From Knoellia sp. Soil729 (lineage in GTDB: Bacteria > Actinomycetota > Actinomycetes > Actinomycetales > Dermatophilaceae): 64,000 nucleotides of DNA. Under the pieces are notes generated by a model that saw only the letters and a program-made list of their open reading frames with translations, ran no database searches and was not told the origin of the DNA. This document shows positions 1 through 64,000 of this stretch, in pieces (position 1 is the first letter of the stretch; each line of letters opens with the position of its first letter). The translations under genes and the position numbers were made by a program. The DNA lies in the NCBI RefSeq assembly GCF_001427985.1, contig NZ_LMSA01000002.1, forward strand, positions 509,677 to 573,676, given 5' to 3'.

Positions 1-867
1 ATCCACAACAACTCCACCGGCACCATCCACCTGCTCGCCGACGTCACCGGCTACCACCTGGCGACAACGTCGACCACGCCGACGCCGACCCCCACTCCCA
101 CCACTCCCAGCCCGACCCCCACCACTCCGACTCCGACTCCGACCACCCCCACCCCAACTCCAACTCCGACCACGCCTACCCCGACGCCGACCCCACCTCC
201 GGCCTCGTCCTGCACGAGCCCTGCGTGGACCTCGTCACAGGCCTTCGGCACGTGGCAGACCAACGGCTACCTCGTCAACAACAACATGTGGTCGGGCGAG
301 GCCGGTCCCCAGACGATCAGCGCCTGCTCCTCGCGCCAGTGGTCCGTCACGTCGAACCAGCCCGGCACGGGCACGGACGACAGCGTCAAGACCTATCCCG
401 ACACGCAGCGCCACGTCAGCTACCCGCTCAGCTCCCTCAAGTCCATGCCCTCCACCTTCGACGTCACCGTCCCGCCCGGTGGTGGCACCGTCCCGGCCAA
501 GGGCAAGCAGTGGAACGCCGCCTATGACCTGTGGCTCGACAACTTCGGCACCGAGGTCATGGTCTGGAACACGTGGACCATGAACTGGCAGTACTGGTAC
601 AACACCTACCGCGGCCAGAAGGTCACCATCGACGGTGTCACCTACTTCGCCTACCGCAACAGCAGCAGCAGCGCGATGTGGTTCATCCGGGAGAATGTCA
701 CCAACAAGGGAAGCGTCGACCTCGCCCACATCCTCCAGTGGGCGGTGGCCAACGGCTGGCTGAAGTCGTCACAGGTCCTGGGCGAAGTCGAATACGGCTT
801 CGAGGTCTCCTACACCGGCGAGCCGACCAAGTTCACCCTCAACGACTACACGTTGACGCTGCCCTGA
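1..867 (+). CDS. Secreted glycoside hydrolase family 12 (endoglucanase-like), 5'-truncated
   Basis: The reading frame is open from base 1, so the start lies outside the window. The first ~20 residues are the end of a beta-rich domain (ending ADVTGYHL) that I know as a repeat unit in actinobacterial secreted proteins. Codons 22-66 form a Pro/Thr-rich linker. From about codon 75 the sequence fits GH12: two conserved acidic motifs are present, EVMVW (Glu at codon 185) and YGFEV (Glu at codon 268), matching the nucleophile and acid/base positions of this retaining family. The domain ends close to the stop, as is usual for GH12. Likely role: extracellular hydrolysis of beta-1,4-glucan or xyloglucan. 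Linker plus extra module suggests wall or substrate attachment (inference). Signal peptide cannot be seen because the 5' end is missing. Confidence 0.8.
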   Translation: MHNNSTGTIHLLADVTGYHLATTSTTPTPTPTPTTPSPTPTTPTPTPTTPTPTPTPTTPTPTPTPPPASSCTSPAWTSSQAFGTWQTNGYLVNNNMWSGEAGPQTISACSSRQWSVTSNQPGTGTDDSVKTYPDTQRHVSYPLSSLKSMPSTFDVTVPPGGGTVPAKGKQWNAAYDLWLDNFGTEVMVWNTWTMNWQYWYNTYRGQKVTIDGVTYFAYRNSSSSAMWFIRENVTNKGSVDLAHILQWAVANGWLKSSQVLGEVEYGFEVSYTGEPTKFTLNDYTLTLP

Positions 868-891
868 CCGGCGCGTATGCCGGCCGGTCAG
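864..891. terminator. Hairpin between convergent genes
   Basis: CTGACCGG (864-871) pairs perfectly with CCGGTCAG (884-891); the loop contains the recurrent GTATGCCG octamer. The stem overlaps the stop codon of the GH12 gene and sits between it and the convergent BtuF-like gene, so it could end transcription from both sides. No T-run follows, as is common in high-GC actinobacteria. Confidence 0.5.
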
Positions 892-905
892 GTCCGTCAC
901 TCCGG

Positions 906-1661
906 TCACGCCTCCAGGGCGTGGCGGGACTCGACCAGTGACGGGCCGTACCACGTGATCAGCCGACCACTCACGAGCCGGGTCGCGGTGCGTGAGAACG
1001 CTTCTGGCCCGTCGTCCGCCGTGAAGACGTAGGGCTCGTCGGGCAGCAGCACGACGTCGGCGCCGGCTGTGTCGAGCCGCTCGAGGTCCACGTGCGGGTA
1101 GCGACCGGGCTCACCGGCGGTGACGACCTCGAAGCCCAGGCGGGCGAGGAGGTCGGCGGTGAAGGTCGGGTGCCCGACGACCATCCAGGGGTCGCGCCAG
1201 ATGGGCACAAGCACCTGGGTGTGCGGCTCAGGAACCGGCCCGCTCCAGGCCTGCTCAGCATCCACGAGCCAAGCGGGCTCGTCCCAGCGGCAGGCATCGA
1301 CGAGGAGCCGACGCATCGAGGTCAGCGCCTGCGGCACGGTCTCGATGTCGGTCACCCACACCGTGATCCCGGCGGCGCGCAAGCGCGAGACATCGAGCTC
1401 GCGGTTCTCCTCCTTGTTGGCGATGACGAGGTCCGGCTGCAGCCCAGCGATGGCCGCACGGTCGGGGTTCTTCGTCCCGCGCACCCGCGTGACGTCGAGC
1501 TCGGCCGGGTGCGTGCACCAGTCCGTCGCCCCCACGAGCGCGCCCGGGGCGGTGGCGGCCACCGCCTCGGTGAGGGAGGGCACGAGCGAGACCACCCGGC
1601 ATACGGGATCGTCCGGGAGGTCGACCGGGTGACCCAGGTCGTCGAGCAGCCTGCGACTCAC
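906..1661 (-). CDS. BtuF/FhuD-like helical-backbone metal-receptor protein, cytoplasmic form
   Basis: A 251-residue protein with the fold of vitamin B12/siderophore periplasmic binding proteins: an N-terminal RVVSLVPSLTEAV segment, a DLVIANKEENR segment after the first Rossmann-like lobe, and a second lobe from about residue 145 (VLVPIWRDPWMVVG). No signal peptide or lipobox is present, and no ABC permease or ATPase gene is nearby, so this is one of the soluble 'cobalamin-binding protein' annotations whose true ligand is unknown. Start is GTG at 1661, 9 nt after the stop of the methyltransferase gene, implying co-transcription in the four-gene minus-strand set 3918-906. A role in corrinoid handling would fit the B12-dependent mutase at 10.3-13.5 kb, but that is inference. 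Confidence 0.75.
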   Translation of the reverse strand: MSRRLLDDLGHPVDLPDDPVCRVVSLVPSLTEAVAATAPGALVGATDWCTHPAELDVTRVRGTKNPDRAAIAGLQPDLVIANKEENRELDVSRLRAAGITVWVTDIETVPQALTSMRRLLVDACRWDEPAWLVDAEQAWSGPVPEPHTQVLVPIWRDPWMVVGHPTFTADLLARLGFEVVTAGEPGRYPHVDLERLDTAGADVVLLPDEPYVFTADDGPEAFSRTATRLVSGRLITWYGPSLVESRHALEA

Positions 1662-1670
1662 GGCGACGCC

Positions 1671-2318
1671 TCAGGCGCGGCCGACCGCGAGGAACATCCC
1701 AAAGGTTCCGCGACCTTGGTCGTCACCGCCGAGCTCCTTCTCGACGGAGCCGGCATCGGTGACGGTGACATCGTGGAAACCGCTGCGGCGCAACCGTTCC
1801 GCGAAGGCGTCACGGTCGAATCCGTGGTGGCCGTCGAAGTCGTCGTAATGGGCGTGGAAGGCGCCCTCGCGGTCGTCGTCGAGGTCGACGACGGCGAGCC
1901 AACCACCGGGGACGAGCAGTCCCCTGATCCGCTCGAGCAGCTTGTCGATCTCCTGCACGTGGTGCAGGGCGAGCTGGGTCCACACTCCGTCGAACTTCTC
2001 GCGCGGCGGGGTATTGGAGACGAGGTCGAGCTGCTCGGCGCCGAAGCGGTCGCCCAGTGCGGCGGCGTCGATGTTGCGGCGCGCGACCTCGACCATGCCC
2101 GCGGAAGCATCCGTGACGATGACCGAGGCGACGTCGTCGGCCAGGGCGAGGCTGAGCTGGCCGGTGCCGCCACCGACCTCGAGCACGCTCTCGGTTCCCT
2201 TGAGGTGCAGGGCGTCGCGCAGCACCTGTGCCGTGGCGCGGGCCCGCTCGATCTTGGCGGGGTCGTCATCCCACGTGCTGGCTGCGTCGTCGAAGTGGCC
2301 GTGGTCGTTGGAGGTCAT
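1671..2318 (-). CDS. Class I SAM-dependent methyltransferase
   Basis: 215 residues. The glycine-rich SAM-binding motif VLEVGGGTGQLSLALA lies at about residues 45-60, followed by an acidic motif II (VIVTDASAGM) and a later LALHHVQEID segment typical of the Methyltransf_11/25 group. It matches small-molecule methyltransferases better than RNA or DNA enzymes, since no base-flipping motifs are visible. Substrate unknown. It starts with ATG at 2318, 30 nt downstream of the beta-lactamase-like gene and 9 nt upstream of the BtuF-like gene, so it is probably in one operon with both. Confidence 0.8.
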   Translation of the reverse strand: MTSNDHGHFDDAASTWDDDPAKIERARATAQVLRDALHLKGTESVLEVGGGTGQLSLALADDVASVIVTDASAGMVEVARRNIDAAALGDRFGAEQLDLVSNTPPREKFDGVWTQLALHHVQEIDKLLERIRGLLVPGGWLAVVDLDDDREGAFHAHYDDFDGHHGFDRDAFAERLRRSGFHDVTVTDAGSVEKELGGDDQGRGTFGMFLAVGRA

Positions 2319-2348
2319 GCCAGCCAGCCTGTCACGTCCTCGCGGCGG

Positions 2349-3155
2349 TCAGGCCAGTGCGGCGCGGAGGTTCTCGCCGATGGCGCGCAGGGCCCGCATG
2401 ACGTCGTCGCGACCTGTGCCCGGTGGGTTCTCGGCCCAGTTCGCAATGGCCGCGTATGCCGTGGCTCGCCCGCCGCTGTGGAAGACACCGACGTCCGCGC
2501 GCACCCCAAGGCTGGTTCCGGTCTTGTTGGTGATGACGGGACCGGCGTACTCCTCGGCGTGCGAGAGCGGGTCCTGGTGCCAGGCGGAGGCGACCATCGA
2601 GAGGTCGGCGCCGGGCGCGAGCCAGCGCAGTACCTGGGCACTGACGGAACCGGGGTCATCGCGCTGCGCCCACAGGCGGCTGAGGATGGTCACATGGTCG
2701 TGGGCACAGCCGAGGCTGAGGTGGGGCGGGTCATCGGGACCGCGCAGGCCACGCACGACGTCAACGAGGTCGGACCCGCCGGGCGCCCACTGCGCGGCCC
2801 TGGCGCGGATCACCTCGATCCCGAGCAGGTCGATGAGGACGTTGGTCGCAAGGTTGTCGCTCACCGCGCCGACGAGCTGGGCGACATCCGCCAGCGGGAG
2901 CACGTGGGTCGAAAGGTGCTGCCACAGGCCGGAATCGGCCACGGGTGTGACCGCGCGCCGGTCGAGTGGCTGGTCGACGGTCAGTGCCCCGGAGCGGAGC
3001 TGTTCGGCGAGCTCGATGAGGGCGAAGACCTTGCCGACGCTGGCCGTGGAGAGCAGGCGTTCGGGGTCGTGCGAGGCGAGCACCTCGCCCCTGCCGAGGT
3101 CGACGACACAGACAGACCAGTCGACCCCGGGCAGCAGCTCGAGGCTGAGGCTCAC
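2349..3155 (-). CDS. Class A beta-lactamase-like serine hydrolase
   Basis: 268 residues. The penicilloyl-serine transferase motifs are visible: S39-V-G-K42 (SxxK), S99-D-N (SDN) and a NKTGTS segment near residue 217 (KTG). I cannot place a convincing omega-loop Glu, and there is no signal peptide or lipobox, so an exported antibiotic-hydrolysing enzyme is doubtful; cytosolic members act as esterases or peptidases, or are uncharacterised. The GTG start at 3155 lies 1 nt after the stop codon of the SDR gene (3157-3159), which supports this start over any further upstream and indicates translational coupling. Confidence 0.78.
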   Translation of the reverse strand: MSLSLELLPGVDWSVCVVDLGRGEVLASHDPERLLSTASVGKVFALIELAEQLRSGALTVDQPLDRRAVTPVADSGLWQHLSTHVLPLADVAQLVGAVSDNLATNVLIDLLGIEVIRARAAQWAPGGSDLVDVVRGLRGPDDPPHLSLGCAHDHVTILSRLWAQRDDPGSVSAQVLRWLAPGADLSMVASAWHQDPLSHAEEYAGPVITNKTGTSLGVRADVGVFHSGGRATAYAAIANWAENPPGTGRDDVMRALRAIGENLRAALA

Positions 3156-3156
3156 G

Positions 3157-3918
3157 TCAGCGCGGCGCCATCCGGAGGGCACCGTCCATGCGGATCGTCT
3201 CGCCGTTGAGGTAGTCGTGGTCGACGATGGCGAGCGCGAGCTTGGCGTACTCCTCGGGCGTGGCGAGCCGCTGCGGGAACGGCACTCCCGCCGCCAGACC
3301 GGCGCGGAACTCCTCGGAGACCGTGGCGAGCATCGGCGTCTCGACGATGCCGGGAGCGATGGTGCAGACCCGGATGCCGTACTGCGCGAGGTCGCGCGCC
3401 GCGGGAAGGGTGAGGCCGACAATGCCGCCCTTGGACGACGCGTATGCCGCCTGGCCCACCTGTCCGTCGTAGGCCGCGATGCTCGCGGTGTTGATGACGA
3501 CGCCGCGCTGGCCGTTCTCGTCGGGGTCTGTCTGCGCGATCGCCTCGGCCGCGACGGCGAGGACGGTGAACGAGCCGATGAGGTTGATCTCGATGACCTT
3601 GCGATAGAGCGCGAGGTCGTGCACGCCCTTCTTGCCAAGGATGCGAGCGCTCGGCCCGATGCCGGCGCAGTTGACGACGATGCGCAAGGGCGCCTCGGCG
3701 TCAGCGCTGGCCTGGGTGACCGCGGCGCGCACCTGCTCCTCGTCGGTCACGTCCGTCGCGACGTACGTGACACCGTCGACCTGGGGTGCCTGCTCGATGC
3801 CTTGGGCCAGGTCGAGCGCAAAGACGTGGGCGCCTTGGGCTGCCAGAGTGGCTGCCGTCGCGGCGCCCAGGCCCGAGGCGCCGCCGGTGACGATGGCGGA
3901 AGTGTGCTGAGTCTGCAT
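3157..3918 (-). CDS. Short-chain dehydrogenase/reductase, HSD10-like
   Basis: 253 residues with the full classical SDR signature: TGGASGLG (11-18) for NAD(P) binding, NCAG (83-86), Ser146, Y159-x3-K163 (YASSK). The N-terminal pattern and the long insertion before NTASIAAYDGQ resemble type II 3-hydroxyacyl-CoA dehydrogenases (HSD17B10 group), so oxidation of 3-hydroxyacyl-CoA or a steroid/short-chain alcohol with NAD+ is likely. ATG at 3918 is used; another in-frame ATG is at 3927. It is the first gene of the minus-strand set that continues into the beta-lactamase-like gene. Confidence 0.85.
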   Translation of the reverse strand: MQTQHTSAIVTGGASGLGAATAATLAAQGAHVFALDLAQGIEQAPQVDGVTYVATDVTDEEQVRAAVTQASADAEAPLRIVVNCAGIGPSARILGKKGVHDLALYRKVIEINLIGSFTVLAVAAEAIAQTDPDENGQRGVVINTASIAAYDGQVGQAAYASSKGGIVGLTLPAARDLAQYGIRVCTIAPGIVETPMLATVSEEFRAGLAAGVPFPQRLATPEEYAKLALAIVDHDYLNGETIRMDGALRMAPR

Positions 3919-3963
3919 GGCCGTCATCCTGTCATCCGCTGGGGCATGGGGCATCGTGGACCC

Positions 3964-4374
3964 ATGACGCCTACGCCGCCTCCGGCCGGGGAGCCGAACC
4001 CTGCGCTGAGCGACGATGCGCAGCGGGACGCTGCCGCCCTCCTGTGCGAAGAGCGCGCTGAGCTGGAGGGCCGCATCGCCCACTTCGACGCCGACATGGC
4101 CCTGATGTTCGAGGCGTCGCGCGACTCCAACGCCGATGACGAGCACGACCCCGAGGGCCAGACCATCGCCTACGAGCGCTCGCAGCTGTCCGCCCTGACC
4201 GCTCAGGCCCGCGAGCAGCTGCGTGAGATCGAGGCCGCGCTGCAGCGGGTGGAGGCCGGAACCTATGGGGTGTGTGAGTTCTGCGGCCGGGCGATCGCTC
4301 CGGGGCGTCTGGAGGCGCGTCCGACGGCGAGGACCTGCGTCGAGCACGCATCCTCGACGGGTCGGCGCTCCTGA
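3964..4374 (+). CDS. DksA/TraR-type zinc-finger protein
   Basis: 136 residues. An N-terminal helical hairpin (about residues 18-100, ending LTAQAREQLREIEAALQRVE) leads into a C-terminal zinc finger CEFCGRAI ... RTCVEH. The first pair is CxxC but the second reads CxxH, a Cys3His variant of the usual Cys4. Family members bind in the RNA polymerase secondary channel or act as general stress modulators; the conserved acidic tip of true DksA is not obvious here. It is convergent with, and 7 nt from, the HspR-like gene; no terminator hairpin fits in that gap. Confidence 0.78.
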   Translation: MTPTPPPAGEPNPALSDDAQRDAAALLCEERAELEGRIAHFDADMALMFEASRDSNADDEHDPEGQTIAYERSQLSALTAQAREQLREIEAALQRVEAGTYGVCEFCGRAIAPGRLEARPTARTCVEHASSTGRRS

Positions 4375-4381
4375 GCCCGGG

Positions 4382-4669
4382 TCAGTCGCGTTCTTCTTGG
4401 TCGGCACGCAGGCGGGCGTTCTCGCTCTCGAGGTCGAGCACCATGCCGATCCCCACGAGGTTCAGGCCTTCGCCGAGCAGGTCGCCGATCCGACGCAACC
4501 GCTCGAGGTCGTTCGTGCTGTAGCGACGCGTGCCCCCATCACTGCGACTCGGTTCGAGCAGGCCCCGGGACTCGTACAGGCGCAGGTTCTGCGCACCCAT
4601 CCCGACCAGCTCCGCGGCCACGGAGATGCCGTAGACGCCCCGGTCGCCGTCGTGGACAGGTTCGGCCAT
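4382..4669 (-). CDS. hspR: MerR-family HspR-like heat-shock repressor
   Basis: 95 residues. An N-terminal MerR winged-helix is clear: [31 protein letters not shown], followed by [16 protein letters not shown]. It ends in a short coiled-coil-like tail ([16 protein letters not shown]), the size and layout of HspR rather than ligand-binding MerR proteins. It is transcribed divergently from the small heat-shock gene at 4815, so that gene is the most likely target. I did not find a good match to the HAIR operator (CTTGAGT-N7-ACTCAAG) in the 145-nt gap, so either the site is divergent or another operator is used. Confidence 0.8.
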
Positions 4670-4701
4670 CGGAGCTCCTCGAAAAATTTGTGACTCGGGA
4701 C

Positions 4702-4730
4702 TTGCACAGTATGCCCGACGCTGCTACAAC
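4702..4730 (+). promoter_or_regulatory. Candidate sigma-70-type promoter of hsp20
   Basis: TTGCAC (4702-4707), 17-nt spacer, TACAAC (4725-4730). Spacing is ideal and the stretch is the most AT-rich of the hspR-hsp20 intergenic region. Transcription would start near 4737, giving a leader of about 78 nt that contains the inverted repeat at 4745-4774. Confidence 0.5.
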
Positions 4731-4744
4731 AAATCTATAGCGAT

Positions 4745-4774
4745 CACCACAGATCCAACCCGCGGATTGTGGTG
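4745..4774 (+). promoter_or_regulatory. Inverted repeat in the hsp20 5' leader
   Basis: CACCACA (4745-4751) and ATCC (4753-4756) pair with GGAT (4764-4767) and TGTGGTG (4768-4774): eleven base pairs with one bulged G and a 7-nt loop. It lies between the candidate promoter and the start codon. It could be an operator for HspR or another repressor, or an mRNA hairpin; the Shine-Dalgarno at 4805-4810 is outside the stem. Confidence 0.55.
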
Positions 4775-4814
4775 CCGCTTCCACCATCAACACAGCACAT
4801 CCATGGAGGACACG

Positions 4815-5246
4815 ATGCTCATGCGCACCGACCCATTCCGTGAACTCGACCGACTGACCCAGCAGGTCTTCGGTCCCGACGGCACCCGCGCGCGGCCCTC
4901 GGCGATGCTGATGGACGCCTGGCGCGACGGCGACACGTTCCACGTCGAGTTCGACCTCCCCGGCGTCAGCCAGGACTCGATCGACATCGACGTCGAGCGC
5001 AACGTGGTCACCGTGAAGGCCGAACGCCCCTCGCGCGCCAGCGACGCGGAGCTGCTGGCTGCCGAACGCCCACGCGGCGTGTTCAGCCGACAGCTCGTGC
5101 TCGGCGACAACCTCGACACCAACAAGATCACGGCGAGCTACCACGAAGGCGTGCTCTCCCTGACGATCCCGGTCGCCGAGCAGGCGAAGCCACGCAAGGT
5201 CGAGATCAGCAGCGCCCACGAGGACCAGCAGGCGATCAGCGCCTGA
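4815..5246 (+). CDS. Small heat-shock protein, Hsp20/alpha-crystallin family
   Basis: 143 residues. The alpha-crystallin domain spans about residues 30-125: [22 protein letters not shown], then VTVKAERP, and [20 protein letters not shown] at the end, the last containing a GVLxLxIP variant of the family motif. A short N-terminal arm ([14 protein letters not shown]) and a C-terminal extension (QAISA) are typical. ATG at 4815 is chosen over the upstream ATG at 4803 because a GGAGGA Shine-Dalgarno ends 4 nt before it. ATP-independent holdase for unfolding proteins; repression by the divergent HspR-like protein is probable. Confidence 0.92.
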
Positions 5247-5263
5247 CCTCAGGGGTGAGAAGG

Positions 5264-5551
5264 ATGCCCACGGTCCCCGCCGTCTGGCTCCACGGCGCAC
5301 CTCCCGAGTTGGTCGATGAGTTCATCGACCTCGTGTGCGGCGACGCGGAGCTGGTGAAGGAGGAGTTCGACGCCATCGTGGCTGAAGAATGGCCAAGCCG
5401 AACCCCTCCGTCACACCCGCGACTGAGACGCGAGGTCGATGAACCTCCATCGAGTTCGCACCGTGCGGCAGGTCGCCCAGAGCTGGCGCCCGATCGGACA
5501 CCGGTTTGCACCATGCGTGAACGCAATCGGCAGCGCTCACCCCCGCGGTGA
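5264..5551 (+). CDS. Small hypothetical protein
   Basis: 95 residues, not recognised. The first ~45 residues (VWLHGAPPELVDEFIDLV ... EEFDAIVAEEWP) look like a genuine acidic helical domain; the rest is Arg/Pro-rich and less convincing. ATG at 5264 has an AGGGG ribosome site 8 nt upstream; an in-frame GTG lies at 5255. It follows hsp20 by 17 nt, so it is probably co-transcribed with it. The C-terminal half could be a frame-shifted extension, so the end is uncertain. Confidence 0.5.
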   Translation: MPTVPAVWLHGAPPELVDEFIDLVCGDAELVKEEFDAIVAEEWPSRTPPSHPRLRREVDEPPSSSHRAAGRPELAPDRTPVCTMRERNRQRSPPR

Positions 5552-5792
5552 CGCGACGCAAGTTCTGAGTCAGAACCTCGTCGATGACACGGATGGAGGT
5601 GACCACCGACCCGACAGGAACAACTGAATCCCAAGCCCTCGCCTGGGCCGCGTTCGTGACCGCGTCGACGCCATCCGGCGCGACGACCACGCTGTCAAAG
5701 CGCACCCGTTCGCGGCCCAGGCGAGCCCACCCCTTCGGACTGCTCCCCTCAAGTCAGGGCACGGCGGAGCAATAATTCCCTTTGAAGCAGAC
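5552..5792. other. Intergenic, no convincing gene
   Basis: No reading frame here has credible protein-like composition. GTTCTGA (5562-5568), one base, TCAGAAC (5570-5576) form a perfect 15-bp inverted repeat, a possible operator or the end of the hsp20 transcript. Confidence 0.4.
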
Positions 5793-6113
5793 ATGACGCC
5801 TACATCCATGAACCCCTACACCGTGCTGAAGGTGGACGTCGAGGCCTCCCAGCGGCAGATCCGGGATGCCTACCTCTCCGGGATGCGCACGAGTCACCCA
5901 GACGCACGCAGCGCGGACGACCCGGTGGTGGAGACCACGGTTCAGGAGCTCGTCGAGGCCTATGACCTTCTGCGGGATCCGGCACGCCGGAGCGCGTACG
6001 ACCAGCGCACCGCCTTTCGCCATGAGCCCAGGCCAATTCGGGTGTGGGTCGCCCAGCGCCGCAGTCCTGGTCCGCCCCCGATCCAAGCCGGTCCCGTGCG
6101 CTGGCACTCATGA
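5793..6113 (+). CDS. Small J-domain (DnaJ-like) protein
   Basis: 106 residues. The J-domain occupies residues 8-70 (NPYTVLKVDVEASQRQIRDAY ... LVEAYDLLRDPARRSAYDQ) and keeps the HPD tripeptide (SHPDAR) needed to stimulate Hsp70 ATPase. No Gly/Phe region or zinc finger follows, only a ~35-residue basic/Pro-rich tail, so it is a class III J-protein. ATG at 5793 is used; ATG at 5808 is possible. Its location next to hspR/hsp20 suggests a role in stress proteostasis (inference). Confidence 0.75.
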   Translation: MTPTSMNPYTVLKVDVEASQRQIRDAYLSGMRTSHPDARSADDPVVETTVQELVEAYDLLRDPARRSAYDQRTAFRHEPRPIRVWVAQRRSPGPPPIQAGPVRWHS

Positions 6114-6195
6114 CCAGGCGCTCTGGCCTTCAGTTGTGTCGCCCGATCAGGCAGTCTGGATCCAGCAACCCGAGGCCTAAGGAGAGGAAGCCGAC

Positions 6196-6378
6196 GTGGA
6201 GATCGATAGGCAGGAGATCGTGGACGAGCTTCGCGGCCGAGGCGAGGACGACGTGGCGGACCGTGCAGAGCGTGAGCTCCCCGAAGTCGTCGACACGGAC
6301 ACCCACGCGGACCTGCTCCATCAGCTAGGCATCAACCCCATGGACCTGCTCGGCGGCGTCGCCGGAACTTTCGGCTGA
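6196..6378 (+). CDS. Small acidic hypothetical protein
   Basis: 60 residues, GTG start with GGAGAGGAAG 5-14 nt upstream. The sequence begins MEIDRQEIVDELRGRGEDD and ends NPMDLLGGVAGTFG; similar short acidic proteins with a terminal glycine-rich helix are widespread in actinobacteria as far as I recall, without known function. Composition and ribosome site support a real gene. Confidence 0.65.
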   Translation: MEIDRQEIVDELRGRGEDDVADRAERELPEVVDTDTHADLLHQLGINPMDLLGGVAGTFG

Positions 6379-6638
6379 GCCCAGTTCCGGCTCAAACGGG
6401 AACACTGACCGCCGGCCCCTGCGTCCGCGACTAGTCGGATCGCTATCGCCGTCCTGTGAGTTTCGATGCCAGCAGTCCCCTACAACCCCGAGCGGATCCC
6501 AAGACTCGGCGCCGCCCTCCGCTTCGCCACCGGCACATCTCCGTCAAGTTGTTGTCGCAAAGCCTGGGTTGGAGCACACGCGGCGGAGTGACGCAGGTAG
6601 AACGACGCGGATCTGGCCGGACTCCGCGCTGCTCGGCC
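6379..6638. other. Intergenic, nothing recognised
   Basis: 260 nt between the small acidic protein and the 3' end of the UPF0158 gene. I see no gene, strong hairpin or promoter. Confidence 0.4.
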
Positions 6639-7109
6639 TCACGGCAGGGCGGGCTCGGGGTGGTCTCGCTGGAACCCTTGGGCGGCGTCTTCGTCGATCA
6701 GCCCTTCGTCTGCCAGCCACTGCACGGCCCGGACCCGTGCCCTGGCATCCCGCAGCGTGTGCCAAGCCGAGATCAGCTCAGGGTGCCCCTGGTGCAGCGC
6801 ATTCTTGAAGCGCCGGAATGCGCCCCTGCCCTCCAGCGAGCGGCGCAGCCGCTCGCCGGCGCCGCGGTCGCCGATGCCGTCGGAGAAGTCGACCATGTCC
6901 TGATACCAGACGTAGGACGGGAGGGGTTCGATCACGATCAGGTCCAGCTCGTCGAGTTCGACCGGGTTCTCGCCATCGATGCCCAAGTCGCTGGTCCAGA
7001 ACGCAACCTCGCCCGTTCTCGGGTCGATCAACCATCGATGCTCGTAGTCGGTCTGATCTGCCAGGGCGGTGGCGATCTCCTCAACGTCGATGGCGTCCAG
7101 GTCGAGCAT
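6639..7109 (-). CDS. UPF0158 family protein
   Basis: 156 residues. It matches the UPF0158 layout: an N-terminal DLDAIDVEEIATALADQTDYEHRWLID segment, then VELDELDLIVIEPLPSYVWYQDMVDF, and the family hallmark GRGAFRRFKNAL followed by a Trp-rich amphipathic C-terminus. Family function is unknown; members are often scattered in accessory regions. It starts with ATG at 7109. Base composition is a little lower in GC than the core genes around it. Confidence 0.75.
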   Translation of the reverse strand: MLDLDAIDVEEIATALADQTDYEHRWLIDPRTGEVAFWTSDLGIDGENPVELDELDLIVIEPLPSYVWYQDMVDFSDGIGDRGAGERLRRSLEGRGAFRRFKNALHQGHPELISAWHTLRDARARVRAVQWLADEGLIDEDAAQGFQRDHPEPALP

Positions 7110-7303
7110 CTAGCCAGCGTAGGACCGGAACAGCTCCCGTGCACCAGTCACACGGCTGACCGGTGGTGCGTGGCTCGCGGCCGTAAGACGCACCTCGCGA
7201 GACCACTGACTGAACGAGCGGATCCCGGCATGAGCGGGTGTTCCTAGGAGCACCGCGCGATCATAATCTGATCATCGTCAATGACACAGCACGCAGCTAA
7301 GGT

Positions 7304-7723
7304 GTGGCCGTGATTCTCTCGGTCGACTTCTATGCACAGGTCTCGCAGATCATCCCGGTGCTCCTGCTCACCGGTCTGATCGAGATGGCCGCCGTTTCTC
7401 GTCGCTGGAGCGACCACACGCTTTCAGTAGGCTCGGTGTTTACCGTTCTCATAGCCATGGTCATGATTGTCTTCGGGGAAGTTGCGGCTCTTTGGGCCGT
7501 GTCGAACGAAGCTGAAAACGGACTGGTCCGATTGTGTGCCTTATGGGGACTGGGTGCAGCGGGAACATTTGCGATGCTGCCGCTCGTCAACGCCGTGTTG
7601 GAGTGGTCCGGTGAGGCCCGTAAGCGATCCGAATGGCTGGAAGGTCTAGGCGCCGGCGTCATTATGCTGCCTTGGATAGTGGCTACCATTGCCGCCGTCG
7701 TGGCGTCTGCACAGAACGACTAG
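7304..7723 (+). CDS. Orphan four-helix membrane protein
   Basis: 139 residues, not recognised. About four hydrophobic segments (residues ~10-27, 38-66, 77-97, 112-135) indicate an inner-membrane protein with few soluble parts. GTG at 7304 is used; GTG at 7310 is an alternative. Codon use is less GC-biased than the core genes, like the neighbouring OLD gene, so it may share its foreign origin. No partner gene gives a hint of function. Confidence 0.6.
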   Translation: MAVILSVDFYAQVSQIIPVLLLTGLIEMAAVSRRWSDHTLSVGSVFTVLIAMVMIVFGEVAALWAVSNEAENGLVRLCALWGLGAAGTFAMLPLVNAVLEWSGEARKRSEWLEGLGAGVIMLPWIVATIAAVVASAQND

Positions 7724-7941
7724 GAACCGGGCGGGGTTTCGCGACTGGTCGCTCATCGGCACGTCCCGCGTCCTATCCGCGGCATGATGCGACGCGGGCC
7801 CGGGTTGATTGTTGGGCCCGACGCCGTTGCTCGCATGGCGGCCGCTCTGCCGAAGTTGCGCGTCCCAGGGCGCTGCGACGGGCGACTGCCCCCTTTTCTC
7901 GAGTCGGAACCCATCGGTAAGCCGAGCTAAATCTAGCTTGG
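7724..7941. other. Intergenic between convergent genes
   Basis: 218 nt holding no convincing gene. Open frames here are short and arginine-rich, as expected for random GC-rich sequence. Confidence 0.4.
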
Positions 7942-9852
7942 CTATTCAGCAGCCGACTTGAACGCGTCTGTGAATTTGTCGTGCAAGCCGACCAGCGCAC
8001 GCTTACCGGATTGGGTTAGCCGGGCATCCCCGCTGACCAGCGCGTAGGCCATCTCGACCTTGCTCGGGGTACGAACCTTTTCCCGCTTGGACCAGTCCTT
8101 GAACGCTTTGGCGATGGGAACCCCGTCAGGGACATCGGCGGCTGTGAACCGCTTGGTCTGCCCCATCGTGTCGAGGAACCTGTTCACGACGACGAGGTAA
8201 TCGTCGCGGTTGATGAGGTCTTCGATCGCCTGCGCCATGGGGAGGCTGAAGATGCGACTGCCGTCAACGCCTACGCCTTTGAGAGCGGCCTTGTGTTCAT
8301 CGCCGCCCTTGTCGCCGTCGGTAAGGTATACGACCTTGGCTGCGACTTCCTCGACACGGATGCCCGAGCCGTGTGCATTAGCGAGGCCCGGGGCTATCTG
8401 ATAGTCGAGATCATCAAGCCTCGTGGCCTTCCGAATGAGGGTGGGGAGGAGCACCATGTCGGATGCTCCTTCGGCCAGCACTGCGTTGCGGCACATGGAG
8501 AAAGCGGCGGCTCCTGCGCCCATGGCAAACAGGAGCGGAGAGAATCCGGGACCTTCACCCTCCCAGAAGTTGTTCTTGATGACGCTGGCATCCGCGTACT
8601 CGGGGTCACGAGCGAGAACCCGGATTCCAGTTCCGAGGTCGCTGGGAAGGCATCCCGGCGAATGAGTGGTGTAGAAGACCTGGGTGGCGTCAATGCTCTT
8701 GAGCAGCACACTGACGAGGTCGGCTTGAGCGTCGTAGTGGAGATGCGTCTCAGCCTCGTCGATGAGCAGCACAGGTGGCACCGTGTGTCGACCGGATGCG
8801 AGGAACGCGACGAGCGCGACGAATGTTTTGAGCCCGTCACTGCGCTCGGAGATGTTAGTCACGACACCGTTGCCGTCGAGTTCCTTTAGTAGGACTTCTA
8901 GAAGGGTGCCGTTGACGTTGAACCGAACGGTGATCTTGCTCTGGTTCCATGCCTGATCGAAGAGCTCCCGCAACCGGTCATTGCCTCGTTCGAGGGCGGT
9001 CTCCCGCTTGGTGGAATCGTTGGTCTGGATGTGACTCCACATCTCGTCAAGGTCGATGTCCGCGAGGGCCAGCAACCGCTGAACAGCTGGTGAGATGTCC
9101 CGGTTCTCAGGCTTGATGTTGTACGACGTTTCGAGGGCGCGATCCTCGTCTTCGAAGAGCACGAAGTCAGGAACTCGGTCTGCGATGGCGTTCCAGACGG
9201 ATTCTGATGGATGCGGCTCGGCGACAAGTCCGTCAACGTCGTCGAGCATCTGCGCGAGCCGTGCATCGCGAGGCTGCTTACGACCAGTCGGGGTCTCCCT
9301 CAACCAGGCAGTAAGTGACCGGAGCGCGCTCGTCCATTGAGGGGACCATTCTTCATCCGGCCTCGAGAGTGCTTCTCTCATGCTCTCGGCCCAGTCGTTC
9401 GGGTCCTGCTCGTCTTCATCGGCGGCGGCCGCAAACTGAGCCGCCAGCGTCATGGTGATTTTAGCGAGGCGTTCGCCTGCCAGTTTGAACGCCTCCGCCG
9501 GGCGGGCGGGACCCGGGGACAGAGAGCGGATGCGGTTGCCGTCCCGCTTCTTGTAAAGGACCAACGTCGCTGGCGGGTTGTCCAGCGCGATGTCGGCGTA
9601 GGCCTGCTTGTCGTCGTCATCGAGTTCGTAGAACACTTTTACGACGGCGATGCTGTCCGACGCGGGCGGACGGCTGCGGTTGTGGTCGATCGGCGAGATT
9701 TGCCCACCGTGTGTGAACCACCGCAGCCCACGTAGGACCGTCGTCTTGCCCGCCTCGTTGAACCCGACGAACGCAGTCAGTGGGCCGTCGATGCCCGTGG
9801 CTGTTTTGGCGAGGCGGCGGTAGCCGTTGAACTCGATCCTGCTAACGCGCAC
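7942..9852 (-). CDS. OLD-type ATPase with TOPRIM nuclease domain
   Basis: 636 residues. An SMC/RecF-like ATPase has a Walker A motif GFNEAGKTT near residue 30, a signature-like ISERSDGLKTFVAL near 335 and Walker B LLIDEAETHLH near 362. A C-terminal TOPRIM domain follows with LAEGASDMVLLP near 455 (metal-binding Glu) and YLTDGDKGG near 510 (DxD). This is the architecture of OLD-family nucleases, including phage-defence effectors such as GajA. No helicase (GajB), reverse transcriptase or second subunit is adjacent, so it is a stand-alone class 1-like OLD. GTG at 9852 is chosen because AGGAG lies 5 nt upstream; an ATG at 9873 is in frame but lacks such a site. Codon use is less GC-rich than flanking core genes, suggesting transfer. 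Confidence 0.85.
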   Translation of the reverse strand: MRVSRIEFNGYRRLAKTATGIDGPLTAFVGFNEAGKTTVLRGLRWFTHGGQISPIDHNRSRPPASDSIAVVKVFYELDDDDKQAYADIALDNPPATLVLYKKRDGNRIRSLSPGPARPAEAFKLAGERLAKITMTLAAQFAAAADEDEQDPNDWAESMREALSRPDEEWSPQWTSALRSLTAWLRETPTGRKQPRDARLAQMLDDVDGLVAEPHPSESVWNAIADRVPDFVLFEDEDRALETSYNIKPENRDISPAVQRLLALADIDLDEMWSHIQTNDSTKRETALERGNDRLRELFDQAWNQSKITVRFNVNGTLLEVLLKELDGNGVVTNISERSDGLKTFVALVAFLASGRHTVPPVLLIDEAETHLHYDAQADLVSVLLKSIDATQVFYTTHSPGCLPSDLGTGIRVLARDPEYADASVIKNNFWEGEGPGFSPLLFAMGAGAAAFSMCRNAVLAEGASDMVLLPTLIRKATRLDDLDYQIAPGLANAHGSGIRVEEVAAKVVYLTDGDKGGDEHKAALKGVGVDGSRIFSLPMAQAIEDLINRDDYLVVVNRFLDTMGQTKRFTAADVPDGVPIAKAFKDWSKREKVRTPSKVEMAYALVSGDARLTQSGKRALVGLHDKFTDAFKSAAE

Positions 9853-10255
9853 GAAGGCTCCTATGAGTTGCAACCTCCAGCGCTCGATCCGCGACGTCTG
9901 ACAGAGCCGCCATTGCTGTGGTCCTCCCAGAACTGGTCACCTGATTCGCCACCATCGAGCTGACCGTGCGTACGAGCAATACCCGCGGCCGGTGTCCGTC
10001 TGAACTTGCATCCGCCCCCCAAGTTTATGAAATAAGCCTGCCGCCCAGCTCGGCGTGACGGCATCCATGCACCGTACCGGCGTGCGTGGCGCTTCGTCGG
10101 CGGTTCACCGGTGGCATCAGCCCGCTCATCGGCATTATGTGAGTGAATCGCTGGCGCCCGCAGACGGGCAGCCCACTGTGGGCGGAGTGACGCTCTACTG
10201 GGACCGCGATCGACGTCCACTTCATGATGGATGTCGGCCCAACGTATCAGCCGAA
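9853..10255. other. Gene-free stretch at the edge of the OLD region
   Basis: 403 nt between the OLD start and the icmF stop. No frame shows protein-like composition. It carries the OLD promoter region. I find no tRNA, integrase site or insertion-sequence end. Confidence 0.4.
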
Positions 10256-13200
10256 TCAGACGTTGCGGCGGTACTGGCCACCCACCTCGAAGAAGGCATC
10301 CGTCACCTGCTGGAGGGTGCACACCCGCGCCGCATCCATGAGCACCGCGAACACGTTGTCACCCGACATAGCCGCCTCCCGCAGCCGGCCCAGCGCCTCC
10401 TCGGCCTCGACCGAGTGCGCCTCCCGATAAGCCCGGACCCGTGCCAGCTGGGACTCCTTCTCGGACTCTGACGCACGGGCGAGCTCGACGTGCTGCGGCG
10501 TGCCACCGTCATCACCCTCCGGCTTGCGGAAGGTATTGACCCCGATGATCGGCAGCGACCCGTCATGCTTGCGGTGCTCATAGAGCATCGACTCGTCCTG
10601 GATCTTCCCGCGCTGGTAGCCCGTCTCCATGGCCCCGAGCACTCCCCCGCGCTCCGAGATCCGGTCGAACTCCTCCAGCACCGCCGCCTCGACCATGTCG
10701 GTCAGCTCGTCGATGACGTACGAGCCCTGCAGGGGGTTCTCGTTCATCGCGAGCCCCCACTCGCGGTTGATGATCATCTGGATCGCCAGCGCCCGACGCA
10801 CCGAGTCCGGGCCCGGCGTCGTCACGGCCTCATCAAAAGCGTTGGTGTGCAACGAGTTCGCGTTGTCATAGATCGCGATGAGCGCCTGCAGCGTCGTGCG
10901 GATGTCGTTGAAGTCCATCTCCTGCGCGTGCAGCGACCGACCCGACGTCTGCACGTGGTACTTCAGCTTCTGCGACCTCTCGTTGGCGCCGTACTTCTCC
11001 CGCATCGCCACCGCCCAGATGCGACGCGCCACCCGGCCGATGACCGAGTACTCCGGGTCCATCCCGTTGCTGAAGAAGAACGACAGGTTCGGCGCGAAGT
11101 CGTTGATGTCCATGCCCCGCGCGAGATACGCCTCGACATACGTGAACCCGTTCGCCAGCGTGAACGCGAGCTGGCTGATGGGGTTCGCCCCCGCCTCGGC
11201 GATGTGGTAGCCCGAGATCGACACCGAGTAGAAGTTGCGCACCTGCTGCTCGATGAACCACTCCTGGATGTCGGCCATCATCCGCAGCGAGAACTCCGTC
11301 GAGAACAGGCACGTGTTCTGCCCCTGGTCCTCCTTGAGGATGTCCGCCTGGACCGTGCCACGCACCTGCGTGAGGGCAGTCGACCGTATGCCGGCCGCCT
11401 CCTCCTCGTTGGGCTCGCGTCCCTCGCGCTCGACGAACTTCGCCCGTTCACCGTCGATGACCGTGTTGAGGAAGAACGCGAGGATCGTCGGCGCCGGGCC
11501 GTTGATCGTCATCGACACCGACGTCGAGGGTGACGTGAGGTCGAACCCGTCGTAGAGCGCCTTCATGTCGTCGAGCGTCGCGATCGAGACGCCGGAGGTG
11601 CCGACCTTGCCGTAGATGTCGGGGCGCGGGTCGGGGTCGCGGCCATAGAGCGTCACCGAGTCGAACGCCGTCGACAGCCGCGTCGCGGGCTGCCCCTCGG
11701 ACAGGAGCTTGAACCGGCGGTTGGTCCGGAACGGGTCACCCTCGCCGGCGAACATGCGGGCCGGGTCCTCGTTGTCGCGCTTGAACGGGAAGACGCCCGC
11801 CGTGAACGGGAAGAAGCCCGGCAGGTTCTCGCGGCGGAGGAACGACACGAGGTCACCGTGGTCCTCGAACTTCGGGACCGAGACCCGGCGGATCTTGTTA
11901 CCCGACAGGGACTCCTTCACCAGCGAGGTGTGCAGCTCCTTGTCACGGATGCGCACGACCTGCTCGTCACCGGCATACGCGTCAACGGTCGACGGCCACT
12001 TCTCGATGGCCTCCTCGACGGCCGCCGGGAGCTCGTTGCGAGCAGCGCCGAGCAGCCTGTCCACCTCGTGGTCCTCGTGACCCAGCGCCGCCAGCTCGTC
12101 GTCCACGAACTCGAACCGCTGCACGCGACGCGCCTGGGCGGCATACGCCTCGGTCTGTGAGTGGTAGCCACGGACCGTCTCGGTGATCTCGGAGAGGTAG
12201 CGCACGCGTGAGGCCGGGACGATCTGACGCAGTACCGACGAGTGACGCACGTCGACGTGCGGCAGGGCGCCCTCGGAGAGCTCGAGGCCCTTCTCGGCCA
12301 GCAGCCCCCGCAGTTCTTGGTAGAGCGCGGTGACGCCGTCGTCGTTGAACGTCGCGGCGGAGGTGCCGAAGACCGGCATGTCCTGGGGCTTCTTGCCGAA
12401 GGCGTTGCGGTTGCGGACCATCTGGCGGCCGACGTCGCGCAGCGCGTCCATCGCACCGCGGCGCTCGAACTTGTTGATCGCCACGAGGTCGGCGAAGTCC
12501 AGCATGTCGATCTTCTCGAGTTGGCTCTGCGCGCCGAACTCGGGCGTCATGACATACATGGACACGTCGGCGAACGGCACGATCGCCGCGTCGCCCTGCC
12601 CGATGCCGGGGGTCTCGATGATGATGAGGTCGTATGCCGCGGCCTTGAGGATCGTGATGACGTCCTCGAGCGCTTCGGGCACCTCGCGACCGCCGCGGGT
12701 CGCCAGCGAGCGGAAGAGGATGCGGTCGCCGTCGAGCGAGTTCATCCGGATGCGGTCGCCGAGCAGCGCCCCACCGCCCTTGCGACGGGTCGGGTCGACG
12801 GCGACGACGGCCACGCGCAGCTTGTCCTGCTGGTCGACGCGCAGGCGGCGGACGAGCTCGTCGGTGAGGCTGGACTTGCCCGAGCCGCCGGTGCCGGTGA
12901 TGCCGACGACGGGGACGTGCCGGGCGTCGGCCGCCTTGTGGAGCTCGGCGCGGTCGTCGTCGGAGAGCTTGCCCGTCTCGGCGCCGGTGATGGCCCGGGC
13001 GACCGCGGCGCGCTCCCCGGACAGGACGGCCGAGATGTCAGCCGGCCCAGCGGCATACAGGTCGGTGTCGCAGGCCTCGATGACCGTGTTGATCATGCCG
13101 ACGAGGCCGAGCCGCTGGCCGTCCTCGGGGCTGAAGATCGTCACGCCCGCCTCGCGCAGCCGCGAGATCTCGTCGGCGACGATGACACCGCCGCCACCAC

Positions 13201-13501
13201 CGACGACCTTGACGTGACCGGCGCCGGCCTCGCGGAGGAGCTGGACGAGGTACTCGAAGTACTCGACGTGCCCGCCCTGGTAGGAGCTGACGGCAACCCC
13301 CTGCACGTCCTCCTCGATCGCCGCGTCGACGACCTCCTGGACCGAGCGGTTGTGCCCGAGGTGGATGACCTCGGCGCCTTGGCTCTGCATGATGCGCCGC
13401 ATGATGTTGATCGACGCGTCGTGGCCGTCGAACAGGCTCGAGGCAGTGACGATGCGGACCGGGTTCGTGGGCACGTGCAGATCGGGCGACGTCTGTGTCA
13501 T
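10256..13501 (-). CDS. icmF: Fused B12-dependent acyl-CoA mutase (isobutyryl-CoA mutase, IcmF)
   Basis: 1081 residues in three parts: an N-terminal B12-binding domain (residues ~15-150, SLFDGHDASINIMRR, as in IcmF), a MeaB-type G-protein chaperone domain with P-loop GTGGSGKSS near residue 200, and a methylmalonyl-CoA-mutase-type TIM barrel from about 530 to the end. The order B12-GTPase-mutase and the length are diagnostic of IcmF, which interconverts isobutyryl- and n-butyryl-CoA (some also isovaleryl/pivalyl-CoA) and reloads its own cofactor. It acts in branched-chain and short-chain acyl-CoA catabolism. ATG at 13501 is preceded not by a ribosome site but by a -10-like TACTAT about 7 nt upstream, so the mRNA may be leaderless. 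A perfect palindrome at 13509-13526 overlaps this promoter. Confidence 0.93.
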   Translation of the reverse strand: MTQTSPDLHVPTNPVRIVTASSLFDGHDASINIMRRIMQSQGAEVIHLGHNRSVQEVVDAAIEEDVQGVAVSSYQGGHVEYFEYLVQLLREAGAGHVKVVGGGGGVIVADEISRLREAGVTIFSPEDGQRLGLVGMINTVIEACDTDLYAAGPADISAVLSGERAAVARAITGAETGKLSDDDRAELHKAADARHVPVVGITGTGGSGKSSLTDELVRRLRVDQQDKLRVAVVAVDPTRRKGGGALLGDRIRMNSLDGDRILFRSLATRGGREVPEALEDVITILKAAAYDLIIIETPGIGQGDAAIVPFADVSMYVMTPEFGAQSQLEKIDMLDFADLVAINKFERRGAMDALRDVGRQMVRNRNAFGKKPQDMPVFGTSAATFNDDGVTALYQELRGLLAEKGLELSEGALPHVDVRHSSVLRQIVPASRVRYLSEITETVRGYHSQTEAYAAQARRVQRFEFVDDELAALGHEDHEVDRLLGAARNELPAAVEEAIEKWPSTVDAYAGDEQVVRIRDKELHTSLVKESLSGNKIRRVSVPKFEDHGDLVSFLRRENLPGFFPFTAGVFPFKRDNEDPARMFAGEGDPFRTNRRFKLLSEGQPATRLSTAFDSVTLYGRDPDPRPDIYGKVGTSGVSIATLDDMKALYDGFDLTSPSTSVSMTINGPAPTILAFFLNTVIDGERAKFVEREGREPNEEEAAGIRSTALTQVRGTVQADILKEDQGQNTCLFSTEFSLRMMADIQEWFIEQQVRNFYSVSISGYHIAEAGANPISQLAFTLANGFTYVEAYLARGMDINDFAPNLSFFFSNGMDPEYSVIGRVARRIWAVAMREKYGANERSQKLKYHVQTSGRSLHAQEMDFNDIRTTLQALIAIYDNANSLHTNAFDEAVTTPGPDSVRRALAIQMIINREWGLAMNENPLQGSYVIDELTDMVEAAVLEEFDRISERGGVLGAMETGYQRGKIQDESMLYEHRKHDGSLPIIGVNTFRKPEGDDGGTPQHVELARASESEKESQLARVRAYREAHSVEAEEALGRLREAAMSGDNVFAVLMDAARVCTLQQVTDAFFEVGGQYRRNV

Positions 13502-13508
13502 GTCAAAA

Positions 13509-13526
13509 TAGTAGGACGTCCTACTA
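13509..13526 (-). promoter_or_regulatory. 18-bp palindromic operator over the icmF promoter
   Basis: TAGTAGGACGTCCTACTA is a perfect palindrome 7 nt from the icmF start codon. On the minus strand its 3' end forms TACTAT, a plausible -10. Size and symmetry fit a TetR-family repressor; the regulator gene is not in the window. Confidence 0.7.
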
Positions 13527-13565
13527 ATACTGGGAAGTCACGAGTGTCCGGAGTCGCTGGCGCAG

Positions 13566-13727
13566 TCACTGCCTCTTCTTCGTCTGCCCCTGGCGGGCGT
13601 CCATGAACGACATCGGGTTCAGGTCGAGAGTGGGGTAGACGTCCTCGCCGGCGCCCGTGGCCCCACGGCTCCGGAGGTACAGGGCGAGCGCCGCGATCGC
13701 GGCGATCAGGCCGATGAGGAACCACAT
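13566..13727 (-). CDS. Small single-helix membrane protein
   Basis: 53 residues: an N-terminal transmembrane helix (WFLIGLIAAIAALALYL), then Arg-Ser-Arg-Gly and a hydrophilic tail. ATG at 13727 has GGAG nine nt upstream. The layout matches the neighbouring 54-residue protein (13839-14003), suggesting a duplicated pair. Function unknown. Confidence 0.55.
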   Translation of the reverse strand: MWFLIGLIAAIAALALYLRSRGATGAGEDVYPTLDLNPMSFMDARQGQTKKRQ

Positions 13728-13838
13728 GGCGAACTCCGATCGACCTGGCCGCGGTGGGACCCGGTGACTCACCGTAGGTGCGGGCGGTCACCGCGTCCAT
13801 GGCCTGATCAGGCCCGCCCGGGAGGGACCGTCACCGAC

Positions 13839-14003
13839 TCAGCCGTTGCCGAACCCGCCCTGGTTCTGCTGGCGGTGCGGGCTCGTCGTCCCCTCGATGG
13901 TGTCGGTCGAGCCGTTGCCGCCCAGCCCGCTGGAGCCGCGGCGGTTGAGCACCCAAGCCAAGAGTGCGATGACAATGATGATGCCGACGATGACGTACTT
14001 CAT
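13839..14003 (-). CDS. Small single-helix membrane protein, coupled to aroQ
   Basis: 54 residues: an N-terminal helix (YVIVGIIIVIALLAWVL) followed by NRRG and a Gly/Ser/Gln/Asn-rich tail. Its ATG at 14003 overlaps the aroQ stop codon by 4 nt (ATGA), so it is translated from the aroQ mRNA. Similar to the protein at 13566-13727 in design. Function unknown. Confidence 0.6.
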   Translation of the reverse strand: MKYVIVGIIIVIALLAWVLNRRGSSGLGGNGSTDTIEGTTSPHRQQNQGGFGNG

Positions 14004-14449
14004 GAGTGGTTCCCCCGCTGCTCGACGATCCAACTGATGGCCTCGACGTAGCCCCCCACGCCGTGCCCGATGACCTGGTGGTCGGTGACGTCGGTGAGGT
14101 AGCTGTGGTGCCGGAACTCCTCGCGCGCATGGATGTCGCTGATGTGCACCTCGACCCGCGGCACGGTCACCGCTGAGAGCGCGTCGCGCAGCGCCACAGA
14201 CGTGTGGGTATAGCCGGCGGCGTTGAGCACCATCCCGGCGATGCCACGACGCCCCTCCTGCACCCAGTCGATGAGCACGCCCTCGGAGTTGCTCTGCCGG
14301 AAGTCGAGCGTGAGCCCCTGGGCGTTGCAGGCGATCCGGCACAGGTTCTCGACGTCGGCGAGGGTGTCGCTGCCATAGATCTCGGGTTCACGCTCCCCCA
14401 ACAGGTTGAGGTTGGGGCCGTTGAGGACGAGCACCGTGGTCGAGTCCAT
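14000..14449 (-). CDS. aroQ: 3-dehydroquinate dehydratase, type II
   Basis: 149 residues, the normal length for the type II enzyme. Landmarks: LNGPNLNLLGEREPEIYG (residues 9-26, catalytic Tyr25 and the mobile-loop Arg20), FRQSNSEG, LNAAGYTHTS with the substrate-binding Asn/His, and EVHISDIHAREEFRHHS containing the catalytic His. It converts 3-dehydroquinate to 3-dehydroshikimate in the shikimate pathway, or acts in quinate breakdown. No other aro gene is nearby. ATG at 14449. The 3' end overlaps a small membrane protein gene. Confidence 0.95.
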   Translation of the reverse strand: MDSTTVLVLNGPNLNLLGEREPEIYGSDTLADVENLCRIACNAQGLTLDFRQSNSEGVLIDWVQEGRRGIAGMVLNAAGYTHTSVALRDALSAVTVPRVEVHISDIHAREEFRHHSYLTDVTDHQVIGHGVGGYVEAISWIVEQRGNHS

Positions 14450-14493
14450 GGGCCGAGTATGCCGTCCACCCGCCCTCGTGCCGGGTCGCCGGC

Positions 14494-14805
14494 TCAGTCC
14501 GGGGAGACCTCGCGCAGAATGCGCAGGTCGACCTCGTGCTCGTCAGGGCACCGTTCGAAGTCCATGGGACAGATCGTTGGCTCGTTCGCGAGGAAGCTTG
14601 GCAGGCGCTGCGTCGCCACGTCGATGCACATGGAGCACAGATCCGTCGCCGCCGGGTTGACGTGGTCCGCATCGGCTCCGCACCACGTGTTCTTCCATTC
14701 AGGGTCGCGACAGCACACGATGTGGGTGATCTCGCTCGGATCACTGCGCAGCTCAAGGCGCGTATCTGTCACTGGTTGCGAGGACACGGCGCCACTCTCA
14801 CACAT
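14494..14805 (-). CDS. Cysteine-rich small hypothetical protein
   Basis: 103 residues, not recognised. Cysteines are arranged HIVCCRDPEWKNTWCG ... DLCSMCIDV ... TICP ... RCPDEHE, which could bind zinc. N-terminal ~25 residues are less well supported, and a GTG start nearer the Cys-rich part is possible. It lies 44 nt upstream of aroQ on the same strand. Confidence 0.5.
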   Translation of the reverse strand: MCESGAVSSQPVTDTRLELRSDPSEITHIVCCRDPEWKNTWCGADADHVNPAATDLCSMCIDVATQRLPSFLANEPTICPMDFERCPDEHEVDLRILREVSPD

Positions 14806-14890
14806 CCAAGCGCTCCCGTATGCCGTTTCTCGCCCTCCCAGGTCAGGCGCTGGCCTCGCTTCGGAGCCTCGGTCAGGGGTGCCGGCGCGG

Positions 14891-17545
14891 TCAGTCGAAG
14901 ATCTCGGAGCCGGAGCCGGTGGGGACAAAGCCGTCACCGAACTGCCGGCAGAACGCCGGGTCTGCCGTGAGGTCCTTGCCCTGCGTGGCGTCGAAGGCGC
15001 GGGCACGCCCGAGGTTCCACTCGAGCACGCCGTCACTGCGGTCAGAACTCTTCTCCATGTGCCAGGTGACGACGCAGGCTGCCTGCTTCTCGTCGAGGCC
15101 CGCGACGATCGCAGGGGTGGCGTCCACCCCGAGCCCGGCGAGGTAGTAGGTGTCGAGCTTCCCGGTCTGCTGGAACCGGTCGATGTTGCGCTGGGCGACC
15201 CAGCCGTCCGGGTTCATCAGGCCGAACGCCAGGAAGAACACGGCACCCGAGAGGAGCGCTGCCCGAGGCACCCAGGTCCCCTTGAGCCGGACGATCGCCA
15301 CCATCATCAGGACGATGAGCAGCCCCAGCCACAGCTCGAACCCGTCGACGAAGACCCGCAGGACGGTGTAGCCGTAGGCCTCCTGGTAGAGGCTCATCCG
15401 ATAGAGCGCCGACGCCACCACCGCGAGGGTGAGGACGCACAGCCCGACCAGTGCTGCTCGGAGCACGAGCCGGTCCGAGGCGGTCTGCTGCGGAGCCTTG
15501 CGCGTGGCGATGCCGACGACGACGAGCGTGAGGAAGGTGGCCGTGGTCAGCTGGCCGAAACCCTGGTGGACGTACTCGGCATAGGAGAGCCCCGTGGTCT
15601 TCCGCAGGTACTCGTGACCGCCCCACATCGCGGTGGCCTGCGCGACGAGGAACGCAACGAACAGCGCGATGACGACGCCGAGCGGCACGAGCCACTCCCA
15701 GCGGTGGCGCACTGGTGCCCCTCTCGGCACGTCGAGGTCGGCGATCGGCGGCGGGTTGAGCGCGAGATAGGCCCCGGCAAGCGCAACTCCGGCCACGAAG
15801 ACGAAGACGAAGATGCGCGCGATGATCGAGTCCCAGCGCAGGTCCGGGACCAGCGACTGCGCCCATGAGCCGAAGATTGCGTCACCGGAGGCGAACAGGC
15901 CACCGAAGAGGACCAGTCCCACCGCCGCGATCGCCGCGGTCCGCAGAACCGGCCACATGAGCGGCATGCGGCTCGTCGCCGTGAGCGTGCGGCCGAGCAG
16001 CGGCAGGCCGCGCAGCCCGGACAGCACCCAGGACGCCGCGGACAGCGGGATGCTGACGAACGACCTGGCCCGGGTGACCGTTGCCGCGAGGAGCAGGGCG
16101 GCGAGCATCAGCGAGAGCACGGCGATCCACTCCGTGGCACGCAGGACGGTCATGGCGGTGAGGCCGATCCCCACCGCGATGCAGGTGATGGCCCACGGGC
16201 TCCTCCTCTCCTTCGACGCCCAGAGCATCAGCGCGGCGGCGAGGAGTGCGACCAAGCCCACGGCCAGGCCAATGCGCCTCTCGGGCAAGGTGATCGACGC
16301 GAACAGGCCGAGGAGCAGTGCACCGATGAGCAGCTGTGGTTGGGGTCCCAGGCCCGACTCCGGCCAGAACCGACCGAAGACCTGGTCCGTGAACGGGGGC
16401 GGACCCGCCCTGTCGGGTGCGGCGGACGTCGCGGCGCCAGTCGGTGGCTGCGGCACGGCCGGGGGCCGTGCGGGAGTGGTCGTCATGGTGACCTCCGTGG
16501 TCGGCTGGGTGCTCGGCACGGTCGCCGAGCGCGCAAGGGTTGTCGTATGCCGTGGCAGGACTGCGCGCAGCCGCGCGCCTCGTCCGCCGGTGGGCGTGGG
16601 GAGGACCTGGATGGAGCCGCCGTGCAGCTCACAGACCCAGGAGGCGATGGCGAGGCCGAGACCCGTGCCGCCGCTGGAGTCGTCGCCGGTCCCAAAGCGG
16701 CTGAAGACGTTGGCGGCCTGGTCCGCGGGGATGCCAGGGCCGTCATCGGTCACCTCGAGTGACCAGCTGTCGTCGTCGAGCGCCGTTGCCACGAGCGCGA
16801 TCTCGCCGTTCGGCGGGCTGTGCCGGGCTGCGTTGTCGAGGAGATTCGCGACGAGCTGTGCGAGGCGAGCGGGGTCGGCGGTGACGGTGAGGTCCTCGGG
16901 GAGCACACGGCATACGAAATGGACGGTGCGCGAGCCCAGCTCCGCCTCGGCGACCGCTCCGCGCAGGAGCTGCGCGACGCCGACCTCCTCGAGGCGCAGC
17001 GGTGCCACGCCGGCATCGATGCGCGAGAGGTCGAGCAGGTCCCCGACGAGGTCGCTCAGCCGCTCGGACTGGGTGAGCGCTCCACGCAGGGCCGCGTCGT
17101 CGGGCTGGACGACGCCGTCGACGAGGTTCTCGAGGAGGGCGCGCTGGGCGGTCAGCGGGGTGCGCAGCTCGTGGGAGACGGTGGCGATGAGCTGGCGACG
17201 CTGGTGGTCGGCGTCGGCGAGGTCGGACGACATCGCGTTGAAGGCGCGCGCGAGCTGCCCGACCTCGTCGGTGGACGCGGTCGAGACACGCTGGCCGTAG
17301 TCGCCCGCCGCCATGCGGCTCGCCGCGTGCGTCATCTCGCGCAGCGGTGCGGTCATGCCGCGGGCCAGCCACTGGGTGACGGCGAGGGCCACGGCGACGG
17401 TGACGGGGAGGGTGAGCCAGAGCGGCATCCCGGCGCGGTCGCCGATCGTCGCGAAGAGTGCGGCGACGACGACGCTCGCTCCGACGAGGACACCGAGCTT
17501 GACCTTGATCGAGCCGACACTCTCGAGGGGTTCGTCGGTGATCAC
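14891..17545 (-). CDS. Sensor histidine kinase fused to a DUF4173/DUF4153-like membrane protein
   Basis: One open frame of 884 residues. Residues 1-345 are a compact histidine kinase: two TM helices with almost no extracytoplasmic loop (15-62), HAMP (60-110), HisKA with SHELRTPL (His125), and HATPase_c with NLLDNAARHS, DDGPGIP and GGTGLGLAI. From residue 354 (MTTTPARPP) a second protein follows: a Pro-rich segment, then about 12 TM helices ending in a soluble tail, as in DUF4173/4153 proteins. GTG start at 17545 overlaps the response-regulator stop (GTGA). The second part has its own strong ribosome site: GGAGG (16496-16492) five nt before ATG 16486, in frame. So both a fusion and a separate membrane protein could be made. 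Signal unknown. Confidence 0.82.
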   Translation of the reverse strand: MITDEPLESVGSIKVKLGVLVGASVVVAALFATIGDRAGMPLWLTLPVTVAVALAVTQWLARGMTAPLREMTHAASRMAAGDYGQRVSTASTDEVGQLARAFNAMSSDLADADHQRRQLIATVSHELRTPLTAQRALLENLVDGVVQPDDAALRGALTQSERLSDLVGDLLDLSRIDAGVAPLRLEEVGVAQLLRGAVAEAELGSRTVHFVCRVLPEDLTVTADPARLAQLVANLLDNAARHSPPNGEIALVATALDDDSWSLEVTDDGPGIPADQAANVFSRFGTGDDSSGGTGLGLAIASWVCELHGGSIQVLPTPTGGRGARLRAVLPRHTTTLARSATVPSTQPTTEVTMTTTPARPPAVPQPPTGAATSAAPDRAGPPPFTDQVFGRFWPESGLGPQPQLLIGALLLGLFASITLPERRIGLAVGLVALLAAALMLWASKERRSPWAITCIAVGIGLTAMTVLRATEWIAVLSLMLAALLLAATVTRARSFVSIPLSAASWVLSGLRGLPLLGRTLTATSRMPLMWPVLRTAAIAAVGLVLFGGLFASGDAIFGSWAQSLVPDLRWDSIIARIFVFVFVAGVALAGAYLALNPPPIADLDVPRGAPVRHRWEWLVPLGVVIALFVAFLVAQATAMWGGHEYLRKTTGLSYAEYVHQGFGQLTTATFLTLVVVGIATRKAPQQTASDRLVLRAALVGLCVLTLAVVASALYRMSLYQEAYGYTVLRVFVDGFELWLGLLIVLMMVAIVRLKGTWVPRAALLSGAVFFLAFGLMNPDGWVAQRNIDRFQQTGKLDTYYLAGLGVDATPAIVAGLDEKQAACVVTWHMEKSSDRSDGVLEWNLGRARAFDATQGKDLTADPAFCRQFGDGFVPTGSGSEIFD

Positions 17546-18225
17546 GACGTCTCCAGGGCGTAGCCCACGCCGTGAACCGTCCGCAGCCTGGAGGCGCCGA
17601 TCTTGGCGCGCAACGACTTCACGTGGCTGTCGAGGGTGCGGGTGCCTGACGCGTCCGACCAGCCCCACACCTCGCCCATGAGCTGCTCCCGTGAACGCAC
17701 AGCGCCCGGCGTGGCCGCGAGCGCAGCGAGGAGGTCGAACTCGAGCGGGGTGAGGTGGACCTCGGCGCCGTCGACCGTGACCCGGCGGGCCGGTCCGTCG
17801 ATCTGCACCGTGCCCACACGGGTGGTCGGTGCGGGTGTGGCTGCCAGCTCGGCGGCGCGCTCGACGCGGCGGAGCAGGGCGTGGATGCGCGCCACGACCT
17901 CGCGCATGCGGAACGGCTTGGTGACGTAGTCGTCGGCGCCCACCCCGAGCCCCACGAGGATGTCGGTCTCGTCGTCGCGGGCGGTGAGCATGAGCACGGG
18001 AACGGGGCGGACGGCCTGGATGCGGCGGCAGACCTCGAGGCCGTCGAAGCCGGGGAGCATGACATCGAGGACGACGAGGTCCGGGTCGTGCTCGGTGAAC
18101 GCCTCGACCGCGGCGGGGCCGTCGTGCGCCTGGTGCACGGTGTAGCCCTCGGCGCGCAGCCGGTCGGTCACGGCCTGGTTGATGGTCGGCTCGTCCTCGA
18201 CCACCAGCACTGTCGTGTCCTTCAT
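17542..18225 (-). CDS. OmpR/PhoB-family response regulator
   Basis: 227 residues. Receiver domain with acidic pair ED (10-11), phosphoacceptor Asp54 (LVVLDVMLPGFDG) and YVTKPF switch lysine; C-terminal winged-helix (about 130-225) ending KSLRAKIGASRLRTVHGVGYAL, the classic OmpR-type recognition wing. It is encoded upstream of, and overlaps by 4 nt, the kinase-membrane protein fusion, so the two form a cognate pair. ATG at 18225. Confidence 0.93.
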   Translation of the reverse strand: MKDTTVLVVEDEPTINQAVTDRLRAEGYTVHQAHDGPAAVEAFTEHDPDLVVLDVMLPGFDGLEVCRRIQAVRPVPVLMLTARDDETDILVGLGVGADDYVTKPFRMREVVARIHALLRRVERAAELAATPAPTTRVGTVQIDGPARRVTVDGAEVHLTPLEFDLLAALAATPGAVRSREQLMGEVWGWSDASGTRTLDSHVKSLRAKIGASRLRTVHGVGYALETS

Positions 18226-18357
18226 CGGCGGATCCCCCGCGCTGCGCCTGCTCCCACTCCGCTCATGACACCGACAGTAGGAGCGAACGCCCGCAGCACG
18301 TGGGCACGACCTGTGGAGATCTCGTGAAGATCGGAGCCTTCCCGACCAGTCGAGAGG

Positions 18358-18400
18358 AGACAAAGTCCCGCCTCCAGTAGCGGGAGGCGGGACTTTGTCT
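18358..18400. terminator. Long perfect hairpin
   Basis: An 18-bp perfect stem (18358-18375 with 18383-18400) and a 7-nt loop AGTAGCG. It lies 45 nt beyond the stop of the GlxA-type gene and upstream of the response-regulator gene, both on the minus strand, so it ends the glxA transcript and insulates the two-component operon. Confidence 0.8.
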
Positions 18401-18444
18401 ACTTTCGACTGCTTCGTGGACGGCGGCTGTGCCGCACCGTCGTG

Positions 18445-19401
18445 TCAGGCGGGGGTGCGGTGGCGTGTGCGGAAGACCGTCGGCGTGAGGCCCGTGCCCT
18501 GCGCGAAGTGGTGACGCAGCAGCGCCGCGCTCCCGAAGCCGACATCGCCGGCGATCTGCTCGATGGACAGGTCCGTCTCCTCGAGCAGCTCGCGCGCCCG
18601 CAGCACCCGCTGGTCGGTGAGCCACTGGTGCGGCGTCGTGCCCGTCTCCGAGACGAACCGGCGCGCGAACGTGCGCGAGGACATCGCCGCACGCCGAGCC
18701 AGGTCGCCGACGGTGTGCGGCTCCTCGAGGTGCTCCAGCAGCCACTGCAGCACCGGGCCAATGCTCTCGCACTCCGTCATCGGCACCGGGTGGTCGATGA
18801 ACTGCCGCTGGCCGCCGTCCCGGTGCGGCGAGACCACCATGCGGCGGGCGATGCGGTTGGCCACGGCAGCGCCGTGCTCGCTGCGCACGAGGTGCAGGCA
18901 GGCGTCCACCCCGGCCGCGGTCCCGGCGCTCGTGATGACGTTGCCGTCGTGCGCATAGAGGACGTCCGGGTTGACGTGCGCCAGCGGGTAGGCCGCCGCG
19001 AGGTCGTCGCTGTACCTCCAGTGGGTCGTGCACTCGCGCCCGTCGAGGACGCCGGCCGCACCGAGCGTGAACGCGCCCGAGCAGACCGACAGGACATGGG
19101 CGCCGCGTTCCACGGCGTCCCTCACCACCTGCTTCACGGCCTCTGACGGCGCGTATGCCGCGTTGCTGGCCGGGATGGCCACGAGGTCGGCGTCCGTCGT
19201 CGCCTCCAGACCCAGGGGTGCGGAGAGGACGACACCGCCGTCGGCCCGCAACGGCTCGGCCGGGTCCTCGGTGCAGACGCGGAAGTCGAAGGCCGGCACG
19301 CCGTCGTCGGTGCGGTCGATCCCGAACACCTCCGAGAGGACCCCGAACTCGAAGAGGGCAACGGGATCCTGGAGCACGACGGCGACGGAGCGAAGGGCCA
19401 T
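18445..19401 (-). CDS. GlxA/FtrA-type transcriptional regulator (DJ-1/PfpI + AraC)
   Basis: 318 residues. Residues 1-175 form a DJ-1/PfpI-like domain (VAVVLQDPVALFEFGVLSEVFG) with the nucleophile-elbow Cys in HVLSVCSGAF; residues ~220-315 carry two AraC helix-turn-helix motifs (VGDLARRAAMSSRTFARRF and IEQIAGDVGFGSAALLRHHF). Such regulators sense small amidated or nitrogen compounds; the ligand here is unknown. ATG at 19401. It is divergent from a small membrane protein, with a perfect operator-like repeat at 19448-19465 between them. Confidence 0.88.
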   Translation of the reverse strand: MALRSVAVVLQDPVALFEFGVLSEVFGIDRTDDGVPAFDFRVCTEDPAEPLRADGGVVLSAPLGLEATTDADLVAIPASNAAYAPSEAVKQVVRDAVERGAHVLSVCSGAFTLGAAGVLDGRECTTHWRYSDDLAAAYPLAHVNPDVLYAHDGNVITSAGTAAGVDACLHLVRSEHGAAVANRIARRMVVSPHRDGGQRQFIDHPVPMTECESIGPVLQWLLEHLEEPHTVGDLARRAAMSSRTFARRFVSETGTTPHQWLTDQRVLRARELLEETDLSIEQIAGDVGFGSAALLRHHFAQGTGLTPTVFRTRHRTPA

Positions 19402-19447
19402 CGGGTCAGCATGGCAGGGTGGCAGCATCTTGTGCAAGAGTGTCAGG

Positions 19448-19465
19448 TCTGCCACTCGTGGCAGA
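19448..19465. promoter_or_regulatory. Operator-like inverted repeat between divergent genes
   Basis: TCTGCCAC-TC-GTGGCAGA, a perfect 8-2-8 repeat, plus a smaller TCTTG-TG-CAAGA at 19428-19439. Both lie in the 90-nt gap between the GlxA-type gene and the small membrane protein gene and are good candidates for autoregulation. Confidence 0.6.
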
Positions 19466-19491
19466 ATCTGCATGAGCATCAAACTTGTGCC

Positions 19492-19686
19492 ATGAGCACC
19501 TTCACCTCCACCATGGCCCCCCTCCTCGCCACCGCGCTGCTCGTCGCGCTCGTCTGGGCCCTCGAGCGCAGCAACCGTCGCCACGGGTCCGCACCCTGGG
19601 TCGACGACTACCGCCACCCGGCGGTCCATGACGCCGACCACCGCCGCAGCAGCCACGACGTGGACTCCTGGGGCCGGGCGGCCTGA
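19492..19686 (+). CDS. Small membrane protein
   Basis: 64 residues: one TM helix (APLLATALLVALVWALE) then a basic/His-rich tail (HRRSSHDVDSWGRAA). ATG at 19492. The gene is divergent from the GlxA-type regulator and shares the operator at 19448-19465, so it is a plausible target. It is convergent with coxG, 7 nt away. Function unknown. Confidence 0.5.
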   Translation: MSTFTSTMAPLLATALLVALVWALERSNRRHGSAPWVDDYRHPAVHDADHRRSSHDVDSWGRAA

Positions 19687-19693
19687 TCTCCGC

Positions 19694-20389
19694 TCAGCCG
19701 CGGCGACCGACCGCGTAGCCGAACAGGGCACCGACCAGTGCAGCCACGGCATACGGGCCCCACTGCTTGACCGCCGACGGCAGCGCCACGGCGCCGAGGT
19801 CGATGGCGTCGTCCACGGGCGACGTCGGCCGAGGCGCCGGCCGCGGGCTGGGGCTCGGGGCCGGAGTCCGATCCGCCTGCGCTGCAACGCTTTCCGACTC
19901 ACCTGCCCCGACCGCGGCTGCTGCTGGTGGCTCAGGTTCCGCCTCGGGCGCCGCGAACTGGCTCTCGATGCAGTCGACGAACTGGCGGAGCAGCTTGTCG
20001 GAGACGTCCTGCATCACGCCCCGGCCGAACTGCGCCGGCTTGCCCGTGATCGCGAGATCCGTGTCGACCTCGACCTTGGTCTGGTCACCCTCCGGCGACA
20101 GCTGGAGCGTCACGGTGGCACCGGCCGTGCCGTTGCCACGCTTGTCCTTGCCCTTGGCCTCGATGACCGCCCGCCGCGCAGCGGCGTCGCGCTCGGTGAA
20201 GGTGCCGGACCCGGCATACACCAGAGCAATCGGACCGAGCTTGACCTTGACGGTGCCCGAGAAGCCGTCGTCCGACACCTCGGTGACCGTGGCGCCCGGG
20301 AAGCAGCTGCCGACGCGTTCGAGGTCGAGCAGCGTCTCCCAGGCGTAGTCGGCAGTTGCCGGCACGGTGAACTCGTGGTGCAGCTCCAC
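19694..20389 (-). CDS. coxG: CoxG-type SRPBCC protein
   Basis: 231 residues. Residues 1-150 are a CO-dehydrogenase subunit G/SRPBCC fold (ELHHEFTVPATADYAWETLLDLERVGSCFPGATV). A Pro/Ala-rich linker follows (about 155-200) and a C-terminal hydrophobic anchor (YAVAALVGALFGYAVG). In Oligotropha CoxG anchors CO dehydrogenase to the membrane, which fits this tail. GTG at 20389 is 1 nt after the stop of coxM, so it is translationally coupled as the last gene of coxS-L-M-G. Confidence 0.85.
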   Translation of the reverse strand: MELHHEFTVPATADYAWETLLDLERVGSCFPGATVTEVSDDGFSGTVKVKLGPIALVYAGSGTFTERDAAARRAVIEAKGKDKRGNGTAGATVTLQLSPEGDQTKVEVDTDLAITGKPAQFGRGVMQDVSDKLLRQFVDCIESQFAAPEAEPEPPAAAAVGAGESESVAAQADRTPAPSPSPRPAPRPTSPVDDAIDLGAVALPSAVKQWGPYAVAALVGALFGYAVGRRG

Positions 20390-20390
20390 G

Positions 20391-21245
20391 TCAGGCTCCC
20401 GCAGCCGCGAGCACGGCGCGCCGGGTGAGGATCGGCGCGAGCGCCCGCCGGTAGTCGGCGCTGCCGTTGAGGTCGCTCGGAGGGTTCGTGCCCTCGGCCG
20501 CCGCCGCGCAGGCCTCACGCACCGCCTCGTCCGTGGCGGCCACGCCCACGAGGGCCGACTCCACAGCGGTGGCCCGCAGCGGTGTCGAGCCCATGTTGGT
20601 CAGGCCGATGCGCGCCTCCGCGATGGAGCCACCTTCGACGCGGATGGTCGCCGCCACGGCGACGATCGACCACTGGTGGGAGACTCGGACGAACTTCTCG
20701 TAGTGCGCACCCCACCCCGTGTGCTTGGGGATGCGGATGGCGGTGAGGAGCTCCCCCTCCCCCACAGCCGTCTCGAAGAGGTCCTGGAAGAAGTCGGCAG
20801 CCGCGACCGTCCGCTCGCCAGCGCTGCCCGTGATGACGAACTCGGTGTCGAGCGCCAGCGCGGGGGCACCGACGTCGCCGGCCGGGTCGGCGTGCACGAG
20901 GGCGCCACCCAGGGTTCCACGACGACGGATCTGGGGGTCGGCCACCTCCTTGATCGCGTCCTGGAGGACCGCGGCGTGCTCGCGCAGGAGGTCGGAGGCG
21001 AGGGCGTCGGTGTAGGTCGTCGTCGCGCCGACGACGATGTGGTCACCGTCCTCCCTGATGCCGCGCAGCTCCTCGATGCGCCCGAGGTCGATGACCTTCT
21101 CGGGGGCGCTGAGGCGCATGCGCAGGATGGGTAGCAGGCTCTGGCCGCCGGCGAGCACCTTGGCGTCGTCACCTGCCTCGGCAAGAGCCGCCAGAGCATC
21201 GGCCACCGACGTCGGGGCGAGGTAGTCGAAGGCTGCGGGGATCAT
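20391..21245 (-). CDS. coxM: FAD-binding medium subunit of a CO-dehydrogenase-like molybdenum hydroxylase
   Basis: 284 residues. FAD-binding motifs are AGGQSLLPILRMR (about 32-44) and the conserved RRRGTLGGALVHADPAGD (about 107-124). C-terminal CO_deh_flav_C domain from about residue 175. It carries electrons from the [2Fe-2S] subunit to quinone or cytochrome. ATG at 21245 overlaps the coxL stop (ATGA). Confidence 0.92.
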   Translation of the reverse strand: MIPAAFDYLAPTSVADALAALAEAGDDAKVLAGGQSLLPILRMRLSAPEKVIDLGRIEELRGIREDGDHIVVGATTTYTDALASDLLREHAAVLQDAIKEVADPQIRRRGTLGGALVHADPAGDVGAPALALDTEFVITGSAGERTVAAADFFQDLFETAVGEGELLTAIRIPKHTGWGAHYEKFVRVSHQWSIVAVAATIRVEGGSIAEARIGLTNMGSTPLRATAVESALVGVAATDEAVREACAAAAEGTNPPSDLNGSADYRRALAPILTRRAVLAAAGA

Positions 21246-23731
21246 TGGCCTGCTCCTTGCGTGGCTGTGCCGGGATCGTCCTGGTTGCCCGAGCCTTCCT
21301 CGAAGTGCGGCTGGACCTCGGTCGGCGTCGGCTCGGACTGGTTGGAGCCCGCCGACTGGATCGCGGTCCACACCCGCTCGGGCGTGCACGGCATGGTGAT
21401 GTCGTTGATGCCCAACGGCCGCAGCGCGTCGACGATGGCGTTGACGACCGCTGGCGTTGAGGCGATCGTGCCCGCCTCGCCGACACCCTTGGTGCCGAGC
21501 GAGTTCGACGTGGCCGGTGACGTCGTGTGGTCGGTGATGAAGCTGATCGTGTCGGCTGCCGTGGGCAGGGTGTAGTCGACGAAGGAGCCCGACACGAGCG
21601 TGCCCTGCTCGTCGTACTCCGCGCCCTCCCACAGTGCCTGGGCGATGCCCTGCACGAGCCCGCCGTGGACCTGGCCCTCGACGATGAGTGGGTTGATGAT
21701 GACGCCGATGTCGTCGACACAGACGTACTTGCGCATCTTCGTCGCGCCCGTCTCGGTGTCGACCTCCATCGCGCACAGGTGCGTGCCGTGCGGGAAGGAG
21801 AAGTTCACCGGGTCGAACGTCGCGTCGGCGTCGAGGGTCGGCTCGACCCCGTCGGGCAGGTTGTGACCCGCGAACGTCGCGAGGGCGATGTCGGTGAGCT
21901 TGATGCCCTTGTCGGTGCCCTTGACCGAGAACGACCCGCTCGCGAACTCCAGGTCGTCGATGTTGGCCTCGAGCAGGTGGGCCGCGATCGGCCTGGCCTT
22001 CTCGATGACCTTGTCGGCGGCGAGGACGAGCGCCTCACCTCCGACGACGAGGGACCTGGACCCGTAGGTGTCCATGCCCTTGGGCGCGATCTGGGTGTCG
22101 CCGTGGAGCACCTCGACGTTCTCGAAGGGCACGCCGAGGCGGTCGGCCACGATCTGGCTCCATGCCGTCTCGTGACCCTGGCCGTGCGGCGACGTGCCCG
22201 TGATGACCTCGACCGTGCCGGTCGCGAGCATGCGGATGCTTGCCGACTCCCAGCCGCCAGCACCGTAGTTGAGCGAGCCGAGCACCCTGGAGGGCGCGAG
22301 CCCGCACATCTCGGTGAAGGTCGAGACGCCGATGCCGAGCTGGACGGGGTCGTTCGAGTCGCGGCGCTCCTGCTGCTCGGCCCGGAGCTCGTCGTAGCCG
22401 AAGAGCTCCTTGGCCTTGGCGGTCGCCGCCTCGTAGTTGCCGGAGTCGTAGGTCATCCCGGCCACGCTCGTGAACGGGAACTCCTCGTGCGTGATCCAGT
22501 TCTGCTCACGGATCGTGAGGGGGTCCACGCCGACCTCGGCCGCGAGCTCGTCCATGATCCGCTCGATGGCGAAGGTGGCCTCGGGCCGCCCTGCACCGCG
22601 GTAGGCGTCCACCCAGGTCTTGTTGGTGTAGAGGTTCGTCGTGTTGAACCGGTAGGCCGGGAACTTGTAGATCGAGTTGTACATCCAGGCGCCCAGCACC
22701 GGCACACCGCCGCCGACGATCGCGGCATAGGCGCCGAGGTCGGCGAGCAGCTCGACCTTGAGGCCGGTGACCGTGCCGTCCTTCTCAGCGGACAGGGTGA
22801 GCTTCTGCCACTGGTCGCGGCCGTGGTGCCCGGAGACCATCGTCTCGGAGCGGGTCTCGGTGTACTTGCAGGGTCGGCCGAGCTTGCGCGCGACGGCGAG
22901 GGTGACGAACTCCTCGGGGGTGGTCTGCAGCTTGCCGCCGAAGCCACCTCCGACGTCAGGGGCGATGACCCGGATCTTGGACTCGGGCAGGCCCGTCGTG
23001 GCCGCGATGCAGAACCTCAGGATGTGCGGCACCTGCGTGGAGGACCACATCGTGACCTGCTCGCCGGTGGGGTCCACGACCGTGGACCGGGGCTCCATGA
23101 ACGCCGGGATGAGGCGCTGCTGGCGGTACTCGCGCTCGATGACGATGCCGTCCTCGCGGGCCTTGGCGATGGCCTCGTCGACGTCCTCCCCGGTGCCGCC
23201 CTCCTTGGAGTCGAGCTGCCAGAAGGCGGACTTGTTGGTGCCGAGCGACGGGTGGGCGAGCACCGCGTCGGTCGCCGCCTCCTTGAGGTCGAGGACCGCA
23301 GGGAGCTCGTCGTAGTCGACGTCGACCAGCTCGGCGGCATCGCGTGCCTCGGCAGCGGTGCGGGCCACCACGACGGCGACGATCTCGCCGGCGTGCGCGA
23401 CGTGCTCGAGCACCATGGGCAGGTGGTCCGGCGACTTCTGGTCGGCCGTGACGGGCCACGCCGTGATGTTGAGGCCCTGGATGTCGGCGATGTCCGCACC
23501 GACGAAGACGGCCATGACGCCGGAGGCCGAGCGCGCCCCGTCGGTGGCGATGTTGGTGATCGTCGCGTGGGCCAGCGGGCTGCGCACCATCGCGAGGTGG
23601 AGCATCCCGGTCAGGTGGATGTTGTCGGTCCACTTCGTGCGACCGGTGATGAGCCGCTGGTCCTCCTTGCGGCGCCGAGCCTTGCCGATCTCGGCGGACT
23701 GGGCCTCGGGGCGGTCGTCGACAGCGGTCAT
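21242..23731 (-). CDS. coxL: Molybdopterin large subunit, form II CO-dehydrogenase-like
   Basis: 829 residues of the xanthine oxidase/CO dehydrogenase large-subunit family. The active-site loop near residue 377 reads AYRGAGR, the form II motif, not the AYxCSFR of proven form I CO dehydrogenases; Cu-binding Cys is therefore absent and the true substrate may be another aldehyde, purine or aromatic compound. GGGFGGK near residue 256 (pterin contact) and the C-terminal KGVGEAG with the catalytic-base Glu are present. It ends with an acidic, Gln-rich tail. Overlaps coxS and coxM by 4 nt each. Confidence 0.93.
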   Translation of the reverse strand: MTAVDDRPEAQSAEIGKARRRKEDQRLITGRTKWTDNIHLTGMLHLAMVRSPLAHATITNIATDGARSASGVMAVFVGADIADIQGLNITAWPVTADQKSPDHLPMVLEHVAHAGEIVAVVVARTAAEARDAAELVDVDYDELPAVLDLKEAATDAVLAHPSLGTNKSAFWQLDSKEGGTGEDVDEAIAKAREDGIVIEREYRQQRLIPAFMEPRSTVVDPTGEQVTMWSSTQVPHILRFCIAATTGLPESKIRVIAPDVGGGFGGKLQTTPEEFVTLAVARKLGRPCKYTETRSETMVSGHHGRDQWQKLTLSAEKDGTVTGLKVELLADLGAYAAIVGGGVPVLGAWMYNSIYKFPAYRFNTTNLYTNKTWVDAYRGAGRPEATFAIERIMDELAAEVGVDPLTIREQNWITHEEFPFTSVAGMTYDSGNYEAATAKAKELFGYDELRAEQQERRDSNDPVQLGIGVSTFTEMCGLAPSRVLGSLNYGAGGWESASIRMLATGTVEVITGTSPHGQGHETAWSQIVADRLGVPFENVEVLHGDTQIAPKGMDTYGSRSLVVGGEALVLAADKVIEKARPIAAHLLEANIDDLEFASGSFSVKGTDKGIKLTDIALATFAGHNLPDGVEPTLDADATFDPVNFSFPHGTHLCAMEVDTETGATKMRKYVCVDDIGVIINPLIVEGQVHGGLVQGIAQALWEGAEYDEQGTLVSGSFVDYTLPTAADTISFITDHTTSPATSNSLGTKGVGEAGTIASTPAVVNAIVDALRPLGINDITMPCTPERVWTAIQSAGSNQSEPTPTEVQPHFEEGSGNQDDPGTATQGAGQ

Positions 23732-24234
23732 GACTGCACCCCTGCCGTCGCGCCCTCGGGCTGCTCCACCGGGGAGTCCTGGCCGGCCACCTGCTGCACG
23801 GCCTTGACGATGTTGTGGTAGCCGGTGCACCGGCAGAGGTTGCCCTCGAGACCGACCCTGATCTCCTCCTCGGAGGGGTGGGGGTTCTCGTTGAGCACGT
23901 CGATGGCCTGCAGAATCATCCCCGGGGTGCAGTAGCCGCACTGGAGGGCGTGGCACTCGTGGAACGCCTTCTGCATGGGGTGCAGCTCGCCGTTCACGGC
24001 GATCCCCTCGATGGTCGTCACCTCGTGACCGTCGGCCTGGACGGCGAGCACGTTGCACGACTTCACGCTGCGACCGTCGAGGTGCACCGTGCAGGCGCCG
24101 CAGTTGCTCGTATCGCAGCCGATGACCGTCCCGGTCTTGCCCACCGCCTCTCGGAGGTAGTGCACGAGGAGCATGCGTGGCTCCACCTCGTCGCTGTAGG
24201 ACGTGCCGTCGACCGTGACCGTGATCCGAGTCAT
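23728..24234 (-). CDS. coxS: [2Fe-2S] small subunit of the CO-dehydrogenase-like enzyme
   Basis: 168 residues. All eight cluster ligands are present: C40, C45, C48, C60 (plant-ferredoxin type) and C99, C102, C134, C136 (all-helical domain). It passes electrons from the Mo cofactor to FAD. First gene of the coxS-L-M-G unit; ATG at 24234. The C-terminal ~20 residues (QDSPVEQPEGATAG) are a non-conserved extension. Confidence 0.94.
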   Translation of the reverse strand: MTRITVTVDGTSYSDEVEPRMLLVHYLREAVGKTGTVIGCDTSNCGACTVHLDGRSVKSCNVLAVQADGHEVTTIEGIAVNGELHPMQKAFHECHALQCGYCTPGMILQAIDVLNENPHPSEEEIRVGLEGNLCRCTGYHNIVKAVQQVAGQDSPVEQPEGATAGVQS

Positions 24235-24327
24235 CTGTGACCCTTCGCCGTGAGCGGATGCTGCAAGTCCTTGGATCCTGTCCGGTTCAACCGCTTCTGA
24301 CAAGCAATCGGCGAAATTGCCCACCGG
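24235..24327 (-). promoter_or_regulatory. coxS promoter region with palindrome
   Basis: The 93-nt gap between xdhC and coxS contains a minus-strand TTGTCA, 17-nt spacer, CAGGAT promoter candidate. Its spacer contains CGGTT-C-AACCG (24283-24293), an 11-bp inverted repeat placed where a repressor or activator could act. This suggests coxSLMG has its own promoter besides readthrough from the xdhC side. Confidence 0.4.
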
Positions 24328-25443
24328 TCAGGAGTGGATCGGTCCTCCGCGCACCGCGAGACGGTCGCCGCGACCACCCCAGCGCAACGCGATGATCTCG
24401 GCCGCCACGGACACCGCGGTCTCCTGAGGGGTGCGGCCCCCGAGGTCGAGCCCGATCGGCGAGGACAGCCGGCTCAGCTCGGACTCCGTGAGCCCGGCCT
24501 CCTGCAGCCGGTCCATCCGGTCGTCGTGGGTGCGACGTGACCCCATCGCCCCGACGTAGGCGACCTCAGGCAGCCGCAGGGCGACCTCGAGCAGTGGAAC
24601 GTCGAACTTGGGGTCATGGGTGAGCACGCACAGCACCGTCCGGCCGTCGATGCGCCCGGCAGCCGCCTCCTCGCGCAGGTAGTTGTGCGGCCAGGCGACG
24701 ACCACCTCGTCGGCGGCGGGCAGCCGCGCAGGGGTCGCGAAGACCGGACGTGCGTCGCAGACGGTGACGGCGTAGCCGAGGAACTTGCCGACCTCGGCGA
24801 CAGCCGCGGCGAAGTCGATCGCACCGAAGACGATCATCCGGGGCCTGGGCGCATGGGTGGCGACGAAGACCCGCATGCCCTCACCGCGACGCTCACCGTC
24901 CGGGCCGTAGGTCAGGGTCTCGGTCGTCCCGGCAGCCAGCGCTCCCAGGGTGTCGTCGGTGACGGCGGCATCCGCCCGGGCGCTGCCGAGCGCGCCGGTC
25001 GCGGAGTCCGGTCGCACGACGAGCCGTCGGCCCACCCAGTCGGGGTCGGGGTGCTCGATGACCGTCGCGACGGCGACGGGGCGACCGGCCTCGATGTCGT
25101 CGGCGACCGAGCCCAGCTCCGGGAAGCTCTCCTGGTCGACCTTCTCCACGAAGACGTCGAGCTGTCCCCCGCAGGTGAGACCCACGGAGTATGCCGTGTC
25201 GTCCGACACGCCGTAGTGCGCGAGCTCCGCTGTGGCAGAGGCGCGCACACCTTGGCCGAGCTCGTAGACCGCTCCCTCGACGCACCCGCCCGAGACGGAC
25301 CCGACCACCGTGTCATCGGGGCCGACGAGCATGGATGCTCCGGCCGGTCGCGGCGACGAGTAGAAGGTGTCGACGACGGTGGCCAGGGCCACCGACTCTC
25401 CGGCCTCCCACCAGTCGCGCAGCTCACTGAGCACCTCACGCAT
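24328..25443 (-). CDS. XdhC/CoxI-family molybdenum cofactor maturation protein
   Basis: 371 residues. N-terminal XdhC_CoxI domain (ALATVVDTFYSSPRPAGASM; VSGGCVEGAVYE with conserved Cys) and a C-terminal Rossmann domain (MIVFGAIDFAAAVAEVGKFLGY, usually GxGxxA; here the pattern is degenerate). XdhC binds Mo cofactor, helps sulfurate it and hands it to the hydroxylase. ATG at 25443 overlaps the end of the coxE-like gene by 8 nt; it lies upstream of coxS, matching its job. Confidence 0.88.
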   Translation of the reverse strand: MREVLSELRDWWEAGESVALATVVDTFYSSPRPAGASMLVGPDDTVVGSVSGGCVEGAVYELGQGVRASATAELAHYGVSDDTAYSVGLTCGGQLDVFVEKVDQESFPELGSVADDIEAGRPVAVATVIEHPDPDWVGRRLVVRPDSATGALGSARADAAVTDDTLGALAAGTTETLTYGPDGERRGEGMRVFVATHAPRPRMIVFGAIDFAAAVAEVGKFLGYAVTVCDARPVFATPARLPAADEVVVAWPHNYLREEAAAGRIDGRTVLCVLTHDPKFDVPLLEVALRLPEVAYVGAMGSRRTHDDRMDRLQEAGLTESELSRLSSPIGLDLGGRTPQETAVSVAAEIIALRWGGRGDRLAVRGGPIHS

Positions 25444-26545
25444 GCTCAACCACCTCCAGGAGCTCGGCGAACGCGGCCATCGAATGACCGGCCACGAAGG
25501 AGTCAACGTAGGGAAGAGCAGCCACTATGCCCTGCTGCACCGGCTGGTAGGACGGGTGCCCCCGGTGCGGGTTGGCCCACACGACGTGGTGCGCGAGGGC
25601 GTGGAGTCGGCGCATCTGCTCGGCGAGCGCCTCCGGCTGGTCTCGCTCCCAGCCGTCGCTGACGAGCACCACGACGGCGCCTCGGGCCATGCCGCGCCTC
25701 CCCCAGCGGTCGAGGAACGCCTTGAGCCCGTGCGCCAGCCGGGTCCCGCCGGACCAGTCGGGGATGGTGTTGCCGGCGGCGACCAGCGCCCGGTCGGAGT
25801 CGAGCTGGTGCAGCGCAGTGGTGACGTGGGTGAGGCGGGTCCCGATGGTGAAGACCTCGACCTGGCCGGGACCACGGCACCACACGTGGGCGAGCCGCAG
25901 CAGGGCATCGGCGTAGGCACTCATCGACCCGGAGACGTCGAGCAGGACGACCACGCGCCGAGGTCGCTCGGAGCGCTCACGCCAGCGGATGGCGCCCGGC
26001 TCACCCTGACGCCGGAGCATGTCGCGCATCGTGCGACGGGCATCGACGCGGCCACGGCCAGCGCCGGTCATCCGGCTGGTGCGCCGCCGTGGGGGCCGGG
26101 GCCGCAGGGTCGAGAACATCCGGGTCATCGTCGCGCGCTCCCGCGCCGACATCGACGCGATGTCCTTGCGCCGCAGCACTTCCGTCGCACTGGCGCGGGC
26201 ACGGACGTCCTCGCCGTCGGGGTCGTCGACGCCGTCACCCCGCGACTCGTCGTCACGCAGGTCCGCCATCGTTGCGGGTGGCCGGTTCGGTGCCCGCCGC
26301 GCTGCCGCGGGACGCTGCGCACCGAACCACGCGGCATACACGAGGTCGAAGCGTTCGAGATCGGACGGTGAGCCGCACAGGGTCGCGCGCCCGGCGGCAT
26401 ACGCGCCGGCCTGGTCCTCGAGCCCCACCATGGCGACGGCGGTCAGGTAGGTGCGCTCACGGTCCGCGGTGACGTCCACGCCGGCAGCCCGCAGCGCCCG
26501 GGCGAAGCCGAGCAGGATCTCCTCGGGCGGGCGAGCGGTGGTCAC
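25436..26545 (-). CDS. coxE: CoxE-like von Willebrand factor A domain protein
   Basis: 369 residues. N-terminal helical region (1-90), a long Arg/Asp-rich linker (95-190) and a VWA domain from about 195 with a MIDAS motif DVSGSMS and a later WSGGTRLAHGL threonine site. CoxE pairs with the MoxR-type ATPase CoxD to mature the active site of form I CO dehydrogenase; here the pair likely serves the form II-like enzyme. GTG at 26545 overlaps the ATPase stop (GTGA). Confidence 0.88.
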   Translation of the reverse strand: MTTARPPEEILLGFARALRAAGVDVTADRERTYLTAVAMVGLEDQAGAYAAGRATLCGSPSDLERFDLVYAAWFGAQRPAAARRAPNRPPATMADLRDDESRGDGVDDPDGEDVRARASATEVLRRKDIASMSARERATMTRMFSTLRPRPPRRRTSRMTGAGRGRVDARRTMRDMLRRQGEPGAIRWRERSERPRRVVVLLDVSGSMSAYADALLRLAHVWCRGPGQVEVFTIGTRLTHVTTALHQLDSDRALVAAGNTIPDWSGGTRLAHGLKAFLDRWGRRGMARGAVVVLVSDGWERDQPEALAEQMRRLHALAHHVVWANPHRGHPSYQPVQQGIVAALPYVDSFVAGHSMAAFAELLEVVEHA

Positions 26546-27423
26546 CGGGCGAGCAGCCGGTCGAGGGAGGCTCGGACGCGGTCGGAGTCCTCGCGGTACT
26601 TGACGGCGACACCCAGTGAGGCTGCGGCAGAGGCGGTGTCGAGCTCACGCACCCCGAGCTCGTGCAGCGCCCGCGCCCAGTCGAGTGTCTCGGCGACCCC
26701 CGGCGGCTTGAGCAGCTCGTGGTCCGTGCGGATGCCGTGCACGGCGCGCACGACCTGCGTGGCCAGGGCCTCGGGGACCTCGGGGGCACGCGAGTGCACG
26801 ATCGCCAGCTCGCGCTCGAGAGAAGGGTGCTCGAGCCAGTGGTAGAGGCAGCGCCGCTTGAGGGCGTCGTGCACCTCGCGGGTGCGGTTGGACGTGAGCA
26901 CGACGAGCGGCGGCGTGGAGGCACTCACGGTGCCGAGCTCGGGGATGCTCACCTGCCAGGTCGACAGCACCTCGAGGAGAAAGGCCTCGAACTCGTCGTC
27001 GGCGCGGTCGATCTCGTCGATGAGAAGCACGGCCGGCGCCTCGCGCAGGGCCCGCAGGATCGGCCGGGCGAGGAGGAACCGCTCGTCGAAGAGGTCGGAC
27101 TCGACGTCCGCGAGGGAGGTGGCGCCGTCGACGGCCTCGACCGCGCGCAGGTGCAGGATCTGGCGCGGGAAGTCCCAGTCATAGAGCGCCTGGCTCGCGT
27201 CGATGCCCTCGTGGCACTGGAGCCGGATGAGCGGCACACCCGCCGCCTGGGCCAGCGACTCGGCGAGCGCGGTCTTGCCGGTGCCGGGCTCCCCCTCCAG
27301 CAGCAGCGGACGCGAGAGCCGGGTCGCCAGCCAGGTGATGGTCGCCAGCTCGTCGTCGACGAGGTAGCCGGTCCCCTCGAGTGCGGCCCGCAGCTCGGCG
27401 GTGGTGGCGGACGCGAGGTTCAT
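26542..27423 (-). CDS. coxD: MoxR-type AAA+ ATPase (CoxD-like)
   Basis: 293 residues. Walker A GEPGTGKTALA (about 43-53), Walker B LLIDEIDRAD (about 125-135), sensor-1 LTSNRTREV and a C-terminal lid. MoxR-AAA proteins remodel metalloenzymes together with VWA partners, here the CoxE-like protein encoded next. ATG at 27423 is used; in-frame ATG 27432 and GTG 27438 cannot be excluded as no clear ribosome site separates them. It follows the MobA-like gene by 45 nt. Confidence 0.88.
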   Translation of the reverse strand: MNLASATTAELRAALEGTGYLVDDELATITWLATRLSRPLLLEGEPGTGKTALAESLAQAAGVPLIRLQCHEGIDASQALYDWDFPRQILHLRAVEAVDGATSLADVESDLFDERFLLARPILRALREAPAVLLIDEIDRADDEFEAFLLEVLSTWQVSIPELGTVSASTPPLVVLTSNRTREVHDALKRRCLYHWLEHPSLERELAIVHSRAPEVPEALATQVVRAVHGIRTDHELLKPPGVAETLDWARALHELGVRELDTASAAASLGVAVKYREDSDRVRASLDRLLAR

Positions 27424-27468
27424 ACCGAGCATCGTCACACGAGCGCGGCCGGAAGAGGACGACCTGGG

Positions 27469-28065
27469 TCAGATGTCCGCGGGACGGTCGATGTCGCGAC
27501 CGGTCGCGAGGTCACCGCACTCCACGAGACGAGGCGGGTGCGCCTCGAAGTAGGCCCGGGCGCCGCGGTCGCCGACGGCCTGGGTCGACACGAGTCGCCA
27601 GTGCTCCCGGCCGAGCAGGACCGGGTGACCGGCACGCCCCTCATAGGCCGCGCGGACGAGTACCCCGTCGAGGCCTGACCCTCCCCCACCCTCGACCGAC
27701 GACAGGATGCGCGTGTGGACGTCAGCGCCCACGTCGGGCAGGTCGACGAGCATGAGCAGGGCGGCGCGGGCATCGGTGGACTCGAGCGCCACGAGGCCGC
27801 GGCGCAGCGAGGCGCCCATGCCCTCGTCCCAGTCGGGTGCCTCGACGACGTCCGCACCGGCTCGCCGCGCGCGCACCGCCACGTCGGCCGCGGCCGAGCC
27901 GACGACGACGAGGACTCGCTCAAGCCCGGCGTCCCGGAAGCGGGCAACGGCCAGCTCGACGAGCGACGGCCCGTTCGGCGAGAGCCGGAGCAGTCCCTTG
28001 GGACCACCCATGCGCCGTCCGGCTCCCGCCGCGAGCACCAGTCCAGCGACGCCACCGTCAACCAT
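27469..28065 (-). CDS. MobA-like nucleotidyltransferase (molybdenum cofactor cytidylyltransferase-like)
   Basis: 198 residues. N-terminal LAAGAGRRMGGPKGLL is the NTP-transferase signature of MobA/MocA; LVDLPDVGAD supplies the metal-binding Asp. Given the neighbouring Mo hydroxylase, it probably makes molybdopterin cytosine dinucleotide (MocA activity). ATG at 28065. First gene of the xdhC-coxED side of the locus. Confidence 0.85.
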   Translation of the reverse strand: MVDGGVAGLVLAAGAGRRMGGPKGLLRLSPNGPSLVELAVARFRDAGLERVLVVVGSAAADVAVRARRAGADVVEAPDWDEGMGASLRRGLVALESTDARAALLMLVDLPDVGADVHTRILSSVEGGGGSGLDGVLVRAAYEGRAGHPVLLGREHWRLVSTQAVGDRGARAYFEAHPPRLVECGDLATGRDIDRPADI

Positions 28066-28170
28066 CGGGCCACTGTGCCACGCCCGGAGGTCGCGCTCGT
28101 CCCGGCGGCCGTTCTCGGGCGGCCCCTCTCGGGCGAGCGCGGTCACGCGGGCGCGGTCAGGCGGGCATCG

Positions 28171-28947
28171 TCAGACGACGTCGAAACCGGCGTCGTCGAC
28201 CCGGCGGTGGTAGCGCGTCCCGGCGATGCCGCCGAGGATCGCCCCGACCAGGCTGGTCACGGCGACGATGACGAGGGCCACGATGCCGGCGGTGGTGAGG
28301 TCGCCTTCGCTGACCGGGATACGGGGGAAGCCGTTCAGCTGCTCCAGCACGTTGTACTTGCTGCCGGCTGCGGCGCCGAGGACCGCGACGAGGATCGCGA
28401 TGAGCAGGGCCCACAGCCAGACCGCCAGGCCCTGCTGGGCACCGTTGAACCGGGCCATGCGCCCGGCGACGTAGCCACCGCAGTAGTAGGCGACGAAGAG
28501 GATGACGCCCAGCGCGATGGCACCGACGATGCCCACGGTGCTCGGGGACTGCGTGGCGTCGCTGGTGGCCTGCTCAGCGGTCGTGTTGTTGGCGATCCCC
28601 ACAGCCGTGCCCACGGCGGCGAGCAGCGCGGTGAGGATCACGGCCATGCCGAGGGCGGTGAGCCAGCCGAAGAACGCGGCACCGAACTTCATGCCGCCGA
28701 ACTGCTCCTGCTGCCGCGCGACGACGTCGTTGCGGGCCAGTCCGGGGTCCACGCGCCGGTCGACAGGGCGCTCGTCGCGCAGGTCATGGCGGTCGCCGCC
28801 GTCGGACCGGCTGTCGTCGCGGCGGTCGCGGTCGAAGCGGCTGTCGTCACGAGTGTCCATGCGGGTGTCGTCCCGGCCGTCCAACGGCCCTGGGTCCCGA
28901 CCCATACGGTCGTCGTCGGCTCCCCGTGCGCGAGGTGTTGAGCTCAT
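28171..28947 (-). CDS. Membrane protein with long charged N-terminus
   Basis: 258 residues. Residues 1-85 are extremely Asp/Arg-rich (RDDSRFDRDRRDDSRSDGG), likely disordered; four TM helices follow (about 90-115, 137-158, 168-190, 215-240). The C-terminus GTRYHRRVDDAGFDVV resembles other actinobacterial YrzE/TIGR04086-like membrane proteins, without known role. ATG at 28947 has GAAGG upstream. It stands alone, divergent from the alcohol dehydrogenase. Confidence 0.7.
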   Translation of the reverse strand: MSSTPRARGADDDRMGRDPGPLDGRDDTRMDTRDDSRFDRDRRDDSRSDGGDRHDLRDERPVDRRVDPGLARNDVVARQQEQFGGMKFGAAFFGWLTALGMAVILTALLAAVGTAVGIANNTTAEQATSDATQSPSTVGIVGAIALGVILFVAYYCGGYVAGRMARFNGAQQGLAVWLWALLIAILVAVLGAAAGSKYNVLEQLNGFPRIPVSEGDLTTAGIVALVIVAVTSLVGAILGGIAGTRYHRRVDDAGFDVV

Positions 28948-29095
28948 GATGTGCCTTCCCTTCGGAGCGGGTGACGGTTGCCACGTACGTGCTCTGGCAA
29001 CCGCGGCGAGCGGACCACCATGAGGTTGCTTGCCCACGTGCGCCGCTCGCCAAACATCCCAGCATGTTTCGGGGGTCATCAGGGAGAGTGAGCAC

Positions 29096-30244
29096 ATGAG
29101 CCTCACGACGAGAGCCGCCGTCCTGCGACAGTCGAGCGACGTCCAGCCGTTCGCCCGGTCCCGACCTCTGCGGATCGAGGAGGTGACCCTTGACGAGCCC
29201 GGCCCGGGCGAGGTGCTCGTGCGCATCGTGGCCGCCGGCTTGTGCCACTCGGACCTCTCCGTCGTCAACGGCGACCGCCCACGTCCCCTGCCGATGGTCC
29301 TCGGGCACGAGGCGGCAGGTGTGGTCGAGCAGGTCGGGCCCGGGGTCACGGACGTGGCCGTGGGTGACCGCGTGGTCTGCTCCTACGTCCCCTCGTGCGG
29401 CAACTGCGCCGACTGCGCGGGAGGCAACCCGGTGCGTTGCGCCGGCGCCCAGGCAGCCAACCGGGAGGCCAGGCTGGTGACGGGACGGCGGCCGTTCCGA
29501 GACGCGAGCGGGACCGAGCTCAACTCACACCTCGGCGTCTCGGCGTTCTCCGAGCTCACCGTGGTGTCACCACGCTCCCTGGTGCCGGTGCCCGACGACG
29601 TTCCCCTCGAGACGGCAGCGGTCTTCGGGTGCGCCGTGCTCACCGGAGCCGGCGCGGTCCTCAACACCGCGGTCGTGCGACCGGGTGAGGCCGTGGCCGT
29701 CGTCGGACTGGGCGGGGTGGGCATCTCGGCCGTCATGGCAGCCGCCCTCGCCGGCGCGCATCCGGTCATCGCCGTCGACACCGTGCCGTCGAAGCTCGCC
29801 TCTGCTGCCGAGGTGGGCGCGACCCACGGAGTCCTGGCCGGCGACGACGCGGTCGAGCAGGTCCGCGACCTCACCGGTGGAGGTGTGGCTGTCGCGATCG
29901 AGGCAGCCGGGCACCCGGCCGCCCTGGCCACGGCCTATGCCGCGACGCGCGTGGGAGGCCGGGTCGTCGTGGCCGGGCTCCCCCACCCCCGCCATGAGGT
30001 GGGCGTGTCGATCGCCTCGCTCGTCGGCGAGGAGAAGTCGATCTCCGGCTCCTACATGGGCTCGTCCGTACCCCGGCGCGACCTTCCGCGCCTCTTTGAC
30101 CTGTATGCCGCGGGGTTGCTTCCCGCAGATGCGCTCGTCACCTCGCGCTCGGTGCCTCTCGACGACCTCAACCTCGCGCTCGACCGGCTCCACGCCGGGA
30201 CGGAGGTGCGGCAGATCATCGTGCCCCGAGCGGGTCAGGCGTGA
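29096..30244 (+). CDS. Zinc-dependent alcohol dehydrogenase (MDR family)
   Basis: 382 residues. Catalytic zinc ligands C50 (GLCHSD) and H71 (GHE), structural zinc C101, C104, C107, C115. Rossmann motif VVGLGGVGIS near residue 203. Best fits class III/aryl-type alcohol dehydrogenases of actinobacteria, oxidising an alcohol with NAD+; substrate not assignable. ATG at 29096 with AGGGAGAG upstream. Its 3' end overlaps the convergent ZIP gene by 10 nt. Confidence 0.9.
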   Translation: MSLTTRAAVLRQSSDVQPFARSRPLRIEEVTLDEPGPGEVLVRIVAAGLCHSDLSVVNGDRPRPLPMVLGHEAAGVVEQVGPGVTDVAVGDRVVCSYVPSCGNCADCAGGNPVRCAGAQAANREARLVTGRRPFRDASGTELNSHLGVSAFSELTVVSPRSLVPVPDDVPLETAAVFGCAVLTGAGAVLNTAVVRPGEAVAVVGLGGVGISAVMAAALAGAHPVIAVDTVPSKLASAAEVGATHGVLAGDDAVEQVRDLTGGGVAVAIEAAGHPAALATAYAATRVGGRVVVAGLPHPRHEVGVSIASLVGEEKSISGSYMGSSVPRRDLPRLFDLYAAGLLPADALVTSRSVPLDDLNLALDRLHAGTEVRQIIVPRAGQA

Positions 30245-30984
30245 CCCAGGACGAAGGCGACCATGAATCCCACGGTCGCCGCCAGGCCGGCATACAGATG
30301 GGTGCGTTCGAACGCCTCGGGAATCATCGTGTCGGCGACCATGGCCAGGATGGCGCCTGCCGCGAGTGCCGTGATCGCGGCGATGGTCTCCGGGGAGGCG
30401 CCCTGGAGCAGCAGGACGCCGAGCAGGCCGGCCAGCCCTGACGCGACGGCGATCGCCACCCAGACCCCGAAGACGTAGCGCGCGCTGCGCTTGGAGGCCT
30501 TCATCCCTGCCGCGCTGGACAGTCCCTCAGGAAGGTTCGACAGGAAGATCGCGGCGAAGACGGGGATCCCCACGCCGCCACCGCCGAGCAGGCTCAGGCC
30601 GAGCACGATGGACTCCGGGATGCCGTCGAGGAGTGCACCCACGGCGATGGCCGCACCGCTGCCGGGATTCTCCTGTTCGGAGGACTGCTGCTTGCCCGAA
30701 CGCTTGCGGTGCTGGGCTCCATGGCGCGCGAGCAGCACGTTGGCGGCGACGTAGACGATGGCCCCGGCCATGAAGCCCACGGCGGTCGGCACCAGGCCTC
30801 CCGAGGACTCCGCCTCGTCGACGAGGTCGAAGGACAGGGCCGAGATCAGCACCCCGGCGCCGAAGGCCATGATGACCGCGACCACGCGCTGCGGCACCTT
30901 GACGAACCACGCGATCCCGGCCCCCACCACCAGCGCCCCACCAGCAAGAAGTCCCCAGAGTCCAGCCTGCGCCCACACCGGCAT
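30235..30984 (-). CDS. ZIP-family divalent metal transporter
   Basis: 249 residues with about eight TM helices. The family's metal-binding helices IV and V are seen: DGIPESIVLG and SNLPEGLSSA; a cytosolic loop (RHGAQHRKRSGKQQSSEQEN) is short and only modestly His-rich. Likely imports or exports Zn2+, Fe2+ or Mn2+. The start codon at 30984 lies inside a GTATGCCG octamer. Confidence 0.88.
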   Translation of the reverse strand: MPVWAQAGLWGLLAGGALVVGAGIAWFVKVPQRVVAVIMAFGAGVLISALSFDLVDEAESSGGLVPTAVGFMAGAIVYVAANVLLARHGAQHRKRSGKQQSSEQENPGSGAAIAVGALLDGIPESIVLGLSLLGGGGVGIPVFAAIFLSNLPEGLSSAAGMKASKRSARYVFGVWVAIAVASGLAGLLGVLLLQGASPETIAAITALAAGAILAMVADTMIPEAFERTHLYAGLAATVGFMVAFVLGHA

Positions 30985-31080
30985 ACGCGTCGTTCCTTCC
31001 GTCGTCAGCTCAGTTCGTCATCGGATCAGTTCTACCGTGCCCGCCCGGCCGACCGGTCCGGGAGGTCCAGCCGCCGCGGC

Positions 31081-31443
31081 TCAGCCGTTGTCGGACGTCG
31101 CCAGATCGCTCGCCTTCTGCCACGGCCACCGTCCCGTGATCTCCAGCTCGAGGGAGAAGCTGAGGAACGTGCGGATCGCGACGATCAGGGCGAGGACGAA
31201 GACGCTCTCCAGGGTGGGGGTGACGGCGACGGTGCGGATGATGTCGGCTGCGACGAGCAGCTCGAGCCCCAGGAGGATGGACCGCCCGAGCTCCTGCCGG
31301 AACCGGCGGTAGGTGTTGGCCTGCTTCCGCGACAGCCACAGGACGGCACGAGCCATGGCGACCAGGGCACCGAGCACCATCACGGCCACCCCCGCCGTGT
31401 CGACGGTCTTGCCCACGAGCTCGATGCCATCGATGAACGTCAC
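31081..31443 (-). CDS. DUF1622 membrane protein
   Basis: 120 residues, GTG at 31443. Three TM helices and the family motif RFRQELGRSILLGLELLVAADIIRT. DUF1622 proteins are small inner-membrane proteins of unknown function. Monocistronic. Confidence 0.82.
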   Translation of the reverse strand: MTFIDGIELVGKTVDTAGVAVMVLGALVAMARAVLWLSRKQANTYRRFRQELGRSILLGLELLVAADIIRTVAVTPTLESVFVLALIVAIRTFLSFSLELEITGRWPWQKASDLATSDNG

Positions 31444-31663
31444 AGATGTCGCTCCTCACGTCGGGCGCACGGGCACGCTCCTCACGTCGTCCTACCCGTT
31501 TCCTACCGAGTTCACCACGCCGGGTAGGCGATTGCCCTGCTCGTGCGCATGGTGACCGTTTCGTGACGTGGGGCCCGTGTGGGGCTCGGCAGCGTGGGTA
31601 TATCGAACCAACAGGGCCTCGCCCCGAAGCATCAGGCGGCGCAGGAGAGACGGAGGAGCAGCC
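31444..31663. promoter_or_regulatory. Divergent promoter region with inverted and direct repeats
   Basis: 220 nt between DUF1622 and DUF2795. CCTACCCG (31491-31498) and CGGGTAGG (31521-31528) form an inverted repeat, and GCTCCTCACGTCG is repeated directly about 27 nt apart near 31451. GTGT (31577-31580), 15-nt spacer, GGGTAT (31596-31601) resembles a SigF/SigB-type promoter (GTTT-N15-GGGTAT) for the DUF2795 gene. Confidence 0.35.
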
Positions 31664-31936
31664 GTGAGTACGACACAGCCACTGCACCATGAGTCGTCGT
31701 GGTCCGCCCCGGTGTCGCAGGACCTGCGTCCCCAGCTGGACGAGTACCTGTCCGACCGCTGCCTGCCGGCGACCCGCGACGAGCTCCAGGCGCTGCTGGT
31801 CCAGCGCCACGCGCCGTCACGGGTGCTGTGGGAGCTGGCCCGCCTCCCCGAGAACCGTCGCTACTCCGACCTCGACCAGCTGTATGCCGCGCTCGAGGCC
31901 GCGACGGCGCCGACGTTGCCCCGCGAGCCCTACTGA
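31664..31936 (+). CDS. DUF2795 protein
   Basis: 90 residues, GTG at 31664 with GGAGGA upstream. The C-terminal part (LPATRDELQALLVQRHAP ... LARLPENRRYSDLDQLYAAL) matches DUF2795, a short wHTH-like fold often annotated near stress genes in actinobacteria. Function unknown. A strong hairpin follows 27 nt downstream. Confidence 0.78.
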   Translation: MSTTQPLHHESSWSAPVSQDLRPQLDEYLSDRCLPATRDELQALLVQRHAPSRVLWELARLPENRRYSDLDQLYAALEAATAPTLPREPY

Positions 31937-31962
31937 GCAGCGCCTCTCGGCCCTGACAACGA

Positions 31963-32004
31963 AGAGGGCCCTCGACCGGCGTTGCCGCTGGTCGAGGGCC
32001 CTCT
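31963..32004. terminator. Bidirectional terminator
   Basis: A perfect 15-bp stem: AGAGGGCCCTCGACC (31963-31977) with GGTCGAGGGCCCTCT (31990-32004), 12-nt loop. It lies between the DUF2795 gene (plus) and the tRNA-Tyr gene (minus) and can end both. Confidence 0.85.
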
Positions 32005-32012
32005 GTCTGCAC

Positions 32013-32096
32013 TGGTGGCGGGTGAAGGATTCGAACCTTCGTAGCTTTCGCGATGGATTTACAGTCCACTCCCATTGGCCGCTCGGGCAACCCGCC
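32013..32096 (-). tRNA. tRNA-Tyr(GTA), CCA encoded
   Basis: On the minus strand, acceptor GGCGGGT pairs with ACCCGCC; anticodon loop CTGTAAA gives anticodon GTA. A long variable arm (class II) and T-loop GGTTCGAATCC are present. 84 nt including an encoded 3' CCA (32013-32015). Confidence 0.96.
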
Positions 32097-32182
32097 GTGC
32101 GCGTGGAAGGATAGCAAGCCAACCACCCAAGCACGAAACCGCGCCCCGAAGCAGCATGCCGGCGCCCGATCGAGGAGGACCC

Positions 32183-32677
32183 GTGGCCGACAGCTCCATG
32201 GACATCGTCAGCAACTTCGACAAGCAGGAGGTCGCCAACGCCGTCAACTCCTCGGCCAAGGAGGTGTCGACCCGTTACGACTTCAAGAACATCGGCGCGT
32301 CGGTCGAGCTGTCCGGCGAGACGATCGCCATGCAGGCCAACTCGGAGGAGCGCGTCCTGGCCATCCTCGACGTGGTCAAGACCCACCTCGTCAAGCGCAA
32401 GGTCTCGCTCAAGCACCTCGACGTGCCCGAGGCCGGGCCGCGCCTGTCGGGCAAGGAGTACAAGCTCGACGTGCCGCTCAAGCAGGGCATCTCGACGGAG
32501 AACGCCAAGAAGATCAACAAGCTGATCCGTGACGAGGGCCCCAAGGGCGTGAAGTCGCAGATCCAGGGTGACGAGCTGCGCGTGACCAGCAAGTCGCGCG
32601 ACGACCTCCAGGCCGTGCAGCGGATGCTCAACTCCGCCGACCTCGACGTGGCGCTGCAGTTCACCAACTACCGCTGA
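32183..32677 (+). CDS. yajQ: YajQ-family nucleotide-binding protein
   Basis: 164 residues, normal length. Family landmarks: [27 protein letters not shown], and [14 protein letters not shown] ... VALQFTNYR at the end. YajQ folds as two ferredoxin-like domains, binds nucleotides, and in Xanthomonas a homologue binds cyclic di-GMP. GTG at 32183 has GAGGAGG upstream. Monocistronic, convergent with pepN. Confidence 0.94.
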
Positions 32678-32714
32678 CCCCACCCCAACATTCGCTCCCC
32701 ATGAGGGAACGTCG

Positions 32715-32747
32715 GGGGTCCGGAGGGTTGATTTCCCTCCGGACCCC
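32715..32747. terminator. Terminator between yajQ and pepN
   Basis: A perfect 13-bp stem: GGGGTCCGGAGGG (32715-32727) with CCCTCCGGACCCC (32735-32747), loop TTGATTT. It serves both convergent genes. Confidence 0.85.
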
Positions 32748-32771
32748 AAGGTTCCCTCCGGCAGCCAGGGC

Positions 32772-35234
32772 TCAGGACCAGCGGGCTCGCGACGTCAGGG
32801 CTTCCTCGAGCTTGGACAGCTCATCGGCCATGGACCGCCGGACACCAGCGGGCACGTCCGGTCGGGCGATCGCCTCGCGAACCAGGTCGACCGTCTCCGA
32901 CTCGACCACCGGTGCCGGGAACGCCAGTGCCGCAACGCGATCCAGCGCGTCGGCGCCGACCCACTGCGCGAGGCGAGGGATGTCGGTGACGTAGCGCGCG
33001 GCATACGGACGCAGGTCCTCGAGCGTCCCGCTCGACCAGAACCCGGTCGCCAGCGCGTTGAGCTCGTAGTTGGAGAGCTGGCGGTTCTGCGTGATCTGTG
33101 ACCACGCCCACTCCTTCTCGGCTGCGCCGGGCCGGGCAGCACGCGCTCCCAGGGCGGCCAGGTGTCCCGACAGCGTGGTGTCCTCGGCCGCGACGGCGGC
33201 GATGAACGACTCGTCCGCGAGCCCGAGACGGGCCATCGTGCGCACGACGACCCAGCGGAAGTCCGAGTCTCCCTCGAGCCCGGTGGGCAGGCTCCGGCCC
33301 TCGACCCACGCACCCAGACGGTCCTCGTCGGAGGTCGTGGCGGCGAGCACCCTGGCGGCGACGAGCGCCTGGTCCGAACCCGGTTCGGCTCCCTGGAACG
33401 ACATGAGGGCGGCGCCGGCGACCCGTCCCTTGGCCGCGTCGACCAGCTCGCTCGGGACGAACTGCGGCACGATGCGGTCAGTGAACGCCAGCGCCACGCG
33501 AGTCATCAGGGCGTCATTGCGCTCGTGGGGCCACACGGCCGTGAAGGTGTCCAAGGCCACACCGGGGTCGACAGTGCCGCGGAAGACGCCGGTGAGCACT
33601 GCTCCCCAGAGCACCGAACGCGCGATCGGGTCCTGGATGCGCGCGAGCTCGGACGGCAGGGCGGCCAACGACGCCTCGTCGAGGTCGACCATCGCCCACG
33701 TCAGGTCTGCGGCGTTGGGCAGGAGGACGGCAGCAGCCGGGTCCACGCCGTCCACGGCGACCTCGGCCTCGTCGAGGGTCAGGGCCGCGCGGAACACCTC
33801 GTTGCCGTCGGTGAAGCCCGCCACGTCGAGGCTGTGCGGGCGGTCGGCCGGGTGGTCGGCCGGCGACGTGCGGGTCATCGTGCCGTCGCGGTCGAGGGCG
33901 ATGACGTCGACGCCTGCGGTCTCGAGCCAGGCGGCGCTCCACGCGTCGAGCGGCGAGCCGTGGGTCTGCTCCATCGCCGCGAGGAACTCGGACAGCTCAC
34001 CGTTGCCGTGCTCGTGCGAACGCAGGTATGCCGTGACGCCGGCGTTGAAGGCCTCCTCACCCACGTGGGTGACCAGCTGGCGAAGGACGGACGCGCCCTT
34101 GGCGTAGGAGATGCCGTCGAAGTTCGACAGGGCGCTGCGCGCGTCCGGCGCCGGCGACCCGGCGACCGGGTGGGTCGAGGGGGCCCGCTCGGCGGCGTAG
34201 CCCCACTGCTTGCGCGAGATCCCGAACTCGACCCAGCTGTCGGTGAACTCGGTGGCGCGGCTCGTCGCGGTGTAGGCCATGAACTCGGCGAACGACTCGT
34301 TGAGCCAGAGGTCGTCCCACCAGCGCATCGTCACGAGGTCGCCGAACCACATGTGCGCCATCTCGTGCGCGATCGTGTTGCTCCGCTGCAGGATCTGTTC
34401 GCGGGCAACGGCCCCGCGATAGAGCATCGTGTCGCGAAAGGTCACGCAACCCGGGTTCTCCATCGCACCGGCGTTGAACTCGGGGACGAAGACCTGGTCG
34501 TAGTCACCGAACGGGTAACGGACGTCGAACGTGCGGTGGTAGTGGTCGAAGGACTGCTTGGTCACCTCGAACATCTGCGGTGCGTGGTGCTCGAGCTCGC
34601 GCTGCAGGCTGCGGCGGGCGTGGATGCCCAGCGGTATGCCGTCGTGCTCGTCGCGCACGGAGACGTAGGGACCAGCGCAGACGGTGACGAAATACGTTGC
34701 CAGCGGCAGGGTCTCGCTCAGCTCCCACGTGCCGGGGCTGGACTGGGTGGCGCGGCCGTTGCCGAGGACGACCCAGTCCCGGGGGACGCGGACCGTGAAC
34801 GCATAGGGCGCCTTGAGGTCGGGCTGGTCGAAGCAGGCGAACACCGTGGGCGCCGCATCGAGGAAGAGGTGTCCGTAGACGTAGTCCTCGCCGTCGGCGG
34901 GGTCGGTGCTGCGGTGCAGTCCCTGACCGTCCCGCGAGAACGCCATGGTCGCCACGACCTCGACCGTGTTGTCAGCCGCGAGATCGGCGAGGGGAAGCCT
35001 CCCGTCGACGATGGTGTCGGGCGCGATCTCGGCGCCGTTGAGGGTCACCGACTCGGTGGACACCGACCGCACGTCGAGGAAGGTCGCCTCGCCGGGCGTG
35101 CTGCAGGAGAAGCTGATCCGGGTCGTGGACCCGAAGTTCTCCGACCCGCGGTCGAGGTCGAGGTCGACCTCCATGCGGTTCACGCTGATGAGCTGTGCCC
35201 GCTGCCGGGCTTCGTCGCGAGTCAAGGATGGCAC
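32772..35234 (-). CDS. pepN: Aminopeptidase N (M1 family)
   Basis: 820 residues plus stop. The exopeptidase motif GAMENPG is near residue 255, the zinc site HEMAHMWFGDLV near 290 and the third ligand NESFAEF about 18 residues later; the C-terminal ERAP1-like helical domain fills residues ~500-820. It removes N-terminal amino acids from peptides in the cytoplasm; no signal peptide is seen. GTG at 35234, without a clear ribosome site. Annotated as PepN in streptomycetes by the same architecture. Confidence 0.95.
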   Translation of the reverse strand: MPSLTRDEARQRAQLISVNRMEVDLDLDRGSENFGSTTRISFSCSTPGEATFLDVRSVSTESVTLNGAEIAPDTIVDGRLPLADLAADNTVEVVATMAFSRDGQGLHRSTDPADGEDYVYGHLFLDAAPTVFACFDQPDLKAPYAFTVRVPRDWVVLGNGRATQSSPGTWELSETLPLATYFVTVCAGPYVSVRDEHDGIPLGIHARRSLQRELEHHAPQMFEVTKQSFDHYHRTFDVRYPFGDYDQVFVPEFNAGAMENPGCVTFRDTMLYRGAVAREQILQRSNTIAHEMAHMWFGDLVTMRWWDDLWLNESFAEFMAYTATSRATEFTDSWVEFGISRKQWGYAAERAPSTHPVAGSPAPDARSALSNFDGISYAKGASVLRQLVTHVGEEAFNAGVTAYLRSHEHGNGELSEFLAAMEQTHGSPLDAWSAAWLETAGVDVIALDRDGTMTRTSPADHPADRPHSLDVAGFTDGNEVFRAALTLDEAEVAVDGVDPAAAVLLPNAADLTWAMVDLDEASLAALPSELARIQDPIARSVLWGAVLTGVFRGTVDPGVALDTFTAVWPHERNDALMTRVALAFTDRIVPQFVPSELVDAAKGRVAGAALMSFQGAEPGSDQALVAARVLAATTSDEDRLGAWVEGRSLPTGLEGDSDFRWVVVRTMARLGLADESFIAAVAAEDTTLSGHLAALGARAARPGAAEKEWAWSQITQNRQLSNYELNALATGFWSSGTLEDLRPYAARYVTDIPRLAQWVGADALDRVAALAFPAPVVESETVDLVREAIARPDVPAGVRRSMADELSKLEEALTSRARWS

Positions 35235-35289
35235 CCGAGGATCGTGTCATATCGCCGGGTGCGCACCCACCAGCCTCGCGAGCGGCTCC

Positions 35290-35856
35290 TCAGGCGCGGG
35301 GCAGCACGGTGAGCACCCGCTCGACGTGGTCGCGGAACTCCTGCATGTAGTTCGTGAGGAACTCCTTGCTGGCGGCGTCGGTCACCTCGCCACTGGGCAG
35401 GTAGGTCTCGGGGTCGAACTGGATGTAGGCCTCCGGCGCCGTCATCTGGCGAGCGTTGCAGAAGCTGAGGCAGGCCCGCAGCGACTGCTGCGCGACGGCC
35501 GTGCCGATGGCGCCCACGGAGGCACCGATGATCCCGGCAGGCATGTGGTCGAACGAGTTCTCGCCCCAGGGCCTGGACGCCCAGTCGATCGCGTTCTTGA
35601 GCGCGCCCGGGATGGAGCGGTTGTACTCCGGGGTGATGAAGAGCAGCGCCTCGGACGCGGCGATCGCGTCCTTGAGGGCGGTCGCCGGCGGCGGGTAGTC
35701 ACCATCGAGGTCGCGGTTGTAGAGCGGCAGGTCCGCGATGGGGATCTCGGTGAACTCGAGGTCATCCGGTGCCACGGCGATGAGGCATTGGCCGAGAATC
35801 CGGTTGATCGAGTCCTTGGACAGGCTTCCGACGATGTATCCGACCTTGCGCGCCAC
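35290..35856 (-). CDS. NAD(P)H-dependent FMN reductase
   Basis: 188 residues, flavodoxin-like. VGYIVGSLSKDSINR binds FMN phosphate and LFITPEYNRSIPGALKNAIDW is the family hallmark (PEYNxSxPGxLKNAIDW). It reduces FMN, quinones or chromate with NAD(P)H. GTG at 35856 has AGGAGG five nt upstream. Confidence 0.92.
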   Translation of the reverse strand: MARKVGYIVGSLSKDSINRILGQCLIAVAPDDLEFTEIPIADLPLYNRDLDGDYPPPATALKDAIAASEALLFITPEYNRSIPGALKNAIDWASRPWGENSFDHMPAGIIGASVGAIGTAVAQQSLRACLSFCNARQMTAPEAYIQFDPETYLPSGEVTDAASKEFLTNYMQEFRDHVERVLTVLPRA

Positions 35857-35924
35857 TGCGACCTCCTGGGAAACGGGTGACGGCCCGGGCCCGGGCCACC
35901 CCTTCACAGTGGCACCGACACCGC

Positions 35925-36815
35925 TCAGTTGGGGCGGTAGCCCGTCGCCATTGCCTGCAGCCGGGCGATGCGGTCGGCCATCGGGGGGTGGGTCGACATG
36001 AGCCGCGAGATGTCCTGCGACCGGAACGGGTTGGCGATCATCATGTGGCTGGCGTTGACCAGGTCCTTGGTCGGCGCGAGCGGGGCGCGCGAGACACCGG
36101 CTTCGAGCTTGGCCAGGGCCGACGCCAGGGCCAGCGGGTCACCGGTCAGGGTGGCTCCATCCTCGTCCGCGTCGTACTCGCGGGTGCGGGTGATGGCGAG
36201 CTGGATGAACATGGCGCCGATGGGCGCGAGGAAGGCCATCGCGAGCCCGGCGATGGCACCACCGGGGTTGTTGTTGTCGCGGTTGCCTCCACCGAACATC
36301 GAGCTGAAGGCCAGCATCTGGCCGACGCTGCTGATGACGCCGGCGATCGCCGCGGCGACCGAGCCGGTGAGGATGTCGCGGTTGTAGACGTGCATGAGCT
36401 CGTGCCCGAGGACACCGCGCAGCTCGCGCTCATCGAGCAGCTGCAGGATCCCCTGGGTGCAGCAGACTGCGGCGTGCTGGGGGTTGCGCCCGGTGGCGAA
36501 CGCGTTCGGCGCTTCGGTCGGCGAGATGAAGAGGGAGGGCATCGGCTGCCCGGCCTTGGTCGAGAGCTCGCGGACGATGCGGTACATCGCCGGCGCCTCC
36601 GCCTCGCTCACCGGGAACGCGCGCATCGCCTTGATGGCGATCTTGTCGCTGTTCCAGTACGAGTAGAAGGTCATCGCGACACCGAGAAGGGCGAAGATCC
36701 AGATGAAGCTGCCGCTGTTGAACTGCACGGCTGCCACCCAGCCCAGGGCGAGGAACAGCACCCAGATGAGGCCGAACAGGCCGGCAGTCTTCAGGCCGTT
36801 GAAGTGGTTGTGCAT
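35925..36815 (-). CDS. htpX: HtpX-family zinc membrane metalloprotease
   Basis: 296 residues. Two N-terminal TM helices (about 10-50), the metalloprotease site HELMH (138-142), two further helices (about 150-175, 195-215) and the third ligand Glu in TREYDADEDGA. HtpX degrades misfolded membrane proteins under stress. ATG at 36815. Sits next to the nuo cluster. Confidence 0.94.
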   Translation of the reverse strand: MHNHFNGLKTAGLFGLIWVLFLALGWVAAVQFNSGSFIWIFALLGVAMTFYSYWNSDKIAIKAMRAFPVSEAEAPAMYRIVRELSTKAGQPMPSLFISPTEAPNAFATGRNPQHAAVCCTQGILQLLDERELRGVLGHELMHVYNRDILTGSVAAAIAGVISSVGQMLAFSSMFGGGNRDNNNPGGAIAGLAMAFLAPIGAMFIQLAITRTREYDADEDGATLTGDPLALASALAKLEAGVSRAPLAPTKDLVNASHMMIANPFRSQDISRLMSTHPPMADRIARLQAMATGYRPN

Positions 36816-36852
36816 GCCCCTATTAACGCAGATCGTGAGCGTCGCGTTCCGG

Positions 36853-37374
36853 CTACAGGACGCGCTCCCACATGAGGCTGTCCCGCCAGCGCCCATCCGT
36901 GAGGAACGATGACGTGGTGGTGCCATAGGCCCGGAAGCCCTGTGACCTGAGCACGTGGTGCGAGGCGACGTTGTCCAGCGAGGTGCTGGCCTCGGCACGG
37001 TGCAGACCCAGCTCGTCCCTCATGAGCGCGAGCAGCCGGCCCAGCGCCTCACGCGCGTGCCCGCGGCCCTGGTGCGTCGTGCCGACCCAGTAGCCGACGG
37101 CTCCCACGAGGAAGGGCCCCCGCCGGATGTCACTCACCGTCGCCCAGCCGACGACCTCGTCCTCGACCACGACGACGCCCGGCCACATCCGTCCGGCTGC
37201 GTGCTCACCGAGGTAGCGCTCGACGCGCTCCACCTGGCCTGCAGCTGTGAAGTAGTCCTCGCTCCGGGAGGGCTCCGTGGCCGCGAACGCCTCACGGTCG
37301 CGGCTGAGGTGGGCGGCGAGGGCTGGCGCGTCGTCGCGCTGCGCCAGCCGGATGTCCGCCCTGGCCGACGTCAC
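36853..37374 (-). CDS. GNAT-family N-acetyltransferase (RimJ/RimL-like)
   Basis: 173 residues. Acetyl-CoA-binding motif A is VGYWVGTTHQGRGHAREALGRLL (Q/RxxGxG/A), followed by AEASTSLDNVASHHVLRSQGF typical of RimJ-type enzymes. Substrate unknown, possibly an amino-terminus or small amine. GTG at 37374 overlaps the nuoN stop by 4 nt, so it is expressed as the last gene of the nuo operon. Confidence 0.88.
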   Translation of the reverse strand: MTSARADIRLAQRDDAPALAAHLSRDREAFAATEPSRSEDYFTAAGQVERVERYLGEHAAGRMWPGVVVVEDEVVGWATVSDIRRGPFLVGAVGYWVGTTHQGRGHAREALGRLLALMRDELGLHRAEASTSLDNVASHHVLRSQGFRAYGTTTSSFLTDGRWRDSLMWERVL

Positions 37375-38822
37375 GTGACGAGGCCCACCAGGAGCTGCGG
37401 GAGGGCACTGGTGACGATGAGCACCGCGGCACCGACGGCCGCGACGCCCAGGCTCGCCCGGCGTGAGCCCGGCCGCGCCGGCGCCCGCTCATCGGCCTCA
37501 CCGAAGAGGACCGCGAACCAGCGCACATAGACGGCGATGCCGAGCACGGCTGCGACGACGGCCGCGACGGCGACCGGCCACAGGCCCGCCGCGATGGCCG
37601 GGCGCAGCGCGACGACCTTGGCGACGAGCCCGATGACACCCGGTGGGAGCCCGGCGAGGACGAGCAGGGCCAGTGCCAACGTGCCCCCGGCGATCGGGTC
37701 GCGCCGCAACAGGCCCCTGTATGCCGTGAGGTCGCGTCGGTCCTCGACCTGCGGTCCGTGGATGGCACGGACCGCAGCGAACGCCACCAGGCTGGCCACG
37801 GCATACACGACGGCGTAGACCGCGGCAGCCTGACGGCCGGCGACGGAGAGGGCGGTGAGCGGCAGGAGGATCCAGCCGGCCTGGGCGACCGTCGACCACG
37901 CGAGCAGGCGCACCACCTCGGTCTGCCGCAGCGCCATGACCGTGCCCGCGAGCATCGAGGCGACGGTGAGGATGACGAGCGCCGCGACGACGACGTGCGG
38001 TCCGCGGGCCATTCCCACGACGGCGTCATAGGGCGCGAGCACGACGATGAGGGCCCCGACGGCAGCGAGCTTCGACGCGGACGCGAGCAGCGCCGAGACG
38101 GGGAGCGGACCTGCCGTGAAGGTCGTCGGGGTCCACGCGTGGAACGGCACGGCCGAGAGCTTGAACGCGAGGCCGGCCAGCAGCACCACGGTGGCGAGTC
38201 CGGCAAGGGTGCGCTGCTCGGGCACCGCCCACGCGGTGGCGAGGGACGGCCCGGTCAGCGTCGGGTCACCGGTGGCGGTGACCCACAGGGCCGTGCCGAG
38301 GACGAGCAGCGCGAACGATACGAGCGAGGTGGTGAGGAGGGTGAGGGCGCCGTGTGCTGCGGCTCGGCGGTCGCGCCAGGCGACGAGGGCGATGACGGGC
38401 AGGGTCGCGAGCTCGAGGGTGACGAGCCAGGTGCCGAGGTCGCGGGAGGCGACGACGCCGGCGGCCCCGGCCGCGGAGGCGAGCAGCAGGACGACGTCGA
38501 TGACGCCGGCCCGGTGCACGGATGCCAGCGCCAGGACGGCCAGGGTCGCGAGGAGCGCCGCGATCTGGAGGGTGCTCGCCAACGGCCCCCCGTCCCACAT
38601 GCACCGTCCGTCCGGGGCGGGGGTGCACAGGGTGAGCCGTGGGTCGGACGCGACGACGCCGGGTATTGCCGCCGCCGCTCCCACGGCCAGACCCAGCGCC
38701 CCGATGACAGGTGCGGCCAGGCGTGCACTCGGGATGATCGCGTCGACGACGAGGACGAGGACCATGGCGGCGACCGGGATGAGGGCGGGCAGCAGCAGGC
38801 CCCAGGACATCTGCAGGGTCAT
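37371..38822 (-). CDS. nuoN: Complex I subunit N
   Basis: 483 residues, about 13-14 TM helices. Antiporter-like subunit with the conserved lysine-bearing helix AGLAFKLSAVPFHAWTP. Proton-pumping membrane subunit. ATG at 38822 overlaps the nuoM stop by 4 nt. Ends overlapping the GNAT gene. Confidence 0.9.
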   Translation of the reverse strand: MTLQMSWGLLLPALIPVAAMVLVLVVDAIIPSARLAAPVIGALGLAVGAAAAIPGVVASDPRLTLCTPAPDGRCMWDGGPLASTLQIAALLATLAVLALASVHRAGVIDVVLLLASAAGAAGVVASRDLGTWLVTLELATLPVIALVAWRDRRAAAHGALTLLTTSLVSFALLVLGTALWVTATGDPTLTGPSLATAWAVPEQRTLAGLATVVLLAGLAFKLSAVPFHAWTPTTFTAGPLPVSALLASASKLAAVGALIVVLAPYDAVVGMARGPHVVVAALVILTVASMLAGTVMALRQTEVVRLLAWSTVAQAGWILLPLTALSVAGRQAAAVYAVVYAVASLVAFAAVRAIHGPQVEDRRDLTAYRGLLRRDPIAGGTLALALLVLAGLPPGVIGLVAKVVALRPAIAAGLWPVAVAAVVAAVLGIAVYVRWFAVLFGEADERAPARPGSRRASLGVAAVGAAVLIVTSALPQLLVGLVT

Positions 38823-40309
38823 CGCGCACCTCCGACCAGCGCGGCGGCGTCGGCCGTCACGGAGAACACGACCTGGGGTGCGACGCCGATGATGACGACG
38901 GCCAGGACCAGCGTGGAGATCACGGCGAGCTCGGCTCCACGGGCGTCAGCGGCCCGGTGCGGTGCATCGTCGGCCACCGCGTCACCGACCCAGACGAGCC
39001 GGGCCACGCGCAGGCTGTAGCCCGCCGCCAGCACCGCACCCACCGCCGCGATGACGACACCGGTGCGCAGGATGCCGGTGTGGTGCGCCGGGTTCCACGC
39101 ACCGAGCAGGGCGACGAACTCGCCCCAGAAGCCGGCCAGCCCGGGAAGGCCCAGGCCGGCCGCGAGGCCGAGGATCATGGCGAAGCCGAGTCGTGGCGAC
39201 ACCTCACGCAGGGCCGGACGCACGACGGTGAGGTCGACGGACCCCCACCGGTGCTTGAGGCCCCCGACGACGACGAAGAGGAGGGCCGCGATCACCCCGT
39301 GCGCGATGTTGCCGATGAGCGCGGCCTGCAGACCGGTCGTGGTCCCGGACGCCAGTCCCAGCACGACGAAGCCCATGTGCGCGACCGACGAGAAGGCGAT
39401 GAGCCGCTTGAGGTCACGTTCGACGAGGCAGATGAGTCCGCCCCAGAGGATGCCGATGACGCCGGCGACCGCCAGCACCGGCGCGATGCGGGCGAAGCCG
39501 TCCGGGACGGTCATCATCGGCAGCCGGACCAGGCCATAGGTGCCGAGCTTGAGGAGCACCGCTGCGAGGAGCACCGAGCCCGCAGTGGGTGCCGTGGTGT
39601 GTGCCGCCGGAAGCCAGGTGTGCAGGGGGAAGACCGGGACCTTGACGGCGAGGCCGATGGTGAGGAGGGCCGCGATGAGTGTCTGCTGGTGGAGGGTGAG
39701 GCGCGCGGCGGCGGCCGGCAGGGCGTCGAGGTCGGCGGTGCCCGCCTGCGTCACGAGCACGAGGATCCCGACGAGCATGAGCGTGGAGCCGACCGCCGTG
39801 TAGAGGATGAACCGCGCCGACGCGTCCGCGCGTGCGGCGGGGTTGTGCCGGTCGCCGTAGCGGCTGATGAGCAGCCACATCGGCACGAGGACGATCTCGA
39901 AGGCGATGAAGAAGAGGATGGCGTCGCGAGCGGCGAACGTGGCCAGCGCGCCCGTCTCCACGAGGAGCAGGGCGCCGAGATAGGTTGCGGCACTGCCGGT
40001 CTGGGTCGGGCCCGCCCAGGGCTGCTCGACCCAGGCGTGCGCGACCACGAGGACGCCGATGACCGCGGTGAGGATGATGAGCGGGGCGCTGATGCCGTCG
40101 ACCTCGAAGTGCCAGCGGACCCCCAGGTCGGGGATCCAGGCGCGGTCGACGGCCGGTCGCGACACGACAGCGACGACGGCGGCTGCCGCTCCGACGACGG
40201 CAGCCACGAGGGCCACCGCACGCGCTGCGCCAGTGGTGAGTGCACGACCCCCCGTGACGAGCCAGAGCCCGACGACGCCGGGGACGAGGAAGGTGAGGAT
40301 CAACGCCAC
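38819..40309 (-). CDS. nuoM: Complex I subunit M
   Basis: 496 residues. Antiporter-like proton channel subunit: FFIAFEIVLVPMWLL, LTIGLAVKVPVFPLHTWLPAAH and VAHMGFVVLGL are the family hallmarks, including the conserved Glu and Lys of the proton path. GTG at 40309; overlaps nuoL by 10 nt. Confidence 0.93.
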   Translation of the reverse strand: MALILTFLVPGVVGLWLVTGGRALTTGAARAVALVAAVVGAAAAVVAVVSRPAVDRAWIPDLGVRWHFEVDGISAPLIILTAVIGVLVVAHAWVEQPWAGPTQTGSAATYLGALLLVETGALATFAARDAILFFIAFEIVLVPMWLLISRYGDRHNPAARADASARFILYTAVGSTLMLVGILVLVTQAGTADLDALPAAAARLTLHQQTLIAALLTIGLAVKVPVFPLHTWLPAAHTTAPTAGSVLLAAVLLKLGTYGLVRLPMMTVPDGFARIAPVLAVAGVIGILWGGLICLVERDLKRLIAFSSVAHMGFVVLGLASGTTTGLQAALIGNIAHGVIAALLFVVVGGLKHRWGSVDLTVVRPALREVSPRLGFAMILGLAAGLGLPGLAGFWGEFVALLGAWNPAHHTGILRTGVVIAAVGAVLAAGYSLRVARLVWVGDAVADDAPHRAADARGAELAVISTLVLAVVIIGVAPQVVFSVTADAAALVGGAR

Positions 40310-42171
40310 GTCAGCACCGCCGTGCCGCCCGCGACGATGAGCCCGAGGGCCACGAGGCCGACGCCGGCCGAGGGTGCTTCGCGCCGGTGGCCGCGCTGGG
40401 TGAGCCAGCCGGCGATCCCCGCAGTGGCTGCGGCACCACGCACATAGCCGTCGACGACCTCACGGTCGAGGAAGGCGACGACCCGGGCCAGTCCCAGGAC
40501 GGGCCGGACCACGACCGTCCGGTATGCCGTGTCGAACCCGAGGCCGGCATCGGCCAGCGCGCGTTGGCGGGCTGTGCGGAAGAAGGAGCTGCGGGGGTCG
40601 TCGGAGCCACGGGCGAGGTAGGCCACCCCGACACCGATCAGGATGAGGAGCAGCGTGAGCGCCATCCACACCAGCGACGCGCCGTGCAGGTCGAACAGGC
40701 CGGTCACGAGGACCAGGCCACCGATGACGGTGAGCACCGTGAGAGCGGCAAGGGCCCCGAGAACGGGGGCGGGCGGCATACCGGCGTGGTGGTCACGCGG
40801 TGCGTCCGCGTCCTCGGACGCCGGCACGAGCTCGAGCGGGGCGGTCACGACGAGGTGCGCGCGCGTCGAGTAGGCAGCGGTGAGGACCACGGTGATGAGC
40901 AGGGCGGCAAGGACGAGGACGCCGGGCCCTCCCGATGTGATGGCGCCCTCGTAGGCCGTCACGACGACCTCCTCCTTGGAGAGGCCACCCACGACGAACG
41001 GCGCGCCGGCAAGGGCCAGCAGACCGAACAGCCAAGCGACGCGCGCGAGCTGGTGGACGTTGCCGGCCCCGCGCAGGGCGACCGCGAGGGTCGAGCCAGC
41101 GACGACGGACAACCAGCCGATGGTGAGGAAGAGGAGGGACTTGAAGATCGCGTGCGCCCACAGGTGGAACAGCGCCGGGTCCGGGCCGATCTCCGCGGTG
41201 GCCGTCGCGAGCGCCGAGAGCATGATCGCCACCTGGCTGACGGTCGACCAGGCCAGGAGGCGCTTGAGGTCGGACTGGCCGAGGGCGAGCACTGCGGCGC
41301 CGACCATCGTCACCGCCGTGGCGGCGCCGAGCAGCCAGCGGGCACCGTCGGCGTGGACGAGGACGGGGAACAGCTGGGCCAGGACGACCGTCCCGGCGGC
41401 GACCATCGTGGCGGCGTGGATGAGGGCGGACGCGGGGGTCGGGCCCTCCATGGCGTCGGGCAGCCAGTCCTGGAACGGGAACTGTGCCGACTTGCCGAGC
41501 ACACCGATGATGACGAGCGCGAGCAGCAGCGAGCGAAGCCACGGGGAGACGGACGAAGAGGTCCAGTGTGCGACGACCGCCTCGAGGCCGGTCGAGCCGG
41601 CACCTGCGGACAGCCCCACGATGCCGAGCACGAAGCCGATGTCGGCGACGCGCGTGACGATGAAGGCCTTGTGCGCTGCCCGCCTCGCGGACTCCTTGCG
41701 CGACCAGTGGCCGATGAGGAGGTAGGAGCACCAGCCCATGACCTCCCAGCCGATGAGGGTGAGGACGAGGTCGCGGGCATGGACGACGAGCATCATCGCG
41801 CCGGTGAAGAGCGCGACGGTGGCCGCGAACTGGCCCAGCCGGTCGTCGTCGGCGAGGTACCAGCGGGTGAAGACAAGGACAGCGGCGGCGACCAGCGCCA
41901 CGACGGCTGCCACCGCCGCGGTGGCCGGGCTCGCACCGAGCTGGAGCGGCATCTCGATCTCACCGACCTGCAGCGTCCCACGCGACTGGGAGACGACCTG
42001 CCCCCGCACCGGCGCCACGAAGAGCCCGACGACCGAGAGCGCCAGGGACACCAGGGCGATGGCGGTCGCCAGCCCGGCCGCCAGCCGCGGGCTGCGCCGG
42101 ACCCCGAGGGTGAGCACGGCAGCCAGGACCGGCAGCCCGACAAGCAGGTACGACACGGTCAGGGCGCTCAC
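40300..42171 (-). CDS. nuoL: Complex I subunit L
   Basis: 623 residues, about 16 TM helices. Hallmarks: GWEVMGWCSYLLIGHW, GKSAQFPFQDWLPDAMEGPTP and STVSQVAIM; the long C-terminal part that forms the lateral helix (about 520-600) is present. Proton-pumping subunit. GTG at 42171. Confidence 0.94.
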   Translation of the reverse strand: MSALTVSYLLVGLPVLAAVLTLGVRRSPRLAAGLATAIALVSLALSVVGLFVAPVRGQVVSQSRGTLQVGEIEMPLQLGASPATAAVAAVVALVAAAVLVFTRWYLADDDRLGQFAATVALFTGAMMLVVHARDLVLTLIGWEVMGWCSYLLIGHWSRKESARRAAHKAFIVTRVADIGFVLGIVGLSAGAGSTGLEAVVAHWTSSSVSPWLRSLLLALVIIGVLGKSAQFPFQDWLPDAMEGPTPASALIHAATMVAAGTVVLAQLFPVLVHADGARWLLGAATAVTMVGAAVLALGQSDLKRLLAWSTVSQVAIMLSALATATAEIGPDPALFHLWAHAIFKSLLFLTIGWLSVVAGSTLAVALRGAGNVHQLARVAWLFGLLALAGAPFVVGGLSKEEVVVTAYEGAITSGGPGVLVLAALLITVVLTAAYSTRAHLVVTAPLELVPASEDADAPRDHHAGMPPAPVLGALAALTVLTVIGGLVLVTGLFDLHGASLVWMALTLLLILIGVGVAYLARGSDDPRSSFFRTARQRALADAGLGFDTAYRTVVVRPVLGLARVVAFLDREVVDGYVRGAAATAGIAGWLTQRGHRREAPSAGVGLVALGLIVAGGTAVLTWR

Positions 42172-42509
42172 GTGCGATCACCCCGCGTGGCCGAGGTCGC
42201 AGCCAGTGGGTCGTCGAGCGGGGCGTCGAGGTCGATCGAGCCCCTGTGCCTGAACGCCGTGAGGATCACCGCCAAGGCGACGACGACCTCGGCCGCGGCG
42301 ATGGTGATGACGAACAGCGGCAGGACGCTCGAGGCCTCCCAGCGCGACGCCGTGGCGGCACCGGACGCCACGAGCAGCACGAGCGACCCGGAGAGGATGA
42401 GCTCGACACCGATGAGCAGCAGGACGGCGTTGCGCCGCACCGTGACCCCCATGACGCCGAGACCGACGAGGAGGGCGGCCACGACATAGGGCCCGGCGAG
42501 GTGGATCAC
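42168..42509 (-). CDS. nuoK: Complex I subunit K
   Basis: 113 residues, three TM helices. Conserved VRRNAVLLLIGVELILSG contains the helix-2 Glu, and AAAEVVVALAVIL the helix-3 Glu, both needed for proton pumping. GTG at 42509 overlaps nuoJ; the C-terminus is extended by ~12 polar residues. Confidence 0.92.
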   Translation of the reverse strand: MIHLAGPYVVAALLVGLGVMGVTVRRNAVLLLIGVELILSGSLVLLVASGAATASRWEASSVLPLFVITIAAAEVVVALAVILTAFRHRGSIDLDAPLDDPLAATSATRGDRT

Positions 42510-43018
42510 GGGGAAGCCACCTCCTTCGAGGGGCCTCGGGAGACGGCGAGCGCCGCGATGAGGGCAGCGAGCAGCAGGACCGACAGCGCCTCGAACGGCC
42601 ACACCCACGTCCCGAAGAGCTCGGTGGCGATCGCCTGGTTCGCGATGTCGCGGCGCTCGACCGCGCCGCCGGCCAGCGGCAGCAGCGCAGCGAGCAGCAA
42701 CGCGGTCGTCGCGGCCCCCGCCAGCCCCGCGGCGACGCGACGCCACACGGGTACGGCATGCACGAGGTCGGGGCCGATCGGTGCGCGCGTCAGCATGAGG
42801 GCGAAGAGGACGAGCACGACGACGGCACCGACATAGACGAGCACCAGCACGAGGGCGACGAGCTCATGGCCGAGCACGAGCAGGCACCCGGCGACCCCGA
42901 GCAGCGCGACGACGAGCCACAGGGCGGCGTGCACCACCTGGCGCGTCGTCACGGCGAGGAGCCCCGCCACCACGGCGAGGAGTCCGCACGCAGCGAACGC
43001 CAGGTCCAACGACGTCAT
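42506..43018 (-). CDS. nuoJ: Complex I subunit J
   Basis: 170 residues, five TM helices. Conserved [17 protein letters not shown] and [18 protein letters not shown] (pi-bulge helix). ATG at 43018 overlaps the nuoI stop by 4 nt. Confidence 0.9.
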
Positions 43019-43656
43019 GCCTCGGGTCCCTCGGCGGCTCGAGGACCGCGTGGCTCGCGCGGAGTCCTCGGCTCACGCGGAGCCCGCGGCTCACGCGGCT
43101 CACGGGCAGCGCTCGGCTCACGCGGCGCCCGAGCAGGCTTGTTGGCGGCGGCGACCTCGGCCGGCTCGGCGGACCGCTCGTCGAGCGCCGGCGGCGGAGG
43201 CACCGACTCCATCCAGCCGCCGAGCCGGTCCTTGTCGTGCAGGAGGTCGCGGATGTCGGTCTCGGCGTACTCGAACTGCGGGCTCCAGAACAGCGCGTCG
43301 AACGGGCACACCTCGATGCAGATCCCGCAGTACATGCACAGCGAGAAGTCGATCGAGAAGTCGTCGAGGACGTTGCGCTGCCGCTCGCGCCCACCCTCGG
43401 TGCTCGCCGGGATCGTCTCCTTGTGCGAGTCGATGTAGATGCACCAGTCCGGGCACTCGCGCGCGCACAGCATGCAGCTCGTGCAGTTCTCCTCGAGCAG
43501 GGCGATGACACCACGACTGCGCGGCGGCAGGTCGGGTGCGACGTCGGGGTACTCGTGGGTGTGCACCGGCTTCACTGCCGTCTTGGCCGTCGTGGCCAGA
43601 CCCTTGAGTATGCCGGGCAGGATGCCCTTGTTGCTCGACTTCGCCTTGTCGTTCAT
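43015..43656 (-). CDS. nuoI: Complex I subunit I with repetitive tail
   Basis: 213 residues. Two 4Fe-4S motifs ([12 protein letters not shown] and [12 protein letters not shown]) carry clusters N6a and N6b. From about residue 165 the protein ends in a basic, Pro-rich low-complexity tail built of PREPR units ([18 protein letters not shown]), encoded by repeats of GCTCACGCGG near 43040-43130. The tail is unusual; typical NuoI is shorter. ATG at 43656. Confidence 0.92.
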
Positions 43657-44609
43657 CGCGTCATCACCACGCCAATTCCGGTGAGGCCGAGCTGGATCAG
43701 GGCCAGGGGCAGGAGGAAGAGCCACGCCATCCGCTGGAGCTGGTCCTCGCGCATGCGCGGCCAGGCCACGCGGAACCAGATGACGAGGATGGCGATGACG
43801 AAGCCCTTGAGCAACGTCCACACCCAACCGATGTGGTCATCCAACGGGCCACGCCAACCGCCGAGGTAGAGCACGGCGAAGAGCAGTGAGAAGACGACGA
43901 TGCCGGCATACTCCGCGAGCAGAAAGAAGGCGAAGCGCAGCCCGGTGTACTCGGTCCACGGGCCCATGACGAGCTCGGCGTCGGCGATCGGCATGTCGAA
44001 GGGCGGCCGCTGCAGCTCCGCGAGCGCCGCGACGAGGAAGACGATCGCTCCGGGCAGCTGCCACAGGAGCCACCACGGCGACCACGCCTCGACCACACCC
44101 GAGAGGCGCAGCGTTCCCGCGGCGAGGCAGGCCGAGGCCACCGCCAGAACGAGCGGCAGCTCGTAGGACACGAGCTGGGCTGCGGAGCGCAGCGCGCCGA
44201 GCAACGCGTACTTGTTGGCGCTCGCCCACCCGGCCATGAGGGTGCCGAGGGCCCCGACGCTCGTGGCGGCCAGCACCAGCAGCGCGCTGGCCGGCACGTC
44301 CACGGCGACGACGCCACGTTGCAGCGGCAGCGCCGCCATCGCCAGGAGGTAGGGCACCAACGCGACGAAGGGCGCGATCCGGAAGATCGTGCGGTCGGCC
44401 GCGCGCGGGGTGATGTCCTCCTTCTGGGCGAACTTCACCCCGTCGGCGACGAGCTGGGCCCACCCGTGGAAGCCACCGGCATACATCGGTCCGAGCCGTC
44501 CCTGCATGTGTGCCATGACCTTGTGCTCGGTCTGCCCCACGAGCAGGGGGAAGACCAGGAAGGCGGCCAGCACGGCCACCGACCTCACCACGACCTCGAG
44601 CACGCTCAT
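43653..44609 (-). CDS. nuoH: Complex I subunit H
   Basis: 318 residues, eight TM helices. Quinone-site landmarks are present: [40 protein letters not shown] and EYAGIVVFS. It links quinone chemistry to proton pumping. ATG at 44609; a GTG at 44615 is possible. Confidence 0.94.
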
Positions 44610-44673
44610 CGTCACGCAGCCTAGTAGTTGAGCAGGCCGCTCATGGGTGGCGTCCGGACCCTCACGGGGCCGG

Positions 44674-45207
44674 TCAGCGCGGACCCCAGTCGGGGCCGGG
44701 GACACCGGGCGCCTGGACCCGACGGCGCGACGGCGACTTCGCCGAGTCGTGGCCCTCCCCCGGCTCCTTGCCGCCCGGCCACTGCTTGGACGCCCGGGCG
44801 GCGAGCACGAACGACTTGCGCAGCGGGGTGCCCGCAAACCCCTCCGGGAGGAGCAGGGGCCGCAGCCCCGAGCCCGACCCGTCGTCGAAGCCCGAGAACC
44901 CGACACCGAACATCTCGTGCGTCTCGCGCTCGTGCCACGCGGCACCGGCATACACATCGGTGACCGAGGGTGCGTCGGCACCCTCGGGGACGCGCGTGGT
45001 GATCCGGACGGCCCGTATGCCGTGTGTCCCGGCTCCGTGGGAGACGTCCAGGGCGCGCAGCACGAGGTCGTAGCCGGGCGCCGCCTCGTCGTAGGTGCGG
45101 TCGACGGCGCTGAGCCAGTCGAAGAAGGTGAAGCCGGACGCCTGCGCGGTTGCGACCGCCTCGTGCCAGTCGGCCAGGGCGACGTCGCGCAGCTCATCGG
45201 TGCTCAC
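44674..45207 (-). CDS. nuoC: Complex I subunit C (30-kDa)
   Basis: 177 residues. The NuoC hallmark HERETHEMFGVGFSGFDD ... LLLPEGFAGTPLRKSFVLAAR is clear. GTG at 45207, preceded on the minus strand by TAGGGT about 7 nt upstream, which may be a -10 of a leaderless promoter. nuoD, normally next, is absent: the gap to nuoH is 64 nt. Confidence 0.9.
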   Translation of the reverse strand: MSTDELRDVALADWHEAVATAQASGFTFFDWLSAVDRTYDEAAPGYDLVLRALDVSHGAGTHGIRAVRITTRVPEGADAPSVTDVYAGAAWHERETHEMFGVGFSGFDDGSGSGLRPLLLPEGFAGTPLRKSFVLAARASKQWPGGKEPGEGHDSAKSPSRRRVQAPGVPGPDWGPR

Positions 45208-45225
45208 GCCATCACCCTAAACCGG

Positions 45226-45273
45226 CCTTGTGTGCCCCAGCGCGACCCAGGACTCGCGCTGAGGCACACAAGG
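45226..45273 (-). terminator. Long hairpin between the SGNH gene and nuoC
   Basis: CCTTGTGTGCC (45226-45236) pairs with GGCACACAAGG (45263-45273), and CAGCGCGA (45238-45245) with TCGCGCTG (45254-45261); a single unpaired base on each strand (45237/45262) separates the two stem parts. Lying 8 nt beyond the SGNH stop, it should end that transcript before nuoC. Confidence 0.8.
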
Positions 45274-45280
45274 CGAGGGG

Positions 45281-46315
45281 TCAGCGGGCCTGGCGCGCGG
45301 ACCAGACCCGGTCGGCCGCGTCGATGCTGGCACGCGACGACAGGTCGACCCCGGCGCGGGCGGCCGCGGCCTTCACCCGCCGCGAGGACAGGTCGGGTGC
45401 ATGGAACTCCTTCGGCGTGATTGAGGCGTCCCGTGTGGCGTAGGGGCGCTGCTGAGCCGCCAGGCGCTCGGAGGACGCGACGGCCTGCTGCACCGTCCTG
45501 GCGTTCACCGTCAGTGTGGCGCCGGTGAGCGGCGTGCTGACGGTCGGGGTGTAGCCGTCGCGGTGACCCGCGACGTTGGGGTGATAGCTCTCCTCAACCG
45601 GACTCGAGAGTCCGTTGAGCCATTCGACGTCGTCGCAGACCGCGTGTCGGACGAAGCGCGCCGTCGGGTTGGCGAAGCTGAACCCCTTGGCGCTGGCCGC
45701 TGCTGACGTCTTGGCGTTGATGAGGTCGGCCATCTGGTTGAGCCGGGTCTCCTCTGCCGGCGAGAACCAGGTGAAGGCGTTGCAGTCCTCCCCCATGAAG
45801 ATCCGCGGGTAGCCGACGACGACGACCTTGGCGTTGGGCGCCTTGCTGCGGATCGACGAGTACAGCGTGGCCAGCTTGCCGGGCAGCACGTTGTTGACGT
45901 AGCTCTGGGCGGCGTCGATCCTGCCGTTGCAGTTGCTCGCCCACCCGGGGAGGGCGCACTCGGTGAGCACGTCGGCGAACCCGGCGTCGTTGCCGCCGAC
46001 GGAGATGCTCACGCGGGACGTCGAGGAGGACAGCGCGCTCAGCTGCGCGGTGGTCACGTCGGGAATCGTGGCTCCGGAGCAGGCGCGGAAGTTCAGCGCA
46101 TAGCCCTTGGCCGAGGCGATGAGCGAGGGGTAGGCCTTGGTCGAGCGCAGGCACTGGGTGCCGTCGTCGATGTAGGAACGGGTCCCCGTCCCCGAGGAGT
46201 AGGAGTCGCCGAGCGCGACGTAGGACGTCACGGCTTGGGCTGGGACTGCGCTGATCGCGAGGCTCGTTGCGGCAGCACATGCTGCAAGCAGGCCCATCGA
46301 GCGGACTGTCGACAT
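45281..46315 (-). CDS. Secreted SGNH/GDSL esterase-lipase
   Basis: 344 residues. Sec signal peptide (1-29, cleavage after VPAQA), then block I GDSYSSG (Ser38), block III GGND, and block V ESYHPN with the catalytic His. Cysteines suggest disulfides. Resembles actinobacterial secreted phospholipase/lipase proteins. A C-terminal ~100 residues beyond the catalytic domain are basic and of unknown role. ATG at 46315 is used because the GGGAG ribosome site lies 6 nt upstream; ATG 46321 is too close. It interrupts the nuo order. Confidence 0.88.
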   Translation of the reverse strand: MSTVRSMGLLAACAAATSLAISAVPAQAVTSYVALGDSYSSGTGTRSYIDDGTQCLRSTKAYPSLIASAKGYALNFRACSGATIPDVTTAQLSALSSSTSRVSISVGGNDAGFADVLTECALPGWASNCNGRIDAAQSYVNNVLPGKLATLYSSIRSKAPNAKVVVVGYPRIFMGEDCNAFTWFSPAEETRLNQMADLINAKTSAAASAKGFSFANPTARFVRHAVCDDVEWLNGLSSPVEESYHPNVAGHRDGYTPTVSTPLTGATLTVNARTVQQAVASSERLAAQQRPYATRDASITPKEFHAPDLSSRRVKAAAARAGVDLSSRASIDAADRVWSARQAR

Positions 46316-46410
46316 TGACATCTCCCTGGGGGATTTCCGGATGCGGTGATCGCAACCTAGGACCGCCAGGGGGTCGCCGGGGAACTCAGGTCGCACTCTT
46401 TGCCAAGTTC
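46316..46410. promoter_or_regulatory. Upstream region of the SGNH gene
   Basis: 95 nt holding the presumed SGNH promoter; CCCAGGGAG near 46327 (minus strand) is its ribosome site. No clear -10/-35 pair stands out. Confidence 0.3.
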
Positions 46411-46779
46411 TTACCTGCCGGTATGCCGGGTGCCCCCGTCGCGCGGGTCGGTGTCGTCGAGCGCCAGCTGGGCGAGCACCAGAACGAGCCCGGCCCCGAT
46501 GAGGACCAGCCCGAACCGCGAGTGCTCGAGCCCCAGGAGCCCGGCGCCGACGACCATGACCATGCCTCCTGCCGCGAGCGCCCTCGAGACCTTGGGGATC
46601 CGCCTGCGGGCCCGGGGCGCGATGAACAGTCCCCAGAGCAGCGCGACGACGACGACCGCGCCGACGCCCGCGAGGGACCCACCCAGACCTGCCCCTGCGA
46701 GGGCCGAGGCCAACAGGAAGACGCCGACCATGAAGGCGAACTCGATGACGAAGGCAAGCAGGCCCAGGACGACGAGCAT
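46411..46779 (-). CDS. DUF2568 (YrdB-like) membrane protein
   Basis: 122 residues, about four TM helices; ends with a hydrophilic tail. The N-terminal VLGLLAFVIEFAFMVGVF and the internal ALLWGLFIAPRARRRIP fit DUF2568. Its ATG (46779) overlaps the nuoB stop by 1 nt, so it is translated in the nuoAB transcript. Function unknown. Confidence 0.8.
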   Translation of the reverse strand: MLVVLGLLAFVIEFAFMVGVFLLASALAGAGLGGSLAGVGAVVVVALLWGLFIAPRARRRIPKVSRALAAGGMVMVVGAGLLGLEHSRFGLVLIGAGLVLVLAQLALDDTDPRDGGTRHTGR

Positions 46780-47414
46780 CAGCTCGGCCGCTCGACCCGA
46801 CCCCGAGTGACCTCTGCGGCCGACCCGGTGCGGTGGGCCGTGTAGCGCGGTGCCCCCGAGTCGTCACCGGGCGTGAAGCCCCCGGCGCCACCCAGCCGCT
46901 CGGCGATGGCGCGACCGGACAGCCGCTCGCCGGCGATCTGCTCCTGGAGCTTGATGATGCCGTGGAGCAGCGCCTCGGGTCGCGGGGGACAGCCGGGCAC
47001 GTAGACGTCGACGGGGATGAGTGTGTCCACGCCCTTGGTCACCGAGTAGGAGTCCCAGTAGGGGCCACCGGAGTTCGAGCAGGCACCGAACGAGATGACG
47101 TACTTCGGCTCCGGCATCTGGTCGTAGAGGCGACGGATCGCCGGCGCCATCTTGTCGGTGACCGTCCCCGACACCACCATGAGGTCGGCCTGTCGCGGTC
47201 CGGGGGCGAACGGGATCACTCCGAGCCGGATGAAGTCGTGGCGGCCCATCGATGCAGCGATGAACTCGATGGCGCAGCAGGCGAGGCCGAAGTTGAAGAC
47301 CCACAGCGAGTAGCGACGTCCCCAGTTGAGGACCACTCGGATGGGCTTGGGCGCGTGCTCGCTGCCCGGCCCGACGCGCGGCATCGGCAGCATCACGGGC
47401 TGGTCGGTGCTCAC
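46779..47414 (-). CDS. nuoB: Complex I subunit B
   Basis: 211 residues. Cluster N2 ligands: LACCAIEF (tandem Cys), GACSNSGG and [15 protein letters not shown] at 47414, 17 nt after nuoA. The C-terminus is extended by about 30 residues. N2 is the final cluster that reduces quinone, normally at the NuoB-NuoD interface; no nuoD is encoded here. Confidence 0.94.
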
Positions 47415-47431
47415 GGTCCCCAGCCTAGGGC

Positions 47432-47791
47432 TCACGTCCAACGCAGCAGACCGCGCCGGGCGGCGTGGAGCAGCCCGATGACGATGATCCCGATGAAGAC
47501 GGCGATCTCGACGAGCGATGCGGCGCCGAGGCCCGGGTCGCGCAGGACGTAGGCCCACGGGAAGAGATAGACCGCGTCGACCGCGAAGACGACGTAGAGG
47601 AACGCGTAGGAGAGGTAGCGGACCTGGCTCTGGGCCCATCCCTCGCCGACCGGGTCGACGCCCGACTCGTAGGTGCTGAGCTTGGCCCTCGAGGGAGCGT
47701 GGGGCGCGAGCAGCCGACGGGCGCCCACCGCCGCGATGACGAGCAGGATGCCGGTGGCCAGCACCGCCGCTGCCGCCACGTATCCGGTCAT
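47432..47791 (-). CDS. nuoA: Complex I subunit A
   Basis: 119 residues, three TM helices. [40 protein letters not shown] matches the NuoA core (residues ~40-80). ATG at 47791. Minus-strand TAGGGT 7 nt upstream could be a -10 of a leaderless promoter, matching nuoC. Confidence 0.93.
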
Positions 47792-47905
47792 GGACGCCAC
47801 CCTATCGAGCGGGCAGGGGCGAGCACGGCGCGAGCCTGACGGGCTCCGCCGAAATGACCACGGCCGGCTCGGTCCAACGCGCCTAGACTCGCAGCGGGAG
47901 GTCCC

Positions 47906-48190
47906 ATGGCCATCTACATGATCGAGCGACAGTTCGCCGAGCAGCTCGAGCTGAGTCCGGACGACGCGCGCGAGCTCGCCGAGATCAACGACGACGAGCA
48001 GGTCCGCTGGCTCTACTCGTTCCTCTCGGCGGACAAACGACGCACGTTCTGCCTCTACGAGGCCGACTCCTCCGACGCCATCCTTCGCGCGGCCCAACGG
48101 GCCGGTGTGCCAGCCGACGTCATCGTCGAGGTGACGCACACCCTGACGCCCGACGGCGCGAGCCACGCCATCAGGGAGTCGGTGGGCTGA
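47906..48190 (+). CDS. DUF4242 protein (SCO4226-like)
   Basis: 94 residues. The ferredoxin-like fold family DUF4242 is recognised by MIERQFAEQL at the start and VRWLYSFLSADKRRTFCLYEADS in the middle. A Streptomyces member binds nickel, as I recall; the residues are not certain here. ATG at 47906 with GGGAGG upstream. Divergent from nuoA. Confidence 0.8.
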   Translation: MAIYMIERQFAEQLELSPDDARELAEINDDEQVRWLYSFLSADKRRTFCLYEADSSDAILRAAQRAGVPADVIVEVTHTLTPDGASHAIRESVG

Positions 48191-48216
48191 GTCGCTGGCG
48201 TGAGTCACGGGCTGAG

Positions 48217-51129
48217 TCACGGGTCCGGGTCGAGCAGCCCGGCGTCAGCGGCGTACCGCGACGCCATGGTCCGGTTGGACATCCCCGTCTTGAGCAGGAT
48301 CGAGCGCACGTGGTTCGTCACGGTGTTCTCGCTGATGAACAGGCGCTCGGCCAGCTCACGGTTGCTCAGTCCCTGGGCCACGAGGCGCAGCACCTCGACC
48401 TCGCGCCGGGTGAGCCCGTCGTCGCGGCGACGACGCGGAACGACGAGGCCGAGCCGCGAGGTGAGACGCGGTGAGTGCAGCCGCCCGACTCGGTTCGTCG
48501 CGTCGCGGTGGGCGTTCTCGACCACGGTGGCACGGGCGCCGGAGCGGCGCAGGTGCTCGACGAGCGCCACGGCGTCGTAGGCCGCGAAGAGCGGGGCGTC
48601 CATGCGCTCGTCCATGGCGAGCGCCGACCTCAGCAGGTCCTCCGCTCGCGGACGGCCCAGCACGGAGTCGAGCATCCCGAGGTAGCGGTCCGCCGAGCCG
48701 AACACGGCGAGCATCGGCCCGACCGCGAGGTTGTGCCCCTCCAGCTCGTTCGCCCGTTCGCGCAGCACCGACGCCGCCTCGCGGTGCCTCAGCCAGACCG
48801 CCGCCTCGGCCACGAAGGCGATGGTCGCCGGCCACGTCGGTGACGCCACGAAGCGGGTCAGGTCCTGGCCGACGAACCAGTCGAGGACCCGGCGGGCCGG
48901 GTCCCGCCGACCCAGCTCGACATACAGCGCGAGCAGCCCCGGCGCCCAGTGCTGCTCCACGTCCTCGTCCCCCGAGATCAGCGCCGCGACCTCGGGAAGT
49001 CGCGCGTCCTCCCGGCGCAGCACGAACGTCTGCAACGACAGCCGTTCCGCGAGCTCGGCCCCCGTGCCGGCCCCGGGCATGTGCAGGAGCTCCTCGCTGA
49101 TCGCCCGGGCCCGCGCCAGGTCGCCGCGCGCGAACGCCCTGACCCACTCGAAGCACGAGGACTGCACGAGGAGGAAGGGCTCGCCGGTCGAGGCGGCCAT
49201 CCGCACCGACTCCGCGAACGCCCGCTCGAAGCGTTCGACGTCGCCGACGAGGTAGGTGACGAGGGTCAGGATCGAGGCGCCCATGAAGATGCTGCGGGCA
49301 TCGCCCACGTCCCGGCCGAGCCGGACGAGCTCCTCGCTCCGGGCTCCCTGCACGGCGGCGTGGGCCGGACGGGCGTTCATCACGATGCCGCACTCGAGGG
49401 CGTGGGCGAGCGCCGCGCGGTCGGCGGAGGCGCGGGCCAACTCGATCGCCCTGCCGCAGACCTCCTGCCCACGGTCGAAGTCGCCGGTGAAGGACAGGGC
49501 ACGTCCGAGGCTCGCGACGGCGCTGATCCTGAGCCGGTCGTGCTCCCCCACCTCGGCGCGCGCGAGCGCCGTGGTGAGCATGTCGGTGGCCTCGAACCCG
49601 AGGTCGCCGATGCGCCAGGTGGTGCCCTCGAAGGCGACCGCAGCGCGCAGTCGGTCCAGCGGGCTCCCTTCGCGCACGACGGCGCGGTCGAGGTCGCAGG
49701 CGGTGGCGAAGGCGCCGGCGTCACGGAAGGACTCCGCCGCGCGCAGCCGCAGCTCGTCCCTCTCGCCGGGATCGTCGGTCAGGCCCGCCGCGCGGGCCAG
49801 CGCCTGACCCGCCTCGTGGTGGGCGAGGCGGCCGCGCGCGAGGGAAGCGGCCTCGGTGAGGTAGCGGACCGCCTCGCGACGGTGGCCGAGCACCTCGGCG
49901 CTGGCGTAGTGGTGCGCGATCCGCTGCACGCGGTTCGGTGCCGACGACGGTCCGTCCTCCAGCGCCCGGGCCACGTCCACGTGCACGTGGAGCAGGAGCG
50001 AGCGCGGCATGAGGTCGACGACCGACTGCCGTCCGAGCACGTGGTCGAAGCCGAAGGAGGCCCCCTCACGGTCGAGCCCACGGATGAGGCCGGCGTCCCG
50101 CACCCCGTCAAGGGCGTCGAGGACGTCCTCGACGTCCCGACCCGCGACCCGGGCGAGCAGCTCGACCGAGAACTCGTCACCGACGACGGCCGCCACCTCG
50201 AGCAACCGGCGGCTCTCCCCGTCCAAGCGAGCGAGGCGGCCGGCATACAGGTCGAGGACGGTCTGCGGTGTCGGGAACATCCCGGCACCCAGGGCAGCGA
50301 GTCCGCCGCGGTCCTCAAGGTCGCGCACGACCTCACGCAGGTAGAACGGGTTGCCTGCGGTGCGCTCGAGCAGCAGCGGGGCCACCGACCGCGACCGGTC
50401 CGCGGAGGCGCCGGTGCGGACCCGGACGTACTCGGCGATGTCCTCGACCGTGAGGGGGGTGAGCCGCATCCGGTCGACCCCCTCGACGCGGTGGAGCTGG
50501 GCGATGGTCTCGGCGAGGGCAGCCGAGCGGTCGGGGGGGCTGCTGCGGTGGGAGACCAGGCACAGGGTGCGGATGGCGTCACCGTGACGGATGAGGTGGG
50601 CCAGCAGCTCGAGGGACGTGGCACCGGCCCAGTGCATGTCCTCGAGCACGAGCAGGATCGGCCGGACCTGCGAGGCCGCTCGCAATGTCTCGCACACGGC
50701 CGCATAGAGCTCGTGGCGCGTGGAGGGCCGGGTGTCGACGACGGGTCCGGCGGGTCCCACGAGGGTGTCCAGCTGCGTGGCGACCGGCATACCGGCGGGC
50801 TCGACGAGGCCGGGGAAGGCACCCGCCGCCACTCCCACCCGCAAGGCGCTCACCGGGCCCACGAACGGCTGGTAGGGCGCACCCAGCTCCGCGACGCAGG
50901 CGCCCAGCAGGACGGTCGCCCCACGGGCCGAGAGGCGGCACCCGGTCTCGGCGATGAAGCGGGACTTGCCCGCGCCGGCATCGCCCTCGATGAAGACGAC
51001 GTGCTGGACACCCGCCTCGACCGCGGTCCAGGCCTCGTCGAGGGCGTGGAACTCCGCGCGCCGGCCCACGAACGGACTGGCGTGGACCCGCCAACGAGCC
51101 GGGAGGTCTGGGGGCGTCCACTGCTCCAC
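48217..51129 (-). CDS. LuxR-family ATP-binding regulator (LAL type)
   Basis: 970 residues. AAA-like NTPase with Walker A IEGDAGAGKSRF (about 47-58) and Walker B LLVLEDMHW near residue 160; a long helical TPR-like middle region (about 350-890); and a C-terminal LuxR HTH (LTRREVEVLRLVAQGLSNRELAERLF ... TVTNHVRSILLKTG). GTG at 51129 is chosen because an 18-bp palindrome lies upstream at 51212-51229; an open frame continues to an ATG at 51255. LALs usually activate catabolic or secondary metabolic genes on binding an inducer. Confidence 0.85.
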   Translation of the reverse strand: MEQWTPPDLPARWRVHASPFVGRRAEFHALDEAWTAVEAGVQHVVFIEGDAGAGKSRFIAETGCRLSARGATVLLGACVAELGAPYQPFVGPVSALRVGVAAGAFPGLVEPAGMPVATQLDTLVGPAGPVVDTRPSTRHELYAAVCETLRAASQVRPILLVLEDMHWAGATSLELLAHLIRHGDAIRTLCLVSHRSSPPDRSAALAETIAQLHRVEGVDRMRLTPLTVEDIAEYVRVRTGASADRSRSVAPLLLERTAGNPFYLREVVRDLEDRGGLAALGAGMFPTPQTVLDLYAGRLARLDGESRRLLEVAAVVGDEFSVELLARVAGRDVEDVLDALDGVRDAGLIRGLDREGASFGFDHVLGRQSVVDLMPRSLLLHVHVDVARALEDGPSSAPNRVQRIAHHYASAEVLGHRREAVRYLTEAASLARGRLAHHEAGQALARAAGLTDDPGERDELRLRAAESFRDAGAFATACDLDRAVVREGSPLDRLRAAVAFEGTTWRIGDLGFEATDMLTTALARAEVGEHDRLRISAVASLGRALSFTGDFDRGQEVCGRAIELARASADRAALAHALECGIVMNARPAHAAVQGARSEELVRLGRDVGDARSIFMGASILTLVTYLVGDVERFERAFAESVRMAASTGEPFLLVQSSCFEWVRAFARGDLARARAISEELLHMPGAGTGAELAERLSLQTFVLRREDARLPEVAALISGDEDVEQHWAPGLLALYVELGRRDPARRVLDWFVGQDLTRFVASPTWPATIAFVAEAAVWLRHREAASVLRERANELEGHNLAVGPMLAVFGSADRYLGMLDSVLGRPRAEDLLRSALAMDERMDAPLFAAYDAVALVEHLRRSGARATVVENAHRDATNRVGRLHSPRLTSRLGLVVPRRRRDDGLTRREVEVLRLVAQGLSNRELAERLFISENTVTNHVRSILLKTGMSNRTMASRYAADAGLLDPDP

Positions 51130-51211
51130 GTCCCCACGGTATTCCTGCCGTATGCCGGCGAACAGCGGTCGCGACGATCGCACCCCGGCCCCCGCTCGCC
51201 GCGCCCCGAAG

Positions 51212-51229
51212 ATGGCCAGATCTGGCCAT
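51212..51229. promoter_or_regulatory. 18-bp perfect palindrome between divergent genes
   Basis: ATGGCCAGATCTGGCCAT is a perfect palindrome, 83 nt upstream of the LAL regulator start and 103 nt upstream of a small exported protein gene. It is a candidate operator for divergent control. Confidence 0.6.
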
Positions 51230-51331
51230 GTCGCGACCGTCGGGGAGTTCGCCATTGCTGGTCAGGTGCGGTGCGCGGCATCTCCCTACCGTCGTGGGAA
51301 CAGGCATCACCAGCATCGGAAGGGACACACC

Positions 51332-51697
51332 ATGAACACCGTCGTCATCCGCAGCACGGCAGCAGTCGGAGGCTCGCTGCTGGGGCTGCTGCTCCTCGCG
51401 GGCCCCACGTCCGCCAGGGATCTGGGCCCGGGGGACGCGCTCCCCGGGACCTCCGCAGCATCGGACACCTGCCGCAACGTCGTTCCCGAGGACCGCGCTG
51501 CCTGCCGAGGCCAGACCACCTCTGTCCCACGTGAGGCACCCGGACCGAGCACCATCCCGCGGGTCGAGGGTGGCCTCCTCGGTCTCGAGCCCGGCACCCT
51601 GGGCATCGTCGTCCTCGGCGGGGCAGCACTCGCCGGCGCCGTCCTCCTCACCACCCGGCACCGCCAGCCGCACGTCCACGCACACCGGCCGGCCTGA
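51332..51697 (+). CDS. Small exported membrane-anchored protein
   Basis: 121 residues: signal peptide (1-29, cleavage near ARDLG), a short two-Cys ectodomain (DTCRNVVPEDRAACRG), and a C-terminal TM helix (LGIVVLGGAALAGAVLLTT) with a His/Arg-rich cytoplasmic tail. Function unknown. ATG at 51332 with GGAAGGG upstream. Divergent from, and perhaps controlled by, the LAL regulator. Confidence 0.65.
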   Translation: MNTVVIRSTAAVGGSLLGLLLLAGPTSARDLGPGDALPGTSAASDTCRNVVPEDRAACRGQTTSVPREAPGPSTIPRVEGGLLGLEPGTLGIVVLGGAALAGAVLLTTRHRQPHVHAHRPA

Positions 51698-51765
51698 GCA
51701 CCGCCTTCCCGACCAGGGCGTGGCGCCACTCGCACCCCGGGTGGCGCCGCGCCCTCCCACGTGCC

Positions 51766-51797
51766 GGGCGCGCCCCTTGACGGCGGGGGGCGCGCCC
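51766..51797. terminator. Terminator between convergent genes
   Basis: A perfect 11-bp stem: GGGCGCGCCCC (51766-51776) with GGGGCGCGCCC (51787-51797), 10-nt loop. It separates the exported-protein gene and the lipoprotein gene. Confidence 0.7.
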
Positions 51798-51813
51798 TCC
51801 GGTCCTGGGCACC

Positions 51814-52419
51814 TCACTTCGCCAGGTAGCAGGCTCCGTAGATCGTCGCCACGGTGTTGACGCCGGTGCCGACCGACAGCTCGGACCCGTCCTTGTCGTA
51901 GACCGACATCTGGTGGCCACCCGGCTCGTCCTTGAGGGTGTGCTCGTCGCCATACCCGCGCTTGGCCGCGACCTCCTTGACCGCCTCCCAGGCCCGCGGC
52001 CAGTCGGTGTCCGGGATCGCACCGAGGGCGCCACCACTCGTGAGGTTGAGCGTCCCCGCACCGTCGACCGCGTCGAAGGGCTCCTTGCACAGGGAGCCGG
52101 ACTCGACGGCCGGCTCCGGCGTGCGCCACCTCAGAGAGGGGCTGACCCGGCTGAGCGCCTCGCGCACCTCAGCGAGGAGGGAGAGGTTGTCGCGCTTGGC
52201 CTGCGCCTCGCTGCGACGCGACTCGAGCTGCTGTCGTGCGTCCACGTTGCCTCCTGTGTCTGCTGGGCTTCCGGTGTTCCCGCTGTTTCCGGTGTTCGCC
52301 GTGTCTGCTGTGCACCCGGCGAGCAGGGCCAGGGAGGCGGCGACCGTGGCGGCTGCCATGGCCGCGACCCGCACCACGCGGCGTGGTCGGTCGGTCGGCG
52401 TGTGGCGAAGGCCGGTCAT
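51814..52419 (-). CDS. Putative lipoprotein
   Basis: 201 residues. Lipobox LLAGC near residue 35, then an Asn/Gly/Thr/Ser-rich spacer (NTGNSGNTG) and a globular domain with a C-terminal Cys (IYGACYLAK). GTG at 52437 overlapping the hydrolase stop is an alternative start giving a longer n-region. It is the last gene of a three-gene unit; by analogy to secreted effector/immunity sets it could be the protective partner (inference). Confidence 0.7.
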   Translation of the reverse strand: MTGLRHTPTDRPRRVVRVAAMAAATVAASLALLAGCTADTANTGNSGNTGSPADTGGNVDARQQLESRRSEAQAKRDNLSLLAEVREALSRVSPSLRWRTPEPAVESGSLCKEPFDAVDGAGTLNLTSGGALGAIPDTDWPRAWEAVKEVAAKRGYGDEHTLKDEPGGHQMSVYDKDGSELSVGTGVNTVATIYGACYLAK

Positions 52420-52433
52420 CGGGTCGTCGTCTC

Positions 52434-54161
52434 TCACTTGAGGAACCCCGGCCACCAGGGCTGGGCGTCGATCGGGTCGGTCCAGAAGCCCACATTGTTG
52501 CCCTCGATCGTGTCCTGCGGGTGGCCGCCCACGACCTGCGCCATCGAGTACTGGCTCGTCGACCCGTCCTGGAGGTAGTCCGAGTGGCCCGTCACGCCCT
52601 GCCACGACCGCCCGTCAGCCGACTCGGCGTCGCCCGTCTCGAGGTGGTTCATGCCGTCGAGCCCGGTGGGGTCGGTGCCGAACCTGCCGAGGTCACCGAC
52701 CGGGTCCCACTTGGCCTCCGCGTAGTAGGCGCCGCCCTCGGGGACCTGCAGGTCGCCGAGGTCGGACGTGCCGAGCCCGGGCGAACCGAAGAAGACGGCC
52801 CGGTCGACGCCCGTGCCCTCGTGCTGGAGCGAGTACCCCGTCGTCGTCGACCCGTAGGAGTGGCCGAGCGCGGTGAGGTCCGGGTCCTCCAGCCGCGAGG
52901 TGTTGAGGCCGGTGAAGAACGCAGCGAGGTCCCGACCCCCGTCCTCGGCGGACCCGGAAAGGGCAACCGAGTCACCGGCGAAGGTCGTGCCCCACTGCGG
53001 CGCCTGGTAGTCGAGCCAGGTGACGGTGGCCACGGTCCCCTCGTCGCCGCGGCGGAAGAGCTCGTCCTCGGTCCTCGCCCTCAGCTGCGCCATGCTCGAG
53101 TCATAGCCACCCATGCCCTCGACGGTGGACGTCAACCCCGGGGTGAACACGGCGACGTGGTCGGCGGTGTCGACGTCGCCGTTGGCGAGAATCGCCTGCG
53201 TGCGCGGGGTCGTGAAGTCGATGCCGAGCAGCTGGTGCTTCCCCGGTCTCGCGAGCATCTCGTCGATCGTCGCGATGGCCCCCTGCTCCTCCTTGAGGTC
53301 GGTGTACTCGTCGATGTGCTCCTGGTAGAAGACCGGGTCGAGGGTGCCGTCGGGCCGGATGAACCCATCCGCGAGCTCGGCCAACCGTGCCGTGACGTGG
53401 CTGCGGCGGGTCTGGAGCAGGCTCCGGTTGGCGAGGTCGCGCGAGGCCGCGTCGATGCCGTCGCGGTTGCCGATCCAGTCGGGGTGCAAGGCAATGACGA
53501 GGGCCCGCTCGTCCGGCGAGAGGGTCGACCACCACCCAGCGTTCTGCGCCGGAGTGTCACCCCTCGGCGGCTCGAGAACGCTGAGGTCACCCTCGACCTC
53601 GCCGATGGCCGATGCCTGCGCCAGCGTGCCCCCGCCTCCGTCGATCCGGTTCAGCTCGATGTTCGTGAGGACCGCGCGGAGATCGGCATCGATGTCCTCG
53701 GCCTTGCGCAGCGCCTCCGACACCCGCGTGACGCACTCATCGACCTGAGCCTGCCGCACGCGACGGGCCTCGGCGTCCTCCTCGGTGTCGTCGACACGGC
53801 ATACGAGGAGCTCGTTCGTCGTCACCACACCGGCAGGGCTGATCGTGAGGGAGGCGAGCCGGGCGTACTCCTGCGCCGCATCGACGGCGTTGACGACGCC
53901 GAGGACACCGTCCGACGCGTCGCAGACCGCGGTGTAGGCCGCCGACACCTCCGCGACCACGTCCCGGAGGTCGTCCGCGACGGCACCGAGCCGGGTGCGC
54001 GACGTCTCCGAGGCCGGCCCGGTCCAGTTCTTGGGCAGGCCCATCGTCGCCAGCTCGTCGGCGAGGTCGAGCAGCTCGCGCCGGGTGGCACGCAGCTCGC
54101 GCTCGGCGGTGGCCAGGGGTTCCTGCTTCCAGGACGTGATGTCGGACCAGGACAGCGGCAT
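52434..54161 (-). CDS. DUF1023-type alpha/beta hydrolase with helical N-terminus
   Basis: 575 residues. N-terminal ~200 residues are helical and resemble WXG100-like or PPE-like domains (ATRRELLDLADELATMGLPKNW); the C-terminus is an alpha/beta hydrolase with nucleophile motif GHSYGS near residue 435 and HPQDT with a candidate His. DUF1023 proteins are often linked to ESX/T7SS-like loci in actinobacteria. ATG at 54161 is 2 nt downstream of the preceding gene. Confidence 0.82.
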   Translation of the reverse strand: MPLSWSDITSWKQEPLATAERELRATRRELLDLADELATMGLPKNWTGPASETSRTRLGAVADDLRDVVAEVSAAYTAVCDASDGVLGVVNAVDAAQEYARLASLTISPAGVVTTNELLVCRVDDTEEDAEARRVRQAQVDECVTRVSEALRKAEDIDADLRAVLTNIELNRIDGGGGTLAQASAIGEVEGDLSVLEPPRGDTPAQNAGWWSTLSPDERALVIALHPDWIGNRDGIDAASRDLANRSLLQTRRSHVTARLAELADGFIRPDGTLDPVFYQEHIDEYTDLKEEQGAIATIDEMLARPGKHQLLGIDFTTPRTQAILANGDVDTADHVAVFTPGLTSTVEGMGGYDSSMAQLRARTEDELFRRGDEGTVATVTWLDYQAPQWGTTFAGDSVALSGSAEDGGRDLAAFFTGLNTSRLEDPDLTALGHSYGSTTTGYSLQHEGTGVDRAVFFGSPGLGTSDLGDLQVPEGGAYYAEAKWDPVGDLGRFGTDPTGLDGMNHLETGDAESADGRSWQGVTGHSDYLQDGSTSQYSMAQVVGGHPQDTIEGNNVGFWTDPIDAQPWWPGFLK

Positions 54162-54163
54162 GG

Positions 54164-54463
54164 TCAGCGCCCCTGAACGATGGGGCCGAACGCGTCACGG
54201 GCGGCCTCGTCGTCGAGCTCGTACTGGTCGGCGTTGGTGTCGAGGGTGCGTGCGTAGCCGCGCGCCGCCCTGGCCCAGTCGGACAGCTCGGTGGTCCACG
54301 CCGAGCCCACCCGCACCATGACCGCGACGCTCTCCGCACCGGGCATGCCCGTGCCGGCGCTGGTCAGGTGGCTGCCGGGCGTGATCCTGGCAACCTGCCG
54401 CGCCGCCGACCGCGCAGCCGTGGCCGAGTCGCGCAGGTCCTTGACCTCGACCTCGTACGACAT
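54164..54463 (-). CDS. EspC/WXG100-like small helical protein
   Basis: 99 residues, predicted two helices around a central turn, with an internal tryptophan (GSAWTTEL). Size and context match T7SS EspC-like or WXG100-related partners, although the canonical WxG is not clean. ATG at 54463. First gene of the set with the DUF1023 hydrolase and lipoprotein. Confidence 0.6.
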   Translation of the reverse strand: MSYEVEVKDLRDSATAARSAARQVARITPGSHLTSAGTGMPGAESVAVMVRVGSAWTTELSDWARAARGYARTLDTNADQYELDDEAARDAFGPIVQGR

Positions 54464-54685
54464 GGACCCCCCTGAGCCGGTGTCGGACACCACCGGTCCA
54501 ACCTGTGGCGCCCAGCCTGCCAGCCGCGCGCACGCCCGGCCATGGGGAGCACTCCCCCGGCCACACATCCGTGCGACTCGATGGTGGACACCGGCATAGC
54601 CTTGCCTTACCCCGGTCGTACGATGGAGGGACCTCGTCGGGCACGACGCACGCGCCCCGACCGCGTCTCTTCCAGTCAGGTGTTC
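54464..54685. promoter_or_regulatory. Divergent promoter region, korA side
   Basis: 222 nt between the EspC-like gene and korA. TACGAT (54619-54624) is a candidate -10 for korA. No strong operator is visible. Confidence 0.3.
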
Positions 54686-56554
54686 ATGTCCAGCAAGACC
54701 GTGCAGAAGCTCGATCGTGTCGTCATTCGCTTCGCTGGGGACTCCGGTGACGGCATGCAGCTCACCGGCGACAGGTTCACCTCCGAGACCGCCGCCATGG
54801 GCAACGACCTCTCCACCCTGCCCAACTTCCCGGCCGAGATCCGCGCACCCCAGGGGACGCTGCCCGGGGTGTCGAGCTTCCAGCTCCACTTCGCCGACCA
54901 CGAGGTCCTCACCCCCGGCGACGCCCCCGACGTGCTCGTGGCGATGAACCCGGCCGCGCTGCGCGCCAACCTCGCCGACATCCCCCGCGGCGCGACCATC
55001 ATCATCAACACCGACGAGTTCTCCAAGCGCGCCCTGGCCAAGGTCGGCTACACCGAAAACCCCGTCGACGACGGTTCGCTCGAGTCCTTCCACGTCCACC
55101 CCGTGCCGCTCACGAGCATCACGGTCGACGCGCTCGCCGCCTTCGAGGGCCTGAGCCGCAAGGAGAAGGAGCGCGCCAAGAACATGTTCGCGCTCGGCCT
55201 CCTCTCATGGATGTACACCCGGCCCACGACCGGCACCGAGGCCTTCCTCACCAAGAAGTTCGGTGCCCACCCCGAGATCCTCGAGGCCAACCTCACCGCG
55301 CTGCGCGCCGGGTGGAACTACGGCGAGACGACCGAGGACTTCGCGTCGAGCTACGAGATCGCGCCCGCCGTGATGCCGGCAGGCACCTACCGCAACATCA
55401 CCGGCAACATCGCCCTCGCCCACGGCCTGGTCGCCGCGGCCCACCAGGCGAGGCTTCCGCTCGTGCTCGGCTCGTACCCCATCACCCCCGCCTCCGACAT
55501 CCTCCACACGCTGTCGGCACTCAAGCGCCACAACGTCACGACGATGCAGGCCGAGGACGAGATCGCCGGCATCGGCATCGCCCTCGGGGCGAGCTTCGGT
55601 GGTGCGATCGGCGTGACCACGACGTCCGGACCGGGTGTCGCCCTGAAGTCCGAGATGATCGGCCTCGCGGTCTCGCTCGAGCTGCCCCTCGTCATCGTCG
55701 ACGTGCAGCGGGGCGGACCCTCGACCGGACTGCCGACCAAGACCGAGCAGTCCGACCTGCTCCAGGCGATGTTCGGCCGCAACGGCGAGTCGCCGGTCCC
55801 GATCGTGGCCCCGTCCACGCCCTCGGACTGCTTCAACGCGGCCTTCGAGGCGGTGCGGATCGCGACGACCTACCGCACCCCGGTCTTCCTGCTCAGTGAC
55901 GGCTACCTCGCCAACGGCTCCGAGCCGTGGGCGGTGCCCGAGGTCTCCGACCTGCCAGACCTGCGCGTCGAGTTCGCGTCCGAACCCAACGGGGTCGACG
56001 ACAAGGGCGAGCAGGTCTTCCACCCGTTCCTGCGCGACCCCGAGACCCTCGCCCGGCCCTGGGCCGTGCCGGGCACCGCGGGACTCGAGCACCGCATCGG
56101 CGGCATCGAGAAGGCTGACATCACCGGCAACATCTCCTACGACCCCGACAACCACGACAAGATGACGCGCCTGCGCGCCGCCAAGGTCGCCGGCATCGCC
56201 GGGATCCCCGACGTCGTCGTCGAGGACCCCTCGGGAGACGCTCGACTGCTCGTCCTCGGGTGGGGCTCGACCTTCGGCCCGATCGCCGCCGCCGTCAGGG
56301 CCGTGCGCAACGCCGGACACCACGTCGCCTCCGCGCACCTGCGCCACCTCAACCCCTTCCCCGCCAACCTCGGCGAGGTCCTGCGGTCCTACGACCGCGT
56401 CGTCGTCCCCGAGATGAACCTCGGCCAGCTCTCGATGCTGCTGCGGGCCGAGTTCCTCGTCGACGTCCGCCCCCACACGTCGGTCCGCGGTCTGCCGTTC
56501 TCCACGGTGGACCTCGCCGACGTCATCCTCACCCACCTGGAGGAGGTCTCGTGA
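54686..56554 (+). CDS. korA: 2-oxoglutarate:ferredoxin oxidoreductase, alpha subunit (gamma-alpha fusion)
   Basis: 622 residues. The N-terminal ~190 form the gamma domain (VVIRFAGDSGDGMQLTG); residues ~230-600 are the alpha/pyrimidine-binding domains (GSYPITPASDIL, EDEIAGIGIALGASFGG, TTTSGPG). With KorB it oxidises 2-oxoglutarate to succinyl-CoA with ferredoxin, or runs in reverse. The start at 54686 (ATG) has a weak ribosome site. Overlaps korB by 4 nt. Confidence 0.95.
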   Translation: MSSKTVQKLDRVVIRFAGDSGDGMQLTGDRFTSETAAMGNDLSTLPNFPAEIRAPQGTLPGVSSFQLHFADHEVLTPGDAPDVLVAMNPAALRANLADIPRGATIIINTDEFSKRALAKVGYTENPVDDGSLESFHVHPVPLTSITVDALAAFEGLSRKEKERAKNMFALGLLSWMYTRPTTGTEAFLTKKFGAHPEILEANLTALRAGWNYGETTEDFASSYEIAPAVMPAGTYRNITGNIALAHGLVAAAHQARLPLVLGSYPITPASDILHTLSALKRHNVTTMQAEDEIAGIGIALGASFGGAIGVTTTSGPGVALKSEMIGLAVSLELPLVIVDVQRGGPSTGLPTKTEQSDLLQAMFGRNGESPVPIVAPSTPSDCFNAAFEAVRIATTYRTPVFLLSDGYLANGSEPWAVPEVSDLPDLRVEFASEPNGVDDKGEQVFHPFLRDPETLARPWAVPGTAGLEHRIGGIEKADITGNISYDPDNHDKMTRLRAAKVAGIAGIPDVVVEDPSGDARLLVLGWGSTFGPIAAAVRAVRNAGHHVASAHLRHLNPFPANLGEVLRSYDRVVVPEMNLGQLSMLLRAEFLVDVRPHTSVRGLPFSTVDLADVILTHLEEVS

Positions 56555-57654
56555 CCACCACCCAACCCACCACGAACGGTGTAGCCGCTCGTCCGAGCGG
56601 GCTGGCCGGCATACCCCTGCTTGCCCCCGACGCGCCGAAGCAGACGAAGCGCGAGTTCACCTCCGACCAGGAGGTGCGCTGGTGCCCCGGGTGCGGCGAC
56701 TACGCCATCCTCGCGGCCGTGCAGGGCTTCCTGCCCGAGCTGGGGCTCAAGCGCGAGAACATCACGTTCGTCTCCGGCATCGGCTGCTCGTCGCGCTTCC
56801 CCTACTACCTCGACACCTACGGCATGCACTCGATCCACGGGCGCGCACCCTCGATCGCGACCGGCCTCGCGACGTCGCGGCCGGACCAGAACGTGTGGGT
56901 CGTCACGGGTGACGGTGACGCGCTGTCGATCGGCGGCAACCACCTCATCCACGCGCTGCGCCGCAACGTCAACATCACGATCCTGCTGTTCAACAACGAG
57001 ATCTACGGGCTCACCAAGGGCCAGTACTCACCGACCTCGCGGGTTGGCCAGGTGACGAAGTCGACGCCGTTCGGCTCGGTCGACCGGCCCTTCAACCCGG
57101 TGTCGCTGGCCCTGGGCGCGGAGGCGACGTTCGTCGCCCGCACGACCGACACCGACCGCAAACACCTCACCGGGATCCTGCGAGCGGCCGCCGAGCACCG
57201 CGGCACCTCGCTCGTCGAGATCTACCAGAACTGCCCGATCTTCAACGACGGTGCGTTCGAGCTCATCAAGGACCGGACCGAGCAGGAGGCGCGCATCGTC
57301 CACCTCATCGACGGCGAGCCGGTGCAGGTCGGGCCCGAGGACGACCGCAAGACGTTGGTGCGTATGCCGGGTGGTCGCCTCAAGTTCGTCCCCGCGGCTT
57401 CCGCGCAGGGCATGGACGTCGTCGTCCACGACACGGGCGCCGAGGATGCCAGCCAGGCGTTCGCCCTCTCTCGGCTCGACTCCCCCGAGATGACGCACGT
57501 GCCGATGGGCATCTTCCGCTCGGTGTCCCGGCCCACCTACGACGACGGCGTGCGCGCCCAGGTCGAGGCGGCCGTGAGCACCGCGGGCGGGCCCGCCACC
57601 GACGACGACCTCGCCGAGCTGCTCCGCGGGCGTGACACGTGGACCGTCGCGTGA
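56551..57654 (+). CDS. korB: 2-oxoglutarate:ferredoxin oxidoreductase, beta subunit
   Basis: 367 residues. Cluster Cys in RWCPGCGDY, GIGCSS and NCPIFND; TPP motif from TGDGDALSIGGNH to LLFNNE. No ferredoxin-like delta domain is fused, so electrons pass to a separate ferredoxin. GTG at 56551 overlaps the korA stop (GTGA). Confidence 0.95.
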   Translation: MTTTQPTTNGVAARPSGLAGIPLLAPDAPKQTKREFTSDQEVRWCPGCGDYAILAAVQGFLPELGLKRENITFVSGIGCSSRFPYYLDTYGMHSIHGRAPSIATGLATSRPDQNVWVVTGDGDALSIGGNHLIHALRRNVNITILLFNNEIYGLTKGQYSPTSRVGQVTKSTPFGSVDRPFNPVSLALGAEATFVARTTDTDRKHLTGILRAAAEHRGTSLVEIYQNCPIFNDGAFELIKDRTEQEARIVHLIDGEPVQVGPEDDRKTLVRMPGGRLKFVPAASAQGMDVVVHDTGAEDASQAFALSRLDSPEMTHVPMGIFRSVSRPTYDDGVRAQVEAAVSTAGGPATDDDLAELLRGRDTWTVA

Positions 57655-57661
57655 TCGCACG

Positions 57662-58624
57662 ATGAGCCCACCCGTCACGGGTGACGACGCGGAGCTGCGG
57701 CGGGGCACGATCCAGGCCTTTCTCGCCTATGGCATCTGGGGGCTGTTCCCGCTCTACTTCCATGCGCTCCAGCCCTCCGGCGCGTTCGAGATCCTCGCCC
57801 ACCGCATCCTGTGGACGGTGGCGTTCTGCGTCCTCGTGCTGCTCGTGCGGCGTGACTTCGGTTGGCTGCGCACCGTCGCGGCGCGCCCCCGCCTGCTGGG
57901 TGGGCTCACCGTCGCCGCACTGCTCATCGCCGTGAACTGGGTCGTCTACGTCCTGGCCGTCATCACCGGGCGCACCTATGCCGCCGCCCTGGGCTACTTC
58001 CTCAACCCCATCGTCACGGTCGGCCTCGGGGTGCTCGTGTTGCGGGAGCGGTTGCGGCCGTTGCAGTGGGCTGCGGTGGCGGTGGGTGCGGCCGCCGCCA
58101 TCTACCTGACGGTGGCCGGCGGAGAGTTCCCGTGGATCGCCGTGTCGGTGGCCCTCTCGTTCGGCTTCTATGGGCTGGTCAAGAAGAAGGTCGGGGCGAC
58201 GCTCGACGCGATGCACTCGCTCACCGTCGAGACGCTGGTGCTCGCGCCGGTCGCTGTCGGGGTCCTGTTCTGGCTCGGCGCGCGCGGCTCGACGACGTTC
58301 GGTGACCACGGCGCCTGGCACACCGGCCTGCTCGTCGCCGCCGGTGTCGTGACGGCGATCCCGCTGCTCTTCTTCGCTGCTGCCGCCCGCCGGATCCCGC
58401 TCGTGACGATCGGCCTCATCCAGTTCCTCACCCCGATGCTGCAGCTCCTCATCGGCGTCGTGCTGCTCCACGAGCACGTGAGCGGGGCGCTCTGGGTCGG
58501 GTTCGGGATCGTGTGGGTGGCCCTGGTGCTGCTGACCATCGACTCCGTGCGCCAGGCCCGGGCCACCCGAATCGTCCGGCGAGCCGACCGCGCCCGCCTC
58601 CCTGACCCCACCTTCCCCGCCTGA
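57662..58624 (+). CDS. rarD: EamA-family transporter, RarD type
   Basis: 320 residues, ten TM helices. RarD signature: GIWGLFPLYFHALQPSGAFEILAHRILW at the N-terminus, YFLNPIVTVGLGVLVLRERL in the middle. RarD was named for chloramphenicol sensitivity in E. coli; real substrate unknown. ATG at 57662, 7 nt after korB. Its stop codon lies inside the left 64-nt inverted repeat. Confidence 0.9.
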   Translation: MSPPVTGDDAELRRGTIQAFLAYGIWGLFPLYFHALQPSGAFEILAHRILWTVAFCVLVLLVRRDFGWLRTVAARPRLLGGLTVAALLIAVNWVVYVLAVITGRTYAAALGYFLNPIVTVGLGVLVLRERLRPLQWAAVAVGAAAAIYLTVAGGEFPWIAVSVALSFGFYGLVKKKVGATLDAMHSLTVETLVLAPVAVGVLFWLGARGSTTFGDHGAWHTGLLVAAGVVTAIPLLFFAAAARRIPLVTIGLIQFLTPMLQLLIGVVLLHEHVSGALWVGFGIVWVALVLLTIDSVRQARATRIVRRADRARLPDPTFPA

Positions 58625-58680
58625 AGTGGGTTTCTCTCACTCCGCGTGACCGCCGCCATCACGCGACGTGAGAGTTTCTC
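58617..58680 (+). repeat. Left 64-nt inverted repeat of the nuclease cassette
   Basis: Matches the reverse complement of 59731-59794 at 58 of 64 positions without gaps; the first 29 nt are identical. Internally it can fold as CTCTCAC (58633-58639), TC, CGCGTGA, 9-nt loop, TCACGCG, AC, GTGAGAG. It begins within the last codons of rarD. Confidence 0.85.
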
Positions 58681-58704
58681 GTCGTTCGGGGGCTCCATCC
58701 GCGT

Positions 58705-59628
58705 TCAGGCTGCGGCGGCGGCGCGCACCGCCGCACGCACCTTCGCCGCCACCACTCCGGGCGTCTCGAGATCGGCCCAGATGATCCGGACAACGGTGTA
58801 GCCCAGCCGGCGGAGGCGGTCCTCCCGCTTCTTCTCCGCCCACAGCACCTCGGGATCCCCGTCCTGGAACTTCACCTTGCCGTCGAACTCGACGACGACC
58901 TTGGCCCCCTCGACGAGGAAGTCCACGCGGGCGACGAAGTTGCCGAAGGCGTTCTGGATCTCGACCTGGGGAGTGACCGGTATGCCGGCCAGCTCCAGAG
59001 CGATCCCACAGCGCGACTCCCCGACGGACTCTCGCAAAGCACACGCGAGCGCTTCCATCGAGCGGGCCTTGTGGGCGTCGGGCCAGTTCTCGACGAGCGC
59101 CACCGCTGCCCCGAGCTCGTCCAGCGTGACCTTTCCAGCGCGAAGGGCACTGTCGGCACTGACGACGCCCTGCTCCACGCCGTGGTCCATGGCGAGCTGC
59201 ACCAGGGCGTCAGCCGGCGCGGCGGCCGGACCCCAGGCCGACTCCACGGACTCGCCCCGCATCGGACCGACCCGGACACCCCTCACGCCCGTGCAGCGAC
59301 TGATGGGGCGGAAGAGCTGTGGCTTGCTGAGGTCGCAGCCCCAGACCGAGACGCCGTGGGCGAGCACTGCGGTGAGGCTGGCAAACACCAGGTCCGGATA
59401 GAGGAGCCGCGTCCCGTGGGCGAGGTGCTCGTGCCACGCCAGGGGCGACGACTCGTCGACGAGGTGCGTCACGGCATACAGGGATCGCATGGGATGCCGC
59501 AGCTCCTTCTCGAGGACGGCCCGCGCCAAGGACGACTTGTCCATGCCGACGCGGTGCGCCTGGACCGTCGTGAACATGCCGTGCTGGCCGGCGGCAAGGT
59601 TGGTCAGGAGGGGTTCGAGTGAGGTCAT
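58705..59628 (-). CDS. DUF559 endonuclease-domain protein with AbiEi-like N-terminus
   Basis: 307 residues. N-terminal winged-helix like the AbiEi antitoxin domain (MFTTVQAHRVGMDKSSLARAV, residues ~18-40); C-terminal VSR/DUF559-type nuclease from ~225 with VARVDFLVEGAKVVVEFDGK (metal-binding Asp/Glu) and YTVVRIIWADLE. Such genes are scattered and multi-copy in actinobacterial genomes. ATG at 59628. The gene is enclosed by two 64-nt inverted repeats and has two DnaA-box-like sites upstream. Confidence 0.85.
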   Translation of the reverse strand: MTSLEPLLTNLAAGQHGMFTTVQAHRVGMDKSSLARAVLEKELRHPMRSLYAVTHLVDESSPLAWHEHLAHGTRLLYPDLVFASLTAVLAHGVSVWGCDLSKPQLFRPISRCTGVRGVRVGPMRGESVESAWGPAAAPADALVQLAMDHGVEQGVVSADSALRAGKVTLDELGAAVALVENWPDAHKARSMEALACALRESVGESRCGIALELAGIPVTPQVEIQNAFGNFVARVDFLVEGAKVVVEFDGKVKFQDGDPEVLWAEKKREDRLRRLGYTVVRIIWADLETPGVVAAKVRAAVRAAAAA

Positions 59629-59679
59629 GCGCCGACGTTCGCCGACTCGAGGGGGCGCGCGCTGCCCGCGAGCCAGATC

Positions 59680-59717
59680 TGTGGACAACGGTCAGCCCTG
59701 CCGGAGGCTGTGGACAG
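59680..59717 (-). promoter_or_regulatory. Two DnaA-box-like sites upstream of the DUF559 gene
   Basis: TGTGGACAA (59680-59688) is the reverse complement of TTGTCCACA, the actinobacterial DnaA-box consensus. TGTGGACAG (59709-59717) differs by one base. Both lie between the DUF559 start and the right inverted repeat. Confidence 0.45.
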
Positions 59718-59730
59718 TCAGCGCGCGAGG

Positions 59731-59794
59731 GAGAACCTCTCACTTTGCGTGGTCGCGGCGGTCAGGCGGAGTGAGAGAAACCCACTTCAGGCGG
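59731..59794 (-). repeat. Right 64-nt inverted repeat of the nuclease cassette
   Basis: Reverse complement of 58617-58680 with six mismatches (58/64 identical). The outer 29 nt are invariant, the inner part carries the changes, and the palindromic core is less perfect than in the left copy. It lies 36 nt before the stop of the sugar-lactone oxidase gene. Confidence 0.85.
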
Positions 59795-59830
59795 CGGGTC
59801 CCGCGGTCTGCGTGGGCAAGTCGGGGCCGG

Positions 59831-61129
59831 TCAGGGGCCGAGGAGGTGCGTCAGGTGCGCGTTGGCGAAGCGGCGGTCAGGGTCGACGCGGTCGCGTACG
59901 CGCTGCACATCACCGAACCGTGGATACAGCCGCGAGAGGTCCTCGGCGCCCAGTGTGTGCAGCTTGCCCCAGTGCGGGCGGCCGGCGTGCTCGCGCACGA
60001 TGCTCTCGAACGCCGCGAACACTCCCCCGTCGTCCATCCGGCGGTACTGGTGCACCGCGACATAGGCGTTCTCCCGCTCGTATGCCGTCGACAGCCAGAC
60101 GTCGTCGGCTCCTGTCGAGCGGACCTCGACAGGGAAGGGCAGCGCCACGTCGTGGGTGTCGATCCAGCCGCGCAGGGCGGAGATCACGGCGGGCAGCGAA
60201 GCGCGCGGGACGGCATACTCGCTCTCGCGGAAACGGACGTCGCGTGAGGTGCAGAACACCTTCCATGAGGTGTCGGTGTACTCCTTGGCCCCGAGCACGC
60301 GCGAGCTGACCCGGTTGAGCCGGGGGACGATGCGCGGGCGGGCCGACGCGACGCGGTTGAGCCCCTCGTAGATGGTGTTGCTGAGGAGCCGCTCGTCGAG
60401 CCACTCCCGCCAGGCGGGCTGCGGCCGCCCCGGGTCGTCGGGCGTGACGCGTGAGTTCCGTTTGAGGAGAACCCGATCGGTGTGCGGGAACCAGTGGAAG
60501 TCGACGTGGTCGAACTCGTGCACCAGCTGCTCGTAGCCCTCGACCACCTCGTCGAGGCGGCCCGGCGACTCGACCGCACGCAGGCGGAAGGCCGGCACGC
60601 ACTGGAGCTCGACCTCCGTGACGACGCCGAACGCACCGAGCCCGACCCGTGCCGCCTGGAAGAGCTCGGCGTCGTGCGAGTCGTCGACCGACACCGTGGA
60701 CCCGTCGGCGAGGACGAGCACCAGTCCCACGACGGCCGAGGCGATGCCCTGGTGGCGGATGCCGGTGCCGTGGGTGCCGGTGGCGATGGCGCCGGCGATG
60801 CCCTGCCGGTCGATGTCACCGAGGTTGGGCAGGGCGAGACCCAGGGCCTCGAGGGCCGGGTTGAGCACGTGCAGCGGAGTGCCCGCGGTGACGCGCACCC
60901 GGCGGCGTGGGCGGTCGACGTCGAGGATGCCGGAGAGGTGCGTGAGTCGCAGCAGCGTGCCGTCCGTCGCGCACAGTGGCGTGAACGAGTGCCCGGCCCC
61001 GACGACGCGGACCCGCTCACCACGGTTCGCCGCCTGTTGCACGGCCCCGGCGACCTGGTCGGCAGAGTGGGGCTCGACGAAGCGTGCCGGCGCCGCGGTG
61101 ACGTTGCCGGCCCAGTTGCTCCACGTCAT
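59831..61129 (-). CDS. FAD-linked sugar-1,4-lactone oxidase (D-arabinono/L-gulono type)
   Basis: 432 residues. N-terminal FAD-binding PCMH domain with VVGAGHSFTPL (candidate covalent flavin His), and the C-terminal ALO domain with the HWGKLH motif near the end. It oxidises an aldono-1,4-lactone or alditol, passing electrons to oxygen or another acceptor. ATG at 61129 overlaps the deaminase/aldolase gene by 4 nt. Confidence 0.9.
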   Translation of the reverse strand: MTWSNWAGNVTAAPARFVEPHSADQVAGAVQQAANRGERVRVVGAGHSFTPLCATDGTLLRLTHLSGILDVDRPRRRVRVTAGTPLHVLNPALEALGLALPNLGDIDRQGIAGAIATGTHGTGIRHQGIASAVVGLVLVLADGSTVSVDDSHDAELFQAARVGLGAFGVVTEVELQCVPAFRLRAVESPGRLDEVVEGYEQLVHEFDHVDFHWFPHTDRVLLKRNSRVTPDDPGRPQPAWREWLDERLLSNTIYEGLNRVASARPRIVPRLNRVSSRVLGAKEYTDTSWKVFCTSRDVRFRESEYAVPRASLPAVISALRGWIDTHDVALPFPVEVRSTGADDVWLSTAYERENAYVAVHQYRRMDDGGVFAAFESIVREHAGRPHWGKLHTLGAEDLSRLYPRFGDVQRVRDRVDPDRRFANAHLTHLLGP

Positions 61130-62295
61130 CCGAAGTTCTGCCCTTCTCCGCGATAGCTCGGCACGGTCTCGACGAAGCGCCCCGCCTCGACGAGGTGGAC
61201 GTGGTCGAAGCGCTCGAGCAGCTCCCCCGCCTTGGCCCCACGCATCCAGACGCGGTCACCGATCGCCAGCCCGTCCGCGGCACGACCGCGCAGCGGGGTC
61301 TGCACCTCCCCCGCTGCCTCGGTGCGGATGAGCGACAGCCCGCGACCCACCGGGCTGGGGACGCGCGACCAGCCGGGCTCGCCACTGGCGACATAGCCCC
61401 CGCTGTATGCCGTGACGACCCCCGTGGTCGGCCGTCGCACCACTGGCAGGGCGTAGGTCATCGCGGGCCGGGGGGTGAAGTCGTCGTAGGCATCGAACAG
61501 GGTGGGCCCGTAGAGGCCCGAGCCGGCCGCGAGCTCGGTGAGGGTGTCGGCGGCCGCGAGTCGGCCGAGGCTCCCCGTGCCGCCACCGTTGACGAAGTCG
61601 AGGTCGGTGAGCGCACGCACGGCCTCGACCAGGGGTGCGCGACGCTCGGCGAGGTCGACGAGCGAGCGCTTCTTGAGCGTCTTGAGGTGGGGCCCGCGAT
61701 CGGGCATCCCGGCCACCTGGGCGTCATAGAACATCACCCCGCTGACGTCGAGGCCATCGTCGAGCGCTGCCCTCGTCACGGCGAGGGCCTCCACCGGGGT
61801 GCGGAGGGGCGAGCGCCGGACCCCGAGGTGGAGCTTCCTGATCCGCAATGAGCAGTCGACGTCAAGGGCGACGCGCAGCCCACTGCCCTCGCCGACCTGG
61901 GCGGTGAGGAACTGCACGTGCTCGATGCTGTCGATGGCGAGAGTGATCTCCTGGCGCAGCTGCTCGTCCTCGGCGACCGTGCGGATCCAGTCCACGTCGA
62001 CGCTCGGGTAGGCCACGAAGACGTCGGTGAACCCTTGGCGCACGAGCCACACGGCCTCGGACACGGCATACGCCATCACTCCGGCGAAGCCGGGACGGTC
62101 GAGCACGCGCCGGAGCAGGCTGCGGCAGCGCACGGACTTGCTCGCGACGCGGATCGGTCGGCCCGCGGCGCGGCGCACGAGGTCCTCGGCGTTGGCGTCG
62201 AAGGCGGCGAGGTCGACGGCCACGAGCGGCGCTGGGAGCCCGGTCGTCGCCGACTCGAGCGCGTCGACGTCGACGAACGGCTCGGTGCGGCTCAT
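61126..62295 (-). CDS. PLP fold-type III amino acid deaminase/aldolase-like protein
   Basis: 389 residues. Alanine-racemase-like N-terminal TIM barrel with PLP lysine in RVASKSVRC (about residues 49-57); C-terminal beta domain ending in a metal-site region (IGDRVWMRGAKAGE). Belongs to the D-threonine aldolase/D-serine dehydratase group. It is the first gene of a two-gene unit with the lactone oxidase. ATG at 62295. Confidence 0.83.
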   Translation of the reverse strand: MSRTEPFVDVDALESATTGLPAPLVAVDLAAFDANAEDLVRRAAGRPIRVASKSVRCRSLLRRVLDRPGFAGVMAYAVSEAVWLVRQGFTDVFVAYPSVDVDWIRTVAEDEQLRQEITLAIDSIEHVQFLTAQVGEGSGLRVALDVDCSLRIRKLHLGVRRSPLRTPVEALAVTRAALDDGLDVSGVMFYDAQVAGMPDRGPHLKTLKKRSLVDLAERRAPLVEAVRALTDLDFVNGGGTGSLGRLAAADTLTELAAGSGLYGPTLFDAYDDFTPRPAMTYALPVVRRPTTGVVTAYSGGYVASGEPGWSRVPSPVGRGLSLIRTEAAGEVQTPLRGRAADGLAIGDRVWMRGAKAGELLERFDHVHLVEAGRFVETVPSYRGEGQNFG

Positions 62296-62353
62296 GCGAT
62301 CCTGCTCTCGGTCGCGCCGCTGCGGTGCGGCGATGGGTGCGGGGACGGAACCT

Positions 62354-63058
62354 TCAGGTCGATGATCCCCGATCGGCGCCCGCCCTCTCGCGCAGGGTGG
62401 CCACGCAGACGCCGGGGCGGGCGAAGGGGTGGAGGTCCGTCACCTCCACCGGAGTGTCCAGCTGCTCGGCCGCTCCCCGAAGCAGGCCGAGGTGGAGGGT
62501 GCAGACCACGTCGGGCCGCTGCCGAGCCAGCTCGATGAAGGGGCAGTGGTGGATGTGCATCTCCGCGCCCCGCGGCCCCTCCTGCCGTGTCTGCGCGAAG
62601 CCGACGCCGTCGAGCACCGTGTCCAGCCGGGCAAGCGGCTCCTGGGCGCCCTGGGGCCCAACCTCGCAAGCCAGCCGTGACCCCCACGCCCGACCGGTGG
62701 CCCCAGCAGCGGACCCCTGTGGGTCGAGTGCCGTGACGACGTCCAAGAGCATGTCGGCCATCAGGCGGTAGCTGCGCGGCCCGGCGTCCTCGACGTGCGC
62801 GGAGTAGAGGACCCGCGGTCGGCCGCGCACCTCTGCCTTCTCGACCCGACGCTCGGCGAGCCGGTCCGCGACGAGGGCGTCGAGGTGGAAGCGGGCGGTG
62901 TTGACGTGCAGCCCGGTCGCCTGCGCGACCTCCACCACCGGCACGGGCGTCCCGGCCGCCTGCAGCTGCGCCAGAACTGCCGCGCGGCGCGCACGCAGCG
63001 GGGTGCGGGCCGCGGGATCGGTGCGCGGCGGGGACTGGCCCGAACGGACTATTGCCAT
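62354..63058 (-). CDS. Winged-helix regulator, SufR/ArsR-like, with C-terminal cysteines
   Basis: 234 residues. N-terminal winged helix (about 25-85: VVEVAQATGLHVNTARFHLDALVADRL) and a C-terminal domain with HHCPFIEL, DVVCTLHLG and PGVCVATL, a three-Cys pattern resembling the Fe-S ligands of SufR-type repressors; an Fe-S cluster is therefore possible but unproven. Start ATG at 63058 lies 6 nt after the -10, so the mRNA is probably leaderless. A palindrome sits in its promoter. No suf genes are in the window. Confidence 0.72.
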   Translation of the reverse strand: MAIVRSGQSPPRTDPAARTPLRARRAAVLAQLQAAGTPVPVVEVAQATGLHVNTARFHLDALVADRLAERRVEKAEVRGRPRVLYSAHVEDAGPRSYRLMADMLLDVVTALDPQGSAAGATGRAWGSRLACEVGPQGAQEPLARLDTVLDGVGFAQTRQEGPRGAEMHIHHCPFIELARQRPDVVCTLHLGLLRGAAEQLDTPVEVTDLHPFARPGVCVATLRERAGADRGSST

Positions 63059-63064
63059 GCCTCC

Positions 63065-63093
63065 ATCATTGAAACGAATATTCGTCGTGTCAA
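63065..63093 (-). promoter_or_regulatory. Autoregulated leaderless promoter of the SufR-like gene
   Basis: Minus-strand TTGACA (63093-63088), 17-nt spacer, AATGAT (63070-63065), with the start codon 6 nt further. The spacer contains ACGAATATTCGT (63074-63085), a 12-bp perfect palindrome ideally placed for repression by the gene's own product. Confidence 0.7.
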
Positions 63094-63120
63094 CTGAACT
63101 TTTCCGAGTGGGGACGCAAC

Positions 63121-63333
63121 ATGAGGGGTCATCAATGGGTCGGGGCGGCGCTGGTCGGCATGGGGGCGGGCGGGGCCGATCGCGCGGAGCACGCCGCACG
63201 AACGGGTCGCCACGTCGTGCCGGCCGCCACCCGGATCACGGTCCTGGAGGTCTACTGCGAGGGCTGCCGCGTGAGCTACGACGCGCACCTGTCGATGCAG
63301 TCGTGCGATGCGGCGCTGTCCCGCACGGCCTGA
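63121..63333 (+). CDS. Possible small Cys-containing protein
   Basis: 70 residues; weak case. The C-terminal VLEVYCEGCRVSYDAHLSMQSC has a CxxC and looks protein-like, while the N-terminus is Gly/Ala-rich. It is divergent from the SufR-like regulator and could be under the same palindrome. No recognised family. Confidence 0.35.
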   Translation: MRGHQWVGAALVGMGAGGADRAEHAARTGRHVVPAATRITVLEVYCEGCRVSYDAHLSMQSCDAALSRTA

Positions 63334-63434
63334 GGAGTCCTGACCGGGCGGCCGTGTCAGGCGCTGGCTGGATCTCTGCGTGATGTGGCACCCCTGCCAC
63401 TAGGGATCGCGCCGCGCACTGTCAGGATCGTCGC

Positions 63435-64000
63435 ATGACCGACGACGTCGCCCTGGGCGCGAACGCGAGCGCCGAGCCCTTCGTGGGCGACCGGCCGCGC
63501 CGGCCCATCCACTACGGATGGGTCATCGCCGCCGTCACGCTCGCCGGGCTGGTGGCCGCAGCGGCCTTCCGGTCCTCCACCGGGGTGCTCCTCGACCCGG
63601 TGGAGCAGGAGTTCGGCTGGTCACGCACGACGACCTCGGGTGCGGTGAGCCTCAACCTTGTGGTCTACGGACTCACGGCGCCGTTCGCCGCAGCCCTCAT
63701 GGAGCGCTTCGGCATCCGCCGCATCGTGACGATCTCGCTCGCCGCCGTCGGGCTGGCGAGCGCCGCCACGACCTTCATGACCTCGCCGTGGCAGCTGTGG
63801 GTGCTCTGGGGCCTCGTCATCGGAATCGGCACGGGCTCGATGGCCCTCGTCTTCGGCGCGATCGTCGCCAACCGCTGGTTCGTGTCCCACCGCGGGCTCG
63901 TCATGGGCATCTTCTCGGCCGCCAATGCCACCGGCCAGCTGGTCTTCCTCCCGGCGATCGCATGGGCCGCGACGCAGCACGGGTGGCGGTCGGCGGCACT
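63435..64000 (+). CDS. Major facilitator superfamily transporter, 3'-truncated
   Basis: The first 188 residues of an MFS transporter; the frame runs off the window. TM helices are seen from about residue 28, with a loop 2-3 motif MERFGIRRIVTISL of MFS. Resembles MFS_1/OFA-like members. ATG at 63435. Substrate cannot be assigned. Confidence 0.85.
   Translation, partial: MTDDVALGANASAEPFVGDRPRRPIHYGWVIAAVTLAGLVAAAAFRSSTGVLLDPVEQEFGWSRTTTSGAVSLNLVVYGLTAPFAAALMERFGIRRIVTISLAAVGLASAATTFMTSPWQLWVLWGLVIGIGTGSMALVFGAIVANRWFVSHRGLVMGIFSAANATGQLVFLPAIAWAATQHGWRSAA

Follow-up and report, generated by a model that had tools for sequence, protein, structure and literature searches.

A DUF559 nuclease gene flanked by inverted copies of a dispersed palindromic repeat in Knoellia and its relatives

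Introduction

The spread of short palindromic repeats in bacteria is understood mainly for those that depend on HUH transposases. The best described arrangements are REPtrons and TIRtrons, in which genes for HUH tyrosine transposases are accompanied by flanking repeats (as described in PMC3733652). TnpA-REP cuts single-stranded REPs, and the RAYT enzymes are referred to as domesticated transposases (both as described in PMC8266576). As presented in PMC3733652, at least one large group of repeats has no known enzyme, and the CGTC REPs of C. crescentus and others have no dedicated transposase.

The locus considered here centres on a gene for a DUF559 protein. Caulobacter VsrA likewise has a DUF559 domain, of the PD-(D/E)XK type, and is discussed in PMC12907096 as a mismatch-repair endonuclease tied to cytosine methylation; neither 'inverted repeat' nor 'palindrom' occurs in the main text of that paper, and repeats are not a subject of the open-access papers found to name DUF559, as judged by titles and the opening lines of abstracts. 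No description of a nuclease gene associated with its own repeats was found among the best-ranked papers in searches of the open-access literature.

We analyzed a 64,000-nucleotide stretch of contig NZ_LMSA01000002.1 from Knoellia sp. Soil729, hereafter the window, in which an earlier note had drawn attention to a nuclease gene enclosed by two inverted repeats. The Soil729 genome is designated G000 and the other Knoellia genomes G001 to G008.

Results

A single nuclease gene lies between two inverted repeats

The features of the window locus are as follows.

57662..58624, + strand: rarD-type EamA transporter gene, 3' end towards the cassette, stop codon within the left arm
58600..58616, + strand: outward extension of the left repeat, inside the rarD 3' end
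58617..58680, + strand: left arm, on the stop-codon side of the nuclease gene; consists of the outer box CCGCCTGAAGTGGGTT followed by a hairpin, strongly self-complementary
58705..59628, − strand: AbiEi-fold, Vsr-like nuclease gene, 307 aa, ATG start; AbiEi_4 and DUF559 both above Pfam cut-offs
58759..59031, − strand: nuclease domain, residues ~200-290, from alignment and secondary structure
59464..59628, − strand: N-terminal AbiEi_4 winged-helix region, residues ~1-55 (Pfam AbiEi_4, residues 8-54; PADLOC AbiEi models)
59731..59794, − strand: right arm, on the start-codon side of the nuclease gene and in the opposite orientation to the left arm
59831..61129, − strand: FAD-linked lactone oxidase (ALO) gene, 3' end towards the cassette

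Alignment reproduced the earlier observation: the arms at 58617-58680 and 59731-59794 pair as reverse complements over their full 64 nt, with no gap and 58 matching positions. As the mismatches fall at positions 30, 41, 43, 49, 51, and 59, the outer 29 nt are identical in both. The arms are 1050 nt apart and align locally with a score of 98, whereas 10 mononucleotide shuffles of the region gave no score above 32. The sole gene between them is that for the nuclease, whose stop codon lies 24 nt from the left arm and whose start codon lies 102 nt from the right arm. Internal dyad symmetry, previously claimed for each arm and most strongly for the left, was borne out for the left arm only, which folds far better than its shuffles as single-stranded DNA (z -3.67), whereas the right arm folds no better than shuffled sequence (z 0.1). 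A copy elsewhere in the same genome (G000:C2:997134-997212) aligns from position 58600 with 92% identity over 79 nt, indicating that the left repeat extends outward to approximately 58600.

The left arm starts within rarD and overlaps the last 8 nt of that gene. The rarD stop codon falls inside the left repeat (58600-58624), and the C-terminal codons are unlike those of G005 and G004, as if an insertion had replaced the gene end. In three copies, an extra outer stretch resembling CCCACGCAGACCGTGGGACCCG, itself a small palindrome, replaces the usual outer end (59795-59820 at the right arm, L018:3409-3433, and L028:3300-3324).

A terminator scan of 58500-59950 returned two sites where 0.5 were expected, one coinciding with the left arm's outer box (58616-58630) and the other inside the gene, with no site on the right arm. 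A simple terminator pair, excluded in the earlier note, finds no support as a complete account of the arms. The same distribution of sites speaks against a broader reading, which we regard as quite improbable, in which gene-end palindromes, whether bidirectional terminators or MITEs, were moved by other machinery and came to enclose the DUF559 gene by chance, the gene being kept for another role. A known structured RNA was also rejected, since Rfam gave only two matches in 58500-59900, both under gathering scores.

The enclosed gene joins an AbiEi-like region to a Vsr-like nuclease domain

Pfam and Foldseek agree with the initial identification of the enclosed gene as a DUF559/VSR-like nuclease with an AbiEi-like winged helix. 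An AlphaFold model generated from 54 aligned relatives (pLDDT 94.4, pTM 0.90) gave AbiEi as its top Foldseek match (6y8q, E 2e-5), followed by the homing endonuclease I-Bth0305I (3r3p) with a modest E-value of 7.7e-3, a probability of 1.00, and a TM-score of 0.65 by target length. Lower matches included Vsr (1vsr, E 0.045) and R2 retrotransposon proteins (E 0.03 and above), and two poorly fitting ribosomal chains also rank in this list. The modelled nuclease domain thus appears most like I-Bth0305I and Vsr, within the limits of these modest E-values, and the N-terminal AbiEi_4 region is presumed to be DNA-binding. Residues E204, D236, D249, K253, E265, K266, R268, R273, and R281 are invariant across 54 aligned sequences, and some of the acidic and lysine residues of the nuclease core are probably catalytic, judging from the model. 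Comparison with the G005 orthologue gave a dN of 0.139 and a dS of 1.022, from which the nuclease gene appears to be constrained; the corresponding values (dN/dS) are 0.146/0.722 for rarD and 0.119/0.862 for ALO.

The likeness to I-Bth0305I, an EDxHD enzyme reported to dimerise on a target of nearly 60 bp (as described in PMC3943268), bears on the possibility of a homing-gene drive. Here the palindrome would be the homing endonuclease site, gene-less alleles and solitary sites would be cut, and the cassette would be copied in by homologous recombination, with repeats that do not transpose alone. We consider this unlikely in light of the distribution and structure of the repeats described below.

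The AbiEi fold of the N-terminal part is common to AbiE type IV toxin-antitoxin systems, and AbiEi of Streptococcus agalactiae autoregulates, binding inverted repeats (as described in PMC7319586). Both points would suit a self-regulating defence gene in which the arms are operators of the N-terminal domain, the nuclease is an anti-phage effector, and the dispersed copies are extra regulatory sites. Such a gene is very improbable in our judgement. Unlike in AbiE, the AbiEi part is fused to a nuclease domain; no AbiEii partner was present among the three proteins scanned (the nuclease and the flanking EamA and ALO proteins), and the neighbours are a transporter and an oxidase. Moreover, an arm located after the stop codon and solitary copies at the 3' ends of genes would go unexplained.

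A defence system was likewise not supported by PADLOC, which gave AbiEi models and no other defence system, or by NCBIfam, which gave no match. A phage origin was rejected because 71 pattern stretches in viral contigs included no relative of the gene. A plasmid search returned one weak match, and 10 distant matches to the C-terminal part of the paralogue L038.

Solitary copies of the repeat are dispersed in the Soil729 genome

A whole-genome search with the window repeat, termed family 1, returned 33 HSPs which, with overlapping HSPs merged by hand, correspond to 25 places, of which two are the arms and 23 lie elsewhere. Copies thus also occur alone, as the earlier note had allowed for. The result that would have counted against its reading, one copy of the repeat kept in all relatives whether or not they have the gene, did not arise, the repeat being multicopy and dispersed. 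None of the 20 loci holding the 23 solitary copies contained a relative of the nuclease gene (E<=1e-6). Eight of these 23 copies matched on both strands and are therefore largely palindromic, and two both-strand copies that were folded form long single-strand hairpins (z -9.1 and -7.2). No other family-1 copy exceeds 92% identity to the left copy of the window, so there is no evident sign of recent movement.

Using a crude gene finder, we assigned a gene context to 32 solitary copies, comprising all 23 of family 1 and 9 of the 14 of family 2 (described below). Twelve lie between convergent genes, 18 between tandem genes, one between divergent genes, and one apparently inside a predicted gene; by this measure 30 of 32 occupy convergent or tandem gaps, i.e. 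positions near gene 3' ends. For comparison, the same crude approach sorts the gaps of >=60 nt in the window itself into 4 convergent, 16 tandem, and 8 divergent. A preference for 3' ends is what gene-end palindromes enclosing the nuclease gene by chance would lead one to expect. The many unrelated sites at which solitary copies are found weigh against homing, as they require copying of the repeat without the gene.

A RAYT-driven REP was ruled out, as Y1_Tnp (PF01797) gave no match in the whole G000 genome at E<=0.001. Further structure accompanies the solitary copies at two loci. At L010, two copies in direct orientation (3320-3392 and 3803-3874) bracket a predicted gene of small size (3408-3785), and the locus contains no DUF559 relative. 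At approximately 3220-3280 of L027 (G000:C1:364279), the unit TCAAGCGAAGTCGCCCGTCG is arranged head to tail beside a solitary copy, as would result from amplification of part of the hairpin foot.

Inverted flanking repeats recur around related nuclease genes

A close inverted pair, 26-100 nt in length, was found at 14 of 16 other Knoellia DUF559 loci, the exceptions being L032, which has no pair, and L034, with 21 nt only. This count covers 16 of the 23 loci of the genus; the window, L081, and L082 were examined separately and four weaker loci (L035-L038) were left out. A second test used 80 loci fetched from named genomes, the best 80 of 211 obtained with one peptide pattern and hence biased to near relatives. 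As several of the 80 are the Knoellia loci counted above, the two tests are not independent. For each, 400 nt upstream of the gene were aligned to the reverse complement of 400 nt downstream with a threshold score of >=45, and 77 of the 80 were testable, the flanks of L132, L142, and L181 being too short.

This revealed an inverted flanking pair at 41 of 77 related genes, or 47 of 77 with either orientation allowed. By identity to the window protein, inverted flanks were found at 21/23 relatives (>=46%), 15/27 (36-45%, the remaining 12/27 being below threshold), and 5/27 (<36%); in this last class flanks in either orientation were found at 11/27, with the direct alignment at least as good in 8 of the 11. 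No control ORF of the same loci was enclosed (0/160 reached threshold; best scores 33 inverted and 35 direct), a result that counts against enclosure by chance, and sliding placements, scored in the inverted orientation only, gave 0/431 with a best score of 38. The arrangement therefore recurs around other DUF559 genes in several genera, with different repeats, and a single-locus curiosity was rejected.

Thirty-seven strong cases, consisting of 36 fetched loci with a score of >=60 and the window, are clustered on a 72-row protein tree: their distribution takes 12 changes, where shuffles need 24.2 on average. Of these cases, 33 fall within one supported clade of 40 rows made up almost entirely of Intrasporangiaceae. 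For the 37 strong fetched loci, the median distance is 121 nt from the upstream arm to the matched start and 21 nt from the stop to the downstream arm, and arms are 55-121 nt long (67-121 nt in 35 of the loci). The best stems have a median length of 19 bp, and 48/74 arms contain a stem of >=18 bp versus 9/480 random windows. Many arms thus comprise a whole hairpin, not half of a split target, which is a further point against homing.

Several other features were observed at these loci. L093 (G005:C12:427956) holds a DUF559 copy with one in-frame TGA that is still within a 99-nt inverted pair (71%); this TGA is not in the tblastn range of the same locus (L125). A short motif resembling GTATGCCGTCCGC lies just inside or beside the arms at several loci (L095:4120-4139, the L114 arms, and L034:1478-1498), apparently independently of repeat family. 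Among more distant relatives, Blastococcus L173, L162, and L179 share flanking palindromes for which the direct alignment is better than the inverted.

Different nucleases are associated with different repeat families

At 31 of 37 loci the two arms are more alike than either is to the arms of any other locus, and repeat similarity is correlated with protein identity (Mantel r 0.62; best of 2000 permutations 0.24). That paralogues have different repeats, which track the protein, is difficult to reconcile with a gene enclosed by chance.

Family 2, whose cognate gene is G000:C3:432569, gave 24 HSPs at 16 places in G000. Of the eight congeners searched, G002, which has a related gene and arms of its own, gave 3 HSPs, G005 gave two 23-nt matches, and six had none; in these searches, only the genome with the cognate gene has family 2 in abundance. 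Family 3, searched for with an arm from K. flava (L140), gave 19 HSPs in G000, 37 in G004, 26 in G005, 19 in G008, 16 in G002, and 0 in G006, as well as 18 in G007, 11 in G003, and 5 in G001, three genomes without a close cognate gene (in G007, no relative at E<=1e-50). Family 1 gave at least 5 HSPs in G007, at least 2 in G003, and at least 2 in G004, with 0 scored in G001; these congener counts are lower bounds, at most 11 candidates having been scored per genome. A Janibacter repeat family gave 13-39 HSPs in each of 6 genomes.

The presence of family-1 and family-3 copies in genomes without a close cognate gene indicates that copies persist, or move, without the gene, and that dependence on a resident gene is not strict. 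On one reading the gene was lost and the repeats survived; repeats without the gene would also be expected if other machinery moved them. At one intergenic position the repeat belongs to family 1 in G005 and to family 3 in G000 (L070:1501; L028:5466-5545), and repeat families may replace one another at a site.

Cassettes are present or absent at syntenic junctions

At the C3:432569 site, the cassette is found in five of nine Knoellia genomes (G000, G001, G003, G004, and G005) and is missing from four, in which the flanking matches are 15 (G006), 20 (G007), 44 (G002), and 133 nt (G008) apart. In G006 two convergent stop codons almost touch. By eye, the arms at this site are related in four occupied genomes and different in G000. 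A junction with the cassette in some genomes and without it in others is also what homing into gene-less alleles would produce.

The G008 gene, 64% identical to the window protein, is at another convergent junction and has a similar outer box; the corresponding junction is 126 nt with no cassette in G004 and other sequence in the remaining congeners. Cassettes therefore sit between convergent stop codons, and empty sites exist. At the window locus itself, G005 has the gene and both arms, while the fetched loci of G002, G006, and G007 and the same junction in G008 yielded no repeat. Between rarD and the lactone oxidase gene, where the earlier note proposed to look for an empty site, G004 has one solitary repeat and no DUF559 gene; the relatives' gaps are too diverged to define such a site to the base. 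One solitary copy of G008 has no counterpart at the syntenic place in G000. The junctions compared, which are diverged, show no visible target-site duplication.

Discussion

The probable explanation of these results, which we hold with fair rather than firm confidence, is a REPtron-like element built on a Vsr-like nuclease in place of an HUH transposase, which spreads or maintains its cognate palindromes. Comparison between genomes shows association of gene and repeat, dispersal, co-divergence, and presence/absence. The earlier proposal of a mobile or homing cassette, following the logic of RAYTs and REPs with a PD-(D/E)XK-type nuclease, is favoured by the multicopy repeat, the recurrence of the arrangement in several genera, and presence/absence; that movement proceeds through cleavage and transposition by the nuclease itself is what we infer. 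Points against this reading are the repeat copies in genomes without a close cognate gene, the scarcity of flanking repeats at distant relatives, and the lack of a visible target duplication; the solitary copies could also have been spread by another enzyme.

REPtrons resemble the cassette in several respects described in PMC3733652: palindromic repeats flank the gene, each repeat family goes with a specific element, solitary copies lie near 3' ends between unidirectional or convergent genes, and some genomes keep repeats after gene loss, as the cassette families may also do. The cassette departs from them in its enzyme, an AbiEi and Vsr-like nuclease where REPtrons have an HUH tyrosine transposase, and so is not itself a REPtron. 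Its arms are also longer than the 20-40 bp of REPtron repeats, its copies number in the tens where REPs usually exceed 100 (as stated in PMC2817692), and the GTAG tag that REPs have at the hairpin foot is absent, by eye, from the two window arms. TIRtrons, with TIRYT genes, are similar in that one gene is surrounded by long inverted repeats, which can be self-complementary and in some cases come from dispersed families, but TIRYTs keep the HUH motif and catalytic tyrosine, unlike the window nuclease (as described in PMC3733652). The predicted fold of the window protein resembles I-Bth0305I in that a similar catalytic fold is joined to a DNA-binding region (as described in PMC3943268). Unlike EDxHD homing endonucleases, the window gene is outside any intron or intein, has dispersed palindromes at its flanks, and has a DNA-binding part of AbiEi type.

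For a REPtron-like element of this kind, the nuclease would recognise its cognate palindrome via the AbiEi-like domain, perhaps as a dimer; such binding is suggested by analogy, because AbiEi binds inverted repeats (as described in PMC7319586). The nuclease would then cut at or near the palindrome, in its double-stranded form or as an extruded hairpin. New gene-end sites would receive a copy of the repeat, and on rare occasions of the entire repeat-gene-repeat unit, when the break is repaired or replication passes it. By analogy with the RAYTs, a state in which transposition has stopped and the nuclease only maintains its repeats is also possible.

The presence of the gene with its own repeats in many relatives suggests an undescribed kind of mobile DNA. 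More tentatively, and with slightly more doubt than belief, we propose that Vsr-like PD-(D/E)XK nucleases with AbiEi-type DNA-binding domains form a separate class of prokaryotic repeat-making enzymes that generate, spread, and diversify their own palindromic families without involvement of HUH enzymes. It might be related nucleases on which orphan repeat families, the CGTC REPs among them (as presented in PMC3733652), depend. If the reading of the cassette as a REPtron-like element is true, a different nuclease superfamily with its own repeats would represent a second, independently evolved solution, AbiEi_4-DUF559 genes would gain a testable role, and the co-varying pairs of protein and repeat would provide a ready series for tests of specificity.
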